Shown: one piece after another, positions 1 through 64,000 of the stretch
Numbering within the stretch: the stretch's first letter is position 1
How the letters are laid out: the number at the start of each line of letters is the position of its first letter
Source: Knoellia sinensis KCTC 19936
GTDB lineage: Bacteria; Actinomycetota; Actinomycetes; Actinomycetales; Dermatophilaceae
Assembly (NCBI RefSeq): GCF_000768705.1
Contig: NZ_AVPJ01000010.1
Location: forward strand, 62,001-126,000
Direction of reading: 5' to 3'
Length of the DNA stretch: 64,000 nt
Position numbers and translations under genes: made by a program
Notes under the pieces: model-generated
Databases searched by the model: none
Seen by the model: the letters and a program-made list of their open reading frames with translations, nothing else
What the model was told of the DNA's origin: nothing

Positions 1-1032
1 TTCGGCGACGTGCACGACGGCATCGCCCAGATGTTCCGCGTCATCGAGAACGCCCGCATGCTCGTCGGCACCAAGGCCATCGCGACCCTGTCGACCGGCT
101 ACCTCAACGCGCTCGAGTACGCCAAGGAGCGCGTCCAGGGCGCCGACCTCACGCAGCAGACCGACAAGTCCGCGCCGCGCGTGACGATCACGAACCACCC
201 CGACGTGCGTCGCAGCCTCATGCTGCAGAAGTCCTACGCCGAGGGCCTGCGCGCACTCGTCCTCTACACCGCTGCGCAGCAGGACATCGTCGACGCCGCC
301 CAGCTCGAGACCGGCGCCGAGGAGCTCGAGAAGGGCACGCCCGCCGAGCTGGCCAACCGCGTCAACGACCTCCTCCTCCCGATCGTCAAGGGCCTCGGCT
401 CCGAGCGCGCCTGGGTGCTGCTGGGCACCGAGTCGCTCCAGACGTTCGGTGGCTCGGGCTTCCTCCAGGAGTACCCGATCGAGCAGTACGTCCGTGACGC
501 CAAGATCGACACCCTCTATGAGGGCACGACCGCGATCCAGGGCCTCGACTTCTTCTTCCGCAAGATCATCAAGGACCAGGCCCAGGCCCTGACGACGATC
601 GCCAGCCAGATCCAGGAGTTCGCCAAGGACCTCGGCGGCCACGACGCCAAGCTCGACCGCGAGCGCGAGCTCCTCGGCGAGGGCCTCGAGAACGTCCAGG
701 GCATCCTCGGCTTCATGGTCGGCGAGCTCATGAAGTCCGACGTCCGCAACGGTGGCGACATCACCAACCTCTACAAGGTCGGCCAGAACACCACGCGCCT
801 CCTCCTCGGCGCCGGTGACCTCGTCGTCGGTTGGCTGCTCCTGCGCCAGGCCGACGTCGCCCTCACCGCTCTGGCTGGTGAGGTCTCGGAGAAGGACAAG
901 GACTTCTACACCGGCAAGGTTGCGGCCGCGCAGTTCTTCGCCCGCCAGGTCCTCCCGCGTCTCGCTGCCGAGCGTGCGATGGCCGAGGCCACGGACAACG
1001 AGCTCATGGACGTCCCGGAGTCCGCTTTCTGA
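1..1032 (+). CDS. Acyl-CoA dehydrogenase, C-terminal part (5' end outside window)
   Basis: This is the C-terminal ~340 residues of a long FadE-type acyl-CoA dehydrogenase, which oxidises acyl-CoA at C2-C3 with FAD in fatty-acid beta-oxidation. The reading frame is open to base 1, so the true start lies outside; the GTG at 10 is internal. The helical C-terminal dehydrogenase domain is present, and the stretch [12 protein letters not shown] contains the Glu that acts as catalytic base in this family. The segment after about residue 200 looks like the extra C-terminal domain of ~600-aa actinobacterial FadE proteins. A strong hairpin at 1071-1111 follows. Substrate chain length cannot be judged. 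Confidence 0.9.
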
Positions 1033-1070
1033 GCCACTCCGTGACGGGCTGAGTCCCGACCACGAACGAT

Positions 1071-1111
1071 CCGGTATGCCGGCCGCGCACCTTGCGCGGC
1101 CGGCATACCGG
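1071..1111 (+). terminator. Perfect 19-bp stem hairpin after the acyl-CoA dehydrogenase gene
   Basis: The 19-nt arms at 1071-1089 and 1093-1111 are exact reverse complements around a 3-nt loop (CCT). A T-containing stretch follows. It lies 39 nt after the stop codon, so it is a likely intrinsic terminator. Both arms contain the recurrent octamer GTATGCCG/CGGCATAC. Confidence 0.8.
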
Positions 1112-1226
1112 CTTCTTGGGTCGGGAACTCGGCCCTCGCCTGCCGGCTGGACGCAGTTTGCGGTTGCCGCGCAGCGATGTCACATTGCATGCGGAACGAC
1201 GGCAACCGCAGCACACAGGAGCACCG

Positions 1227-1526
1227 ATGACCGACACACTGCCCGAGATTCGCCTGGAAGACAGTGGCTCAAAGGGGCGCTACGTCCTGCGGTCGGCCGC
1301 CGGAGACGAAGCCGAGATGACCTTCAGCCGGGCCGGCGAACACACGATCATCATCGACCACACCGAGGTTCCCGATGCGTTCCGCGGGCAGGGCGCAGGG
1401 CTCCGGCTCGTCACCCGCGCCGTCGAGGAAATGCGCGCCGCGGGCAAGAAGATCATCCCGCTCTGCCCCTTCGCCGCGGCGCAGTTCCGCAAGCACCCAG
1501 AATGGGCGGACGTCCTGAAGTCCTAG
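1227..1526 (+). CDS. Small GNAT-type N-acetyltransferase
   Basis: A 99-aa protein of the short GNAT family (YjdJ/GNAT_acetyltr_2 type). It shows the acetyl-CoA loop as VPDAFRGQGAGLRLV (residues ~51-65) and the conserved C-terminal pattern KKIIPLCPFAAAQFRKHPEW with a Cys at about residue 84, as expected for this group. These proteins are thought to acetylate small molecules or protein termini; the substrate is unknown. The ATG at 1227 is chosen because a GGAG ribosome-binding site precedes it. It converges on the hemerythrin gene, with a double hairpin between. Confidence 0.8.
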   Translation: MTDTLPEIRLEDSGSKGRYVLRSAAGDEAEMTFSRAGEHTIIIDHTEVPDAFRGQGAGLRLVTRAVEEMRAAGKKIIPLCPFAAAQFRKHPEWADVLKS

Positions 1527-1555
1527 CGCGACACCGGCGTTCGGGACAGGTCCAG

Positions 1556-1613
1556 GACGCGGAAATCGTGAGCTGTCGCGGCTATTTCCGCGTCATCCCA
1601 CGATTGCCGCGTC
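1556..1613. terminator. Competing hairpins between convergent genes
   Basis: Segment A (1556-1570) pairs with 1584-1594 (11 bp perfect, arms GACGCGGAAAT/ATTTCCGCGTC). It pairs alternatively with 1599-1613 (14 of 15 bp, GACGCGGAAATCGTG against CACGATTGCCGCGTC). The two pairings exclude each other. It sits between the convergent GNAT and hemerythrin genes and probably acts as a bidirectional terminator. Confidence 0.6.
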
Positions 1614-1623
1614 ATCGAGGTGA

Positions 1624-2250
1624 TCAGTTCTGCCAGACGGGGGCGACCTCTCGGTGGTAGCTGCGACCGAACCCCTTGCTGAGGATGAACCTCACCGGCG
1701 CCGGCACGGTGTCCGCGAGCGCGTCGAGAACCACCGGATCTCCACCGTCCTGGAGCCAGGCGAAGAGCTCACCGGCGAAGAATGGGCTGCCCTTGCGGAG
1801 CTGGCGTTCGACGGCCTTCCACTCCGGCGTCTCCATGCGTTCGGTGATGACGGGCATGACGTCGTTTTCCTCGTGGTCGAGGTGGCTGACCGTCACTCGC
1901 GTCGTCTCAGCGACGGCATCGGCGCCGGCCAGCGCCACCGCTGACGTGGGATCGGCCACGAGTGCGTCCAGGGCAGACGTCGCGGCGTCGAGGCCCGCGG
2001 CCATCGCCTGATGCTCACTCTCCATGGCGTCGAGCAGCGCCGGGTCGGCGACCCCGAGGCTGCGCACGTAGGGCCAGACGTAGGCGTCCTCGGTCCGGTG
2101 ATGGTGATGCAGTTGCCGGTCGATCGTGGCCCAGGCTCGCCGCAACTGACGAGCGCGGGCCCCGTCACCGTCCGGGAACGAGCGGAGGGCGGACTCGAAG
2201 CGTCCGAAGTCGCGACGAACCGCGGCATGGATGATCTCATTCATGTTCAT
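1624..2250 (-). CDS. Hemerythrin HHE-domain protein
   Basis: A 208-aa cytoplasmic protein with a hemerythrin-like four-helix bundle in residues ~1-140. Candidate di-iron ligands are seen in HHHHRTEDAYVWP (~residues 47-59), ESEHQAM and HLDHEENDVMP. Such proteins bind oxygen, nitric oxide or iron, or sense redox stress. The C-terminal ~60 residues are a family extension. The start is taken at the first ATG of the MNMNEI segment, where the conserved helix begins; a longer upstream frame is low in family similarity. Specific function is unknown. Confidence 0.8.
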   Translation of the reverse strand: MNMNEIIHAAVRRDFGRFESALRSFPDGDGARARQLRRAWATIDRQLHHHHRTEDAYVWPYVRSLGVADPALLDAMESEHQAMAAGLDAATSALDALVADPTSAVALAGADAVAETTRVTVSHLDHEENDVMPVITERMETPEWKAVERQLRKGSPFFAGELFAWLQDGGDPVVLDALADTVPAPVRFILSKGFGRSYHREVAPVWQN

Positions 2251-2315
2251 CTGAGCCACGCTCCGACCGTAGACCTCTGCTCCGCCCCCGCGCTCGGGGT
2301 TTGCAGATCGCTCAC

Positions 2316-3302
2316 TCAGGCGCGGCCGACGTGCAGGGCGCCCAACAGCTTCGGCAGGCTGTCGCGCAGCTCCCGCTCCCAATAGCCCCAGCCGTGGCCC
2401 CCTGCCCCGTAGAAGTCGGTGGTCACGTCTCCGCCGACGGCCTCGATGGCCGCAGCCACCTGCAGGTTCTGGTGGAGGAAGTCGCGTTCCAAGGCGCTGA
2501 AGGGGGCACCGGCCGGATCGAGGGGTCCCGCGTTGCCGTCGCCACTGGAGAGGTGGACGGGGATGTTCCGCAACTCCTTCGCCAGGTGGAACGGGTCATG
2601 CTGCTCCCAGATCTCACGCTGCCCCACCGGGTCGCCCCACAGCCGATCCGGGTCGTGGCCATAGGTCGTCATGAAGTGCCGAGACCACCGGATGCCGCTC
2701 TCGGAGAGGGGATGCACCATCCCGGAGTACGACGCCGCCGCGCGGAACATCCCAGGGTTGCGGCCGGCATACAGAAGGGCTCCGAGACCACCCATCGAGA
2801 GGCCCGCGACGACGCGCTGCGTGCCGGCGCCGTAGCTCTGCTCCAGCAGCGGACGCAGCTCCTGCAGGTGGAAGGTCTCCCAAGCGGGAGAGCCGCCCTG
2901 ACCGCTGTTCCACCAGTCGCTGTACCACCCACTGTCACCACCTTCGGGCATGACGACGAGCACGTCGCGCAGGGCCGGAATCTCGGCGACGTCGGTCATC
3001 GCCGTCCAACTCGTGTAGTCGCCGCAGCAGCCGTGCAGGAGATAGAGCACGGGCCACCGATCCCGTCGGTCCCGGACCTCCCAGCCGTCCGGGGTGAGGA
3101 GCCGGACGTTGACCGTCCCACCGCCCAGCGAGGCAGAGCGGACCGCGAGATCAACCTGTCGATCGGCCACGTGTGATTCGCTGACCACCACCGCCTTCAT
3201 GTCCGGTGCAGCCTGGACCGTGACGGCTCCCGGGCTCCCGGCAGCCAGCGTCATGAGGAGCGCCAGCACCAGCAGTGCGGTGCGTCGAACAGAGGTGAAC
3301 AT
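2316..3302 (-). CDS. Secreted esterase of the antigen 85/esterase D family
   Basis: A 328-aa exported alpha/beta-hydrolase. Residues 1-31 are a signal peptide (FTSVRRT, then a hydrophobic core ending near VQAAP). The nucleophile elbow is GLSMGG with Ser169, inside the PF00756-type pattern. A late YGAGGHGWGYWE supplies the likely catalytic His, and the acid is probably in the SSGDGNAGPLDP region. Mycobacterial relatives are mycolyltransferases, but there is no further evidence for that here, so carboxylesterase is the safer call. It is transcribed away from the terminator at 3413-3446. Confidence 0.85.
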   Translation of the reverse strand: MFTSVRRTALLVLALLMTLAAGSPGAVTVQAAPDMKAVVVSESHVADRQVDLAVRSASLGGGTVNVRLLTPDGWEVRDRRDRWPVLYLLHGCCGDYTSWTAMTDVAEIPALRDVLVVMPEGGDSGWYSDWWNSGQGGSPAWETFHLQELRPLLEQSYGAGTQRVVAGLSMGGLGALLYAGRNPGMFRAAASYSGMVHPLSESGIRWSRHFMTTYGHDPDRLWGDPVGQREIWEQHDPFHLAKELRNIPVHLSSGDGNAGPLDPAGAPFSALERDFLHQNLQVAAAIEAVGGDVTTDFYGAGGHGWGYWERELRDSLPKLLGALHVGRA

Positions 3303-3412
3303 CGTCGATCCCGTGGTCGTCCAGGTGGGTCCGTGCGTTCAACGTAGGACCGTCCACCGGCACCGGCAACCACTTTCGGACGATGGGTCCGGGCACGACA
3401 GGTGAATTGCGC

Positions 3413-3446
3413 AAGGCCCCGGTGACCGTGTGGTCACCGGGGCCTT
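3413..3446 (-). terminator. Perfect 15-bp hairpin terminator
   Basis: Arms AAGGCCCCGGTGACC (3413-3427) and GGTCACCGGGGCCTT (3432-3446) are exact complements around a 4-nt loop. It follows the stop codon of the minus-strand gene 3469-3729 and insulates it from the esterase gene downstream. Confidence 0.85.
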
Positions 3447-3468
3447 CGACGTATGCCGTGTAGTCGCC

Positions 3469-3729
3469 TCAGTAGCGCGAGTCCGGGTCGATCCGGGTCT
3501 CGTCCACCCGCGAGCCGCTGGCGGGGTCCACCTGCGAGGAGCGCGTCGCCGTGTAGCCGGCCGGGCGGGAGCGGCCGCGCATGGCGAAGGACAGGATGAT
3601 CGCGAGCAGACCGGCGCCGATGAGGATCCAGCCGAGCATGTCGTCGTCGATGAAGGGAAGGTCCACCTGCAGGACGAATGCGAGGATCGCCCCGAGGACG
3701 ATGAGGACGATTCCGAGTCCGATGTACAT
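3469..3729 (-). CDS. Small two-helix membrane protein (DUF6458-like)
   Basis: An 86-aa protein with a hydrophobic N-terminal helix (residues ~1-22), a short acidic turn containing IDDDMLG, and a second hydrophobic helix (~32-50). A polar Ser/Arg/Asp-rich cytoplasmic tail follows. The layout resembles the actinobacterial DUF6458 family, whose role is unknown. The ATG at 3729 is preferred over the GTG at 3735 because an AAGGAG site ends 5 nt before it. Confidence 0.75.
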   Translation of the reverse strand: MYIGLGIVLIVLGAILAFVLQVDLPFIDDDMLGWILIGAGLLAIILSFAMRGRSRPAGYTATRSSQVDPASGSRVDETRIDPDSRY

Positions 3730-3841
3730 GGTCACTCCTTGTGGCCGTTGTCCGGGTCAAGGGACGCCCGGTTGCATCCTCAACGTTATCTCCGCATCGG
3801 GCCTGACCTGCGGATGCGCGCAGGGTCAATGGGCCGAGTCG

Positions 3842-5224
3842 TCATGAACGCGCAGCGAGCACGGCTCCGGGGTTGAGGATCCCCTGCGGGTCGAGCGCAT
3901 CCTTGACGCGCTGGTTGAGCTCCATGACGTCCGGCCCGAGCATCGCTGGCAGCGCGTCACGCTTGAGCCGGCCCACCCCGTGCTCGCCGGTGATCGTGCC
4001 GCCCAGCTCGATGGCCGCGGTGAGGATGTCCTCGAAGGCGGCCCGTGCCCGCGCCGTCGAGTCCGCGTTGGCGGCGTCGTACATGACGATCGGGTGGGTG
4101 TTGCCGTCTCCCGCGTGGGCGACGCAGACGACGTCGACACCGCGGTCCGCCCCGACCTGCTCAATCCGCGCCACGAGTTCGGGCAACAGCGGCACCTCCA
4201 CTCCGACGTCCTCGAGGAGCAACGCCCCGGCAGCTTCGGCAGCCGGGAAGGCCAGGCGGCGCGCCTGCACGAACGACGCCCCCTCGGCCGGATCGTGCGT
4301 CACGAAGACATCGGCGGCCCCGGCATCGCGGCACGCCTTCTCGATGACGGCCATCTCGCCCTCGCGAGCACCTTCGGGCGCATCCGACTGCACGAGGAGG
4401 AGTGCCCGATCGCGATCGAGCCCCATCGGTTGGAAGTCCTCGACCTGGTTCACTGTCGGCTTGTCCATGAGCTCGACCATCGACGCGCGGACGAGACGTC
4501 CCATGGCCACGACCGCGTCGGCGGCGGCACGCACCGAGTCGAACGTCGCGACGAGTGTCGACGGGGCCAGCTGAGCAGGCACGAGACGCAGCGTCGCCCG
4601 CGTGACGATGCCGAGCGTCCCCTCGCTCCCGACGAAGAGCTTGAGCAGCGAGAGCCCCGCGACGTCCTTGATCTGCTTGCCGCCCAACGTGATCAGGCGC
4701 CCGTCCGCGAGGACGACGTCGAGACCGAGGACGTAGTCGGTCGTCACGCCATATTTCACGCAGCACAGCCCACCGGCATTGGTGGCGACGTTGCCACCGA
4801 TCGAGCAGATCTCGAACGAGGACGGGTCCGGCGGATACCAGAGGCCGTGCTCGGCGGCAGCCTTCTTGACATCGGCGTTGAAGGCACCCGGCTCAACGAT
4901 GGCGCAGCGCGCGGCCGGGTCGATCTCGATCGTGGTCATCCGCTCGAGGCTGATGACGAGTCCCGCGTCGATCGCCGACGCTCCTCCACTCAGTCCCGTT
5001 CCCGCTCCGCGGGGAACGACAGGTATGCCGTGACTCGCCGCCCAGCGGACGGCGACCTGGACGTGTTCGGGACTTTGGGCGCGGACTGCAGCACACGGCA
5101 TACCGGCGTCTGGGTCTTTCGCCCAGTCCATCCGGTACTTCTCCAGTGACTCCGGGGAGGTCGCCACAACCCCCTCGGGGAGGGAGGCGACGAGTTCTGC
5201 GACGGCGGCGCTGCGATCGGTCAC
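3842..5224 (-). CDS. FAD-linked oxidase, glycolate/D-lactate dehydrogenase type
   Basis: A 460-aa flavoprotein with an N-terminal PCMH-type FAD-binding domain (VVPRGAGTGLSGGA near residue 70-83; CSIGGNVATNAGGLCCVKYG near 138-157) and a C-terminal FAD-oxidase domain. The latter contains VAHAGDGNTHP and TGEHGVGRLKRD, the usual substrate/metal-site signatures. The family oxidises 2-hydroxy acids such as glycolate or D-lactate, passing electrons to the respiratory chain. No GlcE/GlcF partners are adjacent, so it probably acts alone. The start is a GTG with a TAGGAT box 6 nt upstream and no ribosome-binding site, suggesting a leaderless transcript. Confidence 0.85.
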   Translation of the reverse strand: MTDRSAAVAELVASLPEGVVATSPESLEKYRMDWAKDPDAGMPCAAVRAQSPEHVQVAVRWAASHGIPVVPRGAGTGLSGGASAIDAGLVISLERMTTIEIDPAARCAIVEPGAFNADVKKAAAEHGLWYPPDPSSFEICSIGGNVATNAGGLCCVKYGVTTDYVLGLDVVLADGRLITLGGKQIKDVAGLSLLKLFVGSEGTLGIVTRATLRLVPAQLAPSTLVATFDSVRAAADAVVAMGRLVRASMVELMDKPTVNQVEDFQPMGLDRDRALLLVQSDAPEGAREGEMAVIEKACRDAGAADVFVTHDPAEGASFVQARRLAFPAAEAAGALLLEDVGVEVPLLPELVARIEQVGADRGVDVVCVAHAGDGNTHPIVMYDAANADSTARARAAFEDILTAAIELGGTITGEHGVGRLKRDALPAMLGPDVMELNQRVKDALDPQGILNPGAVLAARS

Positions 5225-5230
5225 CCCAGC

Positions 5231-5236
5231 ATCCTA
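5231..5236 (-). promoter_or_regulatory. Leaderless-type -10 box for the FAD oxidase gene
   Basis: Read on the minus strand the box is TAGGAT, ending 6 nt before the GTG start at 5224. The spacing implies a transcript beginning at or near the start codon. Confidence 0.55.
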
Positions 5237-5346
5237 GGAAACGGCTCGCCCGCTCAGCCGGCCCCGAAGGGGGGTGGTCAGGCCGAGACTCCTGCGGGAC
5301 AGTGGAACGGTCCGACGCCCAGGATCCCTGTCGAAGGAGCACTCCC

Positions 5347-6336
5347 GTGAAGCGCACCATCTGCCTCGTGGCGGCCGGCCTCGCCGTCGCCCCGCTCGTC
5401 GTGACCACCCCGGCCCACGCGGGCGGCGGTCCGCGACCCTCCATCTACCAACTGACCGGTGACCCCGTGGTGGGAGCGACCGGAGGCTCGAAGTTCGAGG
5501 GCATCGGCGCAGACGGGCGACGCGGCACGTTCTATGTCAGCGAGGTGACCGGCGGCGAGATCCATCGCGGCATGGTGCGCAAGGCCCAGACGCAGGAGTG
5601 GCTCGGCGGGGACGGCACGGACGGTCGGTTCACGGCACGTGGCATCACCGTCGACAAGGCGGGCCGGGTCTATATCGCGGGTGGCCCCAACGGCATCGCG
5701 GCCGACGGGACCGACAACGGGCGTCCGGACCTGTGGGTCTACTCCCCTGACGGCGAGCTGCTGGCGGCCCTGCGTGCACCGGGTGAGAACGCCTTCCTCA
5801 ATGACGTGTGGATCGGTCCCGATGGGGCGGCCTACTTCACGAACTCCAATGCGCCCCAGATCTTCCGGGTCGCCCGCGAACAGGGTGAGTGGAACGTCGA
5901 GTTGTGGGCCGACGCGAGCGGCACCATCGACCAGCTGGCGGGCTTCAACCTCGGCGGGATCGTCCTGTCGCCCGACCGGAGCGCGTTCGTCGTCGCCCAG
6001 GGCAACGTGGGGCGCCTGTGGCGTTTCGACGTCGAGGACGGGAGCGTCACCGAGGTGGACACCGGTGGCGCGGACCTCGTCGGGGCCGACGGCCTGGTCC
6101 GGCAGGGCTCTCGCCTCACGGTCGTGCGCAACTTCCAGCGCATGGTCGCCACCCTGCGTCTGTCCGCTGATGGCTCCTCGGCGCGGCTCGTCGAGCAGCG
6201 GGCGACGGACCCGAGCCGTGTCCTCACGACGGCCAAGGTGCTGCGTGGTCGGATGTTCTTCGTCGACAGCAAGTTCGAGGAGAACCCGGTCGGGCTGCCG
6301 CCCTATGAGGTGGTGACGGACCCGTTCACGTTCTGA
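5347..6336 (+). CDS. Secreted SMP-30-like beta-propeller protein
   Basis: A 329-aa exported protein. Residues 1-26 form a signal peptide (KRTICLVAAGLAVAPLVV, then a PAHA-like cleavage site). The mature part has repeated blade-like units such as ARGITVDKAGRVYIAGG, FLNDVWIGPDGAAYFTNS and GIVLSPDRSAFVVAQG, typical of SMP-30/gluconolaconase-like propellers. Relatives hydrolyse lactones or act as secreted binding proteins; catalytic residues are not certain here. The start is a GTG, chosen for the AAGGAG site 8 nt upstream and because the signal peptide begins there. The ankyrin lipoprotein gene starts 17 nt after its stop, so the two may be co-transcribed. Confidence 0.75.
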   Translation: MKRTICLVAAGLAVAPLVVTTPAHAGGGPRPSIYQLTGDPVVGATGGSKFEGIGADGRRGTFYVSEVTGGEIHRGMVRKAQTQEWLGGDGTDGRFTARGITVDKAGRVYIAGGPNGIAADGTDNGRPDLWVYSPDGELLAALRAPGENAFLNDVWIGPDGAAYFTNSNAPQIFRVAREQGEWNVELWADASGTIDQLAGFNLGGIVLSPDRSAFVVAQGNVGRLWRFDVEDGSVTEVDTGGADLVGADGLVRQGSRLTVVRNFQRMVATLRLSADGSSARLVEQRATDPSRVLTTAKVLRGRMFFVDSKFEENPVGLPPYEVVTDPFTF

Positions 6337-6353
6337 AGCGACCGGGGCGGGTC

Positions 6354-7532
6354 GTGGCGGTGATCGTCGCCGTTGCCTGCCTGGTTGCGGCCTGCACATC
6401 GGCCGACCCCGAACCTGACCCGGGTCCGGCGCCGAACCAGTCCGAGCTCGACGAGGCGTTGCGCCAGGCCGCATGGGACAACGACGTGGCTGAGGCCGCA
6501 GGGCTCATCGACCGGGGCGCCGACGTCAACGCGAAGGACTCGACGCAGCAGTCGGCCTACCTCATCGCCACGAGCGAGGGCTACCTCGAATTGCTCCGAC
6601 TCACCCTCGCGAACGGCGCCGAGGTCAATGACAAGGACAGCTGGAACGGCACCGGACTCATCCGCGCCGCCGAGCGCGGCCATGGGCTGGTCGTCGGGGA
6701 ACTGCTTCAGGCCGACATCGACAAGGACCACGTCAATCGCATTGGATACCAAGCGGTTCACGAGGCGGTGTGGCTGGGAGAGGACACCACGGCATACGAG
6801 GACACGATGCGGATCCTCGTGGCCGGTGGTGTGCAGCTCGACAAACCGTCGGGGACAGAACGACTCACACCTTTGCAGATGGCGCGCGAGCGCGGATATG
6901 GCAGGTTGGTGCCCGTGCTCGAGAAGGCGAACGACGGTGCGGCGGTTCAGGATCCGGTGGCCGAGCTGCTCGCGGCCGCCGAGGCCGGGGACGCCGATCG
7001 CCTGGCGCTGGCGCTGCGCGCGGGCGCCGACATCGAGGCGCGTGACGACAAGAAGCGGACGGCACTACTCCTCGCCGTGACCGGCGACCACGTGGCCGCG
7101 GCCCGGTTGCTCATCGCTCTCGGCGCGTCCCCCGACGCCCTCGATGATCGGCACGACACCCCGTGGCTCGTCACGGGGGTGACGGGCAGCGTGGCGATGC
7201 TCGAGGCGCTGCTGCCCGGCGAGCCCGACCTGACGATCCGCAACCGCTTCGGTGGCCTCTCGGTCATCCCCGCGAGCGAGCGCGGTCACGTGGACTACGT
7301 CCGTCGGGTCGTGGAGACCGACATCGACGTCAACCACGTCAACGACCTCGGCTGGACTGCCCTGCTGGAGGCGGTGATCCTCGGCGACGGCGGCTCGCGG
7401 CACCAGGAGATCGTGAAGATCCTCCTCGGCGCCGGAGCCGACCGCTCCATCGCCGACAAGGACGGGGTCACGGCGTTGGAGCACGCCCGCACCCGCGGCT
7501 ACGGCGAGATCGTCCAGCTGCTCGAGGACTGA
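6354..7532 (+). CDS. Ankyrin-repeat lipoprotein with an internal duplication
   Basis: A 392-aa predicted lipoprotein: a short hydrophobic signal with lipobox LVAAC (Cys14), a Pro/Asp-rich linker, then ankyrin repeats to the end. Two halves, about residues 30-190 and 203-392, each hold four to five repeats and are recognisably similar. For example, DHVNRIGYQAVHEAVWLGED corresponds to NHVNDLGWTALLEAVILGDG, and ARERGYGRLVPVLE to ARTRGYGEIVQLLE. The whole block appears duplicated in tandem. Ankyrins mediate protein binding; the partner may be the propeller protein encoded just upstream. The start is a GTG, the only one giving a proper signal peptide. Confidence 0.8.
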   Translation: MAVIVAVACLVAACTSADPEPDPGPAPNQSELDEALRQAAWDNDVAEAAGLIDRGADVNAKDSTQQSAYLIATSEGYLELLRLTLANGAEVNDKDSWNGTGLIRAAERGHGLVVGELLQADIDKDHVNRIGYQAVHEAVWLGEDTTAYEDTMRILVAGGVQLDKPSGTERLTPLQMARERGYGRLVPVLEKANDGAAVQDPVAELLAAAEAGDADRLALALRAGADIEARDDKKRTALLLAVTGDHVAAARLLIALGASPDALDDRHDTPWLVTGVTGSVAMLEALLPGEPDLTIRNRFGGLSVIPASERGHVDYVRRVVETDIDVNHVNDLGWTALLEAVILGDGGSRHQEIVKILLGAGADRSIADKDGVTALEHARTRGYGEIVQLLED

Positions 7533-7595
7533 GCGCGGGGCCGCAGGCGAAATGCGGTTGATCCGGTGTCGGCACCTCGGGGGAGGATGGGGCAT

Positions 7596-8405
7596 ATGGC
7601 CACGATCGTGTTCCTCCACGCCCACCCCGACGACGAAGCCTCCGGCACCTCGGGCACCATGACCCGCCTCTCCCGGGAGGGCCATCGCGTGGTCGTGGTC
7701 TATGGCACGGGCGGAGAGCACGGCACCCCGCCCGAGGACCTCCCGGTGGGCGCGACGGTTGCCGACTTCCGGCGCGGGGAGGCCGAAGCGTCGGCGCGGG
7801 TGACGGGCACGGAGCGCGTGGAGTGGCTCGGCTACACCGACTCCGGGATGCACGGCTGGGAGCAGAACGGCCACGACGGCTCGTTCCACGGCGCTGACCT
7901 CGATGAGGCTGCCGGGCGCCTGGTCGAGATCCTCGACGAGGAGGACGCCGACGTCCTGGTGACCTATGACTGGCACGGCGGCTACGGCCATCCCGACCAC
8001 GTCAAGGTGCACCACGTCGCCTACCGCGCCGCCGACCTCGCGGCGCAACGTCCACGCCTGCTCGAGCAGACGATGAACCGCGACGCGATGCGGCGGGCCT
8101 ATGAGGAGGCGCTGGCGGCCGGGGACAGTGACAAGGCCTGGGACCCGGACCAGCCGATGGAGGACGGCGAGCCGCTGGGGACGCCCGAGGCTGACCTCCA
8201 CTGGAAGGTCGACGTGTCCGGCGACATCGAGTCCAAGCGCGCGTCGCTCGCCTGTCACGCGAGCCAGACGAGCGACGTGGGGATGATGCTCCAGATGCCC
8301 GAGGACCTGTTCGTCGCGTGGTTCGGCACGGAGTACTACAGCGAGCCGGGCCGCGCGGCGGGCATGGTGGAGGGCTGGCCCTTCGCCGACCTCGACGCCG
8401 GCTGA
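7596..8405 (+). CDS. PIG-L/LmbE-family zinc deacetylase
   Basis: A 269-aa member of the GlcNAc-PI de-N-acetylase (LmbE) family. The metal-binding AHPDDE motif is at residues ~8-13, and the second ligand motif GYGHPDHVKVHH is near 130-141. In actinobacteria this family includes MshB and Mca of mycothiol metabolism; this protein is close in length to those but could also process other N-acetylated sugars. The ATG at 7596 has a GGGAGG site upstream and places the conserved first strand at the N-terminus. Substrate is undetermined. Confidence 0.85.
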   Translation: MATIVFLHAHPDDEASGTSGTMTRLSREGHRVVVVYGTGGEHGTPPEDLPVGATVADFRRGEAEASARVTGTERVEWLGYTDSGMHGWEQNGHDGSFHGADLDEAAGRLVEILDEEDADVLVTYDWHGGYGHPDHVKVHHVAYRAADLAAQRPRLLEQTMNRDAMRRAYEEALAAGDSDKAWDPDQPMEDGEPLGTPEADLHWKVDVSGDIESKRASLACHASQTSDVGMMLQMPEDLFVAWFGTEYYSEPGRAAGMVEGWPFADLDAG

Positions 8406-8420
8406 GGGACCGGGGCGCCC

Positions 8421-8453
8421 GGCCCAGAGCCCGAACGGTCGGGATCTGGGGCC
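8421..8453 (+). terminator. Hairpin after the PIG-L deacetylase gene
   Basis: CCCAGA-CCCGA pairs with TCGGG-TCTGGG, interrupted by one mismatch, around the loop ACGG. It lies 16 nt after the stop codon at 8405. Confidence 0.6.
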
Positions 8454-8490
8454 CATGCGCCGGGACACTGCGAGCGGCCAGCCTTGGGCC

Positions 8491-9156
8491 ATGAACCAGA
8501 ACCCCCTTCCGCGGAACGCCCTCGTCCCGGCCGCCCTTCTCGCCGGTCTGTGCCCCCTGGTCGCCAACACGATCCATGAGGAGCCGACCAGCAGCGGCGC
8601 AGACATCATCGCGGCGGCTTCCGCTGCTCAGTCCAGCAAAGAACTCCTCTCGACGGGCATCTTCCTCGTCGGCTTCATCGCGCTGATCGCCGTGTTGGGC
8701 ATGTTGGCTGCTGCCATCGCCCCACGAACTCCGGCGCTGTCGGGCATCGCCGCCATCGGAGGCGCGGCTGCGGTCGCGGTCAAGGTGGCCGAGGCCCAGA
8801 CCGGAATCGCGTTGCGCCAGACCGCTGCCGGGCTTGATCCCACCACGGCCGAAGCTCTGGTCGCCATGGATGAGGCGGGTTTTGCCGTCCACGGGCTGCT
8901 GCTCTCGGTGGCCTTCGGAGCCGTGGGCATGGGGCTCCTCGCGGCCGGTCTGGTGCCCCGATGGCTCGCGTGGTGGGCGACCGTGATGGGCGGCCTCGGC
9001 GTCGTCACGGCCCTGGTCGGTGTCATGGCCCCTGCCGCCTACGTACCGATCCCCTTCCTGTTCCTGTTGGTCTGGCTCACCGTGCTGGGGATCGTCGGCG
9101 CCCGACGCCCCTTCGCCCATTCCGCCGTGCCGGCGCATGTTGCCGCCGCACAATGA
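8491..9156 (+). CDS. Multi-pass membrane protein of unknown function
   Basis: A 221-aa protein with about six hydrophobic segments (near residues 10-27, 50-75, 83-97, 130-150, 155-178 and 182-202) and little else to see. It resembles DUF4386-style membrane proteins only in overall layout. It is followed 4 nt later by a sensor kinase start codon, so it probably belongs to the same transcript and may work with that sensor. An ATG at 8455 in the same frame would add 12 residues; 8491 is chosen because the hydrophobic N-terminus starts shortly after it. Confidence 0.65.
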   Translation: MNQNPLPRNALVPAALLAGLCPLVANTIHEEPTSSGADIIAAASAAQSSKELLSTGIFLVGFIALIAVLGMLAAAIAPRTPALSGIAAIGGAAAVAVKVAEAQTGIALRQTAAGLDPTTAEALVAMDEAGFAVHGLLLSVAFGAVGMGLLAAGLVPRWLAWWATVMGGLGVVTALVGVMAPAAYVPIPFLFLLVWLTVLGIVGARRPFAHSAVPAHVAAAQ

Positions 9157-9160
9157 AGGT

Positions 9161-10603
9161 GTGACCGAGACCAGTCGCGGCGTCACGGCCGCTGCTTGGT
9201 GGCCGTGGCTCCTCCTGCCCGCCATCGCGAGCGCGTTGGTCGCGAGCGGGCTGGTCCTGGGCGCGGCCACCGACCTGCGGTTCGGTGAGGACGTCGAGTC
9301 CTTCGTGAACGTGCCGCTCGCGCTGGGTTTCAGCACGGTGGCAGCAGGTATCTGGGCGACCCGCCCCGACACACGTGGGCTGAAGAGGCTGGGTTTGCTC
9401 TACACAGTCGTCGGACTTGCATCGGCAGTGGTGTTCCCTGCCCATGCGTGGGCCAACGCTGGGAGGGACCTCCTCGGCGCCGACTTCGCCGGCTGGCTTG
9501 GCGAGTGGGTGTGGGCGCTGGGCGCCGCCCCCCTGATGGGTATTGGCCTCGTGCTGTACCCGGATGGGGAAGTCCCGGGTCGGCGCTGGTGGCCAGTCCC
9601 GGTGGGTGGAGTGCTGGCAGTGGTCCTGCTCGCTGGCACCAACGCCCTCATGGCCTTCGAGCCGACGCGAGCCCCCGCTTGGGAGCCGATCGCGTTCGCC
9701 GCGTTCGTCCTCCTACTCGCCTGCGCTGGTGCCGGATTGGTGGCACTGTGCCTCCGCTTCGTCCGGGCTGCACCGGGCAGCGATCTCCGGGGGCAGGTTG
9801 GCGCCTTCCTCATTGCAGGGTTCCTCGTGGTCGGATTCGCCGCCTTGCCGGACGGCAACACGCCCGCCCACCTCGTCATCGCGCTGATGATGGGCGCGGC
9901 TCTCCCCGCCACCGTCGCCAGTGCGGTGGTGCGACATCGCCTCCTGGATCAACAGGCACTAGCCGCCCGCTTGGAGACGGTCAGCGCGTCCCGGCAAGCG
10001 TTGGTGACCGAGCGAGAGGACGAGCGCCTGCGTCTGCGCCGCGATCTGCACGACGGTCTCGGGCCCTCACTCGCCGCCATCGGTCTCGGGTTGCGGCAAC
10101 TGCAACGCGACGTGCCCGACACACAGCACGTCGTCGTCACCGCTCTCGCTGATGAGGTGCAACGAGCCGTCGTGGAAGTGCGGCGCCTGTGTGACGGGCT
10201 GAGCCCCGATGCCCTTCAGGACCTGGGACTCAGCACTGCCCTCGCGGAAGTCGCCGATCGTCTCGGCGCCTTGGGCGGCCCCGAGGTCGTGGTCACGGCC
10301 GGGCCCCTCCCTCCGCTACCCGCAGCCCACGAGGTGGTCGCCTATCGGGTTCTGATGGAGGCGACGACGAACGCCGTTCGGCATTCGGGGGCCAGTCGGG
10401 TCACCGTCGGGCTGCACTGGGCGGACGGGCTCCACGGCTGCGTCGAGGACGACGGTGCCGGGATCCCTGCGGGGGCTCGGGCTGGTGTGGGTCTGAGGGC
10501 GATGACCGAACGCGCAGACGAACTCGGTGGTCGCACCACTGTCGGCCCCAGTGACACCGGTGGCACGCGCGTGAGCCTCTGGCTTCCTGGAGTTCACCCA
10601 TGA
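9161..10603 (+). CDS. NarL-family sensor histidine kinase
   Basis: A 480-aa membrane kinase. The N-terminal ~270 residues carry about seven or eight hydrophobic segments forming a membrane sensor. A HisKA_3 dimerisation helix follows with phospho-acceptor His297 (LRRDLHDGLGPSLAAIGLG). The HATPase domain has the N-box EATTNAVRHSGA and the G-box region DDGAGIPAGARAGVGLRAM. Its stop codon overlaps the ATG of the response regulator, so they are a co-translated pair. The GTG at 9161 is chosen for the AAGG site before it. The stimulus is unknown. Confidence 0.9.
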   Translation: MTETSRGVTAAAWWPWLLLPAIASALVASGLVLGAATDLRFGEDVESFVNVPLALGFSTVAAGIWATRPDTRGLKRLGLLYTVVGLASAVVFPAHAWANAGRDLLGADFAGWLGEWVWALGAAPLMGIGLVLYPDGEVPGRRWWPVPVGGVLAVVLLAGTNALMAFEPTRAPAWEPIAFAAFVLLLACAGAGLVALCLRFVRAAPGSDLRGQVGAFLIAGFLVVGFAALPDGNTPAHLVIALMMGAALPATVASAVVRHRLLDQQALAARLETVSASRQALVTEREDERLRLRRDLHDGLGPSLAAIGLGLRQLQRDVPDTQHVVVTALADEVQRAVVEVRRLCDGLSPDALQDLGLSTALAEVADRLGALGGPEVVVTAGPLPPLPAAHEVVAYRVLMEATTNAVRHSGASRVTVGLHWADGLHGCVEDDGAGIPAGARAGVGLRAMTERADELGGRTTVGPSDTGGTRVSLWLPGVHP

Positions 10604-11244
10604 CGCGGGTCACCGTGGTGGAGGATCACCCCCTGTATCGCGCCGCCGTCGTCTCCCTCATCGACGAGATGGTGGACTGCCAGGTTGTCGGGTGTCATTC
10701 GGATGCCGAGTCGGCACTCGCCGCTGCGACGGACGAGCAGCCCGATGTCGTGGTGCTCGACCTGGGGCTCCCGGGAACGGACGGCATCACCGCGCTCAGC
10801 CGTTTCCGCGCGATGGACTCGCCGCCGGCGGTTCTTGTCCTGACGATGAGCGAGGATCCCTCAGTCCTCGCCGCCACTCTGCGCGCGGGCGCCCATGGCT
10901 ATGTGGTCAAGGGGTCGGAGCCGGAGGACATCGCGCGGGCGGTCGAAGCCGTGGCTCACGGGCAGGTCGTGTTTGGCGCACAGGTCGCCTCGGCCGTCCT
11001 TGCGCAGGCCTCGGGACGCGCGGCGAGCGGACCGGCCGCCGCTTTTCCCGGCCTCACGCACCGCGAGCACGAGGTTCTGGAGTTGCTGGCCCGGGGTCGG
11101 AGCAACGACGACATCGCGGCCCTGCTCTTCCTCAGCCCCAAGACAGCGCGCAATCACGTGTCGAGCATCGTCGGGAAGCTGGCCGCGGGCTCCCGCGCCG
11201 AACTGGTGGCCAAGGCCCGGGACGCGGGTTTCGGCTCCAGCTGA
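10600..11244 (+). CDS. NarL/LuxR-type response regulator
   Basis: A 214-aa two-domain regulator. The receiver domain has acidic pocket residues in VVEDHP and phospho-acceptor Asp54 (VVVLDLGLPG); Lys in YVVKGSEP is the conserved signalling lysine. The C-terminal LuxR-type HTH reads LTHREHEVLELLARGRSNDD and continues with the recognition helix SPKTARNHVSSIVGKL. It is the cognate partner of the kinase encoded immediately upstream (ATGA overlap). Targets are unknown, though the membrane protein at 8491 is a candidate. Confidence 0.92.
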   Translation: MTRVTVVEDHPLYRAAVVSLIDEMVDCQVVGCHSDAESALAAATDEQPDVVVLDLGLPGTDGITALSRFRAMDSPPAVLVLTMSEDPSVLAATLRAGAHGYVVKGSEPEDIARAVEAVAHGQVVFGAQVASAVLAQASGRAASGPAAAFPGLTHREHEVLELLARGRSNDDIAALLFLSPKTARNHVSSIVGKLAAGSRAELVAKARDAGFGSS

Positions 11245-11267
11245 CGACGGGTCGCGTGCGACCGGAG

Positions 11268-11319
11268 GGGAACTGGTGGGAGCGGAGGGCAATGTTCCGT
11301 CCGCTCGCCTCAGGTTCCC
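11268..11319 (+). terminator. Interrupted hairpin after the response regulator gene
   Basis: GGGAAC (11268-11273) pairs with GTTCCC (11314-11319), and GAGCGGA (11280-11286) with TCCGCTC (11300-11306). The stem is long but interrupted. A small GGTCGC-GT-GCGACC hairpin precedes it at 11250-11263. It lies between convergent genes and probably terminates both. Confidence 0.5.
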
Positions 11320-11346
11320 TCATGGGGAGCAAAAGTTGGGGCGGGG

Positions 11347-12156
11347 TCAGAGGCGGCGGTCGGCGAGGACGGGGAAGTTCGCCCGAGTGCTCTTCACCAG
11401 CGCCGGGTCGAAGTCGACGACGAGCACCTCTTCGTCGGTCCCTGCCTCGGCGAGCACCTCCCCTGTCGGGGCGATGACCTGGCTGTGCCCACCCATCTCG
11501 GTGCGCGCGTGCGTGCCGGCGGTGTTGCACTGCACGACGAACGCCTGGTCCTCGACGGCCCGAGCGCGGCCGAGCAGGGTCCAGTGCGCGACGCGAGCAG
11601 CCGGCCAGGCCGCCGGGACGACGAAGACCTCGGCGCCGGCATCGACCTGCTGGCGATAGAGCTCGGGGAAGCGCAGGTCGTAGCACGTCGACAGCCCGAC
11701 GGCCACGGATTCGCCCGCGCGAGAACGCACTTCGGCAGTGACGACGTCGGTCCCCGCTTCGAGGAGCTTCGGCTCACCCGACCCGAAGCCGAACCGATGA
11801 ATCTTCCGGTATGCCGTCCGCCCACCCTCCGCAGTCACGACCAGCGACGTGTTGGCGAGCGTGCGACCGTCGGGGCCGGGGGCAGCCAGGCGTTCGATGA
11901 AGGAGCCGGCGTGCAGGGTCGCGCCCAGCTCGGTGGCGAGCGCCGTCATCGCCGCGGCCCAAGGGCCGTCGAGCGGTTCGGCGGCCTCCTCCCAGCGGTG
12001 GTAGTCGAACCCGGTCGGTGCCCACAGTTCCGGCAGGACCACGAGGTCGGGACGGCTCTCGTCAACAACATCCCGAACGAACGCCGAGACGCGCTCCACC
12101 CTGTCGGTGACGGTCTCGTCGTCGCCGTAGGCCACTTGGATCACCGCAAGTCGCAT
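11347..12156 (-). CDS. Nitrilase-superfamily C-N hydrolase (omega-amidase-like)
   Basis: A 269-aa carbon-nitrogen hydrolase. The catalytic triad of the family is visible: Glu43 in VLPELW, Lys118 in AYRKIHRF and Cys158 in STCYDLRFPE. The pattern CYDLRFPELYR is typical of branch-10 (Nit/omega-amidase-like) enzymes that cleave small amides such as deaminated glutathione or omega-amides. The ATG at 12156 overlaps the stop of the upstream CopD-CtaG gene as TGATG, so the two are translationally coupled even though the functions look unrelated. Confidence 0.87.
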   Translation of the reverse strand: MRLAVIQVAYGDDETVTDRVERVSAFVRDVVDESRPDLVVLPELWAPTGFDYHRWEEAAEPLDGPWAAAMTALATELGATLHAGSFIERLAAPGPDGRTLANTSLVVTAEGGRTAYRKIHRFGFGSGEPKLLEAGTDVVTAEVRSRAGESVAVGLSTCYDLRFPELYRQQVDAGAEVFVVPAAWPAARVAHWTLLGRARAVEDQAFVVQCNTAGTHARTEMGGHSQVIAPTGEVLAEAGTDEEVLVVDFDPALVKSTRANFPVLADRRL

Positions 12157-14159
12157 CAGGCCTCCTTCTCCCTGCCTTCGTCGCCGAGCCGCTTGAGTCG
12201 GTCGTTGTAGGCGCGCAGTGCGGCATCGTCGTCGCGATCGGCCTGTCGGTCGAGGCGCACCGTCTCCTGCCGGTCTCGCTTGAACCACTGCAGCGCGACG
12301 AGGATGGCCAGGATGAGCGTCGGCGCCTCGCCGAACCCCCAGGCGATCTCGCCGGCCTTCTCCTGGTCGTCCAAGAGCTGCGGACCCCACGGCAGGTTGA
12401 TCTGCTCGAAGAAGCCCGGCGCGAGGACGAACTGCGCCCCGGTGAGGGCGACACCGAAGAACGCGTGGAACGAGATCGTGGCGAAGAGGATGAGCAGGAG
12501 CATGGGCGGCGACCACTTCACCGGCCCGGGATCGATGCCGATGAGCACCCACGTGAACATGTAGCCCGTGAGGAAGAAGTGGGCGATCATCAGCAGGTGG
12601 CCCGTGTGGGTCGACAGGGAGAGCTCGAACAGGGGCGACCAATAGAACGCGGCCAGGCTGCCGAAGAAGAGGACGGCCGCGACGACCGGGTTGGCCAGCA
12701 CCTTCATCGCGCGTGACTGCACGACCTGCAGGATGAGTTCGCGCGGCCCCCACGTGCGGTCGGGACGAGCCGTCAGGGCCCGCAGCGCGAGCGTGATGGG
12801 CGCGGCCGGCACGAGCAGCAGCGGCACGACCATGGCGACGATCATGTGCATGACCATGTGCACCGAGAAGAGCACGCGCCCCCAGATGTCCGGGGCCCCA
12901 CTGGTCGCCCAGATGAACGCCAGCCAGCCGAGCGTCCACAGCACGGTGCGATGGACTGGCCACGAGTCCCCGCGCCGACCCAGGCGGATGACGCCGGCGG
13001 CATAGAGGCCGATGGCCACGACGGCGATGCTGAGCATGAGCCAGTTGGGTCGCCAGGCAGTGAGCCAGTCCGCGGCCGCCATAGGGCCGGGGTCCGGGAA
13101 GCCGGTGATCTCGAGGACGGTGCTCCCCTCGAGCTCGCCCTCCGGTTCCGGCGGCGGCGTCCGCCCAAGGACCGCACCGAGCCCGAACGCGGCGCCCATG
13201 AGGCCGAGCTCGAGGAGGACGAGGCGGGCAAACCCGTTGCCACCCTTCCCGATCGACGCGATGACCTTGCGTCGTTGCTGCCAGCCGATCACACCGAGCG
13301 CGACGAGGATGACGGCCTTGGCGACGAGCATGGCGCCATAGGCCGTGTCGAGGTTCGCGAACGAACCCAGCCGAATCCAGGCCTGCTGGAGCCCGGTGAC
13401 GGCCACGGCGGCATACGCCCAACCGGCCAGGACCGAATAGCGCCCGACCGTCGCGGAGAGGTCCTGCCGGATGCGGGGCGCCATGAGCGCGATCGCGATC
13501 AACCCACCGGCCCAGGCACTGACGCCGATGAGGTGCACTCCGAGGGAGTTCACGGCGTCCTCGTGGCTGGCGCTTCCGGCCGCGTGCCCCGTGAGGGCGA
13601 CGATGGCGATCCCGGCGAGGGTGATCGCGGCCAACCAAGCGAAGGCGGCACGGGTCCGCGCGAGCATCGCGCCGAGAGTGACGACGAAGGCGACTGCCGT
13701 CGAGATCGACAGCACGCGGGTCGTTTCGAGCGACCAGACGAAGGTGAGGAACTGGCGTCCGAGTTCGGGGTCGCCGAGGCGCAACCCGGCCAGCGAGGCG
13801 AAGGTGAAGAGGACGCCCAGCGCTGCTGAGACGAACCAGATGACTCCGGTCACCGCGGCGAGGCGGGACGCCTGGATGCGGCGCTCGGTCGTCCGTCGCT
13901 CCGGCACGAGGAAGGCCGCGAGGACGAGCAGGCCCAGTGTTGCCGCGGACGAGAGGTCGCTCACGACACGCACGAGCGGCAGCGACCACCGCACGATCGG
14001 GCCGGGATCCTCAAGCACGAGGGGGGCGAACACCCCGGCCAGCGCGGCGGCGACGAGAGTGACGGCGAGGCCACTCAGCGCGACCACAGCGACGGGCCCG
14101 AGAGGGGTGCGATCGACGTCGGCCCGGGCGTCGGCCGTGGTCGGAGGCGCGGTGCTCAT
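12156..14159 (-). CDS. CopD-CtaG fusion membrane protein
   Basis: A 667-aa polytopic membrane protein with roughly sixteen hydrophobic segments. The N-terminal ~330 residues resemble the CopD/YcnJ copper-import domain, including the His-containing LTGHAAGSASHEDAVNSLGVHLIG region. The C-terminal half matches the caa3-type CtaG assembly family (HMVMHMIVAMVVPLLLVPAAP; LMIAHFFLTGYMFTWVLIG), with the conserved His residues that probably handle copper. Such fusions are common in actinobacteria and are linked to copper delivery for cytochrome oxidase. Transcription appears leaderless (TACGCT box 7 nt upstream), divergent from the gene at 14198. Confidence 0.85.
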   Translation of the reverse strand: MSTAPPTTADARADVDRTPLGPVAVVALSGLAVTLVAAALAGVFAPLVLEDPGPIVRWSLPLVRVVSDLSSAATLGLLVLAAFLVPERRTTERRIQASRLAAVTGVIWFVSAALGVLFTFASLAGLRLGDPELGRQFLTFVWSLETTRVLSISTAVAFVVTLGAMLARTRAAFAWLAAITLAGIAIVALTGHAAGSASHEDAVNSLGVHLIGVSAWAGGLIAIALMAPRIRQDLSATVGRYSVLAGWAYAAVAVTGLQQAWIRLGSFANLDTAYGAMLVAKAVILVALGVIGWQQRRKVIASIGKGGNGFARLVLLELGLMGAAFGLGAVLGRTPPPEPEGELEGSTVLEITGFPDPGPMAAADWLTAWRPNWLMLSIAVVAIGLYAAGVIRLGRRGDSWPVHRTVLWTLGWLAFIWATSGAPDIWGRVLFSVHMVMHMIVAMVVPLLLVPAAPITLALRALTARPDRTWGPRELILQVVQSRAMKVLANPVVAAVLFFGSLAAFYWSPLFELSLSTHTGHLLMIAHFFLTGYMFTWVLIGIDPGPVKWSPPMLLLILFATISFHAFFGVALTGAQFVLAPGFFEQINLPWGPQLLDDQEKAGEIAWGFGEAPTLILAILVALQWFKRDRQETVRLDRQADRDDDAALRAYNDRLKRLGDEGREKEA

Positions 14160-14166
14160 GCCTCCC

Positions 14167-14172
14167 AGCGTA
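14167..14172 (-). promoter_or_regulatory. -10 box of the CopD-CtaG gene
   Basis: TACGCT on the minus strand, ending 7 nt before the ATG at 14159. The intervening GGGAGG could also serve as a ribosome-binding site if transcription starts further upstream. Confidence 0.5.
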
Positions 14173-14185
14173 GGTACCCGCTCGT

Positions 14186-14191
14186 TAGGCT
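14186..14191 (+). promoter_or_regulatory. -10 box of the MDMPI-family gene
   Basis: TAGGCT ending 6 nt before the ATG at 14198, with no ribosome-binding site between. It is back-to-back with the box of the divergent gene at 14167-14172. Confidence 0.6.
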
Positions 14192-14197
14192 GCCGCC

Positions 14198-15046
14198 ATG
14201 CCCCTCCACCCCGCTGCGCCTCTCGACCTCCCTGCGCTCACGGCGGCCTACACGCACACCGCTCAGGCCCTCGTCGACCTCGGCCGGTCCCTGCGCGAAG
14301 GCGACGAGGAACGGGCCACCGACTGCCCCGGGTGGTCGGTGCACGACCAGTTCGCCCACGTGGTGAGTCTCGAGGCGTGGGTGCAGGGCGAGGGCGTCCC
14401 GGACGTCGATGTCAGCGGCCGCGAACACGTCCGCTCCGACCTCGGCGAGATGGTGGAGAAGTACCTCGAGTCCCGCCGTGGCCGTCCCCTTGAGGAACTG
14501 CTCGAGGAGTTCGAGGACCTCGTCGCAGCCCGGACACAGCACCTCGAGGCCCCGACGACCTCGCCGGACGACCCCGCCATCGGCCCGTTCGGTCCGACCA
14601 CCCTGCTCGGGCTCATGCGGAGCCGAGTCTTCGACCTGTGGGTGCACGAGCAGGACGTCCGCGCCGCGATCGGCCGGCCCGGCAACCTCGACAGCCCGAG
14701 CGCGGCTCTCGTCGTGCACTCGCTCTTCGCCGCTCTGCCCCGGGCCGTGGCCCGCACTGCCGAGATCCCTCCGGGTCAGGCGGTCATCCTCGACCTCACG
14801 GGTCCCGTCGTGGGGCGAGCCGGCGTCCGGGTGGAGGAACACGACGGCAGGGCACACGGCATACCCCTGTTCTCCGGGGACGCGGAGCCGCACGCGGACA
14901 CCGTGACGACCACGGTGACCCTGTCGACCGAGGCTGCGACGCGGCGCGCCGCTGGTCGCATCGCAACCGAGGACACGCACTACTCGGTCGTGGGCGACGC
15001 CGACGTCGCGCGCCGCGTTCTCGACGCCCTCGTCATCGCCCCCTGA
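14198..15046 (+). CDS. Maleylpyruvate isomerase-family (MDMPI/DinB-like) protein
   Basis: A 282-aa protein with an N-terminal mycothiol-dependent maleylpyruvate isomerase-type four-helix domain. The expected metal-ligand pattern is present: DCPGWSVHDQFAHVV near residues 43-57 and FDLWVHEQDVRAAIG near 144-158. The C-terminal ~90 residues form the family's extra domain. Such proteins bind a divalent metal and use mycothiol or act as thiol-dependent enzymes; the substrate here is unknown. Confidence 0.8.
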   Translation: MPLHPAAPLDLPALTAAYTHTAQALVDLGRSLREGDEERATDCPGWSVHDQFAHVVSLEAWVQGEGVPDVDVSGREHVRSDLGEMVEKYLESRRGRPLEELLEEFEDLVAARTQHLEAPTTSPDDPAIGPFGPTTLLGLMRSRVFDLWVHEQDVRAAIGRPGNLDSPSAALVVHSLFAALPRAVARTAEIPPGQAVILDLTGPVVGRAGVRVEEHDGRAHGIPLFSGDAEPHADTVTTTVTLSTEAATRRAAGRIATEDTHYSVVGDADVARRVLDALVIAP

Positions 15047-15097
15047 GCTGCCCGAGAACGTTGTGTCGCGCAACCATCGCAACGCACACTTGCTCGT

Positions 15098-15580
15098 ATG
15101 CCGCAGGCAACAGATCCCGAGGACCCGCGCCTTGCGTTCGGTGACGACCTCTTTCGCGCCATGAAGCTCATGGGTGCGGTGAGGCAGCGCGCGCCACGCG
15201 CCCACCCCGACGTGGACCCGCTCGGCTACCCCCTGATGTTCAACCTGCGCGACGAACCGCGGCGCGTCTCCGAGATCGCCGCGGCGATCCACCTCGACGT
15301 CTCGACGGTGAGCCGACAGGTGAGCCAGGTCGTGGCCAAGGGATTCGTCGAGCGGCTCCCCGACGAATCCGACGGTCGCGCCCACGTCCTCGCCCTGACC
15401 AGGGCCGGGCGGGAGCTCCTCGTGGACATCCGCGCTCGCCGCAACCTGTGGCTCGCCGAGGTCACGGCCGACTGGACCGATCGTGACCTCGCGACCTTCG
15501 ACCGCCTGCTTCGCCGCTTCGCCGACAACGTCGAGACCCACCCGCTGCTCTCCCCGAGGGATGCCCAGGACCTCGCCTGA
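15098..15580 (+). CDS. MarR-family transcriptional regulator
   Basis: A 160-aa winged-helix regulator. The HTH covers about residues 55-80 (RVSEIAAAIHLDVSTVSRQV), and the wing contains DESDGRAHVLALT, a standard MarR signature. Helices at both ends form the dimer interface. The short GTTG/CAAC inverted repeat just upstream (about 15060-15075) may be its own operator. It converges with the MFS transporter gene, so direct co-regulation is possible but not shown. Confidence 0.88.
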   Translation: MPQATDPEDPRLAFGDDLFRAMKLMGAVRQRAPRAHPDVDPLGYPLMFNLRDEPRRVSEIAAAIHLDVSTVSRQVSQVVAKGFVERLPDESDGRAHVLALTRAGRELLVDIRARRNLWLAEVTADWTDRDLATFDRLLRRFADNVETHPLLSPRDAQDLA

Positions 15581-15614
15581 CCACCACCTCGGACCGGCCC
15601 CCTGCGCCGTTCCT

Positions 15615-15682
15615 AGCTCACCGAATTCCTCCGTTGGGGACGTTGAACCTTCACTGTCCCCAACGGAGGAATTCGGTGAGCT
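15615..15682. terminator. Perfect 27-bp inverted repeat between convergent genes
   Basis: Arms 15615-15641 and 15656-15682 are exact reverse complements around the 14-nt loop GTTGAACCTTCACT. The arms contain ACCGAATTCCTCCGTTGGGG. The stem is far longer than a terminator needs. It lies between the convergent MarR and MFS genes, so a bidirectional terminator is the simplest role. Confidence 0.7.
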
Positions 15683-15724
15683 CGGGACAAAGGGTGGGTG
15701 GGCGGCATGGCGGCAGGCCTGTCC

Positions 15725-16954
15725 CTAACCGTCCAATTGGGTGAGTTCGGTACGCGGGGTGTGGTTGATGCGGGTGGCTCGGGCAATCTGGCGGCCCGAC
15801 GCGGCCGCGATGAGCGCGGCGAGGAGCGCTGCGGTGACGGGAAGTGCGTACGTCTGGTGCGCTCCCCACGCGTCGACGAGGATGCCGCTGAGCGCAGTTC
15901 CCGACGCCAGTCCGACGAGCAGGCCGGTGATCACCACGGCCATGCCCTCGGTGATGAAGGCCAGGGGCACGAGGTGCTGGACGAGCGTCATGCCGGTGAT
16001 GAGCGTGGGAGCGGTGGCCGACCCGGCAATGAACATCATCGCGGTCAGCCCCCACAGGTTGTCGATGAGGAGCACTGGAGCCTCGAGCACGAACATGGCC
16101 AGGGCGCACCACACGAACCGCCGGGCGATCGACCCGGTGAACTTGCGTGTGCCGAAGATGACGGCCGACAGGGCCGACCCCAGGGCGAAGGCACCGAGGA
16201 TGACCGAACTCATCTCGGTGCGACCGGCCTCGTCGGCGACGGCCACTGCCACGACCTCGTTGCCGCCGAAGACCGCGCCCACCATGAAGCCCGCCGCGGC
16301 CACCGCCGCAACACCGGGTCGGGTGATCGCGAGCCCGTGCGGCCGCTCGTCATGGGGCACGATCGGCGGTTCCGATCGCCGCTGCATCAGGAACAGCACC
16401 GACCCGGCCGTGAAGATCACGTAGGCGAACAGCAGGCCCGCCTCGGGGAAGAGCACGGTCGCAGCCAGGACACCCAGCACTGGGCCGAGGACGAACGTCG
16501 CCTCCTCGACGACCTGCTCGAGCGACATCGCCGCATGCAGGGCGTCGGGGTCGTCCCGCAACAGGTGGGCCCACCGGGCACGGGACATCGGCCCCATTTC
16601 GGGAAGGAAGGACGACGCGGCATACCCGACGAAGAGGGTCCACGCGGGTGCCCCGACCACTGACAGCACCACGGTCACGAGTCCCGCGACGAACGTCATG
16701 AGGACGAACGGCAACGACGCCCGGCGCTGGCCACGCTTGTCGACGAGACGCCCGATGATGGGGCCGGCGAAGGCCAGGACGACGATGCCACCGGCCGACA
16801 CCGCGCCGGCCAGACCGTAGGAGTCGCGACGGGTCGCGATCATCACGATGATCGAGACGCCGAACATTGCTCCGCCGACGCGCGACAGGGCGCTCGCCGC
16901 GAGGAACCGCACGGCTCCGGGGATGGCGAAGAGCGGGCGGTAGGTCGAGAGCAC
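15725..16954 (-). CDS. MFS transporter
   Basis: A 409-aa membrane protein with about twelve hydrophobic segments in two six-helix halves. The loop GRLVDKRGQRRASLPF between helices 2 and 3 matches the major-facilitator signature. The layout suggests a drug/metabolite efflux carrier, but the substrate cannot be told. The start is a GTG at 16954. It lies downstream of the terminator of the 2-oxoacid dehydrogenase operon and appears to be an independent unit. Confidence 0.85.
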   Translation of the reverse strand: MLSTYRPLFAIPGAVRFLAASALSRVGGAMFGVSIIVMIATRRDSYGLAGAVSAGGIVVLAFAGPIIGRLVDKRGQRRASLPFVLMTFVAGLVTVVLSVVGAPAWTLFVGYAASSFLPEMGPMSRARWAHLLRDDPDALHAAMSLEQVVEEATFVLGPVLGVLAATVLFPEAGLLFAYVIFTAGSVLFLMQRRSEPPIVPHDERPHGLAITRPGVAAVAAAGFMVGAVFGGNEVVAVAVADEAGRTEMSSVILGAFALGSALSAVIFGTRKFTGSIARRFVWCALAMFVLEAPVLLIDNLWGLTAMMFIAGSATAPTLITGMTLVQHLVPLAFITEGMAVVITGLLVGLASGTALSGILVDAWGAHQTYALPVTAALLAALIAAASGRQIARATRINHTPRTELTQLDG

Positions 16955-17055
16955 GCGCCAACTCTGTCACGACGGGTCGAACGCCCTCACGTCCATTCCG
17001 GGTCCGCGACTCGAATGGGCCGAGGGGCCGCGGGCCTACGGCTCCCGCGGCCAAG

Positions 17056-17109
17056 CGACCTGCCGGGCAGGAAGGGCTGTGATCACAGCACTTCCTGCCC
17101 GGTAGGTCG
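17056..17109 (-). terminator. Long hairpin terminator of the 2-oxoacid dehydrogenase operon
   Basis: A 54-nt near-perfect palindrome centred on GCTGTGATCACAGC, with arms CCGGGCAGGAAG/CTTCCTGCCCGG and only two mismatched positions. It begins 13 nt past the E2 stop codon on the minus strand. Confidence 0.85.
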
Positions 17110-17121
17110 GTGGTGAGTCGG

Positions 17122-18645
17122 TCAGCCCCAGACGAGGGCCCGCGCCGGGTCCTCGAGGACCGCGGCGACGTCGGCGAGGTAGCGCGACCCGAGCTCGCCG
17201 TCGACCAGGCGGTGGTCGAAGCTCAGCGCCAGCGTCGTCACCGACCGCGGGACGATCTCCTCGTTCCCGGCGTCGTCCGTCACGACCCACGGGCGTCGGT
17301 TGATCGTGCCGAACGCGAGGATCGCCGACTCACCGGGGTTGAGGATCGGCGTGCCCGCATCGATGCCGAAGACACCGATGTTGGTGATGGTGATCGTGCC
17401 GCCCGACATCTCGGCCGGTTGTGTGCGGCCCTCGCGAGCAGTCGCCGTGAGCGAGCCGATCGCCTCGGCCAGGCCACGCAGGTCGAGCCGGTCCGCATCC
17501 TTGATGTTGGGCACGACGAGCCCACGCGGGGTGGCCGCGGCGATGCCGAGGTTGACGTAGTTCTTGAGAACGATCTCCTGTGTCGCCTCGTCCCACGCCG
17601 CGTTGATCTCGGGGTTGCGCCGCGCGGCAAGAATCATCGCCTTGGCGAGGATGAGCAGCGGCGTGACCTTGACGTCCTTGAACTCGCGGTCCTTCTTGAG
17701 CTTGGCGACAAGGTCCATGGTCGCCGTGACGTCCACCGTGACCCACTCGGTGACGTGCGGCGCCGTGAACGCGCTGCCGACCATCGCCTGCGCGACCATC
17801 TTGCGCACGCCCTTGATCGGGACGCGCACCTCACGCTCGCCGTGACCCAGACCGCTTCCGTATGCCGTTGCGCCAGCACCGCTTCCGGCCGCCGGCGTCG
17901 CGGTGGCCGCGTTCGACGCCGCCGCATGGGCAGGTGCGCCGACAGCGGACGGTGCGCCCGCGGCATACCCCTCGACGTCGGCGCGGGTGACGACGCCGCC
18001 GTCGCCGGTCGCCACGACCGAGGCGAGGTCCACTCCGAGGTCCTTGGCGAGCTTGCGCACCGGTGGCTTGGCCAGCACCTTCGCACCCGAGTCCGCGGAC
18101 GCGGCTGAGGCGACGGGGACCATGGGCTCCGGCTCCGGCTCCGGCGCAGGCGCAGGAGCAGGAGCGGGCGCAGTGGCAGGGGTGTGCGCGGGGGCTGCGG
18201 CTGCGGACGGAGCAGCGGCCTTGCGCGGACGGCGCGAGCTCCCACCCGCCTTGGGGCCGTAGCCGACGAGTGTCTTGACCGGCTCCTCCTCGACGTCCGC
18301 GTCAGCGGCCGCGGCGGCGTCTTCCGGTCCGACCTCAACGGCGCTCTGCACGCCGGCGGAGGCCTCGCTGTCGCCGGCCCCACCGGGGGCAGCGTCGCCA
18401 CCCTGGCCGTCGTCGATCGAGATGATCGGGGTGCCGACCTGGACCTCGTCGCCGACGTTGACGAGCAGCCCTGCCACCGTGCCGGCCCACGGGATGGGCA
18501 GCTCGACGAGCGACTTGGCGGTCTCGATCTCGACGACGATGTCGTTGACCTTGACGGTGTCGCCGACGGCGACCTTCCACTCGACGATCTCGGCCTCGAG
18601 CAGACCCTCACCGGGGTCGGGGAGGTTGAAGTGCTTCACAGCCAT
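17122..18645 (-). CDS. bkdC: Dihydrolipoamide acyltransferase (E2) of a 2-oxoacid dehydrogenase
   Basis: A 507-aa E2 core enzyme. The single lipoyl domain is at residues ~1-80 with the lipoylated Lys44 (EIETAKSLVEL). A long Ala/Pro-rich linker follows, then an E3/E1-binding domain (KPPVRKLAKDLGVDLASVV). Another flexible linker leads into the catalytic domain, which ends with SFDHRLVDGELGSRYL, the HxxxDG active-site motif with His478. It transfers the acyl group from E1 to CoA. With E1alpha and E1beta upstream it most resembles the branched-chain (Bkd) complex, though pyruvate cannot be excluded. The start ATG lies 27 nt after the E1beta stop. Confidence 0.9.
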   Translation of the reverse strand: MAVKHFNLPDPGEGLLEAEIVEWKVAVGDTVKVNDIVVEIETAKSLVELPIPWAGTVAGLLVNVGDEVQVGTPIISIDDGQGGDAAPGGAGDSEASAGVQSAVEVGPEDAAAAADADVEEEPVKTLVGYGPKAGGSSRRPRKAAAPSAAAAPAHTPATAPAPAPAPAPEPEPEPMVPVASAASADSGAKVLAKPPVRKLAKDLGVDLASVVATGDGGVVTRADVEGYAAGAPSAVGAPAHAAASNAATATPAAGSGAGATAYGSGLGHGEREVRVPIKGVRKMVAQAMVGSAFTAPHVTEWVTVDVTATMDLVAKLKKDREFKDVKVTPLLILAKAMILAARRNPEINAAWDEATQEIVLKNYVNLGIAAATPRGLVVPNIKDADRLDLRGLAEAIGSLTATAREGRTQPAEMSGGTITITNIGVFGIDAGTPILNPGESAILAFGTINRRPWVVTDDAGNEEIVPRSVTTLALSFDHRLVDGELGSRYLADVAAVLEDPARALVWG

Positions 18646-18672
18646 GCTGTTGTTCTCCTCAGTCCGTGATCG

Positions 18673-19659
18673 TCAGTGGGCGAGCGCGCGGTCGACGCCG
18701 TCGAGCACGCGGTCGAGGTCGGGCAGGTAGTGCTCCTCGAGCTTGCTCGCCGGGTAGGGCGTGTTCCAGCCCGCGACCCGGATGACCGGCGACTCGAGCG
18801 AATAGAAGCAGCGCTCCGTCACCATGGCCGCGATCTCGGAGCCGACCGACACGAACGACGGCGCTTCCTGCGCGACGACGAGCCGGCCGGTCTTCTCGAC
18901 CGACTGGGTGATGGCGTCGATGTCGATCGGGCTCACCGAACGCAGGTCGATGACCTCGAGCGAGCGGCCCTCCTCGGCCGCCACGGCAGCGGCGTCGAGG
19001 CAGACCTTGACCATCGGGCCCCAGGCCACGAGCGTCAGGTCGGTCCCCTCCCGCACCGTGTGCGCCGAGAACAGGTCGCGCGGCGCCTCGGGTGCGTCGA
19101 AGTCGACCTCACCCTTCTCGTGGTAGCGCCGCTTGGGCTCATAGAAGATCACCGGGTCGTCGCACTCGATGGCCTGCTGGATCATCCAGTAGGCGTCCTC
19201 GGGGTTCGAGCAGAACACGACCTTGAGGCCGAGCGTGTGCGCGAAGTAGGCCTCGTTGGACTCACTGTGGTGCTCGACCGCGCCGATGCCGCCACCCATG
19301 GGAATGCGCACGACGACGGGCACCTTGATGGCACCCCGCGAGCGCGAGTGCAGCTTGGACAGCTGCGAGACGATCTGGTCGAACGCGGGATAGACGAACC
19401 CGTCGAACTGGATCTCGACGACCGGGCGGTAGCCGCGCAGCGCGAGCCCGATGCCGGTGCCCATGATCCCGGACTCGGCGAGCGGGGTGTCGATGACCCG
19501 GTCCTCGCCGAAGTCCTTCTGGAGGTGCTCGGTGATGCGGAAGACGCCGCCGAGCTTGCCGATGTCCTCGCCCTGGAGGATGACCTTGGGGTTGTCCTCC
19601 ATGGCCTTGCGCAGCCCGGCGTTGAGGGCCTTGGCGATGGTGGTTTTTGTCGCGCTCAC
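18673..19659 (-). CDS. bkdB: 2-oxoacid dehydrogenase E1 component, beta subunit
   Basis: A 328-aa transketolase-like protein. Conserved E1beta features include LQGEDIGKLGGVFRITEHL near residues 28-46, RIPMGGGIGAVEHHSESNEA near 118-137 and the C-terminal transketolase domain from about residue 200. It pairs with E1alpha to decarboxylate the 2-oxoacid with thiamine diphosphate. The start is a GTG overlapping the E1alpha stop (GTGA), indicating translational coupling and fixed subunit ratio. Confidence 0.92.
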   Translation of the reverse strand: MSATKTTIAKALNAGLRKAMEDNPKVILQGEDIGKLGGVFRITEHLQKDFGEDRVIDTPLAESGIMGTGIGLALRGYRPVVEIQFDGFVYPAFDQIVSQLSKLHSRSRGAIKVPVVVRIPMGGGIGAVEHHSESNEAYFAHTLGLKVVFCSNPEDAYWMIQQAIECDDPVIFYEPKRRYHEKGEVDFDAPEAPRDLFSAHTVREGTDLTLVAWGPMVKVCLDAAAVAAEEGRSLEVIDLRSVSPIDIDAITQSVEKTGRLVVAQEAPSFVSVGSEIAAMVTERCFYSLESPVIRVAGWNTPYPASKLEEHYLPDLDRVLDGVDRALAH

Positions 19660-20867
19660 GCCTGAGCCCCTTCCGTCTCGAACGAGTCGTTGTATGCCGT
19701 GAACGTCGCCTTGTCGTCCTCGACCTGGCGGTGCGGCTCGACATAGACCTGGTCGAAGATGTCGCCCACGTCCGGGTCGGCCATGTCGAGGGTCGCTTGG
19801 CGCACGTGCGCCCCGAGTTCCTCGGCCTCGGCCTCGACGGCGTCGAAGAACTCGGCGTCACCGATCCCCTCGGAGGCGAGCCAGCGCTTGTAGCGGGCGA
19901 TGGGGTCGCGCAGCTTCCAGACCTCGACCTCGGCGGAGACGCGGTACTTCGTCGGGTCGTCCGACGTGGTGTGGGCGGCCATCCGGTAGGTGTAGGCCTC
20001 GATGAGGGACGGGCCCTCACCGGAACGGGCACGGTCGAGCATCGCGGTCGTCACGGCATACACCGCAAGAACGTCGTTGCCGTCGACGCGAATGCCCGGG
20101 AAGCCGAAGCCGTCGGCGCGCTTGTAGATCGGGGCGCGGGTCTGGCGGGCGTTGGGCTCGGAGATGGCCCACTGGTTGTTCTGGCAGAAGAAGACGACGG
20201 GGCTGTTGTAGACGCCGGCGAAGACGAACGCCTCGTTGTTGTCGCCCTGCGCCGTCGCACCGTCGCCCATGCAGGCGATGACGGCGGCGTCGCGTTCGTC
20301 GTCGCCCGTGCCGACCGCACCGTCACGCTGGATGCCCATGGCGTAGCCGGTGCCGAGGAGGCTCTGGTTGCCGATGACGATCGTGTAGGGGTGGAAGCCG
20401 AACTCGGCCGGGTCCCAGGCGCCCTTGTCGACGCCGCGATACATCGCGATGAGGCGCATCGGGTCGACGCCGCGGGTCCAGGCGATGCCGTGCTCGCGGT
20501 AGCCGGGGAAGGCGTGGTCCTGCGTGCGCATCGCGCGACCGCAGCCGATCTGGGCGGCCTCCTGGCCGAGGAGCGAGGCCCACAGGCCCAGCTCGCCCTG
20601 ACGCTGGAGCGCCGTGGCCTCCTGGTCGACGCGACGGATGAGCACGAGGTCGCGGTAGAGGCCGCGCAGGTCGTCGTGGCTCAGCGAGCCGATGATCTCG
20701 TCGTACTCGGCGTGGGGGACGCGCTGTCCCTCGGGGGTGATGAGTTGCACCATGTCGGGGCCGCCATCGGCAGCCGCGCGGGGCTCGGTTCCAGCTGCCG
20801 GATCCACCGAGATGTGGTGGTCCATTCCGCCGATGGGCGGGGTTGCAGCGACATCGGTGTCGCTCAC
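19656..20867 (-). CDS. bkdA: 2-oxoacid dehydrogenase E1 component, alpha subunit
   Basis: A 403-aa E1alpha. The thiamine diphosphate motif starts GDGATAQGDNNEAFVFAG and ends in CQNNQWAIS; the phosphorylation-loop region EAYTYRMAAHTTSDDPTKYR is also clear. The N-terminal ~50 residues are a variable extension. The GTG at 20867 is chosen because an AGGAG site lies 5 nt before it; an in-frame ATG at 20891 lacks one. It heads the E1alpha-E1beta-E2 operon. No lipoamide dehydrogenase gene lies in the window, so E3 must come from elsewhere. Confidence 0.9.
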   Translation of the reverse strand: MSDTDVAATPPIGGMDHHISVDPAAGTEPRAAADGGPDMVQLITPEGQRVPHAEYDEIIGSLSHDDLRGLYRDLVLIRRVDQEATALQRQGELGLWASLLGQEAAQIGCGRAMRTQDHAFPGYREHGIAWTRGVDPMRLIAMYRGVDKGAWDPAEFGFHPYTIVIGNQSLLGTGYAMGIQRDGAVGTGDDERDAAVIACMGDGATAQGDNNEAFVFAGVYNSPVVFFCQNNQWAISEPNARQTRAPIYKRADGFGFPGIRVDGNDVLAVYAVTTAMLDRARSGEGPSLIEAYTYRMAAHTTSDDPTKYRVSAEVEVWKLRDPIARYKRWLASEGIGDAEFFDAVEAEAEELGAHVRQATLDMADPDVGDIFDQVYVEPHRQVEDDKATFTAYNDSFETEGAQA

Positions 20868-21085
20868 GGGCACTCCTGTTCCCTGGGACATCCGTTCGTG
20901 GCGGACGCCCGGCTCGGGCCGCCGGCTCCACACGCTCGTGCGCGCGCGGCCCGGACGGCGGTGTCTGGGGGCCGCACCCGGGGTGTGAGTGCGGTCACCA
21001 AGCCTGCTCGCCCAAACGTACCGCGAGGGTGCCGCTCCCTCCCAAACGCACCCGTCACGGAACCGTGGAGGCCGTGGTGGCGTCG

Positions 21086-21091
21086 TAGGTT
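21086..21091 (+). promoter_or_regulatory. Leaderless-type -10 box for the two-cysteine-domain lipoprotein gene
   Basis: TAGGTT, followed by 7 nt and the ATG at 21099. The ATG at 21093 is too close to the box to be the start if this promoter is used. The 225-bp gap 20868-21092 holds the divergent promoters and nothing else recognisable. Confidence 0.55.
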
Positions 21092-21098
21092 CATGACC

Positions 21099-21758
21099 AT
21101 GCGACGGCTCCAGAGACGAAACCGACCGATCCCGTATGCCGTGAGCGCCCTTGCCGCTGTCGCCGTCCTGTCATCGTGTGGCTCCGGCGCCGGACAGCCT
21201 GCCGAAGCGACCCACACCTGGTCCCAGTCCGCCGCACCCTCGGCCACGTCGACCGAGTCGCCGTCGTCACCGGCCGGGGGCACGATGCCCTCCGACGGGC
21301 GCGCCCGGCCCACGACGATGACGGGTCGGGTGACCTCCTCGGACGGCGGCTGCACGGTCTTCAAGGACAGCGAGGCCCATCAGTGGGTCCTCGTCGGCGA
21401 GACGAAGGGCATCGCCAGCGGGACGGCATACACGATCGAAGGTGTCGCGATGGACGCGATGGATCCGGCCTGCCCGCAGGGGCTGCCCTTCGTGGTGTCG
21501 GCGGCGACAGCGACGATCGCGACGCCGACCACGACCTCGGACGCCGACGAGGTCTCGCTCACCGGCACGCTGGCCGATGGCGTCGAGGCCAACTGCCGAA
21601 TCCTCACGACGGATGCCGGCACCTTCGTCCTCATGGGCACCGTCTCGGCGGCGAACGGCACCCGGGTCACGGTGCGCGGCTCGAAGGCCCAGAACGTCAT
21701 GTCTCACTGCATGCAGGGGCCGATCATCGACGTCCAGAGCGTCTCCCCGGCGTCATGA
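21099..21758 (+). CDS. Lipoprotein with two small two-cysteine beta domains
   Basis: A 219-aa predicted lipoprotein. The N-terminal hydrophobic segment ends in VLSSCGSG (lipid-attachment Cys near residue 31). A Ser/Thr/Pro-rich linker and two related ~70-residue domains follow. Each domain begins with TGR/TGT, has one Cys near its start (GGCTVF; ANCRIL) and one in a C-terminal DPACPQG or SHCMQGP motif. The module resembles the DUF5818-type domain of actinobacteria; its role is unknown. The stop overlaps the ATG of the next gene, which encodes a third copy. Confidence 0.7.
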   Translation: MRRLQRRNRPIPYAVSALAAVAVLSSCGSGAGQPAEATHTWSQSAAPSATSTESPSSPAGGTMPSDGRARPTTMTGRVTSSDGGCTVFKDSEAHQWVLVGETKGIASGTAYTIEGVAMDAMDPACPQGLPFVVSAATATIATPTTTSDADEVSLTGTLADGVEANCRILTTDAGTFVLMGTVSAANGTRVTVRGSKAQNVMSHCMQGPIIDVQSVSPAS

Positions 21759-21988
21759 ACCAGGGAGAGACTCAACTGACCGGTCACCTCGTCGAGGGGG
21801 TCGAGGGCGGCTGCCTCGTCGTGGTCACGGATGCCGGCGCGACGTTCACGCTCGCAGGACGGGCCAGCGCCGATCTCGCCGGGCGGTCCGGTCGGATCAT
21901 GGTCCGCGGTCGGCTCGACCCCGAGATGCTCAGTCACTGCATGCAGGGCCCGGTCTTCGTCGTGACCGAGGTCCTCGAACTCGACTGA
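21755..21988 (+). CDS. Free-standing copy of the two-cysteine domain
   Basis: A 77-aa protein without a signal peptide. It is made only of one copy of the domain found twice in the upstream lipoprotein: LTGHLVEGVEGGCLVVVTD at the start and LSHCMQGPVFVVTEV at the end. The ATG overlaps the upstream stop as ATGA, so it is co-translated. Because it lacks an export signal it would stay in the cytoplasm while its neighbour is exported, unless the two frames are ever joined. Confidence 0.7.
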   Translation: MNQGETQLTGHLVEGVEGGCLVVVTDAGATFTLAGRASADLAGRSGRIMVRGRLDPEMLSHCMQGPVFVVTEVLELD

Positions 21989-22029
21989 GCGCGCCCTGGC
22001 CGCTGCAGACGTCGAGTCGCGGGCAAGGG

Positions 22030-22063
22030 AGAGGCCCCCACCGCGCGTGCGATGGGAGCCTCT
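22030..22063. terminator. Hairpin between convergent genes
   Basis: AGAGGC-CCCA-CGC pairs with GCG-TGGG-GCCTCT around the loop GCGT, with three single mismatches. It lies 42 nt after the domain gene and 23 nt after the subtilase stop, serving both directions. Confidence 0.65.
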
Positions 22064-22085
22064 CTCGTCGTGCTGGAACCCGGCG

Positions 22086-25000
22086 TCAGCTGGTGACCTC
22101 CACCGCGGTCGAAGCGACACGGGTGCCGCCGATCGCGTGGGAGACCGTGCCGAGGTAGGTGTCGCCGGCCGCGAGGCCGGACCAGCCCAGGCCGACGTCG
22201 ACCTTGGTGCCCGGCGTCGCCGTGGTCGGGCTGCCCGAGGTGACCGACAGGCTGCCGCCCGTCGTGGTCGGGACGAGCCACGACTGCAGGTCGACGTCCA
22301 TCGGCGTGGAGCCGACCGCCCACCCGTGGACGACCATCGTGTAGTTGCCGTTCGCGGGACGGTCGAGGTCGATCTGCTCGTCGGTCGCACCGTTGGTCGA
22401 CGCCGCGATGATCTGCCCGTGCGGACCGCGGAGGTAGAGGTCGAGGTCGACGTCTCCGGGGACCTGGAGCTTCCATCGCGCGTGGTCGACACCGCTCAGG
22501 CTGAACGGCACCTGCACGACGCCCGCACCGTCATCGGGGCTGGGGTACGTCTGGTCGGGGTCCTGCGCGATGGTCACGTTGTTGTGGGTGGTGCCCACGA
22601 GACCGTGCGCCGTCGCGGTGTACTGACCGGGCTGACCGACCGTCACGGGGACGGTCGCCGTGCCGGACGTGCCCGTGCCGGTGACCGACGCCGGGGCCGC
22701 GATGGCGGCGCCCTTGACGGCGATCGGGCTGCGCACCTCGTAGCCAGAGCCGATCCACGTGAGCGAGCCGAACTTCCACTCGCCGACCGCGGCACCGGTG
22801 TTGCGGACCGTGACCTCGAAGGACGCGGTCCCCCCACGTGGCGGGACCGCGAGCGTGGACGGGCTGACCGACACCGAGTAGCCGCTCGGAGCCTGGACGT
22901 TCGCCGTGACCCTGATCGTGCTGTCGCTGACGTTGGTCACCTTGCGCTTGACCGTCTGGACACCGGGGACGGCCTCCATGCCGATCGACGCGTAGTTGAG
23001 GTTCGCCGCAGTCGTCGGGTAGCCCGCCGCCTCGAGGTCGGCACACATGGTGTCCGGGTCGCTGTAGGCCTCAGGGGCCTCGGCGCAGAGGAAGCCGCGG
23101 TAGTCGTCGAAGCGCGCGTCATAGACCAGCCCCGGCTGGAACGCCGTGCCCCTGTTGGCTGGCCGACCGAGGTCGGCGAAGCCCGAGCCCGTGTCGAACG
23201 GCGTGGCGGGGGAGACGCGGTCGTTGCTGCGAGCGACCTGGGACGCGCTCGTCATGAGGGCCGACTTCGCCGCAGCCGCGGACCAGTCGGGGTTGGCCTG
23301 CTTGAGCAGTGCGTACATTCCGGCGACGACCGGGCTCGACATCGACGTTCCCGCGATGGCCTGCCACAGCTGCCCGGCCGGCTGGCTGCCGGGGACGGGG
23401 GAAGGCGTGTTGCCGGCCATGATCTGGGCGCCGGGGGCGCTGATGTCGGGCTTGATGATGTCGCCGTTGGGGACGGTCTCACCGCGGCTCGAGAAGTAGG
23501 TCACGGTGGGGCTGTAGTGCCCCAGGGTGTTGATCCCGTCGTTCTTGAGCTGGGCGGTGGGGGACGCCTGCGAGTTCACCCAGGCGCGGATCTCCTCGCC
23601 GGGCGTCTTGTCCATCATCACGGTGGGGACGAAGAAGGTGTCCGAGAACATCGTGTCCACGTCGACCGCGTTGAAGAGGACCATGCCGGCGCCGCCGGCA
23701 CGCAGGACCTCACTGCTCTTGGCGACACGGCCGTTGAAGCCGCGCTCACAGAGGACGATCTTGCCCTTGACCTTGGCCGGGTCGAGGGATCCCTCGACGC
23801 AGAAGCCGGGGTTGGCCTTGCCGGCCAGGCCCGCGCGCGCTCCGTCGATGACGGGAACGACGCCCGTGCCCTTGGTGACCGACGTGCCCTTGAACACCTT
23901 GCCGTTGGCCAGGCGGATCGAGCCTGCGTAGTTGCGGGGGAACGTCGTCGCTCCGACCGAGGTCACCCACGGAACGTTGGAGGGGCCGCCGACCGTCTTC
24001 GGACCGGGGCCGCTGTTGCCCGCCGACACCGCGGAGAACACGCCGACGTTCGCCGCGATGAGGAAGGCGATGGTGTCGGCCGACACGACGCGGGCGCCGC
24101 CGCCGATCGAGTAGTTGATGACGTCGACGCCATCGGCGACGGCCTGGTCGATCGCCGCCGAGAGGTCGGAGGTGTAGCCGCCCTGGTCTCCGAGCGCCTT
24201 GTAGGCGATGACCTGCGCCCGCGGTGCGATGCCCGAGACGACGTCCTTCTTGACCCCGAAGATCTCGGACTGCACGTTCGCGTTGCCGGCCGCCGTCGTG
24301 GCCGTGTGCGTGCCGTGGCCACTCTCGTCGCGGGCGGAGTCGAACTCGTCGGCAGTGAGCCCCGTGTTCGCCTTGTAGGTGTCGAGGAACTGGCGCGCAC
24401 CGACGAGCTTGTTGTTGCACGTGAACGGTGCATCATCGGCCTTGTGCGCCGTGTTGCCGAAGTCGCACGAGGAGCGCTCGGTCTCGTCGAAGGTCGGCTT
24501 CGCGGGGAAGGTCCCGTCGTCGGCGAGCATGGGCTGCTCGGGCCAGATGCCGGTGTCGATGACGCCGACGAGAACGCCGTCGCCCTTGAGTCCGGAGGCG
24601 TAGGCCTTCCGCTTGCCGGAGAGGCCGAGGTAGTCATTGAGGGCGTTGAGGGCCCTGGGGTTCGCCTTTCCCCTCGCGACGTCGGCGGCGATGGCCTGCG
24701 GCTGACGCATCTCGTCGGGCATGACGGCGGCGACTCCGGCCTGCTTGGCAAGACGCTCGGCGCCCTTGAGGTCGGTCCGCACGGCGAAGCCGTTGAGGGT
24801 GTTGCTGAAGTCGGTGGTGCGCGCCTTCGTGGAGATGCGGGCACCCTTGAGGGCCCGGTCGTGCGTGGCCTTCAGCGCCTTGCGCTTCGTGTTCGCGGGC
24901 GCCTTGTTGAGGTCCTGCTGCTTGACCGACCGCGCCAGCGGGTCAGCCTCCATGAGCACGATGTAGCTGCCCGTCTTCGACTTCTCGATGGGCTTGGCGG

Positions 25001-25148
25001 CCGGCTGCGCCACCTTGTCGCCGGCGGCACGGGCACCTGCTGCGGCTTGGGCCGTGGGCGCCAGACTTGCCAGGGGAAGGATCGCTGCGGCGACGGCTCC
25101 GGTGGCCGCCACGGCGATTTTCCTTCCCCGGGACTGGAGTTGCGACAT
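22086..25148 (-). CDS. Secreted subtilase (S8 peptidase) with PA-like insert
   Basis: A 1020-aa exported serine protease. There is a signal peptide at residues 1-36 and an inhibitor I9-type propeptide near 60-145. The S8 domain has Asp198 (VIDTGIW), His278 (SGHGTHTA), oxyanion Asn378 (SAGNSG) and Ser602 (GTSMSSPV). A protease-associated insert lies near residues 400-540, before the serine. The C-terminal ~350 residues form fibronectin-III-like and P-domain-like beta modules. It would degrade extracellular protein. The ATG at 25148 has a GAGGGG site and begins a proper signal peptide. Confidence 0.93.
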   Translation of the reverse strand: MSQLQSRGRKIAVAATGAVAAAILPLASLAPTAQAAAGARAAGDKVAQPAAKPIEKSKTGSYIVLMEADPLARSVKQQDLNKAPANTKRKALKATHDRALKGARISTKARTTDFSNTLNGFAVRTDLKGAERLAKQAGVAAVMPDEMRQPQAIAADVARGKANPRALNALNDYLGLSGKRKAYASGLKGDGVLVGVIDTGIWPEQPMLADDGTFPAKPTFDETERSSCDFGNTAHKADDAPFTCNNKLVGARQFLDTYKANTGLTADEFDSARDESGHGTHTATTAAGNANVQSEIFGVKKDVVSGIAPRAQVIAYKALGDQGGYTSDLSAAIDQAVADGVDVINYSIGGGARVVSADTIAFLIAANVGVFSAVSAGNSGPGPKTVGGPSNVPWVTSVGATTFPRNYAGSIRLANGKVFKGTSVTKGTGVVPVIDGARAGLAGKANPGFCVEGSLDPAKVKGKIVLCERGFNGRVAKSSEVLRAGGAGMVLFNAVDVDTMFSDTFFVPTVMMDKTPGEEIRAWVNSQASPTAQLKNDGINTLGHYSPTVTYFSSRGETVPNGDIIKPDISAPGAQIMAGNTPSPVPGSQPAGQLWQAIAGTSMSSPVVAGMYALLKQANPDWSAAAAKSALMTSASQVARSNDRVSPATPFDTGSGFADLGRPANRGTAFQPGLVYDARFDDYRGFLCAEAPEAYSDPDTMCADLEAAGYPTTAANLNYASIGMEAVPGVQTVKRKVTNVSDSTIRVTANVQAPSGYSVSVSPSTLAVPPRGGTASFEVTVRNTGAAVGEWKFGSLTWIGSGYEVRSPIAVKGAAIAAPASVTGTGTSGTATVPVTVGQPGQYTATAHGLVGTTHNNVTIAQDPDQTYPSPDDGAGVVQVPFSLSGVDHARWKLQVPGDVDLDLYLRGPHGQIIAASTNGATDEQIDLDRPANGNYTMVVHGWAVGSTPMDVDLQSWLVPTTTGGSLSVTSGSPTTATPGTKVDVGLGWSGLAAGDTYLGTVSHAIGGTRVASTAVEVTS

Positions 25149-25171
25149 GCATTTCCCCTCTCGGGTTCCAC

Positions 25172-25195
25172 CGCGCGCACGTCGACGTGCGCGCG
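25172..25195. promoter_or_regulatory. 24-nt perfect palindrome upstream of the subtilase gene
   Basis: CGCGCGCACGTC followed directly by its own complement, 24 nt upstream of the subtilase start. A second inverted repeat, GTCACCC/GGGTGAC, spans about 25197-25226. It could be an operator or a 5'-UTR structure that hides the ribosome-binding site. Confidence 0.45.
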
Positions 25196-25307
25196 CGTCA
25201 CCCCATAGCGGGCGCGCACGGGTGACGACAGTCTGGCGTCCCGAGGGGCAACCCGCCAGAGGTTCGGCAAAGAAAAGCAAAGAATTCTGTGCGTTAGGGC
25301 GCGGGCT

Positions 25308-26204
25308 CTAGGCGTAGGCCGCGCGACCGACTGCCTCGAGTGCAGCAATCGTGCGCTGCACGACGGCTCGTTCGGCCCGATCGCGCCGCGACATCGCCAC
25401 GATCCACCGGCGCACGTTGACCCCCGTCAGCGGACGGAGAACCACTCCGTCCCCGGGCCGAGTCGTGAACCGCGGCAGGAGTGCCAAACCCACCCCTGCA
25501 GCCACGAGCGCCTCGACGACCCGGTTGTCGCGGACGCGTTGCGTGACCCGGACGGGCCGACCCGTCACCCGCTCGACCTCGTCGAGGACGGTGGCGAACG
25601 GGTAGCCCACGGGAACTCCGATCCAGACCTCGTCAGCAATGTCGGCCGGAGCGAGTTCGCCCTTGGCCGCGAGGACGTGCCCGACTGGAAGGCACACGTC
25701 GACCGGCTCGCGGGCGAGCACGGTGCGAGCCAGGCCTTCCGCGCCATGGGGGACGCTGCTGAGCAGGCTGTGGCCGATGACGATGTCGTGGTCGGCCGCC
25801 AGTGCGGCATAGTCCGCCTCCGAGACGTCGGTGTCCGCGAGCTCGAGCACGATGCCCTCCGCGTTGAGGGTCATCAGGGCATCGGGGACGAGGAACTCGG
25901 CGGCACTGGTGAGCGCGGCGATCCGCACGTGGCCGCTGGGACGTCCGCGGAACTCGTCCAGTCGGGCCTCGACCCGCGCGATCGCCGTCTCGACGTCCGC
26001 GGCAGCGCCGGCAAGGAGGCGTCCCGCGTCGGTGAGTCGCAGTCCGCGGCCGACCGGCTCGACGAGAGCGACCCCCATCTCTCGCTCAGCCGTGCGCAGT
26101 TGTTGTGAGACAGCCGAGCCGGTCCGGTGCGTCGCGGCTGCCACGGCGGTGACGCTGCCGCGGTCGGCGAGCTCCCTCAGCAGCGTCAGGTGTCGCACGT
26201 CCAT
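25308..26204 (-). CDS. LysR-family transcriptional regulator
   Basis: A 298-aa regulator. The N-terminal winged HTH is clear (HLTLLRELADRGSVTAVAAA, then the recognition helix SAVSQQLRTAEREMG). The remaining ~210 residues form the LysR substrate-binding fold. It is divergent from the EamA transporter gene, the usual arrangement for a LysR protein that controls its neighbour. Transcription is probably leaderless (TAGGAT box at 26211-26216). The inducer is unknown. Confidence 0.9.
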   Translation of the reverse strand: MDVRHLTLLRELADRGSVTAVAAATHRTGSAVSQQLRTAEREMGVALVEPVGRGLRLTDAGRLLAGAAADVETAIARVEARLDEFRGRPSGHVRIAALTSAAEFLVPDALMTLNAEGIVLELADTDVSEADYAALAADHDIVIGHSLLSSVPHGAEGLARTVLAREPVDVCLPVGHVLAAKGELAPADIADEVWIGVPVGYPFATVLDEVERVTGRPVRVTQRVRDNRVVEALVAAGVGLALLPRFTTRPGDGVVLRPLTGVNVRRWIVAMSRRDRAERAVVQRTIAALEAVGRAAYA

Positions 26205-26210
26205 GCAGGC

Positions 26211-26216
26211 ATCCTA
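26211..26216 (-). promoter_or_regulatory. -10 box of the LysR gene
   Basis: TAGGAT on the minus strand, ending 6 nt before the ATG at 26204. Confidence 0.55.
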
Positions 26217-26220
26217 AGGA

Positions 26221-26256
26221 GTTTGTCCACAAACATTCAGTAGACCGAATGAATGT
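26221..26256. promoter_or_regulatory. Probable LysR operator in the divergent spacer
   Basis: Two inverted repeats abut here: GTTTGT-CC-ACAAAC (26221-26234) and ACATTCA-N10-TGAATGT (26233-26239/26250-26256). Both are perfect. They lie between the LysR and EamA genes where a LysR protein would bind; the second overlaps the ATG at 26249, which argues for the later GTG start of EamA. Confidence 0.55.
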
Positions 26257-26275
26257 ATGCCGTCAGGCTGGCGGG

Positions 26276-27283
26276 GTGCCCACTCGTCACCGCCTGCTCG
26301 CCATCCTCGTCGCCGTGCTCTGGGGCGCGAACTTCATCGCCATCCACGCCACGCTCGAGCACTTCCCACCCTTCTTCTCCGTGGCCCTACGCTGGATCCC
26401 GCTGGCCCTCGTGGCCATCCTCTTCGTGCCGAGACCCGACGTGCCGTGGCGCTGGATCGTGGGCTACGGGCTGGGGTTCGGCACCCTCCAGTTCGTCTTC
26501 CTCTACTGGGGCATGGCGACCGGCATGCCAGTGGGCCTCGCCTCGCTCGTCCTCCAGAGTTCCGCGCCGTTCACCGTGGTGCTCGGAGCCCTCCTCGGGG
26601 AGCACCTGTCAGGACGACGTGGCCTCGGCGTCCTCGTCGCCATGCTCGGCCTCGCCATCGTCGGCTCCCAGCGCGGCGACGTGTCGGCAGCCTGGCCGTT
26701 CGTCCTCACCGTCCTCGGCGGCCTCGGCTGGGCGTTCGGCAACCTCGCCGCACGGCGGGCGCAGACCACCCAGCCGCTCCGCCTCACGATGTGGATGAGC
26801 GTCGTCCCTCCGGTGCCGATGCTCGCCCTGAGCCTCCTCGTCGAAGGGCCGAGCCGGATCGCCGACTCCTGGGCGACGGTGGGCACCGGCACCGGCGTGC
26901 TGGCCCTGGCCGGTCTCGCCTACACCGCCCTCATCGCGACGGTCATCGGCAGCGGCATCTGGTCCTGGCTCATGGCCCGCCACCCCGCGGGGACGGTTGC
27001 GCCCTTCTCGATGCTCGTCCCCGTCACCGGCTTGACCGCAGCCTGGCTGGCGCTCGGCGAGCGGCCCACGCTCGTGGAATGGCTCGGGTGCGCCGTCGTC
27101 GTGGTGGGCGTTCTGCTCACGGCGAGCGGACGGCATACACCGTCGTCCGCGGGAAGGGTCGCGATGGCGACCACATCCGCGGACGTCACGGATCAGGAGC
27201 GCGTGAACGCCTCGGCGACCTCGAGCAGCCGGTCGTTGGCTTCGCGCTCGGCGATGGTCGCGCGCGCGCCGTCGGTGCCATAG
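26276..27283 (+). CDS. EamA/DMT-family transporter with an abnormal C-terminal tail
   Basis: A membrane protein with ten hydrophobic segments in two EamA repeats ([20 protein letters not shown] near the start; the second repeat from about residue 140). The family exports amino acids or metabolites. The normal fold ends near [13 protein letters not shown]; the last ~45 residues ([17 protein letters not shown] and on) are polar and unlike the family, and the gene runs 91 nt into the 3' end of the convergent hisC. A palindromic repeat at 27145-27184 sits in this tail, so the original stop was probably lost. Start: GTG 26276 preferred; the ATG at 26249 would add 9 residues but overlaps the operator. 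Confidence 0.8.
27145..27184 (+). repeat. Short palindromic repeat with GGTCGC-GCGACC core (copy 1)
   Basis: Outer arms GTCCGCGG/CCGCGGAC enclose the inner hairpin GGTCGC-GATG-GCGACC and the spacer ACAT. Related sequences occur at 40666-40711 and, less complete, 40090-40121. This copy lies inside the aberrant tail of the EamA gene. Confidence 0.55.
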
Positions 27284-28293
27284 GGACGGACCGTCAGGCC
27301 GGCTGCCTGGCAGGCCGCCGCGAACTCCGCCGTCCGCTCACCGACGCCGAACCACACGAAGTTGGCGTCGGTGTCGGGGATCTCCCAGCCCTGCTTCTCG
27401 AGCGCCGCCACGACCCGCGACCGCTCGGCGACGAGTTCCTTGACTCGGATGTCGAGTTCGTCGAAGGCCTCGAGCGACGCGATGGCCGCCGCCTGGGCCA
27501 GCGAGTTCACGCCGAACGGGATGGCCGTCTTGCGCAGGGCCTCGGCGACGGGTTCGTGCGCCACGGCGTAGCCGACCCGGAGCCCGGCCAACCCGTAGGC
27601 CTTGGAGAAGGTGCGCAGGACGGCGACGTTGGGGCGGTCACGGTGGATCGCGAGGGCGTCGGGCGCCTCCTCGCTCGTGACGAACTCGAGGTAGGCCTCG
27701 TCGAGGACGACCATCACGTCGTCGGGCACGCGATCGAGGAACGCCTCGAGCTCCTCGGCGCGCACGCTCGGGCCGGTGGGGTTGTTGGGGGTGCAGACGA
27801 GGATGACCTTGGTGCGCTCGGTGATGGCCTCGGCCATGGCGTCGAGGTCGTGCCGCGCCTCACTCGTCAGCGGCACCTGGACGGCGGTCGCGCCCGCGAG
27901 GGCCACGAGGATCGGGTAGGCCTCGAAGCTGCGCCACGCGAAGATCACCTCGTCGCCGGGGTCGCAGAACGCCGTGATGATCTGGCCGAGGACGCCGACA
28001 CTGCCCGGGCCGGTCGCGATGCGGGCGGCCGGGACGCCGAGCCGCTCCGCAAGCTTGGCCGTGAGGGCCGCGACACCCATGTCGGGGTAGCGGTTCATCT
28101 GCCCGGCCTGCTCGCGCACGACGTCCAGCACCGACGGGAGCGGCGGATACGGGTTCTCGTTGGAAGAGATCTTGTATGCCGTCACGCCCGCCTGCGCGGC
28201 CGCGGGCTTCCCTGCCACGTAGGCAGGAACGGCGTCGAGGGCACCCCTGAGTCGGACGCGGGACGAGGGGGTCGAGGGCGTGACGTCGGTCAT
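27193..28293 (-). CDS. hisC: Histidinol-phosphate (aromatic) aminotransferase
   Basis: A 366-aa fold-type I PLP enzyme. It begins with [16 protein letters not shown], the substrate-phosphate/N-terminal arm of HisC/Pat proteins. The PLP pocket includes [10 protein letters not shown] and [10 protein letters not shown], and the Schiff-base Lys is in [14 protein letters not shown]. It transaminates histidinol phosphate or aromatic amino acids. It stands alone, not in a his operon, so it may be the aromatic-acid (Pat) paralogue. The ATG at 28293 is supported by a TACAGT -10 box 7 nt upstream; its 3' end overlaps the EamA gene. Confidence 0.9.
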
Positions 28294-28300
28294 GGCGGCC

Positions 28301-28306
28301 ACTGTA
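28301..28306 (-). promoter_or_regulatory. Leaderless-type -10 box of hisC
   Basis: TACAGT on the minus strand, 7 nt before the ATG at 28293; no ribosome-binding site lies between. Confidence 0.6.
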
Positions 28307-28390
28307 GAGGCACGTCCGACAAGGGAGACCGACACCACATCACAGGGTCTCGCGTCCCAACCGTCCCTGTGGTCATGGGACCATGGGCGC

Positions 28391-28777
28391 ATGCAGAACT
28401 TCCTGATCCGCGTCCTCATCAACGCCGTCGCCCTCTGGGCGGCGGCTGGCTTGATCGACGGAATCAGCTTCGGCGACGACGACGCGTGGACGAGCAAGGT
28501 CGTGACGATCGTGCTCGTGGCGCTGGTCTTCGGCCTGGTCAACGCAGTCATCCGGCCGATCGCCAAGGTGCTGTCCTTCCCGGCCGTCGTGCTCACGCTC
28601 GGACTGTTCACTTTCGTCGTGAACGCCTTCATGCTCCAGATCACGGAGTGGATCGCCGACCCCCTGGGTCTGGCGTTCACGATCGACGAGTTCTGGTGGG
28701 ACGCCATCTTCGGTGCGGTGATCATCACGCTCGTCTCGTGGCTGTTGAGCGTCGTCCTGCCCGACGGCGACGACTGA
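28391..28777 (+). CDS. Small membrane protein of the phage-holin-4/YvlD family
   Basis: A 128-aa protein with four hydrophobic segments (about residues 5-22, 35-60, 62-82 and 100-122). The second part carries [20 protein letters not shown] followed by [15 protein letters not shown], the signature of PF04020 (YvlD-like) proteins. Despite the Pfam holin name these are chromosomal membrane proteins of unknown function, sometimes linked to envelope stress. It stands alone between hisC and the VWA gene. Confidence 0.85.
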
Positions 28778-28837
28778 TTCGTCACCGCCTCCCTGCCCCT
28801 GCCTTTCCCCTGAACAAGAACAGCAGCGTTTAAATCC

Positions 28838-30523
28838 ATGGGTCGTCACCAAGCAGAAAACAGCTCGCCGAGCCAGAAGGCGATCATCGCCGCGCTCGTC
28901 ACGGGCGCCATCGTCGTCGCCGGCGGTGCCTACGCCATTGGCAAGGGCACCGGCTCCGGTGAGGAAGGACCGTTCGCGGGCGGCTCCGGGGAGGGCTGCA
29001 GCGCAGCACCCCTGCGTGTCGAGGCGTCGCCCGAGATCGCCGACCTCGTCAAGACGCAGCTCGCGACGGCGACCAAGGAGAACGGCTGCCACCGCTACGA
29101 GGTGACCGGCACCCGGTCCTCGAGCGTGGCGAGCCGGATCCGCCAGGGCAAGGCGCCCGACGTGTGGATCGCCGACTCGACCGTGTGGCTCGACCAGACG
29201 ACCGCCGGCAGTGCCGGCTCCGCGGTCAAGGCCGACTGGGTGTCGTCCGGGTCGCTGGCCCACTCCCCGGTGGTGTTGGCGAACCCACTCCAGAGCCCCG
29301 ACAAGTTCTCGGGCGAGTTCACCTCGTGGAACGAGCTCATCAACAAGAGCGGCGCCATCCACCTCGCCAACCCGCACCTCGACTCCGCGAGCCGCCTCGC
29401 ATTCCTCGCCTCCCGCGAGGGCACACGCACCAAGGACGTCGCCAGTGGCCAGCGGATCATCCTGCTCTCCCGGTTCGCCGCGACGAGCACTGCCGACCTG
29501 CTCCTGGGGGCCTCCGACCCGGCGAAGTCCAACACGACTCGCAGCGAGCCGTTCCCGATCAGCGAGCAGGCCCTCGCGAACTACGCGAAGACCTCCCCGG
29601 GCGTCCTGAGCCCCATGCTGCCCAAGGACGGGACGCACTCGCTGGACTACCCCTGGGTGCCGGCGCCCGACCTCTCCGCCGCCCACAAGGACGCGGCGAA
29701 TGCCGGGTTCCGTGCCCTGACCTCCCCCGCCGCCGTCGAAGCCTTCACCAAGGCCGGCTTCCGGGACGGGGAGAACACCGGTGGGCCGACCATCGGAGAC
29801 GTCGAGGCTGCCAGCTTCACCGCTCTCAAGCCCAAGCCCGCGGCCGAACGGCTCGAGTCGCTGCGCGAGTGGGACGTCCTCAAGGCCGACGCGAGGATGC
29901 TCGCGATCCTCGACGTCTCCGGCTCGATGACCAACATCGCGCCTGACACCGGCGGCAAGACCCGCGCCAAGGTGGCCGAGGAGTCGATGATCACCGCGGT
30001 GCAGCGCCTCCCCGACGGCAGCCAGGTCGGTGGCTGGATCTTCTCCACCGACAAGGGCGGCAAGGGCAAGGACCACGCCCCGCTCACCCCCATCGCCCGT
30101 CTCGACGAACCCTCGGGTGCCGGCACCCACCGCGACAGCATCGTGGCGGCGCTGAAGAAGTTCCAGACCTACCTCGGCGGCGACACCGGCCTCTACGACA
30201 CCACCGCAGATGCCTACGCGGAGATGACGCGGACCTACGACCCCGAGTACTTCAACTCGGTCGTCATCATCACCGACGGCAAGAACGACGACCCGGGTGG
30301 CGGTCTCAACCTCGAGCAGCTGCTCGCGCAGCTCAAGAAGGGTCACGACCCCACCAAGCCGGTGCGGATCGTCACCATCGGCATGGGCGAGGCCGACACG
30401 AAGGCCCTGAGCCAGATCTCCCAGGCCACGGGCGGGTCGAGCTACACGGCGAACACGTCGGACGACCTGTTGACGGTGTTCGTCCAGGCGCTCCTCGCCC
30501 GGGAGCCCGCTCAGGCTCCCTAA
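28838..30523 (+). CDS. Membrane-anchored solute-binding/VWA fusion protein
   Basis: A 561-aa protein. An N-terminal transmembrane anchor (residues ~14-35) is followed by a Gly/Ser linker. Next comes a ~280-residue periplasmic-binding-protein-like domain with [20 protein letters not shown], as in sulfate/molybdate-type binding proteins. A C-terminal von Willebrand factor A domain starts near residue 350. The metal site of the VWA domain is intact (AILDVSGSM, with a later IITDGKNDD). Such fusions occur widely in actinobacteria; binding partner and ligand are unknown. It has its own terminator at 30533-30571. Confidence 0.85.
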
Positions 30524-30532
30524 GGGACGAGA

Positions 30533-30571
30533 GAAACCGGCGGTGGGGACGAGGTCTCCACCGCCGGTTTC
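30533..30571 (+). terminator. 18-bp hairpin terminator after the VWA gene
   Basis: GAAACCGGCGGTGGGGAC pairs with GTCTCCACCGCCGGTTTC around the loop GAG, with a single G-T wobble. TTGTCT follows. It begins 9 nt after the stop codon. Confidence 0.9.
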
Positions 30572-30610
30572 TTGTCTCCGGACCCGGGAGGGCGCCAGCT
30601 GCGCGCAGGG

Positions 30611-31108
30611 CTACTTGGGCGACTTCGTGGGGCGGTTCTTCCCCGGCGGGACAGACGGCTTTCCCTTCGTCTGTGACCGTGGGGTCGCCGTGGGCGATTC
30701 GCTCGGTGTCGCCGTCGTGGCGATGGGGCTGGCCGTGGCCGTGGTCGTCGGCGTCGTGGTTGCCGGGGCCGACGCCACCGTCTGCTTCGTCCCGCCGGTC
30801 GTCGCGTTCGTGCGTTCTCCGGTGGACGTGGCACTCACCGATGGTGACGTGCCGATCGTGCTCGACGGGGACGGCGACTCAGCCTCCTCGACCGATGACA
30901 GGTCAGGGATCACCGCACTGGGAGAACCGGCTCCCCCGCCTCCGCGCGTCGCGCCCTGGGCGTCGTCGCTCGCACTCCCCAGCGCGAGAGCACCCGCCAG
31001 GACAAGGCACAGCCCCGACGCGGCCAGCAGCATCCACGTGCGCGTGGGGCTGATGCCGGTCGAGTGGCGCGGTGCATCGCGCTGCGGTGGTGCCTCGTCG
31101 TGGGTCAT
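30611..31108 (-). CDS. Membrane-anchored Ser/Thr/Pro-rich protein
   Basis: A 165-aa protein with a polar cytoplasmic start and one hydrophobic segment (WMLLAASGLCLVLAGALALG, residues ~25-44). A long low-complexity Ser/Thr/Pro/Ala region ends in a basic tail (PPGKNRPTKSPK). The composition suggests an extracellular, possibly glycosylated wall-spanning stalk. No domain is recognised. A TAGCGT box 9 nt upstream may be its promoter. It is divergent from cydA. Confidence 0.6.
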   Translation of the reverse strand: MTHDEAPPQRDAPRHSTGISPTRTWMLLAASGLCLVLAGALALGSASDDAQGATRGGGGAGSPSAVIPDLSSVEEAESPSPSSTIGTSPSVSATSTGERTNATTGGTKQTVASAPATTTPTTTATASPIATTATPSESPTATPRSQTKGKPSVPPGKNRPTKSPK

Positions 31109-31182
31109 AGGGGCGCCACGCTACGGCCCCGAGCGGTGTCCCGACACGTCGGCACCCCGCGACCGTCGTTCCCGGGGCGACG

Positions 31183-31223
31183 TTCGACTACTACACATCG
31201 TCGTACTACTATCGAGAGTAGTA
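31183..31223. promoter_or_regulatory. cydA promoter with probable BlaI-type operator
   Basis: A -35-like TTCGAC (31183-31188) and a -10 TACTAT (31207-31212) are 18 nt apart. Overlapping the -10 is the perfect inverted repeat TACTACT (31204-31210)-ATCGAG-AGTAGTA (31217-31223); another TACTAC half-site lies at 31189-31194. TACTA/TAGTA half-sites resemble those bound by BlaI-type repressors in mycobacteria. A BlaI homologue is encoded at 37124 in the same operon, so autorepression is likely. Confidence 0.65.
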
Positions 31224-31306
31224 GAACGACGGCAGCGCGGGAGCGAGGTCGGCAGCAGTCCCAGCAGCGCTGGGGCCCGAAATCAGGGAACGACCCCAGG
31301 AGCGCC

Positions 31307-32776
31307 ATGGAGCCCGTCGACCTCGCCAGGTGGCAGTTCGCCATCACCACCGTCTACCACTTCCTCTTCGTGCCGATCACGATCGGCCTGTCGCTCGTCG
31401 TGGCGGCGATGCACACGGCTTGGGTGCGGACGAGGCGCCCGGAGTGGCTGCGCCTGGCCAAGTTCTTCGGCAAGCTCTTCACGATCAACTTCGCCCTCGG
31501 GCTCGTGACCGGCATCGTCCAGGAGTTCCAGTTCGGGATGAACTGGTCGGACTACTCGCGATTCGTCGGCGACATCTTCGGGGCGCCACTGGCACTGGAG
31601 GCGCTCCTCGCGTTCTTCGTCGAGTCGACGTTCCTCGGGCTGTGGATCTTCGGCTGGGGCCGGATCCCGGAGAAGCTGCACGCGGCAACGATGTGGGTGG
31701 TCCACGTCGGCACCCTGCTCTCGGCCTACTTCATCCTCGCGGCGAACTCGTTCATGCAGAACCCGGTCGGCTTCCGCTACAACCCCGACAGCGGTCGCGC
31801 CGAGATGGCCGACTTCGGCGCCATCCTCACCAACAAGGTGCAGCTCGTCGCCTTCCCCCACGTCATCACCTCGGCCTACATGGTCGGCGGCGCCGTCGTC
31901 ATGGGCGTCGGTCTGTGGCTGTGGCGACGCGCAGCAGCCCCGGGCGCACCCGACGCCGACGACGTGCCGCTCTATCGCAAGGCGACGCGCATCGGCGCCG
32001 TGCTCACCCTCGTGTCCAGCCTCGGCGTCGTCGCCAGCGGTGACATCCAGGGCAAGATCATGACCGAGGTCCAGCCGATGAAGATGGCGGCGGCCGAGGC
32101 GCTCTACGAGAACGAAGCCGGGGCCGCCTTCTCGATCCTGACGATCGGCTCCCTCGACGGCACCGAAGAGGTCTTCGCCATCAAGGTGCCCAAGGTGCTG
32201 GCCTTCATGGCTACGGGCGACCCGAACGGCGTGGTCGAGGGGATCAATCCGATCAAGGCCCGGAACGCCGAGATGATCGCCGAGATCGAGCGCACCTACG
32301 GAGCCGACGTCGCCCGGATCAGCGCCGACGCCGACTACACCCCCAACGTCCCCCTCGCCTACTGGACCTTCCGGCTCATGATGGGCGTCGGGTTCGCCTC
32401 CATGGCCCTGTCGGCGTTCCTGCTCTGGGTGACCCGGGGGTCGACCCGGCCCCCAGTCTCGCGCTGGTGGCTCTGGGCAGCGATCGCGGCGCCACTCCTC
32501 CCCCTGGCGGGCAACAGCTTCGGCTGGATCTTCACCGAGACCGGTCGCCAGCCGTGGGTCGTCAACGGACTCATGACGACGGCCTTCGGCGTCTCACCCT
32601 CCGTGTCGGCGACCGAAGTCCTCATCTCGATGTCCGTCTTCACCCTTCTGTATGCCGTGCTCGCCGTTGTCGAGGTACGTCTCTTCCTCCGCTACGTCGC
32701 CCAGGGCGCCGAGCCCTTCCACGAACCGGAGCAGGTGTCGGAGGCCGCCGACACCCCGCTCCAGTTCTCCTACTGA
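31307..32776 (+). CDS. cydA: Cytochrome bd ubiquinol/menaquinol oxidase subunit I
   Basis: A 489-aa, about nine-helix membrane protein that oxidises quinol and holds haems b558, b595 and d. The N-terminal haem-ligand His lies in TTVYHFLFVPITIGL. The b558 ligands correspond to the His in VAFPHVITSAYMVGG and the Met in RLMMGVGFASM. The family signature GWIFTETGRQPWVVNG is intact. Length is near that of actinobacterial CydA with a short Q-loop. An AGGAG site precedes the ATG at 31307. It heads cydA-cydB-cydD-cydC-repressor-protease. Confidence 0.95.
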   Translation: MEPVDLARWQFAITTVYHFLFVPITIGLSLVVAAMHTAWVRTRRPEWLRLAKFFGKLFTINFALGLVTGIVQEFQFGMNWSDYSRFVGDIFGAPLALEALLAFFVESTFLGLWIFGWGRIPEKLHAATMWVVHVGTLLSAYFILAANSFMQNPVGFRYNPDSGRAEMADFGAILTNKVQLVAFPHVITSAYMVGGAVVMGVGLWLWRRAAAPGAPDADDVPLYRKATRIGAVLTLVSSLGVVASGDIQGKIMTEVQPMKMAAAEALYENEAGAAFSILTIGSLDGTEEVFAIKVPKVLAFMATGDPNGVVEGINPIKARNAEMIAEIERTYGADVARISADADYTPNVPLAYWTFRLMMGVGFASMALSAFLLWVTRGSTRPPVSRWWLWAAIAAPLLPLAGNSFGWIFTETGRQPWVVNGLMTTAFGVSPSVSATEVLISMSVFTLLYAVLAVVEVRLFLRYVAQGAEPFHEPEQVSEAADTPLQFSY

Positions 32777-32828
32777 TTCCTGACTTCCACCTGACCTTCG
32801 AAACCGCTGCAAGAGAGGCGCGTTCGTC

Positions 32829-33872
32829 ATGGACTACCCATTCATCTGGTTCATCCTCATCGGGGTGCTGTGGACCGGCTACCTGGTCCTCGAGGGGTTC
32901 GACTTCGGCGTCGGCGCCCTGTTGCCCGTGCTCGGAGGCCGGGGTGCCCGCGTTGGCGCTGCGGTCGATGAGGCCGACAAGCGGCGACGGGTCATGCTCA
33001 CAGCCATCGGCCCTCACTGGGACGGCAATGAGGTGTGGCTGCTCACGGTCGGCGGCGCGATGTTCGCGGCCTTCCCCCACTGGTACGCCTCGATGTTCTC
33101 GGCCTTCTACCTGCCATTGCTGCTGCTCCTCGTCGCACTCATCGTGCGCAACATGGGCCTCGAATACCGCCACAAGCGGGATGACGACACGTGGCGTCAG
33201 CGGTGGGACCTGGCCATCGTCGGCGGGTCGGTCCTCGCGCCGTTCCTCGTCGGTGTGGCCCTGACGAATCTCGTGCGCGGCGTCCCCCTGGACGCTGACT
33301 TCGAGTACGTCGGATCACTGTGGACCCTCCTCAACCTCCCGAGCCTGCTGGGCGGCCTGACCTTCGTCGCCCTGTCGGTGACGCATGGCGCCCTCTTCCT
33401 CACCCTCAAGACCGACGGTCCGATCCGAGAGGATGCGCGGCGGGTGGCTGAAAGGGCGGGGATCGTGGCCGCCGTTCTCGCCGTGGCACTCATGGCCTGG
33501 GTCGTGACCACTCGTGGCAGCGCGCCCGTGGTCGCCCTCGCCGCGATCGCGGCGGTCGCGCTGGTCGGCGCCCTCGCTGCCAATCGCAGCGGGCGAGAAG
33601 GCCTGGCCTTCGCCGGCACGGCCCTCACCTGGGCCGCGGTAGCAGCGTCCTACTTCGTCGCACTCCACCCGGCGGTGATGCCGACGACGCTTGCCGACGG
33701 CGCCTCCCTCACCATCGAGAACGCGGCCAGCACACCGATGACGCTCGAGATCATGAGCATCGCCGCCCTCATCTTCGTCCCGATCGTCCTCCTCTACACC
33801 GCCTGGACCTACTGGATCTTCCGGCGTCGCCTGACGACCGACCACCTGGCCGCACCGATCCTCGTGAAGTGA
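32829..33872 (+). CDS. cydB: Cytochrome bd oxidase subunit II
   Basis: A 347-aa membrane protein with eight to nine helices. It starts with the family signature FILIGVLWTGYLVLEGFDFG and includes GPHWDGNEVWLLTVGGAMFA, both conserved in CydB. It forms the structural partner of CydA. It lies 52 nt after cydA and 16 nt before cydD, so the four genes are one transcript. Confidence 0.95.
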   Translation: MDYPFIWFILIGVLWTGYLVLEGFDFGVGALLPVLGGRGARVGAAVDEADKRRRVMLTAIGPHWDGNEVWLLTVGGAMFAAFPHWYASMFSAFYLPLLLLLVALIVRNMGLEYRHKRDDDTWRQRWDLAIVGGSVLAPFLVGVALTNLVRGVPLDADFEYVGSLWTLLNLPSLLGGLTFVALSVTHGALFLTLKTDGPIREDARRVAERAGIVAAVLAVALMAWVVTTRGSAPVVALAAIAAVALVGALAANRSGREGLAFAGTALTWAAVAASYFVALHPAVMPTTLADGASLTIENAASTPMTLEIMSIAALIFVPIVLLYTAWTYWIFRRRLTTDHLAAPILVK

Positions 33873-33888
33873 GCGGACGGCATACGAG

Positions 33889-35511
33889 ATGAAGCCTTTT
33901 GACCCAGGACTGCTCCGGGAGGTGCCCGCCATCCGGCGGCCGATCGCACTGCTCGCGGTGGTTGCCGCCGCACAGGGCGCGGCGGCGATCGGGTTGGCGT
34001 TCGCTCTCGCGGGTCTGGTGACCGATGTTGTCGCGCAGCGGGATTGGCAGACGTCAGCAGCATGGGCCGCGGCGGCGTTCCTCGTCCGGGCCGGGCTCGG
34101 GATGCTCGTCGACCGCGTGGGTGCGACCGCCGGGACGTCGGTGAGCTCGGCGCTCCGACGGCGTGTGCTGGCGCGCTGGGTCGCCGCCCCGTCCGAGGCA
34201 CGACCGGCTCCGGAGCGGGCGAGAACCCTGGCGGTTCAGGGAGCCGAAGCGGTGGAGCCGTATGCCGCCCGCTTCCTCCCAGCGCTCGTCGCCGGAGCCG
34301 TCGTGCCGGTATTGGCGGTGGGCGCACTGTTCGTCGTCGACCCGCTCAGCGCGCTCATCGTCGTCGTGACCCTGCCGCTGCTCCCGCTCTTCGCCGCCCT
34401 CATCGGGCGGACGACGGAGGACGACACGATGAGCCGTTGGCGCGCCCTCGAACAGCTCGCCGGGCACTTCGGTGACGTCATGCGCGGGCTGCCGACCCTC
34501 GTGGCCTTCGGGCGGGCACGACGCCAGGTCGACGTCGTGCGCGCGGTGTCGGAGCAGCACCGGGCGGCGACGATGCGGACGCTGCGCCTCGCGTTCCTGT
34601 CATCGGCGGCGCTCGAGCTGCTCGCGACGATCTCGGTCGCCATCGTCGCTGTCACCGTGGGGCTGCGGCTGACCCACGGCTCGGTGACGCTGCACGTCGG
34701 GCTGCTCGCCATTCTCCTTTCGCCAGAGGCCTACTGGCCGATCCGGCGGGTCGGGGCCGAGTTCCACGCTGCCGCTGACGGCGTCACCGCCATCGACTCC
34801 ATCCTCGCCGAACTGAACCCCCCGACTGATTGCCCGGCGCTGCACGCCGAACGCAGCGAGGATGTGCAGCGCCGGGCAATCAGTCGGGTTGTCGTGGAGG
34901 GAGTCACGTACTCGTATCCGGGGGCGAGGGTCCGGGTGCTCGACGGCGTGACCCTGACCGCGGGGCGCGGGCTCACCGTCATCACCGGACCGTCGGGGGC
35001 CGGCAAGTCGACCCTGCTCGACCTCGTCGCCGGCCTGCGGACCCCCACGAACGGCACCGTCGAGACGGAGCGGACGCACTACGTGACACAGCGACCGTTC
35101 CTCCCCGATGGGACGATCGCCGACGCCGTCCTGCTCGGTTCCCCGGCTGGCACCACGCCCGCTGACGCGTGGGTGGCCCTGCGGCGAGTGGGGTTGGCCG
35201 GATTCGTCGCCGGACTCCCCGAAGGACTCGACACCCGCATCGGCGACGACGGGTTCGGGCTGTCCGCGGGGCAGCGGACCCGTCTCGCCCTCGCCCGCGC
35301 CCTCCTCAGCGATGCACCCGTCCTGCTGCTCGACGAGCCGACTGCCCACCTCGACACCGACGCCACCGCCACCGTGCTGGGCATCATCCGCGAGCTCGCC
35401 CTCGTCCGTGGCGTCGTCGCCGTCACCCACTCGGCGGAACTCGTCGCGCTGGCCGACGAGCACGTGCACCTCGATTCGCGCCGACGCCTCCCGGAGGTGG
35501 CACCCGCATGA
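33889..35511 (+). CDS. cydD: CydD subunit of the cysteine/glutathione (cytochrome bd assembly) ABC exporter
   Basis: A 540-aa half-transporter: a six-helix membrane domain in residues ~20-300 and an ATPase domain from about 333. Walker A is GPSGAGKST, the signature LSAGQRTRLALARALL, and Walker B VLLLDEPTAHLD. With CydC it exports thiols or haem-related compounds needed to assemble cytochrome bd. Between the membrane and ATPase domains lies a 68-nt palindrome (34821-34888) read through in frame as about 22 extra residues (PTDCPALHAERSEDVQRRAI). The rest of the protein is normal, so it is probably functional. The stop overlaps the cydC start. Confidence 0.93.
   Translation: MKPFDPGLLREVPAIRRPIALLAVVAAAQGAAAIGLAFALAGLVTDVVAQRDWQTSAAWAAAAFLVRAGLGMLVDRVGATAGTSVSSALRRRVLARWVAAPSEARPAPERARTLAVQGAEAVEPYAARFLPALVAGAVVPVLAVGALFVVDPLSALIVVVTLPLLPLFAALIGRTTEDDTMSRWRALEQLAGHFGDVMRGLPTLVAFGRARRQVDVVRAVSEQHRAATMRTLRLAFLSSAALELLATISVAIVAVTVGLRLTHGSVTLHVGLLAILLSPEAYWPIRRVGAEFHAAADGVTAIDSILAELNPPTDCPALHAERSEDVQRRAISRVVVEGVTYSYPGARVRVLDGVTLTAGRGLTVITGPSGAGKSTLLDLVAGLRTPTNGTVETERTHYVTQRPFLPDGTIADAVLLGSPAGTTPADAWVALRRVGLAGFVAGLPEGLDTRIGDDGFGLSAGQRTRLALARALLSDAPVLLLDEPTAHLDTDATATVLGIIRELALVRGVVAVTHSAELVALADEHVHLDSRRRLPEVAPA
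34821..34888. repeat. In-frame palindromic element inside cydD
   Basis: Two exact 25-nt complementary arms (34821-34845 and 34864-34888) flank an 18-nt loop, GCCGAACGCAGCGAGGAT. The outer arm CCGACTGATTGCCCG matches 14 of 15 positions of the arm of the intergenic hairpin at 54833-54899. Both loops carry CGCAGCGA. Confidence 0.8.
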
Positions 35512-37127
35512 GCACGAGCACGACCACGAGCCGCCGGGCACCGCTCGACCTGCTCTCCGGAGTCTGGGGCGGCCTCGCCCTCACCTCCGGCGTGGCCCTC
35601 ACCGCGACCTCGGGCTGGCTCATCGTCCGCGCCTCGGAGCGGCCGGTGATCCTCACCCTCCTCACCGCAATCGTCTCGGTCCGCGCCTTCGGGATGGCCC
35701 GGCCGTTCTTCCGGTACCTGGAGCGGGTCCGTTCGCACGACTCGGCGCTCGCCGGGCTCGCCGGGGCTCGAACCGACGTGTATGCCGCCCTCATCCCCCT
35801 CACGCCGGCTCGCCTGGGCCGTCGGTCACGCAGTGCGGTGTTGTCCGGGGTCGTGGACGACCTCACCGATGTCGTCGAGGCCCACGTCCGCGTGCGGGTG
35901 CCGTTGTGGTCCGCGGCCCTCGCGGCGACGTTCACCACCATCCTCACTGCGGCCCTCGTTCCCACCGCCGGGGTCGTCGTCCTCAGCTGGGTCGCGGCCG
36001 TTGGTGCGGTCACCGCCCTGGGCCTGCACCTCGAGCGCGCCTCTCAGCCGGTCCTGGGCGCGGCCCGCGCCGAGGTGAGCCGGGTCGCGGAGCTGGTCGG
36101 ACGGCATACGGGCGAACTGCAGGCGATCGGCGCGGAAGGCGAGGTTCTCGACCAGCTCGACCGGGCACAGGTCAGCCTCGACCGGGCACTGCGCCGACAA
36201 TGTCGGGGGCGAGCACTGGTCACCGGCGGTGTCCTCACCCTCACGGGGCTCGCGACGCTCGCCATGGCCCGGGTTGCCGTCGAAGCGGACATCTCTGCGG
36301 GGGTCGCCGCCCTGCTCGTCGTCGTGCCCGCTGCCCTGGCCGATGCCCTGCTGCCGCTGGCCGATGCGGTCCGCGCCCGCGCTCGGGCGGAGCAGAGCGG
36401 AGATCGGGTCACGGCCCTCCTCGACCAGGCTCCGGCTGTCGCCGGCGCGGGGACGATTCCCCCCACGTCCACGGCGCCGCACCTGCGACTCGACGCAGTC
36501 GGTGCCGGTTGGGTCGACGGCCGCCTCGACGTCGGACCGGTGACCCTCGACCTGCCGCCGGGGCAGCGCACGGCCATCGTCGGGGCCAACGGTTCCGGCA
36601 AGTCGACCCTCCTCGCGGTGCTCGCCCGGGCTCTCGATCCGCGGTCGGGCCGATATCTCGTGGACGGTCATGACGTGCTCGACCTCGCCCTCGACGACGT
36701 CCGCGACCTCATCGCCGTCGTGGACGACGAGCCACACATCTTTGCGGCTGACCTGCGCGCCAATCTCGTTCTCGCACACCCGAAGGCGAGCGACGAGGAC
36801 ATCGTGGACGCGCTCCGGGTGGCAGGGCTCACCGAGTGGTTCGCTGCGCTGCCGGACGGTCTGGGCACGCGGCTCGGCACGGGCGGACGCGGAGTCTCCG
36901 GCGGCGAGCGGGCACGGCTCGCCCTGGCCCGTGCGGTGCTGTCGCGCCGGCCGGTCGTCCTCCTCGACGAGCCGGTGGCGCACCTCGACCACCCCACGGC
37001 CGCGGGCGTGATGCGTGACGTCTGGGCGGCCACTTCGGGGCGTACCGTGGTCCTCGTCAGCCACCGTCACGAAGGCCTCGACGACGTCGACGTCGTCGTC
37101 GACCTGAGTCCCGGAACCAAGGAATGA
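35508..37127 (+). CDS. cydC: CydC subunit of the cytochrome bd assembly ABC exporter
   Basis: A 539-aa half-transporter with an N-terminal membrane domain (about six helices, starting LLSGVWGGLALTSGVALTAT) and a C-terminal ATPase. Walker A is GANGSGKST near residue 360, the signature VSGGERARLALARAVL, and Walker B VVLLDEPVAHLD. It pairs with CydD. The ATG overlaps the cydD stop (ATGA), and its own stop overlaps the next gene in the same way, so the coupling runs on into the repressor gene. Confidence 0.94.
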   Translation: MSTSTTTSRRAPLDLLSGVWGGLALTSGVALTATSGWLIVRASERPVILTLLTAIVSVRAFGMARPFFRYLERVRSHDSALAGLAGARTDVYAALIPLTPARLGRRSRSAVLSGVVDDLTDVVEAHVRVRVPLWSAALAATFTTILTAALVPTAGVVVLSWVAAVGAVTALGLHLERASQPVLGAARAEVSRVAELVGRHTGELQAIGAEGEVLDQLDRAQVSLDRALRRQCRGRALVTGGVLTLTGLATLAMARVAVEADISAGVAALLVVVPAALADALLPLADAVRARARAEQSGDRVTALLDQAPAVAGAGTIPPTSTAPHLRLDAVGAGWVDGRLDVGPVTLDLPPGQRTAIVGANGSGKSTLLAVLARALDPRSGRYLVDGHDVLDLALDDVRDLIAVVDDEPHIFAADLRANLVLAHPKASDEDIVDALRVAGLTEWFAALPDGLGTRLGTGGRGVSGGERARLALARAVLSRRPVVLLDEPVAHLDHPTAAGVMRDVWAATSGRTVVLVSHRHEGLDDVDVVVDLSPGTKE

Positions 37128-37525
37128 ACGTGCCCCCACCCCCCTCCGCTCCACGACTCGGCGACCTCGAGCGCGCCGTGATGGAGCTGCTGTGGAGCGG
37201 AGCGGCCGACCGGCCGCAGGGCGCGAGCGTCCGTGAGGTCCTCGAAGGGCTGCCAGCCGACCGCGACCTGGCCTACACGACCGTCATGACCGTCCTCGAC
37301 CGCCTCGCCAAGAAGGGTCTCGTGACGCGCGAGCGCGACGGCAGGGCCTGGCGCTACACCCCCGCGGGCACACGCGAGTCGCTCACGGCCGAGACGATGC
37401 GGGCCTCGCTCGGTGACGCCACGGATCGTCGCACCGCTCTGCTGCACTTCCTCGACGGCGCCACCCCCGAGGAGCTCGACGACCTGCGCGCGGCGCTGTC
37501 CGAGGTCGAGCAGCGCCGCGGCTGA
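37124..37525 (+). CDS. BlaI/MecI/CopY-type transcriptional repressor
   Basis: A 133-aa winged-helix protein. The N-terminal LGDLERAVMELLWSG and the recognition helix region DLAYTTVMTVLDRLAKKGLV are characteristic of BlaI/MecI. The C-terminal part forms the dimerisation helices. BlaI proteins bind TACTA/TAGTA-like half-sites and are inactivated through a membrane protease, here probably the product of the next gene. Co-translation with cydC and the operator-like repeat at cydA point to control of the oxidase operon rather than a beta-lactamase, for which no gene is nearby. Confidence 0.9.
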   Translation: MNVPPPPSAPRLGDLERAVMELLWSGAADRPQGASVREVLEGLPADRDLAYTTVMTVLDRLAKKGLVTRERDGRAWRYTPAGTRESLTAETMRASLGDATDRRTALLHFLDGATPEELDDLRAALSEVEQRRG

Positions 37526-37533
37526 CGACGCGC

Positions 37534-38382
37534 ATGTTTGCCGTCCTGCTGGCTCTCCTTGCCCTCCTCCTCGCGGGGGTCGCACCACGGTTGATGGCGC
37601 GACTGGTGTGGTTCCGCAGGGCACCCCGGCCCGCCCTCGTCGCGTGGCAGGCCGTGTCCCTCGCGGCGGTCATCGCCGCCCTCGCTGCGGCACCCGCAGC
37701 CGTCCCGTACCTGCGTGAGCGGGGGTGGCTCGTGTTCGGGATGGCGGCAGCCGTCACCCTCCTCGTGCTCGGCCGACTCCTCCTCTCCGGCCACCGGGTC
37801 GGCACCGGCCTGCGTGCAGCCAGGGCCCGCCACCGCGAACTCGTGGACATCCTGGCCGCGCCCGACGACGGTGGGCGGGCGGACGGCATACGGGTGCTTG
37901 CTCACGCGACGCCGACGGCCTACTGCCTGCCCGGGCGCCGATCGCGCGTCGTGCTCACCCAGGGCGCCCTCGCGGCGCTGCCGGCCGACGAGCTCGACGC
38001 GGTCATCGCTCACGAACGCGCCCACCTGCGTGGTCGGCACGACCTGCTGCTCGAGTACTTCACCGTCCTGCACCACTCCGTGCCTGACCCGGTGCGCTCG
38101 CCCGAGGCGCTGCGCGAGGTTCGCCTGCTCATCGAGGCCCTCGCCGACCGTGCCGCGATCCGCACCTCCGGACCGGTGACGACGGCACGGGCGCTCATGA
38201 CCCTGGCGCGCGGACAGGCACCGGAGGCGAGCCTCGCCGCCGCAGGCGACGGAACCACGGCCGCCCGGATGCGCCTGCTCGCCTCCGAGCCGGTCTCACC
38301 TCTCGTGTCTGCGGTGATGTACCTGTATGCCGGCGCCGTCGTCGCCCTGCCACTCACCTTGCTGTGGCTTTCCTGGCGCTGA
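37534..38382 (+). CDS. M56-family (BlaR1-like) membrane metalloprotease
   Basis: A 282-aa membrane protein with hydrophobic segments near residues 1-20, 36-58, 66-84 and at the C-terminus (257-277). The zinc motif is HERAH (His160, Glu161, His164) within VIAHERAHLRGRHDLLLEY, and EALADRAA probably supplies the further ligand. Unlike staphylococcal BlaR1 there is no penicillin-binding sensor domain. It starts 8 nt after the BlaI-type gene and probably cleaves or inactivates that repressor on a membrane signal. Confidence 0.87.
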   Translation: MFAVLLALLALLLAGVAPRLMARLVWFRRAPRPALVAWQAVSLAAVIAALAAAPAAVPYLRERGWLVFGMAAAVTLLVLGRLLLSGHRVGTGLRAARARHRELVDILAAPDDGGRADGIRVLAHATPTAYCLPGRRSRVVLTQGALAALPADELDAVIAHERAHLRGRHDLLLEYFTVLHHSVPDPVRSPEALREVRLLIEALADRAAIRTSGPVTTARALMTLARGQAPEASLAAAGDGTTAARMRLLASEPVSPLVSAVMYLYAGAVVALPLTLLWLSWR

Positions 38383-38401
38383 GCCGCCCCGTCCGCGACA
38401 C

Positions 38402-38460
38402 TTGAACGTGTTCAACTTCGATGCTACTGTCACGCTCATCATCAAGTTGAACGTGTTCAA
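38402..38460 (+). promoter_or_regulatory. Promoter with twin TetR-type operators
   Basis: The sequence TTGAACGTGTTCAA occurs identically at 38402-38415 and 38447-38460. The first copy contains a -35 (TTGAAC); 17 nt later comes a -10, TACTGT (38425-38430). The second lies just before the AGGAG site of the gene at 38473. Two operators around one promoter indicate tight repression, most likely by the TetR protein encoded at 39341. Confidence 0.8.
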
Positions 38461-38472
38461 AGGAGCCTTCTC

Positions 38473-38886
38473 ATGGACCTCGTCGTCGCCACCTACCTCG
38501 CCTACATCGCGCTCGCCGTCCCACTGACGGTGTGGGTCGCGCACACCCTCTCGACCAACGGCCGCCACTTCCTCGTCGACGTCTTCAGCGGCGACAGCGA
38601 GCTGGCCCAAGCGGTCAACCGCCTGCTGGTGGTCGGCTTCTATCTCCTCAACCTCGGCTTCGTCGCGCTCTATCTCCGGGTCAGCGGTCCGGTCGAGTCG
38701 GCGCGAGCCGTCGTCGAGACCCTGAGCGTCAAGCTCGGCGTGGTGCTGCTGGTCCTGGGCGTCGTCCACCTCACCAACGTCTGGGTCTTCAACAGGCTCC
38801 GCCACCGCACCAAGGTGGACGCCTATCGCACGCCGCCCGTCGGGCCCCAGTCCCACACGCCGCCGGCGTTCGCCCCGGTCAGCTGA
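38473..38886 (+). CDS. Small multi-pass membrane protein
   Basis: A 137-aa protein with about three hydrophobic segments (residues ~5-25, 50-70, 84-105) and a proline-rich cytoplasmic tail. The motif FSGDSELAQAVNRLLVVGFY is conserved-looking but I do not recognise a named family. It is the first gene of a unit controlled by two identical TetR-type operators, followed by a thioredoxin-like protein and a TetR regulator. An AGGAG site lies 7 nt before the ATG. Confidence 0.75.
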   Translation: MDLVVATYLAYIALAVPLTVWVAHTLSTNGRHFLVDVFSGDSELAQAVNRLLVVGFYLLNLGFVALYLRVSGPVESARAVVETLSVKLGVVLLVLGVVHLTNVWVFNRLRHRTKVDAYRTPPVGPQSHTPPAFAPVS

Positions 38887-38895
38887 GGCTGCATC

Positions 38896-39297
38896 ATGCA
38901 CCGGCTCTACGTCCTCCACGACCCCACCTGCCCGATCTGTCGCCGGTTCGGCGCATGGCTCGTCGCGCAGCCGGCGCACGTCCCGATCACCCTCATGCCG
39001 GCTGGAGGGCCGGACGCGAGGGCGCACTTCCCGGCGCTCGACCACGCGGCGACGATGCGCGACATCACGGTCGTGAGCGACGTCGGTGACGTCTGGACCA
39101 AGGAGCACGCTTGGGTGGTCGCCCTGTGGGCGACCCGCACCCATCGCGCGACCGCCGAGCGGCTCGCGACCCGCAGTGGTCTCGCGGCCGCCAAGCGCAT
39201 GGCGTATGCCGCGGCTGGGCTCCGCGCGGCCCTCGCCTCACCCTCGCCTCCGCCCGCACCGCTGCCCACGCCCGTGGTGTTAGCGTCGGCGCCATGA
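38896..39297 (+). CDS. Thioredoxin-like protein with a CPIC motif (DCC-like)
   Basis: A 133-aa protein. The N-terminus LYVLHDPTCPICRRFGAWLV has a CxxC redox motif (Cys16/Cys19 region) after a first beta strand, as in thioredoxin-fold DUF393/DCC proteins. The rest is helical and ends in a Pro/Ala-rich tail. It may shuttle thiols for the membrane protein encoded 9 nt upstream. The last ~15 codons contain the promoter of the downstream TetR gene. Confidence 0.75.
   Translation: MHRLYVLHDPTCPICRRFGAWLVAQPAHVPITLMPAGGPDARAHFPALDHAATMRDITVVSDVGDVWTKEHAWVVALWATRTHRATAERLATRSGLAAAKRMAYAAAGLRAALASPSPPPAPLPTPVVLASAP
39281..39286 (+). promoter_or_regulatory. Leaderless-type -10 box inside the 3' end of the thioredoxin-like gene
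   Basis: TAGCGT, followed by 7 nt and an ATG at 39294 that opens a 16-codon frame ending in the TetR start codon. Confidence 0.5.
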
Positions 39298-39344
39298 AGG
39301 CGGCCGCGTTCGACCTCGTCTCCCACCAGATCCAGGTGCCGTGA
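39294..39344 (+). CDS. Possible 16-aa leader peptide coupled to the TetR gene
   Basis: The frame reads MKAAAFDLVSHQIQVP and stops at 39342-39344; the GTG start of the TetR gene (39341) overlaps that stop as GTGA. With the -10 box placed 7 nt before it, it would be translated from a leaderless transcript and hand ribosomes to the TetR start. No similarity to known leader peptides is evident, and it could be fortuitous. Confidence 0.4.
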   Translation: MKAAAFDLVSHQIQVP

Positions 39345-40012
39345 GCGAAGCGGCCAAGTCCGAGCGCGGGGAGCAGAGCCGGCTGGCGATCGCCGCCGCC
39401 GCGCAGGAGCTGTTCCTCGAGCGCGGCTACGACAAGACGACGATGCGGGCAGTCGCCGAGCGTGCGGGGGTATCGCTGGGCAATGCCTACTACTACTTCT
39501 CGTCCAAGGAGCACCTGGTCCAAGCGTTCTATGACGGGATCCAGGCGAGCCACGCCGAGGTGGCCGTGCGACGGCTGGACGGCAGGGTCGCCCTCGGCGA
39601 TCGTCTCGGCGCGGCCCTGATCGCGTGGATCGACGTGGCCGAGCCGTTCCATGAGTTCGCGGCGCAGTTCTTCAAGGTCGCGGCCGACCCCGGCAGCCCC
39701 CTGTCACCATTCAGTCCGGAGTCCGCACCCGCGCGAGATGCCGCCGTCGGGATTCACCGACTCGTTGTCGAGGGGTCGGACGCCAAGGTCACCAAGGACG
39801 TGCGCGCCGCCCTGCCCGAACTGCTGTGGATGCTGCAGATGGGCATCGTGCTGTTTTGGGTCCACGACCAGAGCGAGGGTCAGGCCAGGACTCGCGAGCT
39901 CGTGCAGCGCCTCGTGCCCGTCGTCGACAAGGTCGTCAAGGTCTCCCGCCTCCCCGGCGTCAAGGGAGTCATCACCGACCTCATCGACCTCCTTGACGCC
40001 ATGCGTCCGTGA
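39341..40012 (+). CDS. TetR-family transcriptional regulator
   Basis: A 223-aa regulator. The N-terminal HTH is typical: AIAAAAQELFLERGYDKTTM followed by VSLGNAYYYFSSKEHL. The C-terminal ~160 helical residues form the ligand pocket. It closes a three-gene unit whose promoter holds two identical palindromes (38402-38460), and is therefore the probable repressor of that promoter. The start is a GTG overlapping the stop of a possible leader peptide. Confidence 0.9.
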   Translation: MSEAAKSERGEQSRLAIAAAAQELFLERGYDKTTMRAVAERAGVSLGNAYYYFSSKEHLVQAFYDGIQASHAEVAVRRLDGRVALGDRLGAALIAWIDVAEPFHEFAAQFFKVAADPGSPLSPFSPESAPARDAAVGIHRLVVEGSDAKVTKDVRAALPELLWMLQMGIVLFWVHDQSEGQARTRELVQRLVPVVDKVVKVSRLPGVKGVITDLIDLLDAMRP

Positions 40013-40089
40013 CCACGGATCGGTGAGCGAGCCAGAAGGTGCCGCACCGACGTCCCGCGGGTGCCCCGGCCCGCGGCGGCACCTGACCG

Positions 40090-40121
40090 TGGTCGCCACC
40101 ACGACCACATCCACGGACGCA
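40090..40121 (+). repeat. Short palindromic repeat, copy 2 (partial)
   Basis: TGGTCGCCACCACGACCACA and the continuation TCCACGGACGCA match 40680-40711 at all but two positions. The spacer 40013-40172 between the TetR gene and the methyltransferase-like gene contains only this and the AGAGGA site before 40173. Confidence 0.5.
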
Positions 40122-40172
40122 TTCCGGTGGATACGCTGGGGACTCCGAAGGCCGTCCTACAGAGGAATTGCG

Positions 40173-40658
40173 ATGGGCGAACCAGGTGACCGCGATGCCG
40201 CGCGGGTGCGCTTCCCCCCGCCCCTGCTTCCCCTCGCCGCCGTCCTGATCGGCGTCGCGCTCCAGCGCTGGGCGCCGATCGATCTGGGGTTCGACGTGGC
40301 GCCCGTTGCGCGCTACATCGTCGGCGGAGGGCTGGTGGTGCTGGCGTTCCTGACGCTCGCGATTCCGGCCTCTCGCGCGTTCCACCGCACCGGGCAGAGC
40401 GACATCCCGTGGACCCCGACCCCCGAGATCGTTGAGGGTGGGCCGTTCCGCTTCACCCGCAACCCGATGTATCTGACGATGCTGCTGGCCTGTGTGGGGT
40501 TCGCGATCCTGCTCTTCAATCCGTGGATCCTGCTGCTCACACCGCTGGTGGCGCTGGGCCTGTATGTCGCCGCGATCCGTCCGGAGGAGGAGTACCTCGA
40601 GGCGAAGTTCGGCGATGCGTACCTCGCGTACAAGGGACGGGTGCGTCGCTGGCTCTGA
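40173..40658 (+). CDS. Isoprenylcysteine methyltransferase-like membrane protein
   Basis: A 161-aa protein with about four hydrophobic segments. The C-terminal third has EIVEGGPFRFTRNPMYLTML and a late RPEEEYLEAKFGDAYLAYK, the PEMT/ICMT pattern (RNPxY, and ExxLxxxFGxxYxxY). Such proteins methylate lipids or carboxyl groups using S-adenosylmethionine; the substrate is unknown. An AGAGGA site precedes the ATG at 40173. Confidence 0.85.
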   Translation: MGEPGDRDAARVRFPPPLLPLAAVLIGVALQRWAPIDLGFDVAPVARYIVGGGLVVLAFLTLAIPASRAFHRTGQSDIPWTPTPEIVEGGPFRFTRNPMYLTMLLACVGFAILLFNPWILLLTPLVALGLYVAAIRPEEEYLEAKFGDAYLAYKGRVRRWL

Positions 40659-40665
40659 CGGTGAT

Positions 40666-40711
40666 TGCGTCCGCAACTTTGGTCGCCACCGCGACCACAT
40701 CCGCGGACGCA
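40666..40711 (+). repeat. Short palindromic repeat, copy 3
   Basis: Outer arms TGCGTCCGC/GCGGACGCA (40666-40674/40703-40711) enclose the inner hairpin TGGTCGC-CACC-GCGACCA. It starts 7 nt after the methyltransferase-like gene and may double as its terminator. Confidence 0.6.
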
Positions 40712-40736
40712 GGAGTGGGGGTGATTGGATCGCTGG

Positions 40737-41270
40737 ATGAGCGACGGCGCGCGAGGCGAGCGGACGGCATACCGGATCGCAGTGGTCTGCACCGGAAACA
40801 TCTGCCGGTCACCGATGGGTGAGTGGCTGCTGCGCGAGGCCCTCGAGGACGCCGGCCTGGAGACGGTCGAGGTGAGCTCCGCAGGCACGTCGTCCGAGGA
40901 GAGCGGCAATCCGATGGACCCACGGACGGTTGCGGTCCTGCGCCGGAACGGACACGGCGACCGTGGTTGGTCCGGTCATCAGGCGCGCCGGTTCCGAGAG
41001 GAGGACTTCGCCGCCGTCGACCTCGTCCTGGCCGCCGACAGGGGACACGAGCGCGCGCTGCTCCGGCTCGCCCCGACCGAGGAGGACCGGGCAAAGGTGC
41101 GCCTGTTCCGCTCGTTCGATCCTGCCTCCGTGGCCGCCGACGAACTCGACATGGACGACCCGTGGTGGGGCGACGACGAAGGCTTCGACCAGACGTACGC
41201 CGAGGTCCGAGCAGCCGTCCCCGGCGTCGTCGACCATGTGCGGACCGAGGTGGGCCCAGCGCCTCGCTGA
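40737..41270 (+). CDS. Low-molecular-weight protein-tyrosine phosphatase
   Basis: A 177-aa phosphatase. The P-loop VCTGNICRSPMGE has the CX5R active site (Cys18, Arg24). The general-acid Asp is in DDPWWGDDEGF near residue 140, where DPW/DPY is expected. It removes phosphate from protein tyrosines; bacterial homologues act on envelope polysaccharide kinases or host targets. The ATG at 40737 is chosen; a TTG at 40725 would add four residues. Confidence 0.92.
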   Translation: MSDGARGERTAYRIAVVCTGNICRSPMGEWLLREALEDAGLETVEVSSAGTSSEESGNPMDPRTVAVLRRNGHGDRGWSGHQARRFREEDFAAVDLVLAADRGHERALLRLAPTEEDRAKVRLFRSFDPASVAADELDMDDPWWGDDEGFDQTYAEVRAAVPGVVDHVRTEVGPAPR

Positions 41271-41323
41271 GGCCGAACGCTCTATCTGTGGCGAGGTGGT
41301 GCCCCATCTGATAGACCCCAGTC

Positions 41324-42361
41324 ATGGAGTCGACGGGGGTTCCGTGGCCACTGGACTCGCTTGCGCGCCGGACGTACGAACACTGTCTCCGACACGGCAG
41401 GCGCTCGATCGAGCAGTTGGAGCGAGCCCTCGAGGCCGACCGACACGCACTCATGCAGGCCGTCGGTCAACTCACGGCGGTGGGACTCGTCCAGCATCCG
41501 CCACCCGGACCACCCGAGGGAAGCACCGCAGCCCACGCCGACGTCGAGGTCGTGCCGCCGCGGACAGCGCTCTACGGAGCCGCTCTGTCCCTCGAGGACG
41601 CAGCCGAGGGGCTGCGTCATCAGGCCCAGGAATGGGATCAGTTGTGGCGTCGCCACCGCGACCGGGCCGACTACGTGGAGATCCTCACCGAGGTCGAGAG
41701 CATCGACGCGGTGCGCCAGGTGAGCCTCCAGCAGGTGAGGCATTCCGTGTGCGGACTCCAGGTCGGGGCGGTGGGTTCGGTGGGCCCGGCAGGTCTGGGC
41801 ACCGCCGTCGACTCGACGGCGCTGCGACCGGGCACGCTCCTTTCTCCGGGATTCCTCTCCGCGATCGACCGAGGAGTCGGATTCCAGGTCGTCTACGGCG
41901 TCAGTGTCCTGCGTGACCCGGGCCAGCTCGCCGCCGTGCAGGCCTGCGTGGCGCTGGGGCAACTGGCCCGAGTCTTCGCCGACGTCCCCCTGAGCATCGC
42001 GATCTATGACCAGACCCTCGCCATGATCGCGGTGCCCGGTCTGGCCGAGACGCGCCGCCACGTCATCGTCGTGCACGCGTCAGGCTTCCTCGACTCCCTC
42101 ATCGAACAGTTCGACAGCTATTGGCGGATGGGTATCCCGCTGGCGGACGCGGGTGACTCCGTGGGCGGCGACGGGCCCGACGACCAGAGTCGCGCCCTGC
42201 TCGCTCACCTGAACGCCGGGATGACGGACGACGCCATCGCGCGCGAACTCGGGGTCAGCGAGCGCACGGTGGGCCGACGCGTTGCCCGCCTCGAGGAACG
42301 GCTCGGTGCGCGCAGCCGGTTCCAACTGGCAGCCCAGGCGTACCGTCGCGGCTGGCTCTGA
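41324..42361 (+). CDS. HTH regulator (TrmB-like N-terminus, LuxR-type C-terminus)
   Basis: A 345-aa regulator. The N-terminal ~60 residues resemble a TrmB-type winged helix (RTYEHCLRHGRRSIEQLERA, then QAVGQLTAVGLV). The middle ~200 residues form a PLD-like sensor region common in actinobacterial versions. The C-terminus has a LuxR-type HTH (TDDAIARELGVSERTVGRRV). It lies just upstream of the metzincin gene in the same direction, a frequent arrangement for such regulators and their secreted targets. Confidence 0.8.
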   Translation: MESTGVPWPLDSLARRTYEHCLRHGRRSIEQLERALEADRHALMQAVGQLTAVGLVQHPPPGPPEGSTAAHADVEVVPPRTALYGAALSLEDAAEGLRHQAQEWDQLWRRHRDRADYVEILTEVESIDAVRQVSLQQVRHSVCGLQVGAVGSVGPAGLGTAVDSTALRPGTLLSPGFLSAIDRGVGFQVVYGVSVLRDPGQLAAVQACVALGQLARVFADVPLSIAIYDQTLAMIAVPGLAETRRHVIVVHASGFLDSLIEQFDSYWRMGIPLADAGDSVGGDGPDDQSRALLAHLNAGMTDDAIARELGVSERTVGRRVARLEERLGARSRFQLAAQAYRRGWL

Positions 42362-42602
42362 GGCGTCCACGGACCCCGCTGACGCCCATCGGAACAACGG
42401 CTTGTCAACTCGACACGTCAATTGACCGACTTCGGACAGCGTCAGGAGCCGCCAGCAAAAACTGTGGTGCTGGCACCGACCATGGGGGCAGGTTGGAGCG
42501 CAGTCGGGCTCGAGTGCCGGGTTCGACCAGCACCCGGGGGAATCGTGCCGCACCAGGTCCATCCCCCGTTCTCGCCTACTGCACAACGGAGGGATCGACG
42601 AG

Positions 42603-44588
42603 ATGAACATTGCGCCTCGACGCCTGCGCACCACGCTGGCGGTCACCTCGACACTCGGCTTGGCCCTGATGGCCGCGGCACCGAGCACCGCCTCACCCGG
42701 CGATCCGGGTCCGGCCTGGCACGAAGCCACCATCCAGTCCGCACCCAAGGACTCTGTGCGCACCGGACCCAACCCCTACCTGTCGTTCCTGCCCGACGAG
42801 AGCACGGCGGACTATGCCGCGTGGGACGACGTCATGGGCGCCGGCGCCAGCCAGCGCTCATCGTCGGCAGCGACGATGAACTCCAAGGCGCGCGTTGCCG
42901 GGCGCGCACTACCCGCAGCCCTCACCCATGCGGAGCGCGAACCCGCCGGCGTCGTGGGTGAGAACGACACGCAGGCAACGGCGGAGCAGATCGCCGGCTT
43001 GGGAACGGGCAGGAAGGCGAACCCGCGGGTCACGGTGACGGGCAGCCTCGCTGCCATCGCGCCGCCGACGCCCACCGCGATCCCCCCGGCACCCGAGGAC
43101 AACGGGTCGATACCCCTGGCACACGCCACCGGCCTCACGGGCAGGGCAGCCGTCACGACGACCGGTGTCCTGGGCGATGGGCCGCACGGTCCGGCGCCCG
43201 CGGGCGACGGTTCGAACGACTTCAACTTCTATTCGCTCACCGGCACCGCCGGGTTCGCGCTCACGGTCAGCACCGAGGGCACACCCGCGGGGACGGACAC
43301 CGTCGTCGGTCTGTACGACGCCGAGGGCACGCTCCTCGCCGTCGATGACGACGGCGGCGCCACCGGCCTGTCGAGCCTGCTCACGCATCAGATCGCGACG
43401 ACCGGGACGTACTACGTGGTGGTCGCTGGGTTCCGTGCCGGAGGGCCGCTCCCCCGCGACCCGTTCGACTCCGGAAGTGGGTCGCAGGGCGGGCGCGGCG
43501 GCGGTGACCTGGGCAACTACACCCTGCTCCTGCGAGCCGCCCAGGTGGACGCCGACTTCTATGCGGTCAACCTCGCCAAGGGTGACGTCCTCGGTGCCAC
43601 CGTCGACGGATCAGCCGACAGCCTGACGGTGTTCCGACCCGACGGCACCCAGATGGTGGGTGGCGACCAGACCGATGCGTCGTTCCTGTTCCCGCCGGAG
43701 TCACCCCTGCCCGGTGGTGGCAACACCACCATCTCCTATGTCACCGAGGAGTCCGGTTGGTACGCCATCGCGGTCGAAGAGGGGGCCGGCCCCTACACCG
43801 CGGGGTTCGAGCTCTATCGGCCCGGCTCGGAGACCGAGTCCTCTCGCGAGGGTGTGCAGACCGTGTTCCTCGACTTCGACGGGGAGCGGGTCAACACCGG
43901 GACCTGGGGCGGCGCGGGCGTGCGTGACCTCTCACCGCTCCGGTCATTCCTCACCCGCTGGGGTCTGACCGCCGCCGATGAGGCCGACGTCATCAGGATG
44001 ATCACCGAGGAGACGCGCGAGAACATCCAGCGTGACCTTGTCGAGAAGGGACTCAACGACCACGTCGAGGTGAACGTCGTCAGCAGCAGCGAGGCCGCCG
44101 ACCCGTTCGGTCGACCGAACGTCTCGCGGGTCATCGTCGGCGGCACCATCGCCGAGTCCGGCATCTCGACCATCGGCATCGCCCAGTTCATCGACCCGGG
44201 CAACTACGCCCATGAGGACGGCGCCCTGGTGTTGCTCGATGTGATGAGCAACCCCTCGGGGTCAGCGTCGCTGAACACCTATCTGCGAGCGCAGAGTGAC
44301 CGCAAGGCGTTCGTGGCACAGGCGGTCGGCAACGTCGTCGCCCACGAGGTCGGCCACCTCGTGGGGAACTACCACACGTGGAATGCCAACGACGTCACCC
44401 AGCTCATGGACGCCGGCGGTGCCAGCTTTGACGAGCTCTTCGGCGTCGGGCCTGACGGTGTGGGCGGCACGGCCGACGACACGGACGTGGACTTCGAGGA
44501 GGACGTCTACAGCCCACCGGAGGGATTCACCGGCCTGGAGGACACCCTCAACGTGGCGTCCTGGGCCTACGTCAAGGCAGCCAAGTGA
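42603..44588 (+). CDS. Secreted metzincin-type metalloprotease
   Basis: A 661-aa exported protein. Residues 1-30 are a signal peptide. Then come a Pro/Ala-rich region and two PPC-like beta domains (NDFNFYSLTGTAGFALTVST; VDADFYAVNLAKGDVLGATV). The C-terminal catalytic part has HEVGHLVGNYH (His581, Glu582, His585, His591), the metzincin HExxHxxGxxH zinc site, and a downstream QLMDAGG Met-turn. It should cleave extracellular protein. The 241-bp gap upstream (42362-42602) holds a GTCAA/TTGAC inverted repeat and a GGAGG site but no gene. Confidence 0.88.
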   Translation: MNIAPRRLRTTLAVTSTLGLALMAAAPSTASPGDPGPAWHEATIQSAPKDSVRTGPNPYLSFLPDESTADYAAWDDVMGAGASQRSSSAATMNSKARVAGRALPAALTHAEREPAGVVGENDTQATAEQIAGLGTGRKANPRVTVTGSLAAIAPPTPTAIPPAPEDNGSIPLAHATGLTGRAAVTTTGVLGDGPHGPAPAGDGSNDFNFYSLTGTAGFALTVSTEGTPAGTDTVVGLYDAEGTLLAVDDDGGATGLSSLLTHQIATTGTYYVVVAGFRAGGPLPRDPFDSGSGSQGGRGGGDLGNYTLLLRAAQVDADFYAVNLAKGDVLGATVDGSADSLTVFRPDGTQMVGGDQTDASFLFPPESPLPGGGNTTISYVTEESGWYAIAVEEGAGPYTAGFELYRPGSETESSREGVQTVFLDFDGERVNTGTWGGAGVRDLSPLRSFLTRWGLTAADEADVIRMITEETRENIQRDLVEKGLNDHVEVNVVSSSEAADPFGRPNVSRVIVGGTIAESGISTIGIAQFIDPGNYAHEDGALVLLDVMSNPSGSASLNTYLRAQSDRKAFVAQAVGNVVAHEVGHLVGNYHTWNANDVTQLMDAGGASFDELFGVGPDGVGGTADDTDVDFEEDVYSPPEGFTGLEDTLNVASWAYVKAAK

Positions 44589-44633
44589 CGGCCTGACGAG
44601 GTCCTGAGGAGTCCAGCCACTACGACGGTTGGT

Positions 44634-44678
44634 GAGGGAGTGTCTTTGCTTCGACACACGAAGCAAGGGCACTCCCTC
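44634..44678 (+). terminator. 20-bp hairpin terminator after the metzincin gene
   Basis: GAGGGAGTGTCTTTGCTTCG pairs with CGAAGCAAGGGCACTCCCTC around the loop ACACA, with two G-T wobbles that are stable only in the plus-strand RNA. It lies 45 nt after the stop. Confidence 0.85.
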
Positions 44679-44751
44679 TCGTGGCTTCCTCACCGCTGGT
44701 GCTGTTTTGCGGGGAGCCGTCGCCTGGGGATCAGGGCCGCGCACCGAGTGG

Positions 44752-45165
44752 TCAGTGGCGCGGGCCGCCCATCGATCGGCTGAGGACCGCCTGCAGCACG
44801 ACGAAGTCGTCGATCGTGCCGTCCCGACGGTCGTCGGGGATGACGTCGTCGACGTCATACAGGTAGTTGAGCGCGGCGATCGCCATCCGCCGGCGAGCTG
44901 TCACGGACGGAGACTGGTCGCCCGCGACCTCCGGGGTCGCGAGCCACGTGAGGGTCTCCTCGACCAGCCCGGCGATCGGCGCGAGATGGACGTCTTCCTC
45001 GACATGCCGCAGTCGCACGAGGTCGACGAGCTCGCTCATCGCGTCGTGATCCCCGTCGATCAGTTCGGCCCGGCGACGGCTGCGCGCGAACGGCTCGGAC
45101 TGCAGCAGGCGGCGCACGACCTCGGGTCGTGCAGTGAGATGGCCCGAGGGGCCCTCTGGCGTCAC
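44752..45165 (-). CDS. DUF1232 (YkvA)-like protein
   Basis: A 137-aa protein. The C-terminal MAIAALNYLYDVDDVIPDDR followed by GTIDDFVVLQAVL matches the DUF1232 pattern (LxYLxxPxDxIPD...xDDxxVL), although less hydrophobic than usual. The N-terminal ~80 residues are charged and helical. Function is unknown. The start is a GTG at 45165, chosen for the GGAGG site 5 nt upstream. It is divergent from purB. Confidence 0.7.
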   Translation of the reverse strand: MTPEGPSGHLTARPEVVRRLLQSEPFARSRRRAELIDGDHDAMSELVDLVRLRHVEEDVHLAPIAGLVEETLTWLATPEVAGDQSPSVTARRRMAIAALNYLYDVDDVIPDDRRDGTIDDFVVLQAVLSRSMGGPRH

Positions 45166-45234
45166 GGACACCTCCGAAGTGTAGAGGCGGACGTGGGCAC
45201 GAGCGTCCGCGCGGCCAATGGGAGAATGCGGCCC

Positions 45235-46644
45235 ATGGCTTCCCTCGCTGACGTCACCCCTCCCATCGCGCTCGGCGCCCTCGACGGGCGCTACCGCGGA
45301 GCCGTGGCACCCCTCGTCGACCACCTCTCCGAGCCGGCGCTGAACCGTCAGCGCATCCACGTGGAGATCGAGTGGCTCATCCACCTCACCGACCGTGAGG
45401 TCGTGCCGGGCGTCCGCCAGTTCACCGATGACGAGAAGGTCGCGCTCCGCCGCATCGTCGAGGACTTCGGGCCGGCCGAGATCGACGAGATGGGTGAGAC
45501 CGAGAAGGTCACGCAGCACGACGTCAAGGCCGTCGAGTACTTCCTCAAGAAGCGCCTCTCCCAGATCGCTCCCGCCGACGAGGACAAGGGCCTCGCCGAG
45601 CTCATCCACTTCTGCTGCACGAGCGAGGACATCAACAACCTGTCCTACGCCCTCATGGTGCAGGGTGCCATCGAGGACGTGTGGCTGCCGCGGGCCTCGG
45701 CCCTCGTGGAGGCCCTGTCGACGATGGCCTCCGACCTGCGCGACGTGCCGCTGCTGTCGCACACGCACGGTCAGCCGGCCACTCCGTCGACCCTGGGCAA
45801 GGAGCTCGCCGTGCTCGCGTGGCGCCTCCAGCGCCAGCTTCGTCGGATCGAGGACGCCGAGTTCCTCGGCAAGATCAACGGCGCGACCGGCACCTACGGC
45901 GCCCACCTCGCCGCGGTGCCCGAGGCCGACTGGGAGGACATCAGCGAGTCCTTCGTCGAGGGCCTCGGCCTCACCTGGAACCCGCTCACCACGCAGATCG
46001 AGAGCCACGACTGGCAGGCCGAGCTCTATGCCGACGTCGCGCGGTTCAACCGGGTCCTGCACAACATGTGCACCGACGTGTGGACCTACATCTCGATGGG
46101 CTACTTCGCCCAGGTCCGCGGCCAGGGCACCGTCGGCAGCAGCACGATGCCGCACAAGGTCAACCCGATCCGCTTCGAGAACGCCGAGGCCAACCTCGAG
46201 GTGAGCAACGCGCTCCTCGACGTCCTCGCCTCGACCCTCGTCCAGTCCCGCCTCCAGCGCGACCTCACCGACTCGAGCATGCAGCGCAACATCGGTGTGG
46301 CACTGGGCCATTCGCTCCTCGCCCTCGACAACGCGACCCGCGGGCTCGCCGGCCTCGACGCCGTGCCCGAGGCCATGGCGCGCGACCTCGACGCCAACTG
46401 GGAGGTCCTGGGTGAGCCGATCCAGTCGGCGATGCGCGCCCTTGGTGCGCAGGGCGTCCCCGGCATGGAGGAGCCCTACGAACGCCTCAAGGAGCTCACC
46501 CGCGGCCGCCGCATCGGCCAGCCGGAACTCGTCGAGTTCGTCAAGGGCCTCGGCCTTCCGGCTGAGGTGGAGGAGCGACTGGCTGCGATGACGCCCGCGA
46601 CCTACGTCGGCCTCGCGCCCGCCCTCGTCGACCACCTGGCCTGA
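45235..46644 (+). CDS. purB: Adenylosuccinate lyase
   Basis: A 469-aa fumarase-superfamily enzyme that releases fumarate from SAICAR and adenylosuccinate in purine synthesis. HTHGQPATPSTLGKEL (near residue 178) holds the general-acid His. The superfamily signature SSTMPHKVNP (near residue 302) contains the mobile catalytic Ser. Length and the eukaryote/E. coli-like sequence type are normal. The ATG at 45235 is preferred over that at 45226. A 24-bp inverted repeat follows the stop by 10 nt. Confidence 0.95.
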   Translation: MASLADVTPPIALGALDGRYRGAVAPLVDHLSEPALNRQRIHVEIEWLIHLTDREVVPGVRQFTDDEKVALRRIVEDFGPAEIDEMGETEKVTQHDVKAVEYFLKKRLSQIAPADEDKGLAELIHFCCTSEDINNLSYALMVQGAIEDVWLPRASALVEALSTMASDLRDVPLLSHTHGQPATPSTLGKELAVLAWRLQRQLRRIEDAEFLGKINGATGTYGAHLAAVPEADWEDISESFVEGLGLTWNPLTTQIESHDWQAELYADVARFNRVLHNMCTDVWTYISMGYFAQVRGQGTVGSSTMPHKVNPIRFENAEANLEVSNALLDVLASTLVQSRLQRDLTDSSMQRNIGVALGHSLLALDNATRGLAGLDAVPEAMARDLDANWEVLGEPIQSAMRALGAQGVPGMEEPYERLKELTRGRRIGQPELVEFVKGLGLPAEVEERLAAMTPATYVGLAPALVDHLA

Positions 46645-46653
46645 AACAAGCCA

Positions 46654-46714
46654 GTCGAGAGTAGACAAAGTCCCGCCTCCCATGACTGGGGGCGGGACTT
46701 TGTCTACTCTCGAC
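46654..46714. terminator. Perfect 24-bp inverted repeat between purB and the convergent glyoxalase-like gene
   Basis: Arms 46654-46677 and 46691-46714 are exact complements around the 13-nt loop TCCCATGACTGGG; the arms contain GAGAGTAGACAAAGTCCCGC. It starts 10 nt after purB and ends 10 nt before the stop of the opposite gene. Confidence 0.85.
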
Positions 46715-46723
46715 GGTTGGGGG

Positions 46724-47359
46724 TCAGAGGGTGACGGGACCGTTGGGGGTCTCGAACGTCACGGACATGAGGCCCGGCGTGCCCTTGGGGGCGATGAAGT
46801 TGAACCCGATGCCCTCGGGGACGAAGTCGTGGTCGACGCCCACCCACTCGCGCACCCGCATGGGGTCGCCGGCGATCTCGAGGGACTTCAGCGCGACCTG
46901 GGTCGCCCCGACGGACGACGGGTGCGGCACGTCGGCGTCCCACTCGACGAAGAAGGGGAGCTGCGGGTCGGACTGCAGACCCTTGATGCCGAGCTGCTTC
47001 CAGCGGAGCTCGACGCCGTCGGGGCGGTGGCGGTTGCCGGCCACGGCCTCGCGTCCGAGTCGCTGCTCCTGCTCGGAGATGTCCTCCACGGCCACGACCC
47101 AGCCGAGCCAGCCACCGCCGGCCTCGGAGCGTGCGCGCACGACCTGGCCGAAGGGCGCCTTGTCGGACGCGGGGTGGTCGAGGACCTCGACAACCTCGAG
47201 ATAACGATCACCGAGAAGCGGAAGGATGACGTTGCGCGTCCCGAAGCGCGGGTGCACACCCCCGTCGACGGCCTCAACCCCGAGCTGCTCCGCCAGACGT
47301 TCGGCAGTGGCTCGGGCGCCGTCGTTCTCTGCGGCATAGACGACATGGTCAATTCGCAT
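46724..47359 (-). CDS. Glyoxalase-like (VOC) domain protein
   Basis: A 211-aa protein of the Glyoxalase_3 type. The N-terminal half begins MRIDHVVYAAEN and has FGTRNVILPLLGDRYLEVVE, giving candidate metal ligands His4 and Glu around residue 58. The second half repeats the beta-alpha-beta layout with weaker conservation. These proteins handle unknown small substrates. It stands between purB and the SpoU methyltransferase gene. Confidence 0.82.
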   Translation of the reverse strand: MRIDHVVYAAENDGARATAERLAEQLGVEAVDGGVHPRFGTRNVILPLLGDRYLEVVEVLDHPASDKAPFGQVVRARSEAGGGWLGWVVAVEDISEQEQRLGREAVAGNRHRPDGVELRWKQLGIKGLQSDPQLPFFVEWDADVPHPSSVGATQVALKSLEIAGDPMRVREWVGVDHDFVPEGIGFNFIAPKGTPGLMSVTFETPNGPVTL

Positions 47360-47414
47360 GCTGATAATCGTGACACACCCGGAGTGATGCTCTTGACACG
47401 GGTCTCGTCACCGC

Positions 47415-48239
47415 TCAGCCGGCCCGCTGACGCACGGCTTCGTAGACGACGATGGCGGCCGCCACCGACGCGTTGAGAGAGTTGACCTGTCCGCTCATGG
47501 GGATGCGCACCCGCACCTCGGCGGCGCGCAGCGCCTCGTCGGTGAGACCGAACTTCTCGGTGCCGACGGCGATCGCGACTCCGCCCGTGAGGTCCGCTTC
47601 CGTGTGCAGCGTCTCGGTGTCGGGGGTCGTCGCGATGAGTCGTATGCCGTTCGCTCCCAACCATTCCAACGTCTCGTCGAGCGTGGCGCTGGCCACCGCG
47701 ACGGAGAAGACGGTGCCCTTGGAGCCGCGCACGACGTTGGGGTTGCCCCAATCGGTGACGGGGTCGACGGCGATGACGGCATCGACGCCTGCGGCATCGG
47801 CCGTCCGAAGCATCGCGCCGAGGTTCCCCGGCTTTTCAAGCCCTTCGCACACGAGCAGAAGTGGCGCCGCAGGGAGTTCGAGGTCGGCAAGCCCCGCACG
47901 AACGGCCGGCACGAGGGCGAGGAAGCCGTCAGGACCCTCCCTGTAGGCGACCTTCTCGAAGGCGGAGCGGGACACCCTGATGGTCTCCACTCCGGACGCG
48001 CGCACGTCATCGACGACACCCAACTGGGTGTCTGCGTCGAGCATGAGCTCGGGCGCATAGAACAGCGTCCGCGGCCGCACGCCGGCATCGAGCGCCAAAC
48101 CCAGCTCCTCGAAGCCCTCGACCACCGTGACCCCCGCGTCGTCCCGCGCCCGACGACGCCGCAACCCCACGACCTGCTTGAGGCGCGGGTTGGCAGGTGA
48201 GGTGATCTCGAGATCGGGACGGGACGGCATACGCGGCAT
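47415..48239 (-). CDS. SpoU/TrmH-family RNA 2'-O-methyltransferase
   Basis: A 274-aa SPOUT methyltransferase that methylates rRNA or tRNA ribose. The N-terminal substrate-binding domain (about residues 10-100) precedes a trefoil-knot domain. All three motifs are present: PGNLGAMLRTADAAG (motif 1), AVGTEKFGLTDE (motif 2) and RIPMSGQVNSLNASVAAAI (motif 3). The exact nucleotide target is unknown. A second in-frame ATG at 48230 has the better-spaced GGAAG site. It follows the DUF1206 gene by 8 nt and is probably its operon partner. Confidence 0.9.
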   Translation of the reverse strand: MPRMPSRPDLEITSPANPRLKQVVGLRRRRARDDAGVTVVEGFEELGLALDAGVRPRTLFYAPELMLDADTQLGVVDDVRASGVETIRVSRSAFEKVAYREGPDGFLALVPAVRAGLADLELPAAPLLLVCEGLEKPGNLGAMLRTADAAGVDAVIAVDPVTDWGNPNVVRGSKGTVFSVAVASATLDETLEWLGANGIRLIATTPDTETLHTEADLTGGVAIAVGTEKFGLTDEALRAAEVRVRIPMSGQVNSLNASVAAAIVVYEAVRQRAG

Positions 48240-48247
48240 TCTTCCGG

Positions 48248-49051
48248 TCAGAGCTTCGCGTGCCGCGCCTTGGCGAACGAATAGAGCCCGTAGGCCGCGA
48301 TGCCGAACGCGACCACCGTCAACAGGTAGGGCCCGAACGGCTGATCGCGCAACTCCTTGAGGGCCGCGTCGAGACCGCCGGCCTCAGAGGCTCGGGACGA
48401 GAGGGCGGCGCCGACGAAGAGCAGGCCGGCAACCGCGAGCGCCACGCCCTTGGCGATGTAGCCCACCCGACCCGATTGGACGGCCCACGCGCCCGGGTGG
48501 CCCTCGAGCTCGTCGAGGAAGCCCTTGGTCCAGCCCTTCCAGACGTGGTAGCCCGCTGCCGCCAGGACGCCGGCTCCGACCAGACCGACGAGGATCCGCC
48601 CACCGGGGTTCGACATCAGCGTCGCCGTGAACGAGTCGGTCTTCTGCTCGTCGCTGCCGCCCGCACCGCGAATGAACCCGAGGGCCGACCAGGCGAAGAA
48701 GGCATACATCACGGCCTTGCCCGCCGCTTTGGCGCGGTCGACCACTTCACTCCCGTGCCGGCCGACGACGGCCTCAGTCAGTTCCCACAGGGCGAGGAGT
48801 GCGAACCCGAGGACTGCGAGCCAGAGGAGGAACGGGCCCGTGGTGCCACCCGCGGCCGTCGCCAGGGCGCCCGACTTGTCGGCCGCACCCGAGCCACCGC
48901 CGAACCCCCACGCGATCTTGAGCGCAATCCAGCCGATGAGGAGGTGGATGAGCCCGCTCATGGCGAAGCCGAGCCGGGCACCCTTCTCGACGATGCCGTG
49001 GTCGCCGACCTCGCGGGCGGCCTCGCGGGCAGAATTCTTCGCGTCCGTCAC
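48248..49051 (-). CDS. DUF1206 membrane protein
   Basis: A 267-aa protein with six hydrophobic segments arranged as three similar pairs. Each pair starts with an Arg/Gly-rich patch such as KGARLGFAMSGLIHLLIGWI and GRVGYIAKGVALAVAGLLF. This three-fold repeat is the DUF1206 pattern. Function is unknown. The ATG overlaps the stop of the HAD phosphatase gene, so the two are coupled. Confidence 0.9.
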   Translation of the reverse strand: MTDAKNSAREAAREVGDHGIVEKGARLGFAMSGLIHLLIGWIALKIAWGFGGGSGAADKSGALATAAGGTTGPFLLWLAVLGFALLALWELTEAVVGRHGSEVVDRAKAAGKAVMYAFFAWSALGFIRGAGGSDEQKTDSFTATLMSNPGGRILVGLVGAGVLAAAGYHVWKGWTKGFLDELEGHPGAWAVQSGRVGYIAKGVALAVAGLLFVGAALSSRASEAGGLDAALKELRDQPFGPYLLTVVAFGIAAYGLYSFAKARHAKL

Positions 49052-49848
49052 AGAAGTGATTGGAGCACGGGGACGAGCCCGTCGTCATCGACATCGAGAG
49101 TTGTCTCGTCGGCGACGTCCTTGACCTCATCGGGGGCATTGCCCATGGCGACGCCGCGAGCGGCCCAGGTCAGCATCTCGAGGTCGTTGCGCTGGTCTCC
49201 GACCGCGACGGTGTGGATCGGCTCGATGCCGAGCCGGCGCCGCACCAGCTCGAGGGCCGAGCCCTTGCTCACGCCCTCGGGGTTGATGTCGAGCCACGCC
49301 GTGAAGCCAACGGCGTAGTTCACGCCGTGCAGGCCGATGCGCTCGGACAGCTCCATGAAGTCCTCGGCCGTCCCTGCCGGGTCGCGGAACGTCACACGCG
49401 TCACCGGGTCCGCGATCAGCTCCTCCCACGGCACGACGGTCAGCTCGCCCTGGAGCTCACCGTCCGGGAAGGGCGCGCTCAGCTTGAACCCGACGCCGAT
49501 CTCCTCGACCGCGACGACGGCATCGGGCCACTCTGCTCGCAGGAGGTTGAGGGCGGGCGCCGGGTCGAACGTCACCGCCTCGACGACCTCATAGCCGTCG
49601 TCGAGCCCGGGATCGAGACGCAGGGTGACGGCGCCGTTGGAGCACACGGCATACCCGTGCTCGAGTGCCAGCTCCGCGAGGATCGGCAGGGTCGCGACGA
49701 TGGACCGGCCCGTCGCGATGGTCACGTGGTGCCCGGCGTCCGCGACCGCGCGCACGGCGTCACGCACGTCCGGCGACATCTCACCGGCGTGGTTGATCGT
49801 CGTGCCGTCGACGTCGAGCGCGACGAGGTGCGGGGTGGCTGCCGTCAT
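49048..49848 (-). CDS. HAD-superfamily (Cof-type) phosphatase
   Basis: A 266-aa hydrolase. Motif I is LVALDVDGTTINHAG (nucleophile Asp near residue 11), motif II has Thr in HVTIATGRS, and motif IV is HTVAVGDQRNDLEML. The large Cof-type cap lies between. Such enzymes dephosphorylate sugar phosphates, FMN or PLP; the substrate is unknown. A TAGGTT box 6 nt upstream suggests a leaderless transcript that also carries the DUF1206 gene. Confidence 0.9.
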   Translation of the reverse strand: MTAATPHLVALDVDGTTINHAGEMSPDVRDAVRAVADAGHHVTIATGRSIVATLPILAELALEHGYAVCSNGAVTLRLDPGLDDGYEVVEAVTFDPAPALNLLRAEWPDAVVAVEEIGVGFKLSAPFPDGELQGELTVVPWEELIADPVTRVTFRDPAGTAEDFMELSERIGLHGVNYAVGFTAWLDINPEGVSKGSALELVRRRLGIEPIHTVAVGDQRNDLEMLTWAARGVAMGNAPDEVKDVADETTLDVDDDGLVPVLQSLL

Positions 49849-49854
49849 GGCGCC

Positions 49855-49860
49855 AACCTA
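49855..49860 (-). promoter_or_regulatory. Leaderless-type -10 box of the HAD phosphatase gene
   Basis: TAGGTT on the minus strand, 6 nt before the ATG at 49848, in the 25-nt gap after the siderophore operon. Confidence 0.6.
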
Positions 49861-49873
49861 TCGACGGATACCG

Positions 49874-50716
49874 TCAGCCGCGCTCCTGCCCCAGCTTCCA
49901 GTAGCCGGAGAAGAGCACGTTCCGCCGATCCAGGCCGACCGACTTCACGAGGTGGCGCCGCACCTCGGTCACCATGCCGGCCTCGCCGCAGACCCACGCA
50001 TACGCCAGGTCGCCGAGCTGCGCATCGCGCAGGGCGGGCAGCACCGAGGTTCCCGGGGCCACGTCGCCCCTCACGTGGACGTGCACCGCGGCACGGCCGA
50101 AGTCGTATGCCGTGAGCGCGGCTCGGTCGGTCACCTCGACGTGGATCGTGGACCGGTCCACGAAGTCGGGGTGCTGCTCGATGATCGCGGCGACGGCGGG
50201 GAGCGCGGTCTCGTCGGCGACGATGAGCATCGGTCCGTCACACTCGTGACCGCGATAGAGCGCGCCGCCTGAGCGGTAGCCGGCCCGGTCGCCGGCCTTG
50301 GCGTTCATGGCCCACGCCGAGCCGGGGCCAGAGTCGCCGTGGGTGACGATGTCGACGTCGATGGTCGAGCTCTCCGGGTGGTGGGCGCGGACCGTGTACC
50401 AGCGCAGGTTGGGGCGATCTCCCTCCGGCATGTCGGCGATGGCGGCGCGCAGGTTCTCGCGGGAGGGGTCCGGCATGACGAGGGTGGCACCGGGGCGGGC
50501 CATGAGGAGGCCGAAGTACTCGTCGGCCCCGCACAGCTTGTAGGTCGCAAGTTCCGGTGCAGTGAAGGTGATCCGGCGCAGCCCACCACCGAGGTCACTC
50601 ACCGCGACGACGGTCAGCTCGAACTGCGAGTCGGTGTCGCGATGGATGGGCGAGGCCATCGTGAGTCGGGCATAGACGGTGGCAGCCTTCATGGCGACTC
50701 GATCCAGGACGGTCAT
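49874..50716 (-). CDS. Siderophore-interacting ferric reductase (SIP family)
   Basis: A 280-aa FAD/NAD(P)H-type reductase. The N-terminal FAD-binding beta barrel has GGGLRRITFTAPEL and, later, PNLRWYTVRAHHPE (RxYTxR-type FAD signature). The C-terminal domain ends with YAWVCGEAGMVTEVRRHLV, the SIP signature with Cys-Gly-Glu. It reduces ferric siderophores in the cytoplasm to release iron. The ATG overlaps the ATPase stop (ATGA), so it is the last gene of the uptake operon. Confidence 0.92.
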   Translation of the reverse strand: MTVLDRVAMKAATVYARLTMASPIHRDTDSQFELTVVAVSDLGGGLRRITFTAPELATYKLCGADEYFGLLMARPGATLVMPDPSRENLRAAIADMPEGDRPNLRWYTVRAHHPESSTIDVDIVTHGDSGPGSAWAMNAKAGDRAGYRSGGALYRGHECDGPMLIVADETALPAVAAIIEQHPDFVDRSTIHVEVTDRAALTAYDFGRAAVHVHVRGDVAPGTSVLPALRDAQLGDLAYAWVCGEAGMVTEVRRHLVKSVGLDRRNVLFSGYWKLGQERG

Positions 50717-51510
50717 GTGCGGTCTCGCTTTCGGCGGTGGGGGATGACGACGGGGTCGCCGGTCGTGGGGTCGGCAACGACGGACGCCGCGATCCCGAAG
50801 ACCGACTCGATGACGGTTGGCGTGACGATCTGGTCCGGACTGCCCTGGGCGACGATCGCGCCGTCGCACATGGCGACGAGGTGGTCGGCGTAGCGCGCGG
50901 CCATGGCGAGGTCGTGGAGCACCATGACGACCGTGGTGCCCTCGCGAGCGTTGAGGTCGCGGACGAGTTCGAGGACGTCGATCTGGTGAGCGATGTCGAG
51001 GAACGACGTCGGCTCGTCGAGGAGCAGGGCCGGGGTGCGCTGGGCGAGGGCCATCGCGACCCAGGCCCGCTGACGCTGTCCGCCGGACAGGCTGTCGACG
51101 GGGGTGCCGGCGAGGTCGACGAGCTCGGTCATCTCGAGGGCGGCAGCGACGACGGACTCGTCGTCGCGGGACCACTGCTTGAAGAGCCCGTGGTGCGGGT
51201 GGCGTCCGCGCTCGACGAGCTCGAGGACGGTGATGCCCTCGGGGACGATCGGCTGCTGCGGCAGGAGGCCGAGCCTCCGGGCCACCTCTTTGGTCGGGAG
51301 TTCGCCGATGACCTGACCATCGAGGAGGACGCGGCCCTCGGTCGGGGACAGGAGTCGGGACAGTCCGCGCAGCAGGGTGGACTTGCCGCACCCGTTGGGT
51401 CCGACGATCGCGGTGACCCGTCCAGCCGGGACGGCGAGGTCGAGGCCGTCGACGACGGTGCACTTGTCGTAGGCAAGCGAGAGGGACTCGGCGGTGAGCG
51501 TGGCGCTCAT
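50713..51510 (-). CDS. Siderophore ABC transporter ATP-binding protein
   Basis: A 265-aa FecE/FepC-type ATPase. Walker A is GPNGCGKST (residues ~36-44), the signature LSGGQRQRAWVAMAL, and Walker B LLLDEPTSFLD. The switch His is in VMVLHDLAMAARY. It powers import of ferric siderophores. The ATG lies 1 nt after the upstream permease stop, and the stop overlaps the SIP gene. Confidence 0.93.
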   Translation of the reverse strand: MSATLTAESLSLAYDKCTVVDGLDLAVPAGRVTAIVGPNGCGKSTLLRGLSRLLSPTEGRVLLDGQVIGELPTKEVARRLGLLPQQPIVPEGITVLELVERGRHPHHGLFKQWSRDDESVVAAALEMTELVDLAGTPVDSLSGGQRQRAWVAMALAQRTPALLLDEPTSFLDIAHQIDVLELVRDLNAREGTTVVMVLHDLAMAARYADHLVAMCDGAIVAQGSPDQIVTPTVIESVFGIAASVVADPTTGDPVVIPHRRKRDRT

Positions 51511-51511
51511 G

Positions 51512-52603
51512 TCACTTCTCCTGGATCGAGCGGCGGCCCGCGATGAGCAACCAGACGAGGACGGGGGCGCCGGCGAGCCCGGTGATGACGCCGACGGGAT
51601 AGGCGGTGCCGGGCACGGCATAGGCCGAGACGTAGTCGGCGGCGAGCACGAGCGCCGCACCGACGAGCGCGGCCGCCGGGATCGACGTCCGACCCGCAGC
51701 CAACCGATGGGCGATCGGGCCAGACAGGAACCCGACGAAGGCGATGGGGCCGCACACTGCCGTCGCTGACGCCGTGAGTGCCACGACGAGCGCCGTGATG
51801 AGGCCCCGCAGTCGGGTCGCGCGAAGCCCCAGACCCGCTGCGAGATCGTCGCCGAGCGCGAGGATGCCGAGCTGCCGCGTGACCACGACGAGGAGTGGAA
51901 GTGCCACTGCGACAACGGTTCCGAGCCGCGCGATCTCCCCCCACGTCACCGTGCCCAGGCTGCCGGTGAGCCACACGAGAGCGTCCTGGGCGCGGTAGAT
52001 GTCGGCGCGGAGCAGGACCCAGTGGACGACCGAGCTGAGCACGGCGGCGAGGCCTACTCCGACGAGGATCATCCGACCGGTGGCCGCTCCCCCGCGTCCG
52101 GCGAAGGCGTGAATGGTGACCGCGACGGCAACGGCACCGGCGAACGCGACGAGAGTGACCGGCATACCGGACCAGCCCAGGAGGACGACCGCGAACACCG
52201 CGGCAGCGCTCGCTCCGAGGTTGATCCCGAGGACGTCCGGACTCGCGAGCGGGTTGCGCAGCATCGACTGGAACGCCGCACCGGCCGCGGCGAAGGCTGC
52301 GCCGGCGAGGACCGCCATGCACGCCCTCGGGAGCGTGGACTCCATGAAGATGAACGACGCACCCGGGATCGTGGTCCCGGAGATCATCCGTATGCCGTCC
52401 GCGAACGAGATGCGGTAGTCGCCGAGGAGCGCTCGCACGAGGAACAGACCGATGACGAGCGCGGTCAGGGCGGCCAGCAGGATCCAGTGCCGACGGTGCA
52501 CACGCCGGCGCACGGTGCGAAGGCTTGCGACGGTGTCGTCGTTGTCGTGGTGGAGGGGCTTCGCGTGGACTGCTGTCGGGCGGTCGAGGAGGGGGGTGGT
52601 CAT
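51512..52603 (-). CDS. Siderophore ABC transporter permease 2 (FecCD family)
   Basis: A 363-aa permease with about nine to ten hydrophobic segments. The FecCD signatures RNPLASPDVLGINLGASAAA and CGPIAFVGFLSGPIAHRLA are clear. It forms the membrane channel with the other permease. The ATG overlaps the stop of permease 1. The N-terminal ~45 residues are a charged cytoplasmic extension. Confidence 0.93.
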   Translation of the reverse strand: MTTPLLDRPTAVHAKPLHHDNDDTVASLRTVRRRVHRRHWILLAALTALVIGLFLVRALLGDYRISFADGIRMISGTTIPGASFIFMESTLPRACMAVLAGAAFAAAGAAFQSMLRNPLASPDVLGINLGASAAAVFAVVLLGWSGMPVTLVAFAGAVAVAVTIHAFAGRGGAATGRMILVGVGLAAVLSSVVHWVLLRADIYRAQDALVWLTGSLGTVTWGEIARLGTVVAVALPLLVVVTRQLGILALGDDLAAGLGLRATRLRGLITALVVALTASATAVCGPIAFVGFLSGPIAHRLAAGRTSIPAAALVGAALVLAADYVSAYAVPGTAYPVGVITGLAGAPVLVWLLIAGRRSIQEK

Positions 52604-53676
52604 GCGACGTTCATCCGCCGGACGAGAGCGACGAGGAACGGGGCACCGATGACGGCGCACACGATGCCGGCCTGGACCTCGCTCGGCGCGGCGACGAGGC
52701 GTCCGATCGTGTCGGCGGCGACGACGAGTACGGGTCCGGCGAAGAGACTTCCGAGCAGGATCCGGCGATGGTCGGGTCCGACGAGGGCACGCACGACATG
52801 CGGGACGACGAGCCCGACGAAGGCGATGGGCCCGGCGAGCGCAGTGGCCGAGGCGGCGAGCAGGATCGCGCCGGCTGCGCTGAGCAGGCGGTGGACGACG
52901 ACGCGTTGCCCGAGGCCACGCGCCAGGTCGTCACCGAGGGCGATGACGTTGAGGAGCGATCCGGACGCGAGCGCCAGGGCGAAGCCGACCACGAGGAAGG
53001 GCGCGACGTCACTGATGATCGACGCGTCCCGCCCGGCGACCGAGCCGACCTGCCAGAACCGGAAGACGTCGAGCGCGCCCTGGTCGGCGACGAGGATCGC
53101 GCCGACGAGGCTGGTCGACGTGGCCATGACGGCGGCGCCCGCGAGGGCCATCGTCACCGGCTGGGCCCGAACCGGCGCGAGCAGTGCGAGCAGTTGCACG
53201 ACGACGGCGGTGACGCAGGCACCCAGCAGGGCGAACCACACATAGCCGCCCACCGTCGACAAGGCGAAGAGCTTGATGCCGACGACAACGGCGAGTGCGG
53301 CACCGGCGTTGATGCCCAGGATGCCGGGCTCCGCGAGCGGGTTGCGGGTCAGGCCCTGGAGGACGACACCGCACACCCCCACGGCAGCTCCGACGACGAG
53401 ACCGATGAGCGTCCGGTCGATCCGTGCGTCGACGATGCCGGCGACCTGGTCCGGGACGGCGCCGCCGGTGAGGGCGGCCACGATGTCCGCGGCCGGGAGC
53501 GACTGAGTGCCCAGCAGCAGCGAGAGCGCCACCGCCACACCGACACCGAGGGCACCGCCGCCGATGACGACCGGCATGGGCAGGCGGCGGCCCGGACCCA
53601 CCTTCTTCGGAAGGCGGGCCGGGGCAGCCGACTGGGCGGACGGCATACCGGGCACTGAATCTGCCCGGACCGTCAC
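52600..53676 (-). CDS. Siderophore ABC transporter permease 1 (FecCD family)
   Basis: A 358-aa permease of the same family: TRNPLAEPGILGINAGAALA and AGPIAFVGLVVPHVVRALVG mark the conserved channel regions. I choose the GTG at 53676, which overlaps the stop of the binding-protein gene (GTGA), over the ATG at 53646 ten codons later. It partners permease 2. Confidence 0.92.
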   Translation of the reverse strand: MTVRADSVPGMPSAQSAAPARLPKKVGPGRRLPMPVVIGGGALGVGVAVALSLLLGTQSLPAADIVAALTGGAVPDQVAGIVDARIDRTLIGLVVGAAVGVCGVVLQGLTRNPLAEPGILGINAGAALAVVVGIKLFALSTVGGYVWFALLGACVTAVVVQLLALLAPVRAQPVTMALAGAAVMATSTSLVGAILVADQGALDVFRFWQVGSVAGRDASIISDVAPFLVVGFALALASGSLLNVIALGDDLARGLGQRVVVHRLLSAAGAILLAASATALAGPIAFVGLVVPHVVRALVGPDHRRILLGSLFAGPVLVVAADTIGRLVAAPSEVQAGIVCAVIGAPFLVALVRRMNVA

Positions 53677-54728
53677 TGTGCGGGGGTCCCGTCCACCGCC
53701 GAGGCGATCTTCGGGAGGAACTTCTCGAGCGCGACCGGCATCGAGAGGGGCGACGGCGACGACATGGTCAGGGCGACGGTGTTGTCGGCACTCGCGATGT
53801 AGTGGTTGGACTTCAGAGCCGGGATCTGTCCGAGGAGCGGGTGCTTCTTGAGCTGGGCGTCCTGGCCCTTGGCCTCCATGTAGAAGATGAGGAGGTCGGC
53901 GTCGAGCGAGGAGGACTTCTCGGCGGAGAGGTTGGCGCTGAACTGGTTGTTGCCCTTGCTCAGCTCGGCGACGGTGGGCGAGTCCACGAGACCGAAGCGG
54001 CGCAGGAGTTGTGGACGCAGGTCGTGGGTGGTGTAGAGGCCGATGGTCGAGAGATCGGTGGGAGTGAACCAGGCCCAGGCTGCGGACTTGCCCTTGATCT
54101 GGGGGTACTTCGCGACGGCTTCGTCGATCTGCTGGTTGGTGTCCTCGGTGAGCTTGGCGGCGAGCGTGGTGCGGCCGAGGGCCTGACCGACGAGCTCGAG
54201 GCTCTCCTCCCAAGAGGTGCCCCACGCCTGGCCGGGGTACGCGACGGTCGGCGCGATCTTGGAGAGCTTGTCGTAGTCCTCCTGGGTGATGCCCGAGTTC
54301 ACGCCGAGGATGAGGTCGGGTTTGGTGGCCGCGATCTCCTCGACGGGAATGCCAGCGGTGTCGTCGTAGCGCGCAATCTGGGCGTCCGCGTCGAGCTTGG
54401 CGACCCCGGCGTCGAACCAGTCGGTCGACCCCTTGGCGTTACCGCCCCAGGTGATCTTGGTGGCCCCGACGGGGAGGACGCCCAGCGAGACGACGACGTC
54501 GGCGTCGTTCCAGCCGACGGTGGCGACGCGCTTGGGTTCGGCCTTGACGGTCGTCTCGCCAAAGGCGTGCGTGATGGTCGTGGGGAAGGCGTCCTTGTCG
54601 ACGGCTGCTGCCTTCGACGTCCCCGGGTCCGCCGAGGCTTCCTGGGTCGGGCCGGTGGAGCAGGCGGTGAGAGCGAGTGCGGCAACGCCGGAAGCGGCTG
54701 CGACGACGAGGGAGCGACGTGTGAACAT
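53673..54728 (-). CDS. Siderophore-binding lipoprotein (FecB/FepB type)
   Basis: A 351-aa lipoprotein: signal peptide ending in lipobox LTACSTG (Cys near residue 22), then two alpha/beta lobes of a helical-backbone binding protein. Conserved family features include RVATVGWNDADVVVSLGVLP and IAATKPDLILGVNSGITQED. It captures ferric siderophores outside the membrane. The ATG at 54728 is used because it starts the signal peptide and has an AGAAGG site. IdeR-type boxes lie about 50-85 nt upstream. Confidence 0.93.
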   Translation of the reverse strand: MFTRRSLVVAAASGVAALALTACSTGPTQEASADPGTSKAAAVDKDAFPTTITHAFGETTVKAEPKRVATVGWNDADVVVSLGVLPVGATKITWGGNAKGSTDWFDAGVAKLDADAQIARYDDTAGIPVEEIAATKPDLILGVNSGITQEDYDKLSKIAPTVAYPGQAWGTSWEESLELVGQALGRTTLAAKLTEDTNQQIDEAVAKYPQIKGKSAAWAWFTPTDLSTIGLYTTHDLRPQLLRRFGLVDSPTVAELSKGNNQFSANLSAEKSSSLDADLLIFYMEAKGQDAQLKKHPLLGQIPALKSNHYIASADNTVALTMSSPSPLSMPVALEKFLPKIASAVDGTPAQ

Positions 54729-54775
54729 GGAGCCTTCTGTGGTCGGGCCGCACCCACCGGGGCACGGCGACAAGG

Positions 54776-54813
54776 TCAGTAAGGCCAACCTAACTTAGGT
54801 AAGGCTCACCTTG
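54776..54813 (-). promoter_or_regulatory. Two overlapping IdeR/DmdR1-type iron boxes
   Basis: TTAGGTAAGGCTCACCTTG (54795-54813) matches the IdeR/DtxR consensus TTAGGTTAGGCTAACCTAA at 15 of 19 positions. The adjacent TAAGGCCAACCTAA (54780-54793) matches its right half at 12 of 14. They lie upstream of the siderophore operon, which should be repressed when iron is plentiful. Confidence 0.85.
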
Positions 54814-54832
54814 TCACCCGGGTCCCACGCTT

Positions 54833-54899
54833 CCGACTTATTGCCCGTTCGGCCAGTGAGGAGCGCAGCGACGGACTGGCCGAACGGGCAATAAGTCGG
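54833..54899. repeat. Perfect 25-bp palindromic element, also a likely terminator
   Basis: Arms 54833-54857 and 54875-54899 are exact complements around the 17-nt loop GAGGAGCGCAGCGACGG. It lies 14 nt past the stop of the ABC permease gene (minus strand) and could terminate it. The outer arm CCGACTTATTGCCCG and the loop core CGCAGCGA are shared with the element inside cydD. Confidence 0.8.
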
Positions 54900-54912
54900 G
54901 GTTTGAGTCAGG

Positions 54913-56085
54913 TCACTCGGGGGTGGACCACGCCTGACGCAGGCTGAGCCGGCCCTGGGTCTGCAGCAGCGACCGCTGATACAGCCGAGCCGCGACCCGC
55001 ACGACGAGCCCGGCGGCCACCACGAGGATCGCCAGCGCCAGCAGCGCCTGCCACCACGGCGCCGAACCCTCGAGGACTCGCATCGGCATGACGATCGCCG
55101 AGAACGGCGGCACGAACGAGAGCACGACCTTGACCGTGCCGTCGGCGAACAGCGCCGCGAAGAGGATGGCCATGGTGATCATCGTCAGCGGGGTCGAGGT
55201 CACCTGCACGTCCTCGGTGCGGCTCGACAGTGCTCCGGCCACCGCCCAGAGGGTGGCGAGCAGCCCGAACCCCACGACGAAGAACGCGGTGAACCACCCG
55301 ACCGCCCCGGAAATGGCCGGCACGAACCGGTCGAACTCCGTGAAGGACAGACCGACGAGTCCGACGATGACGAACAGAGCCATCTGGGCGAAGGCCAACA
55401 CGAGGTTGCCGATGACCTTGCCCGCGAGCAACTCGCGCACCGAGATCTTCGTCGTGATGATCTCGACGATGCGACTCGCCTTCTCCTCGACGACGCTGTT
55501 GGCCAGCGCCAGCCCGAACGTGAACGACGCCAGATAGAAGAGCATCGCGAGCGCGAACCCGACGACCTGCGCCATCACGGCACGATCGGCGTCGACGTCG
55601 AGCAGCGCTGTGCTGACCTCGGATCCACGCTGCAGGGCCTCGACCGAGGTGTTGGCAGCGGCAGCGTTGACACCCATCACCTCATCGCGGATCGCGGTGG
55701 TGGCCGACGTGAGCAGGTCACCCGGGACATCGGTCTTGCCGGACAGGACCCACCCACCGTTCCCTTCGTGGAGCCACACGTCGGCGTCGCCGTTGCGCAC
55801 CAGCTCCTGGGCGGCCGCGTCGTCGTCACTCCGGGACAGGGCGACCGTCGTCTTGTCGTGGTCCTCCTCGGTGACCGTCTTGACCTGCTCGGCCATCTGG
55901 TGCGCCGCGCTGGAACTCGTGACGACGGCATACTCGCTCGCGCGGTTGGCCATGAACGCCTGGACGCCGAAGATCCCCGCGATGATCGCGACGAGCCCGA
56001 AGGTGCTCCAGAGGAAGGTCTTGTCGGTGAGCTTGCTGATGATCTCGCGGCGGGCGACGGTCAACCAGGCGGTGGGGGTCGTCAT
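54913..56085 (-). CDS. ABC-2 type permease (NatB-like)
   Basis: A 390-aa membrane protein. One hydrophobic segment lies near residues 25-45, followed by a ~130-residue extracellular domain. Five to six more segments occupy residues ~175-370. The sequence NSVVEEKASRIVEIITTKIS between helices is a NatB/YhaP signature. With the ATPase it exports sodium ions, drugs or peptides. The ATG overlaps the ATPase stop (ATGA). Confidence 0.9.
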   Translation of the reverse strand: MTTPTAWLTVARREIISKLTDKTFLWSTFGLVAIIAGIFGVQAFMANRASEYAVVTSSSAAHQMAEQVKTVTEEDHDKTTVALSRSDDDAAAQELVRNGDADVWLHEGNGGWVLSGKTDVPGDLLTSATTAIRDEVMGVNAAAANTSVEALQRGSEVSTALLDVDADRAVMAQVVGFALAMLFYLASFTFGLALANSVVEEKASRIVEIITTKISVRELLAGKVIGNLVLAFAQMALFVIVGLVGLSFTEFDRFVPAISGAVGWFTAFFVVGFGLLATLWAVAGALSSRTEDVQVTSTPLTMITMAILFAALFADGTVKVVLSFVPPFSAIVMPMRVLEGSAPWWQALLALAILVVAAGLVVRVAARLYQRSLLQTQGRLSLRQAWSTPE

Positions 56086-56975
56086 GACGTCACCTCTCGG
56101 TAGATCTCGGACAGCGCGGGGATCCGGCGGGCGAAGTCGAGGACGTCGCCGCGGTCGACGGCAGCGGCGAGCAGAGCCGGTCGGGCGGCTTCGTCCTGGA
56201 ACTCGACGAGCGCCGAACTCCCGTCGACGTCATGGACGTGTATGCCGGCCAGGTCCCGAAGCCATCCCGCGTCACCTCCCAGCGTGATCCGGTAGCGCAC
56301 GGGGCCGACGCCGCGGAGTTCGCCGACGCTCCCGGCCGCGACGACGCGCCCCTTGGCGAGGACGACGAGCCGGTCGCAGAGCCGCTCGACGAGTTCGAGC
56401 TGGTGGGAGCTGAAGAGCACTGGGACACCGCGAGAGGCGTGTTCGCGCAGGAGGTCGACCATGGAGTCGACGGCCTGGGGGTCGAGCCCGGAGAACGGTT
56501 CATCGAGAATGAGGGCGTCGGGTTGGGTCATGAGCGCCGCGATGATCTGGACGCGCTGCTGGTTGCCGAGGGAGAGCTTCTCGACGCGTTCCCCTGCGCG
56601 GTCCTCGAGGCCGAAGCGCTCGAGGTGCTCCATGATGCTGGTCCGCGCGGCGGAGGCGGTCATGCCGGACAGTTCACCGAGGTAGGTGAGCTGGTCGAGG
56701 ACCTTCTGCTTCGGATAGAGGCCGCGTTCCTCGGGCATGTAGCCGATGCGGCGCCGATCGAGCGTCTTGATCGGGCTGCCGTTCCAGCGGACCTCACCAC
56801 CGTGGGTCGCGAGGAGGCCCATGATGAGGCGCATCGTCGTGGTCTTGCCGGCACCGTTGCCGCCGACGAACCCTGTCATTTGGCCCCCGGGCACGGTGAA
56901 CGTGACGTCGTCGACGGCCACGACATCGCCGAAGGACCGACGCAGCCCGTCGATCTCGAGAAGGTGTGTGCTCAT
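56082..56975 (-). CDS. ABC transporter ATP-binding protein (NatA-like)
   Basis: A 297-aa ATPase. Walker A is GGNGAGKTT (residues ~37-45), the signature LSLGNQQRVQIIAALM (atypical LSLGN, common in this subfamily), and Walker B LILDEPFSGLDP. The C-terminal ~80 residues match the DUF4162 extension found in NatA/YhaQ proteins. The ATG at 56975 has a TAGCGT box 7 nt before it. Confidence 0.92.
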   Translation of the reverse strand: MSTHLLEIDGLRRSFGDVVAVDDVTFTVPGGQMTGFVGGNGAGKTTTMRLIMGLLATHGGEVRWNGSPIKTLDRRRIGYMPEERGLYPKQKVLDQLTYLGELSGMTASAARTSIMEHLERFGLEDRAGERVEKLSLGNQQRVQIIAALMTQPDALILDEPFSGLDPQAVDSMVDLLREHASRGVPVLFSSHQLELVERLCDRLVVLAKGRVVAAGSVGELRGVGPVRYRITLGGDAGWLRDLAGIHVHDVDGSSALVEFQDEAARPALLAAAVDRGDVLDFARRIPALSEIYREVTS

Positions 56976-56982
56976 GGCGTCC

Positions 56983-56988
56983 ACGCTA
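56983..56988 (-). promoter_or_regulatory. -10 box of the NatA-like gene
   Basis: TAGCGT on the minus strand, 7 nt before the ATG at 56975; no ribosome-binding site in between. Confidence 0.55.
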
Positions 56989-57035
56989 GAGAGCGGGGGC
57001 GGGCACACGGATCAGCCCCGCGGGGGAACGCCCGG

Positions 57036-57752
57036 CTACGCCGGGCGGATGAGGCCCACCTCGTAGGCGAAGACGACGGCCTGCACGCGGTCGCGCAGGT
57101 GCAGTTTGGCGAGGCAGTTCGAGACGTGGGTCTTGATCGTCGCCTCCCCGAGGAAGAGTTCGGTGGCGATCTCCGCATTGGAGCGACCACGCGCCATGAG
57201 GGTCAGGACCTCGCGCTCCCGGTCGGTGAGGCGGTCGAGCTGGTCGGCCGATCCCACGTGGGACTCGCCCCGTTCGGCTCCGCCCGGCCCCGTGCCCGAG
57301 CCCGGTGCCACCATCGCGGCGATGACCCGCGTGGTCACCTCGGGGGCGAGCAGTGCGTGGCCCCCGGCGACGGCTCGGATCGCATCGGTGAGCTGTTCGG
57401 GCTCCGAGTTCTTGAGGAGGAACCCGCTGGCGCCCGCCCTGAGCGCGTCGAACAGGTAGTCGTCGCGGTCGAACGTCGTGAGGATGATGACCCGGGCGAG
57501 GTCGTCGCGCACGATGGCCCGCGTCGCCTCGATGCCATCCATGACGGGCATCTGCACGTCCATGAGGATGACATCAGGGGCAAGGCTGCTCGCCGCGCTG
57601 ACGGCGAGCTCCCCGTTGGCGACGTCACCCACGACCTCGATGTCGTCATCGACCGACAGCATCATCCGGAAGCCGGAGCGCACCAAGTGCTGATCGTCGA
57701 CGATGAGGACCCGAATCCGAGCCGCTTCGTCCGAGCCCACGCCCTCAGTCAT
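57036..57752 (-). CDS. NarL/LuxR-type response regulator
   Basis: A 238-aa regulator. Receiver domain with IVDDQHLVRSGFRMML and phospho-acceptor Asp65 (VILMDVQMPV); Lys in FLLKNSEPEQL is the signalling lysine. A Gly/Ser-rich linker leads to the HTH, which begins LTDREREVLTLMARGRSNAE and continues IKTHVSNCLAKL. It starts 8 nt inside the end of the kinase gene, so they are coupled. The NatAB-type exporter downstream in the same direction is a plausible target. Confidence 0.93.
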   Translation of the reverse strand: MTEGVGSDEAARIRVLIVDDQHLVRSGFRMMLSVDDDIEVVGDVANGELAVSAASSLAPDVILMDVQMPVMDGIEATRAIVRDDLARVIILTTFDRDDYLFDALRAGASGFLLKNSEPEQLTDAIRAVAGGHALLAPEVTTRVIAAMVAPGSGTGPGGAERGESHVGSADQLDRLTDREREVLTLMARGRSNAEIATELFLGEATIKTHVSNCLAKLHLRDRVQAVVFAYEVGLIRPA

Positions 57753-59175
57753 TGCACTCCCCCAACCCGTTCTCCCCCAGCGGAATTCGCACCCGCACAC
57801 GGTAGCCGCCCATGGGTCGCGGCCCGATGTCGGCCGACCCCTGGTGCGAGGCGGCACGCTCGCGCATGCCGAGCTGGCCCAGCCCCGTCCCAGACGTGCC
57901 GAGGCGGGGGCGCCCGTTGTCGGTCACCTCGACTTCCGCGTAGCTCCCGGTCGGCGTGCTGTCGACGACGCGCAGGACGACATCGGCGGACGTCGCCGTG
58001 GAGTGCCGGGTCACGTTGGCGAGGGCTTCCTGAGTGATCCGATAGAGCGACAGCCCGATCGGGGGCGTCACGCACTCGTGCGCTCCCGGCCGCGTCTCGA
58101 CAAGCGTGTATGCCGTCCGCTGTCCTTGCGCGTTCCGCTCGGCCACAAGGGTGGCCAGATCACCGAGGCTGGGCTCGGGGGCGCGCGGGGTCGGGCCCGC
58201 GCCGGCGCCCCCAGCGCCGTCGACGCCGACGCCGACGTAGCCGTCGACGCCTGCGTCCGCTTCGTGGGCGGTCGCCTCGATGTCTCGGAGAGTCCCGAGG
58301 AGGCTGCGCATCTGGGTCACGGCGTCACGAGAACTCGCCTCGATCTGACTCAGGGCGACTGCGGCATCGGCGGGCCTGCGATCGAGCACGCGGCGGGCGG
58401 CTCCGGCCTGGACGCCGATGACCGAGACGTGGTGACCGACGACGTCGTGGAGTTCCCGAGCAATGCGCAGCCGCTCGTCGACGATGGCACGACGCCTGAG
58501 CGAGTCCGCCTGCGCCGCAATGGTTTCGGCCTGTTCCTGAAGTCGGGCGCGCTGCCTGGCACTGCGCCAGGCGAGTTGGCCGATGATGATCGCGCCACCG
58601 AAGTAGACGATGTTGATGAGGAACGTCAGTGCGACGCCGGCGAGGACGGCATCGACGCGCCCTTCGGACCCGTTCTCGTTGGCTCCATCGATGAACTCCT
58701 GGATACCCGTCCCGAGCGCGAGCTGCCACGCGATCCACAACAGCATGAAGAGCGTCACTCCGCCCGCCACGAGGAGGGCGGTACGGCGACTCCTGGCCCA
58801 GGCGACGGCGGAGAAGATCGCGCTGAAGTAGACGATCTGAAGCGAGAACTGGCCCATGATCCCGGGCATCGTCACCCCGACCAGGAACATGTGGGTGGCA
58901 GCCAGCAAGCCGATGAGCAGCGGATGCGTGCGCCGCCACACGAGCAACGCGGCACCTGACACGACGGCGAGCCACTGCACCCAGTGCGCATGGTCCCCGA
59001 CGTCGAGGTCGGTGACGCTGCGCACGAGCTCGAGGGTCACGATCCCGAAGACGGCGAAGGCGGCCCCGAGGGCAAGGTCCATCGGCCCCACGGGAGGCGC
59101 AGGGCGTCGCCACTCGTCGCCGATCGCGAAGAAGTCGACGACTCGGGTCGACAGCGAGCGGTGGGCGGACGGCAT
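57745..59175 (-). CDS. NarL-family sensor histidine kinase
   Basis: A 476-aa kinase. Five to six hydrophobic segments lie in residues ~33-200. A coiled coil (RSARQRARLQEQAETIAAQA) leads to HisKA_3 with His243 (IARELHDVVGHHVSVIGVQA). A Gly/Ala-rich insert (~residues 296-320) precedes the HATPase N-box EALANVTRHS. The catalytic G-boxes are GTSGTGLGQLGMRERA. Transcription is probably leaderless (TAGGCT box). It pairs with the response regulator at 57036. Confidence 0.92.
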   Translation of the reverse strand: MPSAHRSLSTRVVDFFAIGDEWRRPAPPVGPMDLALGAAFAVFGIVTLELVRSVTDLDVGDHAHWVQWLAVVSGAALLVWRRTHPLLIGLLAATHMFLVGVTMPGIMGQFSLQIVYFSAIFSAVAWARSRRTALLVAGGVTLFMLLWIAWQLALGTGIQEFIDGANENGSEGRVDAVLAGVALTFLINIVYFGGAIIIGQLAWRSARQRARLQEQAETIAAQADSLRRRAIVDERLRIARELHDVVGHHVSVIGVQAGAARRVLDRRPADAAVALSQIEASSRDAVTQMRSLLGTLRDIEATAHEADAGVDGYVGVGVDGAGGAGAGPTPRAPEPSLGDLATLVAERNAQGQRTAYTLVETRPGAHECVTPPIGLSLYRITQEALANVTRHSTATSADVVLRVVDSTPTGSYAEVEVTDNGRPRLGTSGTGLGQLGMRERAASHQGSADIGPRPMGGYRVRVRIPLGENGLGECND

Positions 59176-59182
59176 ACCTCTC

Positions 59183-59188
59183 AGCCTA
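59183..59188 (-). promoter_or_regulatory. Leaderless-type -10 box of the second sensor kinase
   Basis: TAGGCT on the minus strand, 7 nt before the ATG at 59175. Confidence 0.6.
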
Positions 59189-59282
59189 GGGACGGAAGCG
59201 CGACGGAAGGATCCGTCGCACGGCGGAGCAGGATTCCCCGATCCGGCTGACTCGCCGGGCTCGGCGGTGGTACTCCTGAGCC

Positions 59283-60068
59283 ATGGAGCGCGCGCGCCTG
59301 GCTCGGGACGCGATGGAGCTCGCGCACGAGGCGGCGCGAGGCACGACGGTCCTGCCCGACGTCCTGCGACTCCTGGACCGTGTCGTCGGCGTCGACGTCG
59401 CCAACAGCTCGGTCGCGCTGGCCGTGGACGGCACGACGTCGGGCAGAATCGATGTCCTCCACACTCCACCCCTCACGCCCGAGGAGGTCACGGAGTGGAT
59501 GCGGCTCATTCCCACGCATCCCTACGCAGTGAAGGTCGCGGCGGCCGGCCTGCGATCGTCCCGGCTGACCGACCACATGCGCCTGGCTGATCTGGACCCG
59601 CTCGAGGTCTACGACCGGTTGCTGCGACCACGCGGAAGCCGCTACCAACTTGCGGCCACCCTGAGCGCGGGACCGACGTCGTGCACGCTGGTCTCGCTGT
59701 GGCGCTGGGACCGGGACTTCACGGACGACGAGCTGGCCGTCGTGGAGCAGGTGCGTCGAGCCCTCGCTGCGGCTCTGGCGTTCCACGAGGCCATGAGCGA
59801 GCTGCGCGGTCTCGCTGGCGTCCCGGCGCGGGTCGACTCCCTCACCCCTCGCCAGGCGGACGTCTGCGCGCTCGTGGCGCGCGGGCTGTCCAACGCGCAG
59901 GTGGGGCTCCGGCTGGGGATCACCGAACGGACCGTCCGCAAGCACCTCGAGGACGTCTTCGCACGCACCGGGTGCACGAGCCGCTCGGCCGTGGCGGTGT
60001 GGTGGCACGGCGCTGACGGGGTGGCGGATGCGCCACTGTCCGCAGCCCCGAGTGGTGCACCACGCTGA
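59283..60068 (+). CDS. LuxR-type transcriptional regulator
   Basis: A 261-aa protein. The first ~175 residues look like a GAF-like or autoinducer-like sensing fold without recognised ligand residues. The C-terminus carries a LuxR HTH (LTPRQADVCALVARGLSNAQ, then TERTVRKHLEDVFARTG). There is no receiver domain, so it is not a two-component regulator. It is divergent from the kinase gene and is followed by a small secreted protein that it may control. Confidence 0.85.
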   Translation: MERARLARDAMELAHEAARGTTVLPDVLRLLDRVVGVDVANSSVALAVDGTTSGRIDVLHTPPLTPEEVTEWMRLIPTHPYAVKVAAAGLRSSRLTDHMRLADLDPLEVYDRLLRPRGSRYQLAATLSAGPTSCTLVSLWRWDRDFTDDELAVVEQVRRALAAALAFHEAMSELRGLAGVPARVDSLTPRQADVCALVARGLSNAQVGLRLGITERTVRKHLEDVFARTGCTSRSAVAVWWHGADGVADAPLSAAPSGAPR

Positions 60069-60121
60069 CCTCAGTGCGTCGACCAATCCGGGCAGCGCAC
60101 GAACAACGGAAGGGAACCGCC

Positions 60122-60376
60122 ATGCGTCGAAGCAGCAGGGTCGCGGCCGTCGCCGCGCTCGCCATCACCGGCACAGTCGTCCTGGCCACGCCCGCGGCGG
60201 CCGGTCCGTCACCCAGGGCGTCGTGCGTCGGGCAGGTCTTCGTGCCGCAGGCCACGGGCGACCCCGGGGCGATCGCGCGACGCATCGCCGAGATCAAGGG
60301 GTTCATCGACATCCCGTGGGGCCAGGTCGTCAGCGACCTCCTCGCGCACGCGCCGGAGGCCTGCGGCAGGGAGTGA
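60122..60376 (+). CDS. Small secreted protein with two cysteines
   Basis: An 84-aa protein with a clear signal peptide (SSRVAAVAALAITGTVVLAT, then PAAAG). The mature ~57 residues contain one Cys near each end (RASCVGQ and PEACGRE), suggesting a disulfide. No family is recognised. GGAAGGGA upstream is a good ribosome-binding site. It lies 53 nt after the LuxR-type gene and may be its target. Confidence 0.7.
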   Translation: MRRSSRVAAVAALAITGTVVLATPAAAGPSPRASCVGQVFVPQATGDPGAIARRIAEIKGFIDIPWGQVVSDLLAHAPEACGRE

Positions 60377-60384
60377 GCCCGGCG

Positions 60385-60457
60385 GACGTCCTCGCGCCGG
60401 ACAGGGACCTGACGAGGGTCAGGGCTTGGGCAGCCGTCAGGCCGGCGTGAGGACGTC
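60385..60457 (-). terminator. Nested hairpins at the 3' end of serS
   Basis: GACGTCCTCGCGCCGG (60385-60400) pairs with CCGGCGTGAGGACGTC (60442-60457), 15 of 16 positions, the second arm being the last codons of serS. A smaller CCTGAC/GTCAGG hairpin is nested inside. Because one arm lies in the coding region it could also act as a transcript-end stabiliser. Confidence 0.5.
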
Positions 60458-61705
60458 GAGCCCGATCAAGGGGCGCAGCGCCTTGGGGACCACCACGGAG
60501 CCGTCGGCCTGCTGGTGGTTCTCGAGGATCGCGACGAGCCAGCGGGTCGTGGCGAGCGTGCCGTTGAGGGTGGCAACCGTGTCCGTCCCGCCACCCTCGA
60601 CGCGGTAGCGCGTCTTGAGGCGGCGCGCCTGGAACGTCGTGCAGTTCGACGTCGAAGTCAGCTCGCGGTGCCGCCCCTGAGTGGGGACCCACGCCTCGCA
60701 GTCGAACTTGCGCGCGGCCGGACCACCGAGGTCGCCCGCAGCCGTGTCGATGACGCGGTAGGGCAGCTCCATGAGGTCCAGCATCTCCTTCTCCCACTGG
60801 AGGAGGCGCTGGTGCTCGGCGTTGGCGTCCTCGGGACGGCAGTAGACGAACATCTCGATCTTGTTGAACTGGTGGACGCGGATGATGCCGCGGGTGTCCT
60901 TGCCGTAGCTGCCGGCCTCGCGGCGGTAGCAGGTCGACTGGCCGGCGTAGCGAATCGGGCCGCTGCTCAGGTCGATGATCTCGTCGGCGTGGTAGCCGGC
61001 GAGCGCGACCTCACTCGTGCCGGTGAGATAGAGGTCGTCGGCCTCGAGGCGATAGACCTCGTCGGCGTGGTGGTCGATGAAGCCGGCACCGGCCATGACC
61101 TCGGTCTTGACGAGGGTCGGCGTGATCATCGGGACGAACCCGGCCTCGATGGCGCGCTGCATCGCGAGCTGGAGCATCGCCATCTCAAGGCGAGCGCCGA
61201 CCCCCTTGAGGAAGTAGAAGCGCGAGCCCGACACCTTGGCACCCCGCTCCATGTCGAGCGCACCGAGCGCCTCGGCCAGGGTGAGGTGGTCCTTGGGCTC
61301 GAAGCCTTCGGCCGCGAAGTCTCGAGGCGTGCCGACCTCCTCGATCACGACGTAGTCGTCCTCGCCGCCCACGGGGACGCCGTCCTCGATGACGTTGCCG
61401 ATCCGGCGCTGGAGGGTCCCGAGCTCCTGGGCTGCCTCGTCCGCAGCGGCCTGGTTGGCCTTGACCTGTGCGGCGATCTCCTTGGTGCGGGCGAGCAGGG
61501 CCTGCTTCTCGTCACCCTGGGCCTGGGCCACCTGCTTGCCCATGGACTTCTGCTCGGCCCGCAGCTGCTCGAACGCGGTGAGACTGTGCCGCTGCTTCTC
61601 CTCCGCGGCCAGGACAGCGTCGACGACACTCTCGTCCTCGCCCCTGGCGCGCTGCGAGGCGCGCACGCGGTCGGGGTTGTCGCGGAGCAGCTTGAGATCG
61701 ATCAC
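60437..61705 (-). CDS. serS: Seryl-tRNA synthetase
   Basis: A 422-aa class II synthetase charging tRNA-Ser. The N-terminal antiparallel coiled coil is at residues ~30-105. Then the catalytic core: [17 protein letters not shown], motif 2 [20 protein letters not shown], and motif 3 [18 protein letters not shown]. The start is a GTG at 61705, where [11 protein letters not shown] aligns with the usual SerRS N-terminus; a TAGGCT box lies 7 nt upstream. Confidence 0.97.
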
Positions 61706-61712
61706 GCGGGCC

Positions 61713-61718
61713 AGCCTA
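61713..61718 (-). promoter_or_regulatory. Leaderless-type -10 box of serS
   Basis: TAGGCT on the minus strand, 7 nt before the GTG at 61705. Confidence 0.6.
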
Positions 61719-61766
61719 ACGGCGGGGGTGCCAGGGCCTGGCATCACGCCATGGCACCATTCCGCC

Positions 61767-61973
61767 ATGGCGACGACGCTTCCCACGGACCCCGAGTTCA
61801 CCGCAGCCCTTGCTGCGCTCACAGAGGCCCCGGGCGCGACCGCCCAGGACGTCATCCGGGTGGCCGTGCTTGAGCGCTACCAGCGCATGTGCCTCATGCA
61901 GGCCGCGACCGACAGCCCCGCCGAGCGGGCCGAGCACATGCAGAAGGTCCTCGACCGCCTCAGCAGCGTCTGA
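61767..61973 (+). CDS. Small helical protein, possibly ribbon-helix-helix
   Basis: A 68-aa protein, [20 protein letters not shown] followed by [18 protein letters not shown] and a helical C-terminus. The layout (short strand, then helices with an AxxAxxERY-like segment) recalls antitoxin-like ribbon-helix-helix proteins, but no toxin gene is next to it. It is divergent from serS. The call is tentative. Confidence 0.5.
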
Positions 61974-61992
61974 GCCGCCACGACCTCGAACG

Positions 61993-62520
61993 TCAGGGCG
62001 TCACGCCGACGTCCCACAGGTGGTGGCGGAGGTCATGGAGGCCGTAGCGACCCAACGTCAGCACCGTGAACTCCGAACCGTTGGACCGCAGGCCGCGACG
62101 GTCCCACTCGGAACCGGACAGGCCGGCATACGCGGAACTGAGCCTCTCCGCAGCCACAGGAATCTCGGACGCCACTGCGGACGGTGACTGCTCGGCATAC
62201 CGGCTCTCCACCGCCGTGACGTCCTGGTCCCAGTTCGCGAAGCGCGCGCCGTCCTCGTCGAGCATGAGCCGCACGCGCGCCGCGAAGAGGTCACAGACGT
62301 CGCGGACGTGGCACGCGTATTCGAGCGGCGACCACGTCGTCGGGGCCGGTCGCGTGGCCACGTCCGGTCGGGCGAGGACGTCCGTCCACGGCTTCGTGTA
62401 TGCCGTGACAAGACTCGCGATGTCCGTTCCCTGCACCCGGAGCGGGTCGAACCCGCAGTCCGGGCAGGCCTTCTCGACGGTCCAGGTCCAGTCCTTGGTG
62501 TCCGGCACGATCTCGCTCAT
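61993..62520 (-). CDS. DinB-family protein
   Basis: A 175-aa protein. The N-terminus has a CPDCGF pair that may bind zinc. The rest is a DinB-like four-helix bundle with metal-ligand histidines in SPLEYACHVRDVCDLF and YGLHDLRHHLWDVG. Such proteins are thiol-dependent transferases, in actinobacteria often using mycothiol. A TACGCT box lies 6 nt before the ATG. It is divergent from the DAGK-like gene. Confidence 0.85.
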   Translation of the reverse strand: MSEIVPDTKDWTWTVEKACPDCGFDPLRVQGTDIASLVTAYTKPWTDVLARPDVATRPAPTTWSPLEYACHVRDVCDLFAARVRLMLDEDGARFANWDQDVTAVESRYAEQSPSAVASEIPVAAERLSSAYAGLSGSEWDRRGLRSNGSEFTVLTLGRYGLHDLRHHLWDVGVTP

Positions 62521-62526
62521 GCCGCC

Positions 62527-62532
62527 AGCGTA
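62527..62532 (-). promoter_or_regulatory. -10 box of the DinB-family gene
   Basis: TACGCT on the minus strand, 6 nt before the ATG at 62520. Confidence 0.55.
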
Positions 62533-62613
62533 GGGCGAGCGCCGGAGAGGAGCCCGTGGCCCCGTCGCCGGTTGGCCGGGCACAACGACGGGTCGCGGGA
62601 TGTGACTCTGGGG

Positions 62614-62619
62614 TACGGT
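62614..62619 (+). promoter_or_regulatory. Leaderless-type -10 box of the DAGK-like gene
   Basis: TACGGT, 7 nt before the GTG at 62627; no ribosome-binding site between. Confidence 0.55.
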
Positions 62620-62626
62620 CCCTGAC

Positions 62627-63832
62627 GTGTCCGAACCCTGGCCCCTCATCGTGGCGATCCTTGCCCTCCTCGTGCTTCTTGCCCTGGGAATCTTCGTCGC
62701 CGTCAGGGTCGGGCGTGGCCGGGGCCGCCATGCCACACCGAAGCGACCCGCGCGCTCGACCTTCCGGCAGTCCGGCGATGAGGAGGTCGCGCCGCCCAAG
62801 AAGCGGGTGGCGATCATCATCAACCCGACGAAGTTCGACGACGTGTCCTCGGCCAAGGCACTGGTGACCCGTACGGTCGCCGGGCACGACGACTGGGACG
62901 AGCCGCTCATCCTCGAGACCACGGCCGAGGATCCCGGCGTCGGGCAGACTCGCGCGGCGCTCGCCGAAGGTGTCGACCTCGTGTGCGCCGTCGGCGGAGA
63001 CGGCACGGTGCGCGCAGTGGCGCACGCCCTCACCGGCACGTCGACCCCGATGGGCCTCATCCCGGCCGGCACGGGCAACCTGCTCGGCCGCAACCTCGGC
63101 CTCCCCCTCGGCATCATCGGCGGACTCGACGTCGCCCTCACCGGTCGCAACCGGCACATCGACGTCGGCTGGGTGACTCTCGACCCCGACCGCGAGCAGT
63201 CCTCGACCGAGGAGCTCGACCCCGACCACGACGGACCCACCGAGCCCGACGTCGGCGCCGACGACGAGCACGGCTCGGCCGCGGCTCCGAACCAGCACGC
63301 CTTCCTCGTCATGGCCGGCGTGGGACTCGACGCGAGCATCATGCACGGCACGACCGAGGAGGCGAAGGCCCGAATCGGGTGGGGCGCCTACGTCGCGACG
63401 GGGGCCAAGAACCTCCTCGGCGCGCGTTTTGCCACTCGCCTGCGGATCGATGGCGGCGAGCCGATCGCCCACACCGCACGCACCGTGGTCGTCGGCAACT
63501 GCGGGCGGCTCCAGGGCGGCATCACGCTCATGCCTGACGCCGAGGTCGACGACGGCGTCCTCGATGTCGTGGCCATCACCCCCAAGGGCATCGTCGGCTG
63601 GGCCGGAGTCGCCATCCACGTCCTGGCCAAGCGCGGCCAGAACCACCCGAAGCTCGACCGCTACCGCTGCCAGTCGATCCTCGTCTCGCTCGACGAGCCG
63701 CAGATGGTCGAGGTGGACGGCGACGTCATCGGTGAGGCGAAGCGGGTGCGCTTCGAGGTCCGCCCGAAGAGCCTCATCGTCCGCACGGACCCCGAGGCCA
63801 AGCCCCGTTCCGTGACCATCCCGCTCGACTAG
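62627..63832 (+). CDS. Diacylglycerol kinase-family lipid kinase
   Basis: A 401-aa protein with an N-terminal transmembrane helix (residues ~7-27), a basic linker, then a DAGK catalytic domain. The nucleotide loop is CAVGGDGTVRAVAHAL, followed by GLIPAGTGNLLGRNLGLP; the C-terminal beta-sandwich includes LMPDAEVDDGVLDVV. An acidic insert (STEELDPDHDGPTEPDVGAD) lies between. It phosphorylates a membrane lipid, probably diacylglycerol or a related isoprenoid/sphingoid. The start is a GTG at 62627. Confidence 0.9.
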   Translation: MSEPWPLIVAILALLVLLALGIFVAVRVGRGRGRHATPKRPARSTFRQSGDEEVAPPKKRVAIIINPTKFDDVSSAKALVTRTVAGHDDWDEPLILETTAEDPGVGQTRAALAEGVDLVCAVGGDGTVRAVAHALTGTSTPMGLIPAGTGNLLGRNLGLPLGIIGGLDVALTGRNRHIDVGWVTLDPDREQSSTEELDPDHDGPTEPDVGADDEHGSAAAPNQHAFLVMAGVGLDASIMHGTTEEAKARIGWGAYVATGAKNLLGARFATRLRIDGGEPIAHTARTVVVGNCGRLQGGITLMPDAEVDDGVLDVVAITPKGIVGWAGVAIHVLAKRGQNHPKLDRYRCQSILVSLDEPQMVEVDGDVIGEAKRVRFEVRPKSLIVRTDPEAKPRSVTIPLD

Positions 63833-63860
63833 ACGGCGCGTCGCGACTGCCCGACGACTC

Positions 63861-64000
63861 TCACGAACCTTCGGGCGAAGCCTCGGGCGAACCCTCCGGA
63901 TTGAAGCGATGGAGCAGGGTGTCGACGTCGGCCAGGGCCTGGCACGTGCTCGGCGTGAAGCCCAACACCACCGGGAGGAAACGCGCGGAAGCCAAGGCCC
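63861..64000 (-). CDS. 3' end of a further gene (start outside window)
   Basis: The minus-strand frame reads ALASARFLPVVLGFTPSTCQ ... LADVDTLLHRFNPEGSP and ends in a repeated PEAS/PEGS tail before the TGA at 63861-63863. It is open to the window edge. Codon use fits a real gene. The family cannot be identified from 46 residues. Confidence 0.5.
   Translation of the reverse strand, partial: ALASARFLPVVLGFTPSTCQALADVDTLLHRFNPEGSPEASPEGS

What the first reader, a model, noticed from the sequence alone, without database searches (positions are those of the whole stretch)
31183..38382. Cytochrome bd operon apparently controlled by a BlaI repressor and BlaR1-like protease
cydA-cydB-cydD-cydC continue, with stop/start overlap, into a BlaI/MecI-type repressor gene and then an M56 protease gene without a penicillin-sensing domain. 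The cydA promoter has TACTACT-N6-AGTAGTA over its -10 plus another TACTAC half-site. BlaI in Mycobacterium tuberculosis is reported to control respiratory (ATP synthase) genes as well as a beta-lactamase. Here the repressor-protease pair is embedded in the oxidase operon, suggesting a respiration- or envelope-stress-sensing circuit that relieves cyd repression by proteolysis.
Basis: partly seen in the sequence, partly recalled or inferred. Interest (0 to 1): 0.8.

Follow-up and report, generated by a model that had tools for sequence, protein, structure and literature searches.

The report
Protease-repressor switch for cytochrome bd oxidase
An actinobacterium carries, inside the gene set for its back-up oxygen-consuming enzyme (cytochrome bd), a repressor and a membrane protease of the kinds best known from penicillin resistance, and the same trio with the same DNA switch recurs in many other actinobacteria, which suggests that this pair is widely used to control respiration.

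Summary
cydA-cydB-cydD-cydC runs by ATGA overlap into a BlaI-type repressor gene and, 8 bp later, a membrane zinc-protease gene. The promoter element is two tandem 17-bp operators, TACKAY-N5-RTMGTA (31189-31205, 31207-31223): the only two perfect sites in the 4-Mb genome, whose only BlaI this is. The linkage is broad: blaI follows cydABDC in 48 of 79 same-family genomes and lies divergently beside cydA in at least 44 of 149 same-order genomes, with the protease gene next to blaI in 44 of 44 of those. An operator lies upstream of cydA in 91 of 93 blaI-linked loci, against 1 of 42 loci scored as lacking BlaI. Where the operator changes to TTCTAC-N5-GTAGAA, BlaI residues change too. In six genomes with blaI and cydA unlinked, perfect sites precede both. 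Best reading: BlaI represses cyd, and the protease relieves it when respiration fails. Repression is well supported by comparison; proteolysis is inferred; the signal is unknown. BlaI binding at the cyd promoter is already reported for M. tuberculosis, so this is a new, embedded and widespread variant of a known kind.

The parts
31189..31205 (+). operator 1, TACTACACATCGTCGTA (TACKAY-N5-RTMGTA), in the presumed -35/-10 spacer of the cydA promoter
   Evidence: conserved in relatives
31207..31223 (+). operator 2, TACTATCGAGAGTAGTA; its left half TACTAT is the presumed -10 of cydA
   Evidence: -10 assignment inferred (strict sigma-70 scan negative)
31307..32776 (+). cydA, cytochrome bd subunit I
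   Evidence: Pfam PF01654 534.7 bits
32829..33872 (+). cydB, cytochrome bd subunit II
   Evidence: PF02322 356.2 bits; TIGR00203 above cut-off
33889..35511 (+). cydD, ABC exporter subunit for bd assembly
   Evidence: TIGR02857 480.4 bits, above cut-off
35508..37127 (+). cydC, ABC exporter subunit, ATGA overlap with cydD
   Evidence: TIGR02868 421.8 bits, above cut-off
37124..37525 (+). blaI-like repressor (133 aa), ATGA overlap with cydC; the only PF03965 match in the genome
   Evidence: PF03965 88.7 bits; best PDB hit 2g9w, E 2.6e-27
37534..38382 (+). M48/M56-type membrane zinc protease (282 aa, HERAH, about 4 TM, no extracellular domain)

Best explanation
A dedicated repressor-protease switch for cytochrome bd. 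A BlaI dimer sits on each of two tandem 17-bp operators over the cydA promoter and keeps cydABDC-blaI-protease off while the main oxidase branch works (repression through these sites is well supported by comparison; there are no binding data). When respiration fails, the four-TM protease coded next door is activated and cuts or clears BlaI, and the whole operon switches on (inferred). Because blaI and the protease gene lie at the 3' end of the operon they control, induction also makes fresh repressor and protease, so the system should re-set itself when the signal ends (inferred from anatomy). My estimates: BlaI represses cyd through these sites 0.9; the protease relieves this by proteolysis 0.65; the signal is failure of the respiratory chain or quinol pool rather than a beta-lactam 0.4.
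For: Only one BlaI in the genome and only two perfect operators, both at the cydA promoter. blaI follows cydABDC in 48 of 79 family genomes and is divergent beside cydA in at least 44 of 149 order genomes and at least 20 of 118 class genomes, four of these already in the order set. The protease gene is beside blaI in 44 of 44 divergent order loci and 17 of 17 further class loci; in four embedded loci it stays adjacent although inverted. Operator within 300 bp upstream of cydA in 91 of 93 loci with blaI in the stretch, against 1 of 42 scored as lacking BlaI. The operator type (TACKAC or TTCTAC) changes together with BlaI residues 36, 55 and 62. In 6 of 6 genomes where blaI and cydA are unlinked, a perfect site precedes both. 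HExxH kept in 111 of 112 protease rows; the exception is a 106-aa fragment.
Against: No binding, expression or cleavage data. Two linked loci (L149, L153) have no recognisable operator, nor has class locus L236. Eight of 47 embedded loci have no protease in the 1.7-2.1 kb read beyond blaI, three of those eight genomes have none detectable at E <= 0.001, and one non-family locus (L178) has blaI without it in the stretch, so the protease is not indispensable. Of 22 cyd loci whose genome has BlaI elsewhere, 17 have no operator; several are second cydA copies or belong to genomes with a less similar BlaI. The strict promoter scan is negative. The protease model was too poor for a fold match. The signal is not identified.
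Confidence: 0.65

Rival explanations
1. Copper switch like cyanobacterial PetR/PetP: the protease responds to copper status, so copper-free cytochrome bd replaces the copper-dependent oxidase when copper is short.
For: PetR (BlaI type) and PetP (BlaR1 type, proposed copper-dependent protease) swap copper plastocyanin for cytochrome c6 (PMC7896320 and PMC13421787 passages). Copper deprivation induces cydABDC in an M. tuberculosis chalkophore mutant, not in wild type (PMC12140626 passage).
Against: In PetP copper activates the protease; here activation would have to follow copper loss. No copper site was demonstrated. The signal is not testable here.
Confidence: 0.17
2. Beta-lactam or cell-envelope stress circuit: the protease senses wall damage as BlaR1 does, and cyd is induced as part of tolerance.
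For: Family names. In M. tuberculosis a beta-lactam plus clavulanate raises blaR-blaI and cydAB expression (PMC5473688 passages).
Against: No penicillin-binding or other extracellular domain; 282 aa with the last TM segment at the C-terminus. The only perfect sites in the genome are at cydA. Whether the genome has a beta-lactamase was not searched.
Confidence: 0.15
3. BlaI is the cyd repressor, but is released by another route (effector, competing activator such as Crp). The protease does something else, for example quality control of the membrane oxidase.
For: Three genomes keep embedded blaI and operator with no detectable protease. All 40 protease sequences scanned match M48, 34 match M56. 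M. smegmatis cydA is also activated by Crp1 (PMC7739888 passages).
Against: The protease gene is beside blaI in 61 of 62 loci outside the own family that have blaI in the stretch (exception L178), and in the divergent loci it lies on the far side of blaI from cydA, i.e. it tracks blaI rather than cyd.
Confidence: 0.15
4. Chance neighbourhood without regulatory meaning.
For: None found.
Against: Linkage and operator co-occurrence in family, order and class samples.
Confidence: 0.01

Closest known systems
M. tuberculosis BlaI (Rv1846c) / BlaR (Rv1845c)
   Same: Best solved relative of this BlaI is 2g9w (the record only says 'conserved hypothetical protein', that it is M. tuberculosis BlaI is recalled). 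BlaR also lacks the beta-lactam sensor, and BlaI is reported to bind the cytochrome bd and ATP synthase promoters (PMC5473688 passages citing Sala et al. 2009, which I did not read). In four genomes of one genus, one of which I compared with 2g9w, the same operator precedes blaI, cydA and an ATP-synthase-I-chain gene.
   Different: There the pair serves several targets, and in the six related genomes examined it is unlinked to cyd. Here it is built into the cyd operon, with perfect sites only at cydA.
Synechocystis PetR / PetP
   Same: BlaI-type regulator plus BlaR1-type membrane protease with no stated beta-lactam role, switching an electron-transfer component (passages).
   Different: Controls plastocyanin and cytochrome c6 in response to copper; PetR is both repressor and activator.
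Staphylococcal BlaI/BlaR1 and MecI/MecR1
   Same: Winged-helix repressor cut by a membrane protease (S. aureus BlaR1/BlaI: PMC5473688 passage).
   Different: BlaR1 has an extracellular beta-lactam-binding domain and controls beta-lactamase. Operators differ (TACANNTGTA is the core quoted for the related CopR/CopY family, PMC7253601 abstract in a listing).
Other cyd regulators: Rex (Streptomyces), Crp1 and SenX3-RegX3 (mycobacteria), ArcBA/Fnr (E. coli)
   Same: Control cydAB (PMC7739888 and PMC5874750 passages).
   Different: Other protein families (recalled), not described in those passages as coded in the operon with a protease.

Membership tests
BlaI/MecI repressor family (Penicillinase_R) | Pfam PF03965 above curated cut-off, full length | tested here: met
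   88.7 bits against 22.6, residues 12-126
BlaI/MecI repressor family (Penicillinase_R) | Dyad-symmetric operator at the target promoter | tested here: met
   two tandem sites, conserved, co-occurring with blaI; binding itself not tested
BlaI/MecI repressor family (Penicillinase_R) | Proteolytic inactivation between the residues matching staphylococcal N101-F102 (recalled) | not testable with these tools
   F109 in 118 of 119 rows, preceded by H in 80 and R in 34; the match to N101-F102 was judged by eye, and F may be kept for the dimer core
BlaR1/MecR1 (Peptidase M56) sensor-transducers | HExxH zinc site in a membrane protease | tested here: met
   HERAH at 160-164; HExxH in 111 of 112 rows; activity not tested
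BlaR1/MecR1 (Peptidase M56) sensor-transducers | Pfam Peptidase_M56 above curated cut-off | tested here: not met
   20.2 of 31 bits; M48 is met at 34.4. Of 40 sequences scanned, the window's included, 34 match M56 and 40 match M48 at E <= 0.001
BlaR1/MecR1 (Peptidase M56) sensor-transducers | Extracellular penicillin-binding sensor domain | tested here: not met
   282 aa, last TM-like segment at 261-279, no room for one
BlaR1/MecR1 (Peptidase M56) sensor-transducers | Fold match to BlaR1 | tested here: inconclusive
   model pLDDT 61.5, no Foldseek match at E <= 0.001
Mycobacterial BlaI-BlaR respiratory regulon | Same operator, at cydA and at blaI | tested here: met
   perfect sites at both genes in 6 of 6 genomes searched; same pattern as the window, where the sites precede the operon that holds blaI
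Mycobacterial BlaI-BlaR respiratory regulon | Further target at the ATP synthase operon | tested here: not met
   no perfect site outside the cydA promoter in the window's genome; genes near its one-mismatch sites were not examined
PetR/PetP copper switch | Copper-dependent proteolysis of the repressor | not testable with these tools
   needs experiment
cydABDC cytochrome bd operon | CydA, CydB, CydD, CydC families | tested here: met

The most novel reading that the evidence does not exclude
The respiratory role is an old role of the BlaI/M56 pair in class Actinomycetes. The four-TM protease senses failure of the respiratory chain directly in the membrane (for example a reduced menaquinol pool or idle oxidase) and destroys BlaI, and the beta-lactamase and ATP-synthase targets are later recruits of a dedicated oxidase switch.
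Probability: 0.28. Interest if true: 0.85.

Novelty: new variant of a known kind. Interest (0 to 1): 0.62.

Why it matters
It shifts the likely job of a protein pair named after penicillin resistance towards respiration in a large bacterial class. It supplies a defined operator and many natural variants, including an apparent specificity switch (TACKAC to TTCTAC with matching BlaI changes). It also makes an open question testable in non-pathogenic relatives with a one-target system: what does a BlaR without a sensor domain sense?

Tried and rejected
Rejected: the 7-N6-7 frame of the operator (relatives keep 6-N5-6). Rejected: chance neighbourhood. Judged unlikely: a classic beta-lactam sensor (no domain). 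Inconclusive: AlphaFold model of the protease from 10 sequences (pLDDT 61.5) and its Foldseek search (12 matches, none at E <= 0.001). Inconclusive: BlaI tree: few columns, long branches, and my automatic picking of control BlaI proteins failed for 11 of 21 loci and may have mis-picked others. I use it only for the remark that the divergent loci of the TTCTAC group fall in one supported group of 31 rows, which also holds control rows. The strict sigma-70 and terminator scan found nothing in 31000-38600. Not tested: operators in the class-sample families with unlinked blaI other than the one searched. Literature: I found no paper describing blaI-protease-cyd linkage outside mycobacteria in search and 76 of the open-access library. 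I saw listings, and passages of 13 papers, and read none in full; Sala et al. 2009 and Garcia-Canas et al. 2021 were not seen.

Limits of the counts. 'Lacking BlaI' there means no match above roughly 43 bits (order) or 60 bits (family): weak matches near the Pfam cut-off (for example G034, G031, G016, G068) were dropped, and G196, counted as lacking, has one of 66 bits, which makes it 1 of 41. The one exception, G187, ends 0.75 kb after the start of its cydC match. Of 92 order cydA loci without a nearby BlaI I fetched 34. The match lists were used without their weakest rows, and one search is capped, so linkage counts are lower bounds. In one search the operator class was assigned by group of loci, five of 119 rows were left out, and some genomes appear twice, under a search for related loci id and a genome handle; the same doubling affects. 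G122, whose cydA is split over contigs, is in the 48 but not in the 47 embedded loci. The 93 'linked' loci include two (L067, L178) of other arrangements.
Full report
1. What is there. The window holds cydA (31307-32776), cydB (32829-33872), cydD (33889-35511), cydC (35508-37127), a BlaI-type repressor gene (37124-37525) and a membrane zinc-protease gene (37534-38382), all on the + strand. cydD/cydC and cydC/blaI overlap as ATGA; the protease starts 8 bp after blaI. CydD and CydC pass their NCBIfam cut-offs, CydA, CydB and BlaI their Pfam cut-offs. The protease matches Pfam M48 above its cut-off and M56 below it. It has HERAH, about four hydrophobic segments (2-20, 34-52, 66-84, 261-279) and no extracellular domain. 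The genome (3.99 Mb, 61 contigs) has exactly one PF03965 match, this one. Its genus fits Janibacter sp. HTCC2649: genome G206, called same genus, has a contig as long as that strain's record (inference).

2. The operator. The left half of copy 2, TACTAT, is placed like a -10 (inferred; the strict scan finds no promoter). In the window two perfect sites stand against none in 100 shuffles. In the whole genome they are the only perfect sites; at up to one mismatch there are 11 against 56 for the reversed control pattern, so the one-mismatch sites are background. Among embedded-type promoters of relatives some have one site of at least 11 of 12 and some two.

3. Is it conserved? A scan with the protease gave nine loci. 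The six with a whole cydA, and a seventh cut inside cydA, keep all six genes in order; one MAG has blaI-protease without cyd, with TACTACGTGCCGTAGTA upstream of blaI; one is cut. In a family sample of 79 genomes, cydA is found in 73 and a homologue of this BlaI in 59; in 48 genomes blaI lies on the same strand 3.5-9 kb downstream of the cydA match. In an order sample of 149 genomes, cydA is found in 138 and PF03965 in 75; at least 44 genomes, none of the own family, have blaI divergent from cydA with gaps of about 120-350 bp between the profile matches. In a class sample of 118 genomes (cydA in 78, PF03965 in 67) there are at least 20 divergent pairs, four already counted in the order sample, two embedded and one other.

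4. The protease travels with blaI. It flanks blaI in 44 of 44 divergent order loci and in 17 of 17 further class loci; the non-family locus L178 has blaI without it in the stretch. Of 47 embedded loci, 32 have it adjacent and co-directional, 4 adjacent but inverted, 2 inverted and 1-2 kb off, 8 not within the 1.7-2.1 kb read, and 1 ends at a contig edge. Of the 8 genomes without it nearby, 5 have a homologue elsewhere and 3 none at E <= 0.001. HExxH is kept in 111 of 112 rows, the exception being a 106-aa fragment. blaI starts no more than 50 bp after the cydC stop, or overlaps it, in 45 of 47 embedded loci, with start codons chosen by script.

5. The operator travels with blaI. Best score of 12 within 300 bp upstream of cydA: 47 of 47 embedded loci reach 11 or 12; 24 of 44 divergent loci reach 11 or 12, 18 score 10 and are of a second type, TTCTAC-N5-GTAGAA, and 2 have none. 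Of 64 loci without blaI in the stretch, 6 reach 11 or 12; shuffles reach 11 in about 0.2-0.6%. The second type is found in 18 of 44 divergent, 1 of 2 other, 0 of 47 embedded and 0 of 64 unlinked loci, and in none of 3140 shuffles. By genome: operator in 91 of 93 linked loci, 5 of 22 with BlaI elsewhere, 1 of 42 scored as lacking BlaI (G196, one of the 42, does have a BlaI). Several of the 17 'BlaI elsewhere, no operator' loci are second cydA copies or belong to genomes with a less similar BlaI. Only 34 of 92 unlinked order loci were fetched. In the class set 16 of 17 loci have one of the two operator types somewhere in the stretch, L236 none; in L240 the 11-of-12 sites lie upstream of blaI, which there precedes the cydA-like gene.

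6. Repressor and operator change together. BlaI residue 55, in what should be the recognition helix (by homology, recalled), is M in 92 of 93 rows of the TACKAC group and L or H in 21 of 21 rows of the TTCTAC group; residue 62 goes from mostly A to E in 20 of 21, residue 36 from V in 92 of 93 to A in 21 of 21 (groups were assigned by locus set, five rows left out, a few genomes doubled, and the rows of a group are related). This is what direct recognition predicts, though shared descent alone would also give fixed differences.

7. A check where the genes are unlinked. In six genomes of another family taken, blaI and cydA lie apart. One of them has a BlaI that matches 2g9w (M. tuberculosis BlaI, as recalled) over its full length. 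Each genome has only 5-8 perfect sites, and in 6 of 6 one precedes blaI and one starts 48-78 bp upstream of the conserved SRWQFG codons of cydA. The control pattern also has 1-6 sites per genome, and several of the other sites lie inside long reading frames, so background exists; it is the recurrence at the same two genes that counts. In 4 of 4 genomes of one genus a further site precedes an ATP-synthase-I-chain gene (three of the four at or above the Pfam cut-off, one just below), followed in the three read by what looks like atpB (recalled); the two genomes of the other genus showed none there. This matches the targets reported for M. tuberculosis BlaI: PMC5473688 states that BlaI also binds the promoters of cytochrome bd and ATP synthase, citing Sala et al. 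2009 (passage), and PMC12565901 reports BlaI binding at Rv1303 (passages).

8. How it most likely works. Shown by comparison: a BlaI-type protein and its operator are tied to cyd. Inferred: BlaI represses by covering the promoter; the neighbouring protease removes BlaI; because both genes sit in the operon, the switch re-sets itself. Open: the signal. In M. smegmatis cyanide raises cydA 388-fold and a crp1 mutant keeps 30% of that (PMC7739888 passage), which leaves room for a second regulator. The best mechanistic precedent elsewhere is PetR/PetP, where a BlaI-type regulator and a BlaR1-type protease switch electron carriers with copper (PMC7896320 and PMC13421787 passages). Conserved protease features that a sensor model must explain are P31, W38-Q39, R97, A129-Y130-C131, HExxH, H169, E201 and D205.

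9. Known or new. The BlaI-cyd link is known for M. tuberculosis. I found no description of the embedded or divergent blaI-protease-cyd locus or of its spread (searches; papers seen as listings or passages only). I therefore call it a new variant of a known kind.

Noticed in passing
window 38402-38460: Two perfect copies of the palindrome TTGAACGTGTTCAA (none expected by chance) upstream of a 137-aa ORF of no Pfam or NCBIfam family (38473-38886), an ORF with a sub-threshold DCC1-like match (38896-39297) and a TetR-type regulator (39341-40012): probably an autoregulated TetR operon directly after the protease gene.
   Followed up: partly
window 34821-34888: Perfect 25-bp inverted repeat (18-nt loop, predicted RNA fold -60 kcal/mol) inside the cydD coding sequence, in a stretch that varies among relatives before the ATPase domain; its 16-base core is in 1 of the 314 loci fetched, L097, which is the own genome.
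   Followed up: partly
window 30611-31108 (- strand): Divergent 165-aa ORF upstream of cydA without a Pfam or NCBIfam match; a 36%-identical relative sits at the same place in L018.
   Followed up: no
L247, L267, L270, L249: Perfect BlaI-type sites also close to the starts of frames for cytochrome c oxidase subunit III, DUF4383 proteins (two genomes) and DXP reductoisomerase in the six-genome set: possible further targets.
   Followed up: partly
L193 (G121): A second cydA copy, on another contig than the blaI-linked one, also carries a near-perfect operator (11 of 12), so one BlaI may control two bd oxidases.
   Followed up: no
L235, L237, L238: Distant cydA paralogues (28-31% identical to the window's CydA) with divergent blaI-protease and TTCTAC-type operators: the circuit also accompanies another bd branch; the similar locus L236 has no site of either type.
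   Followed up: no
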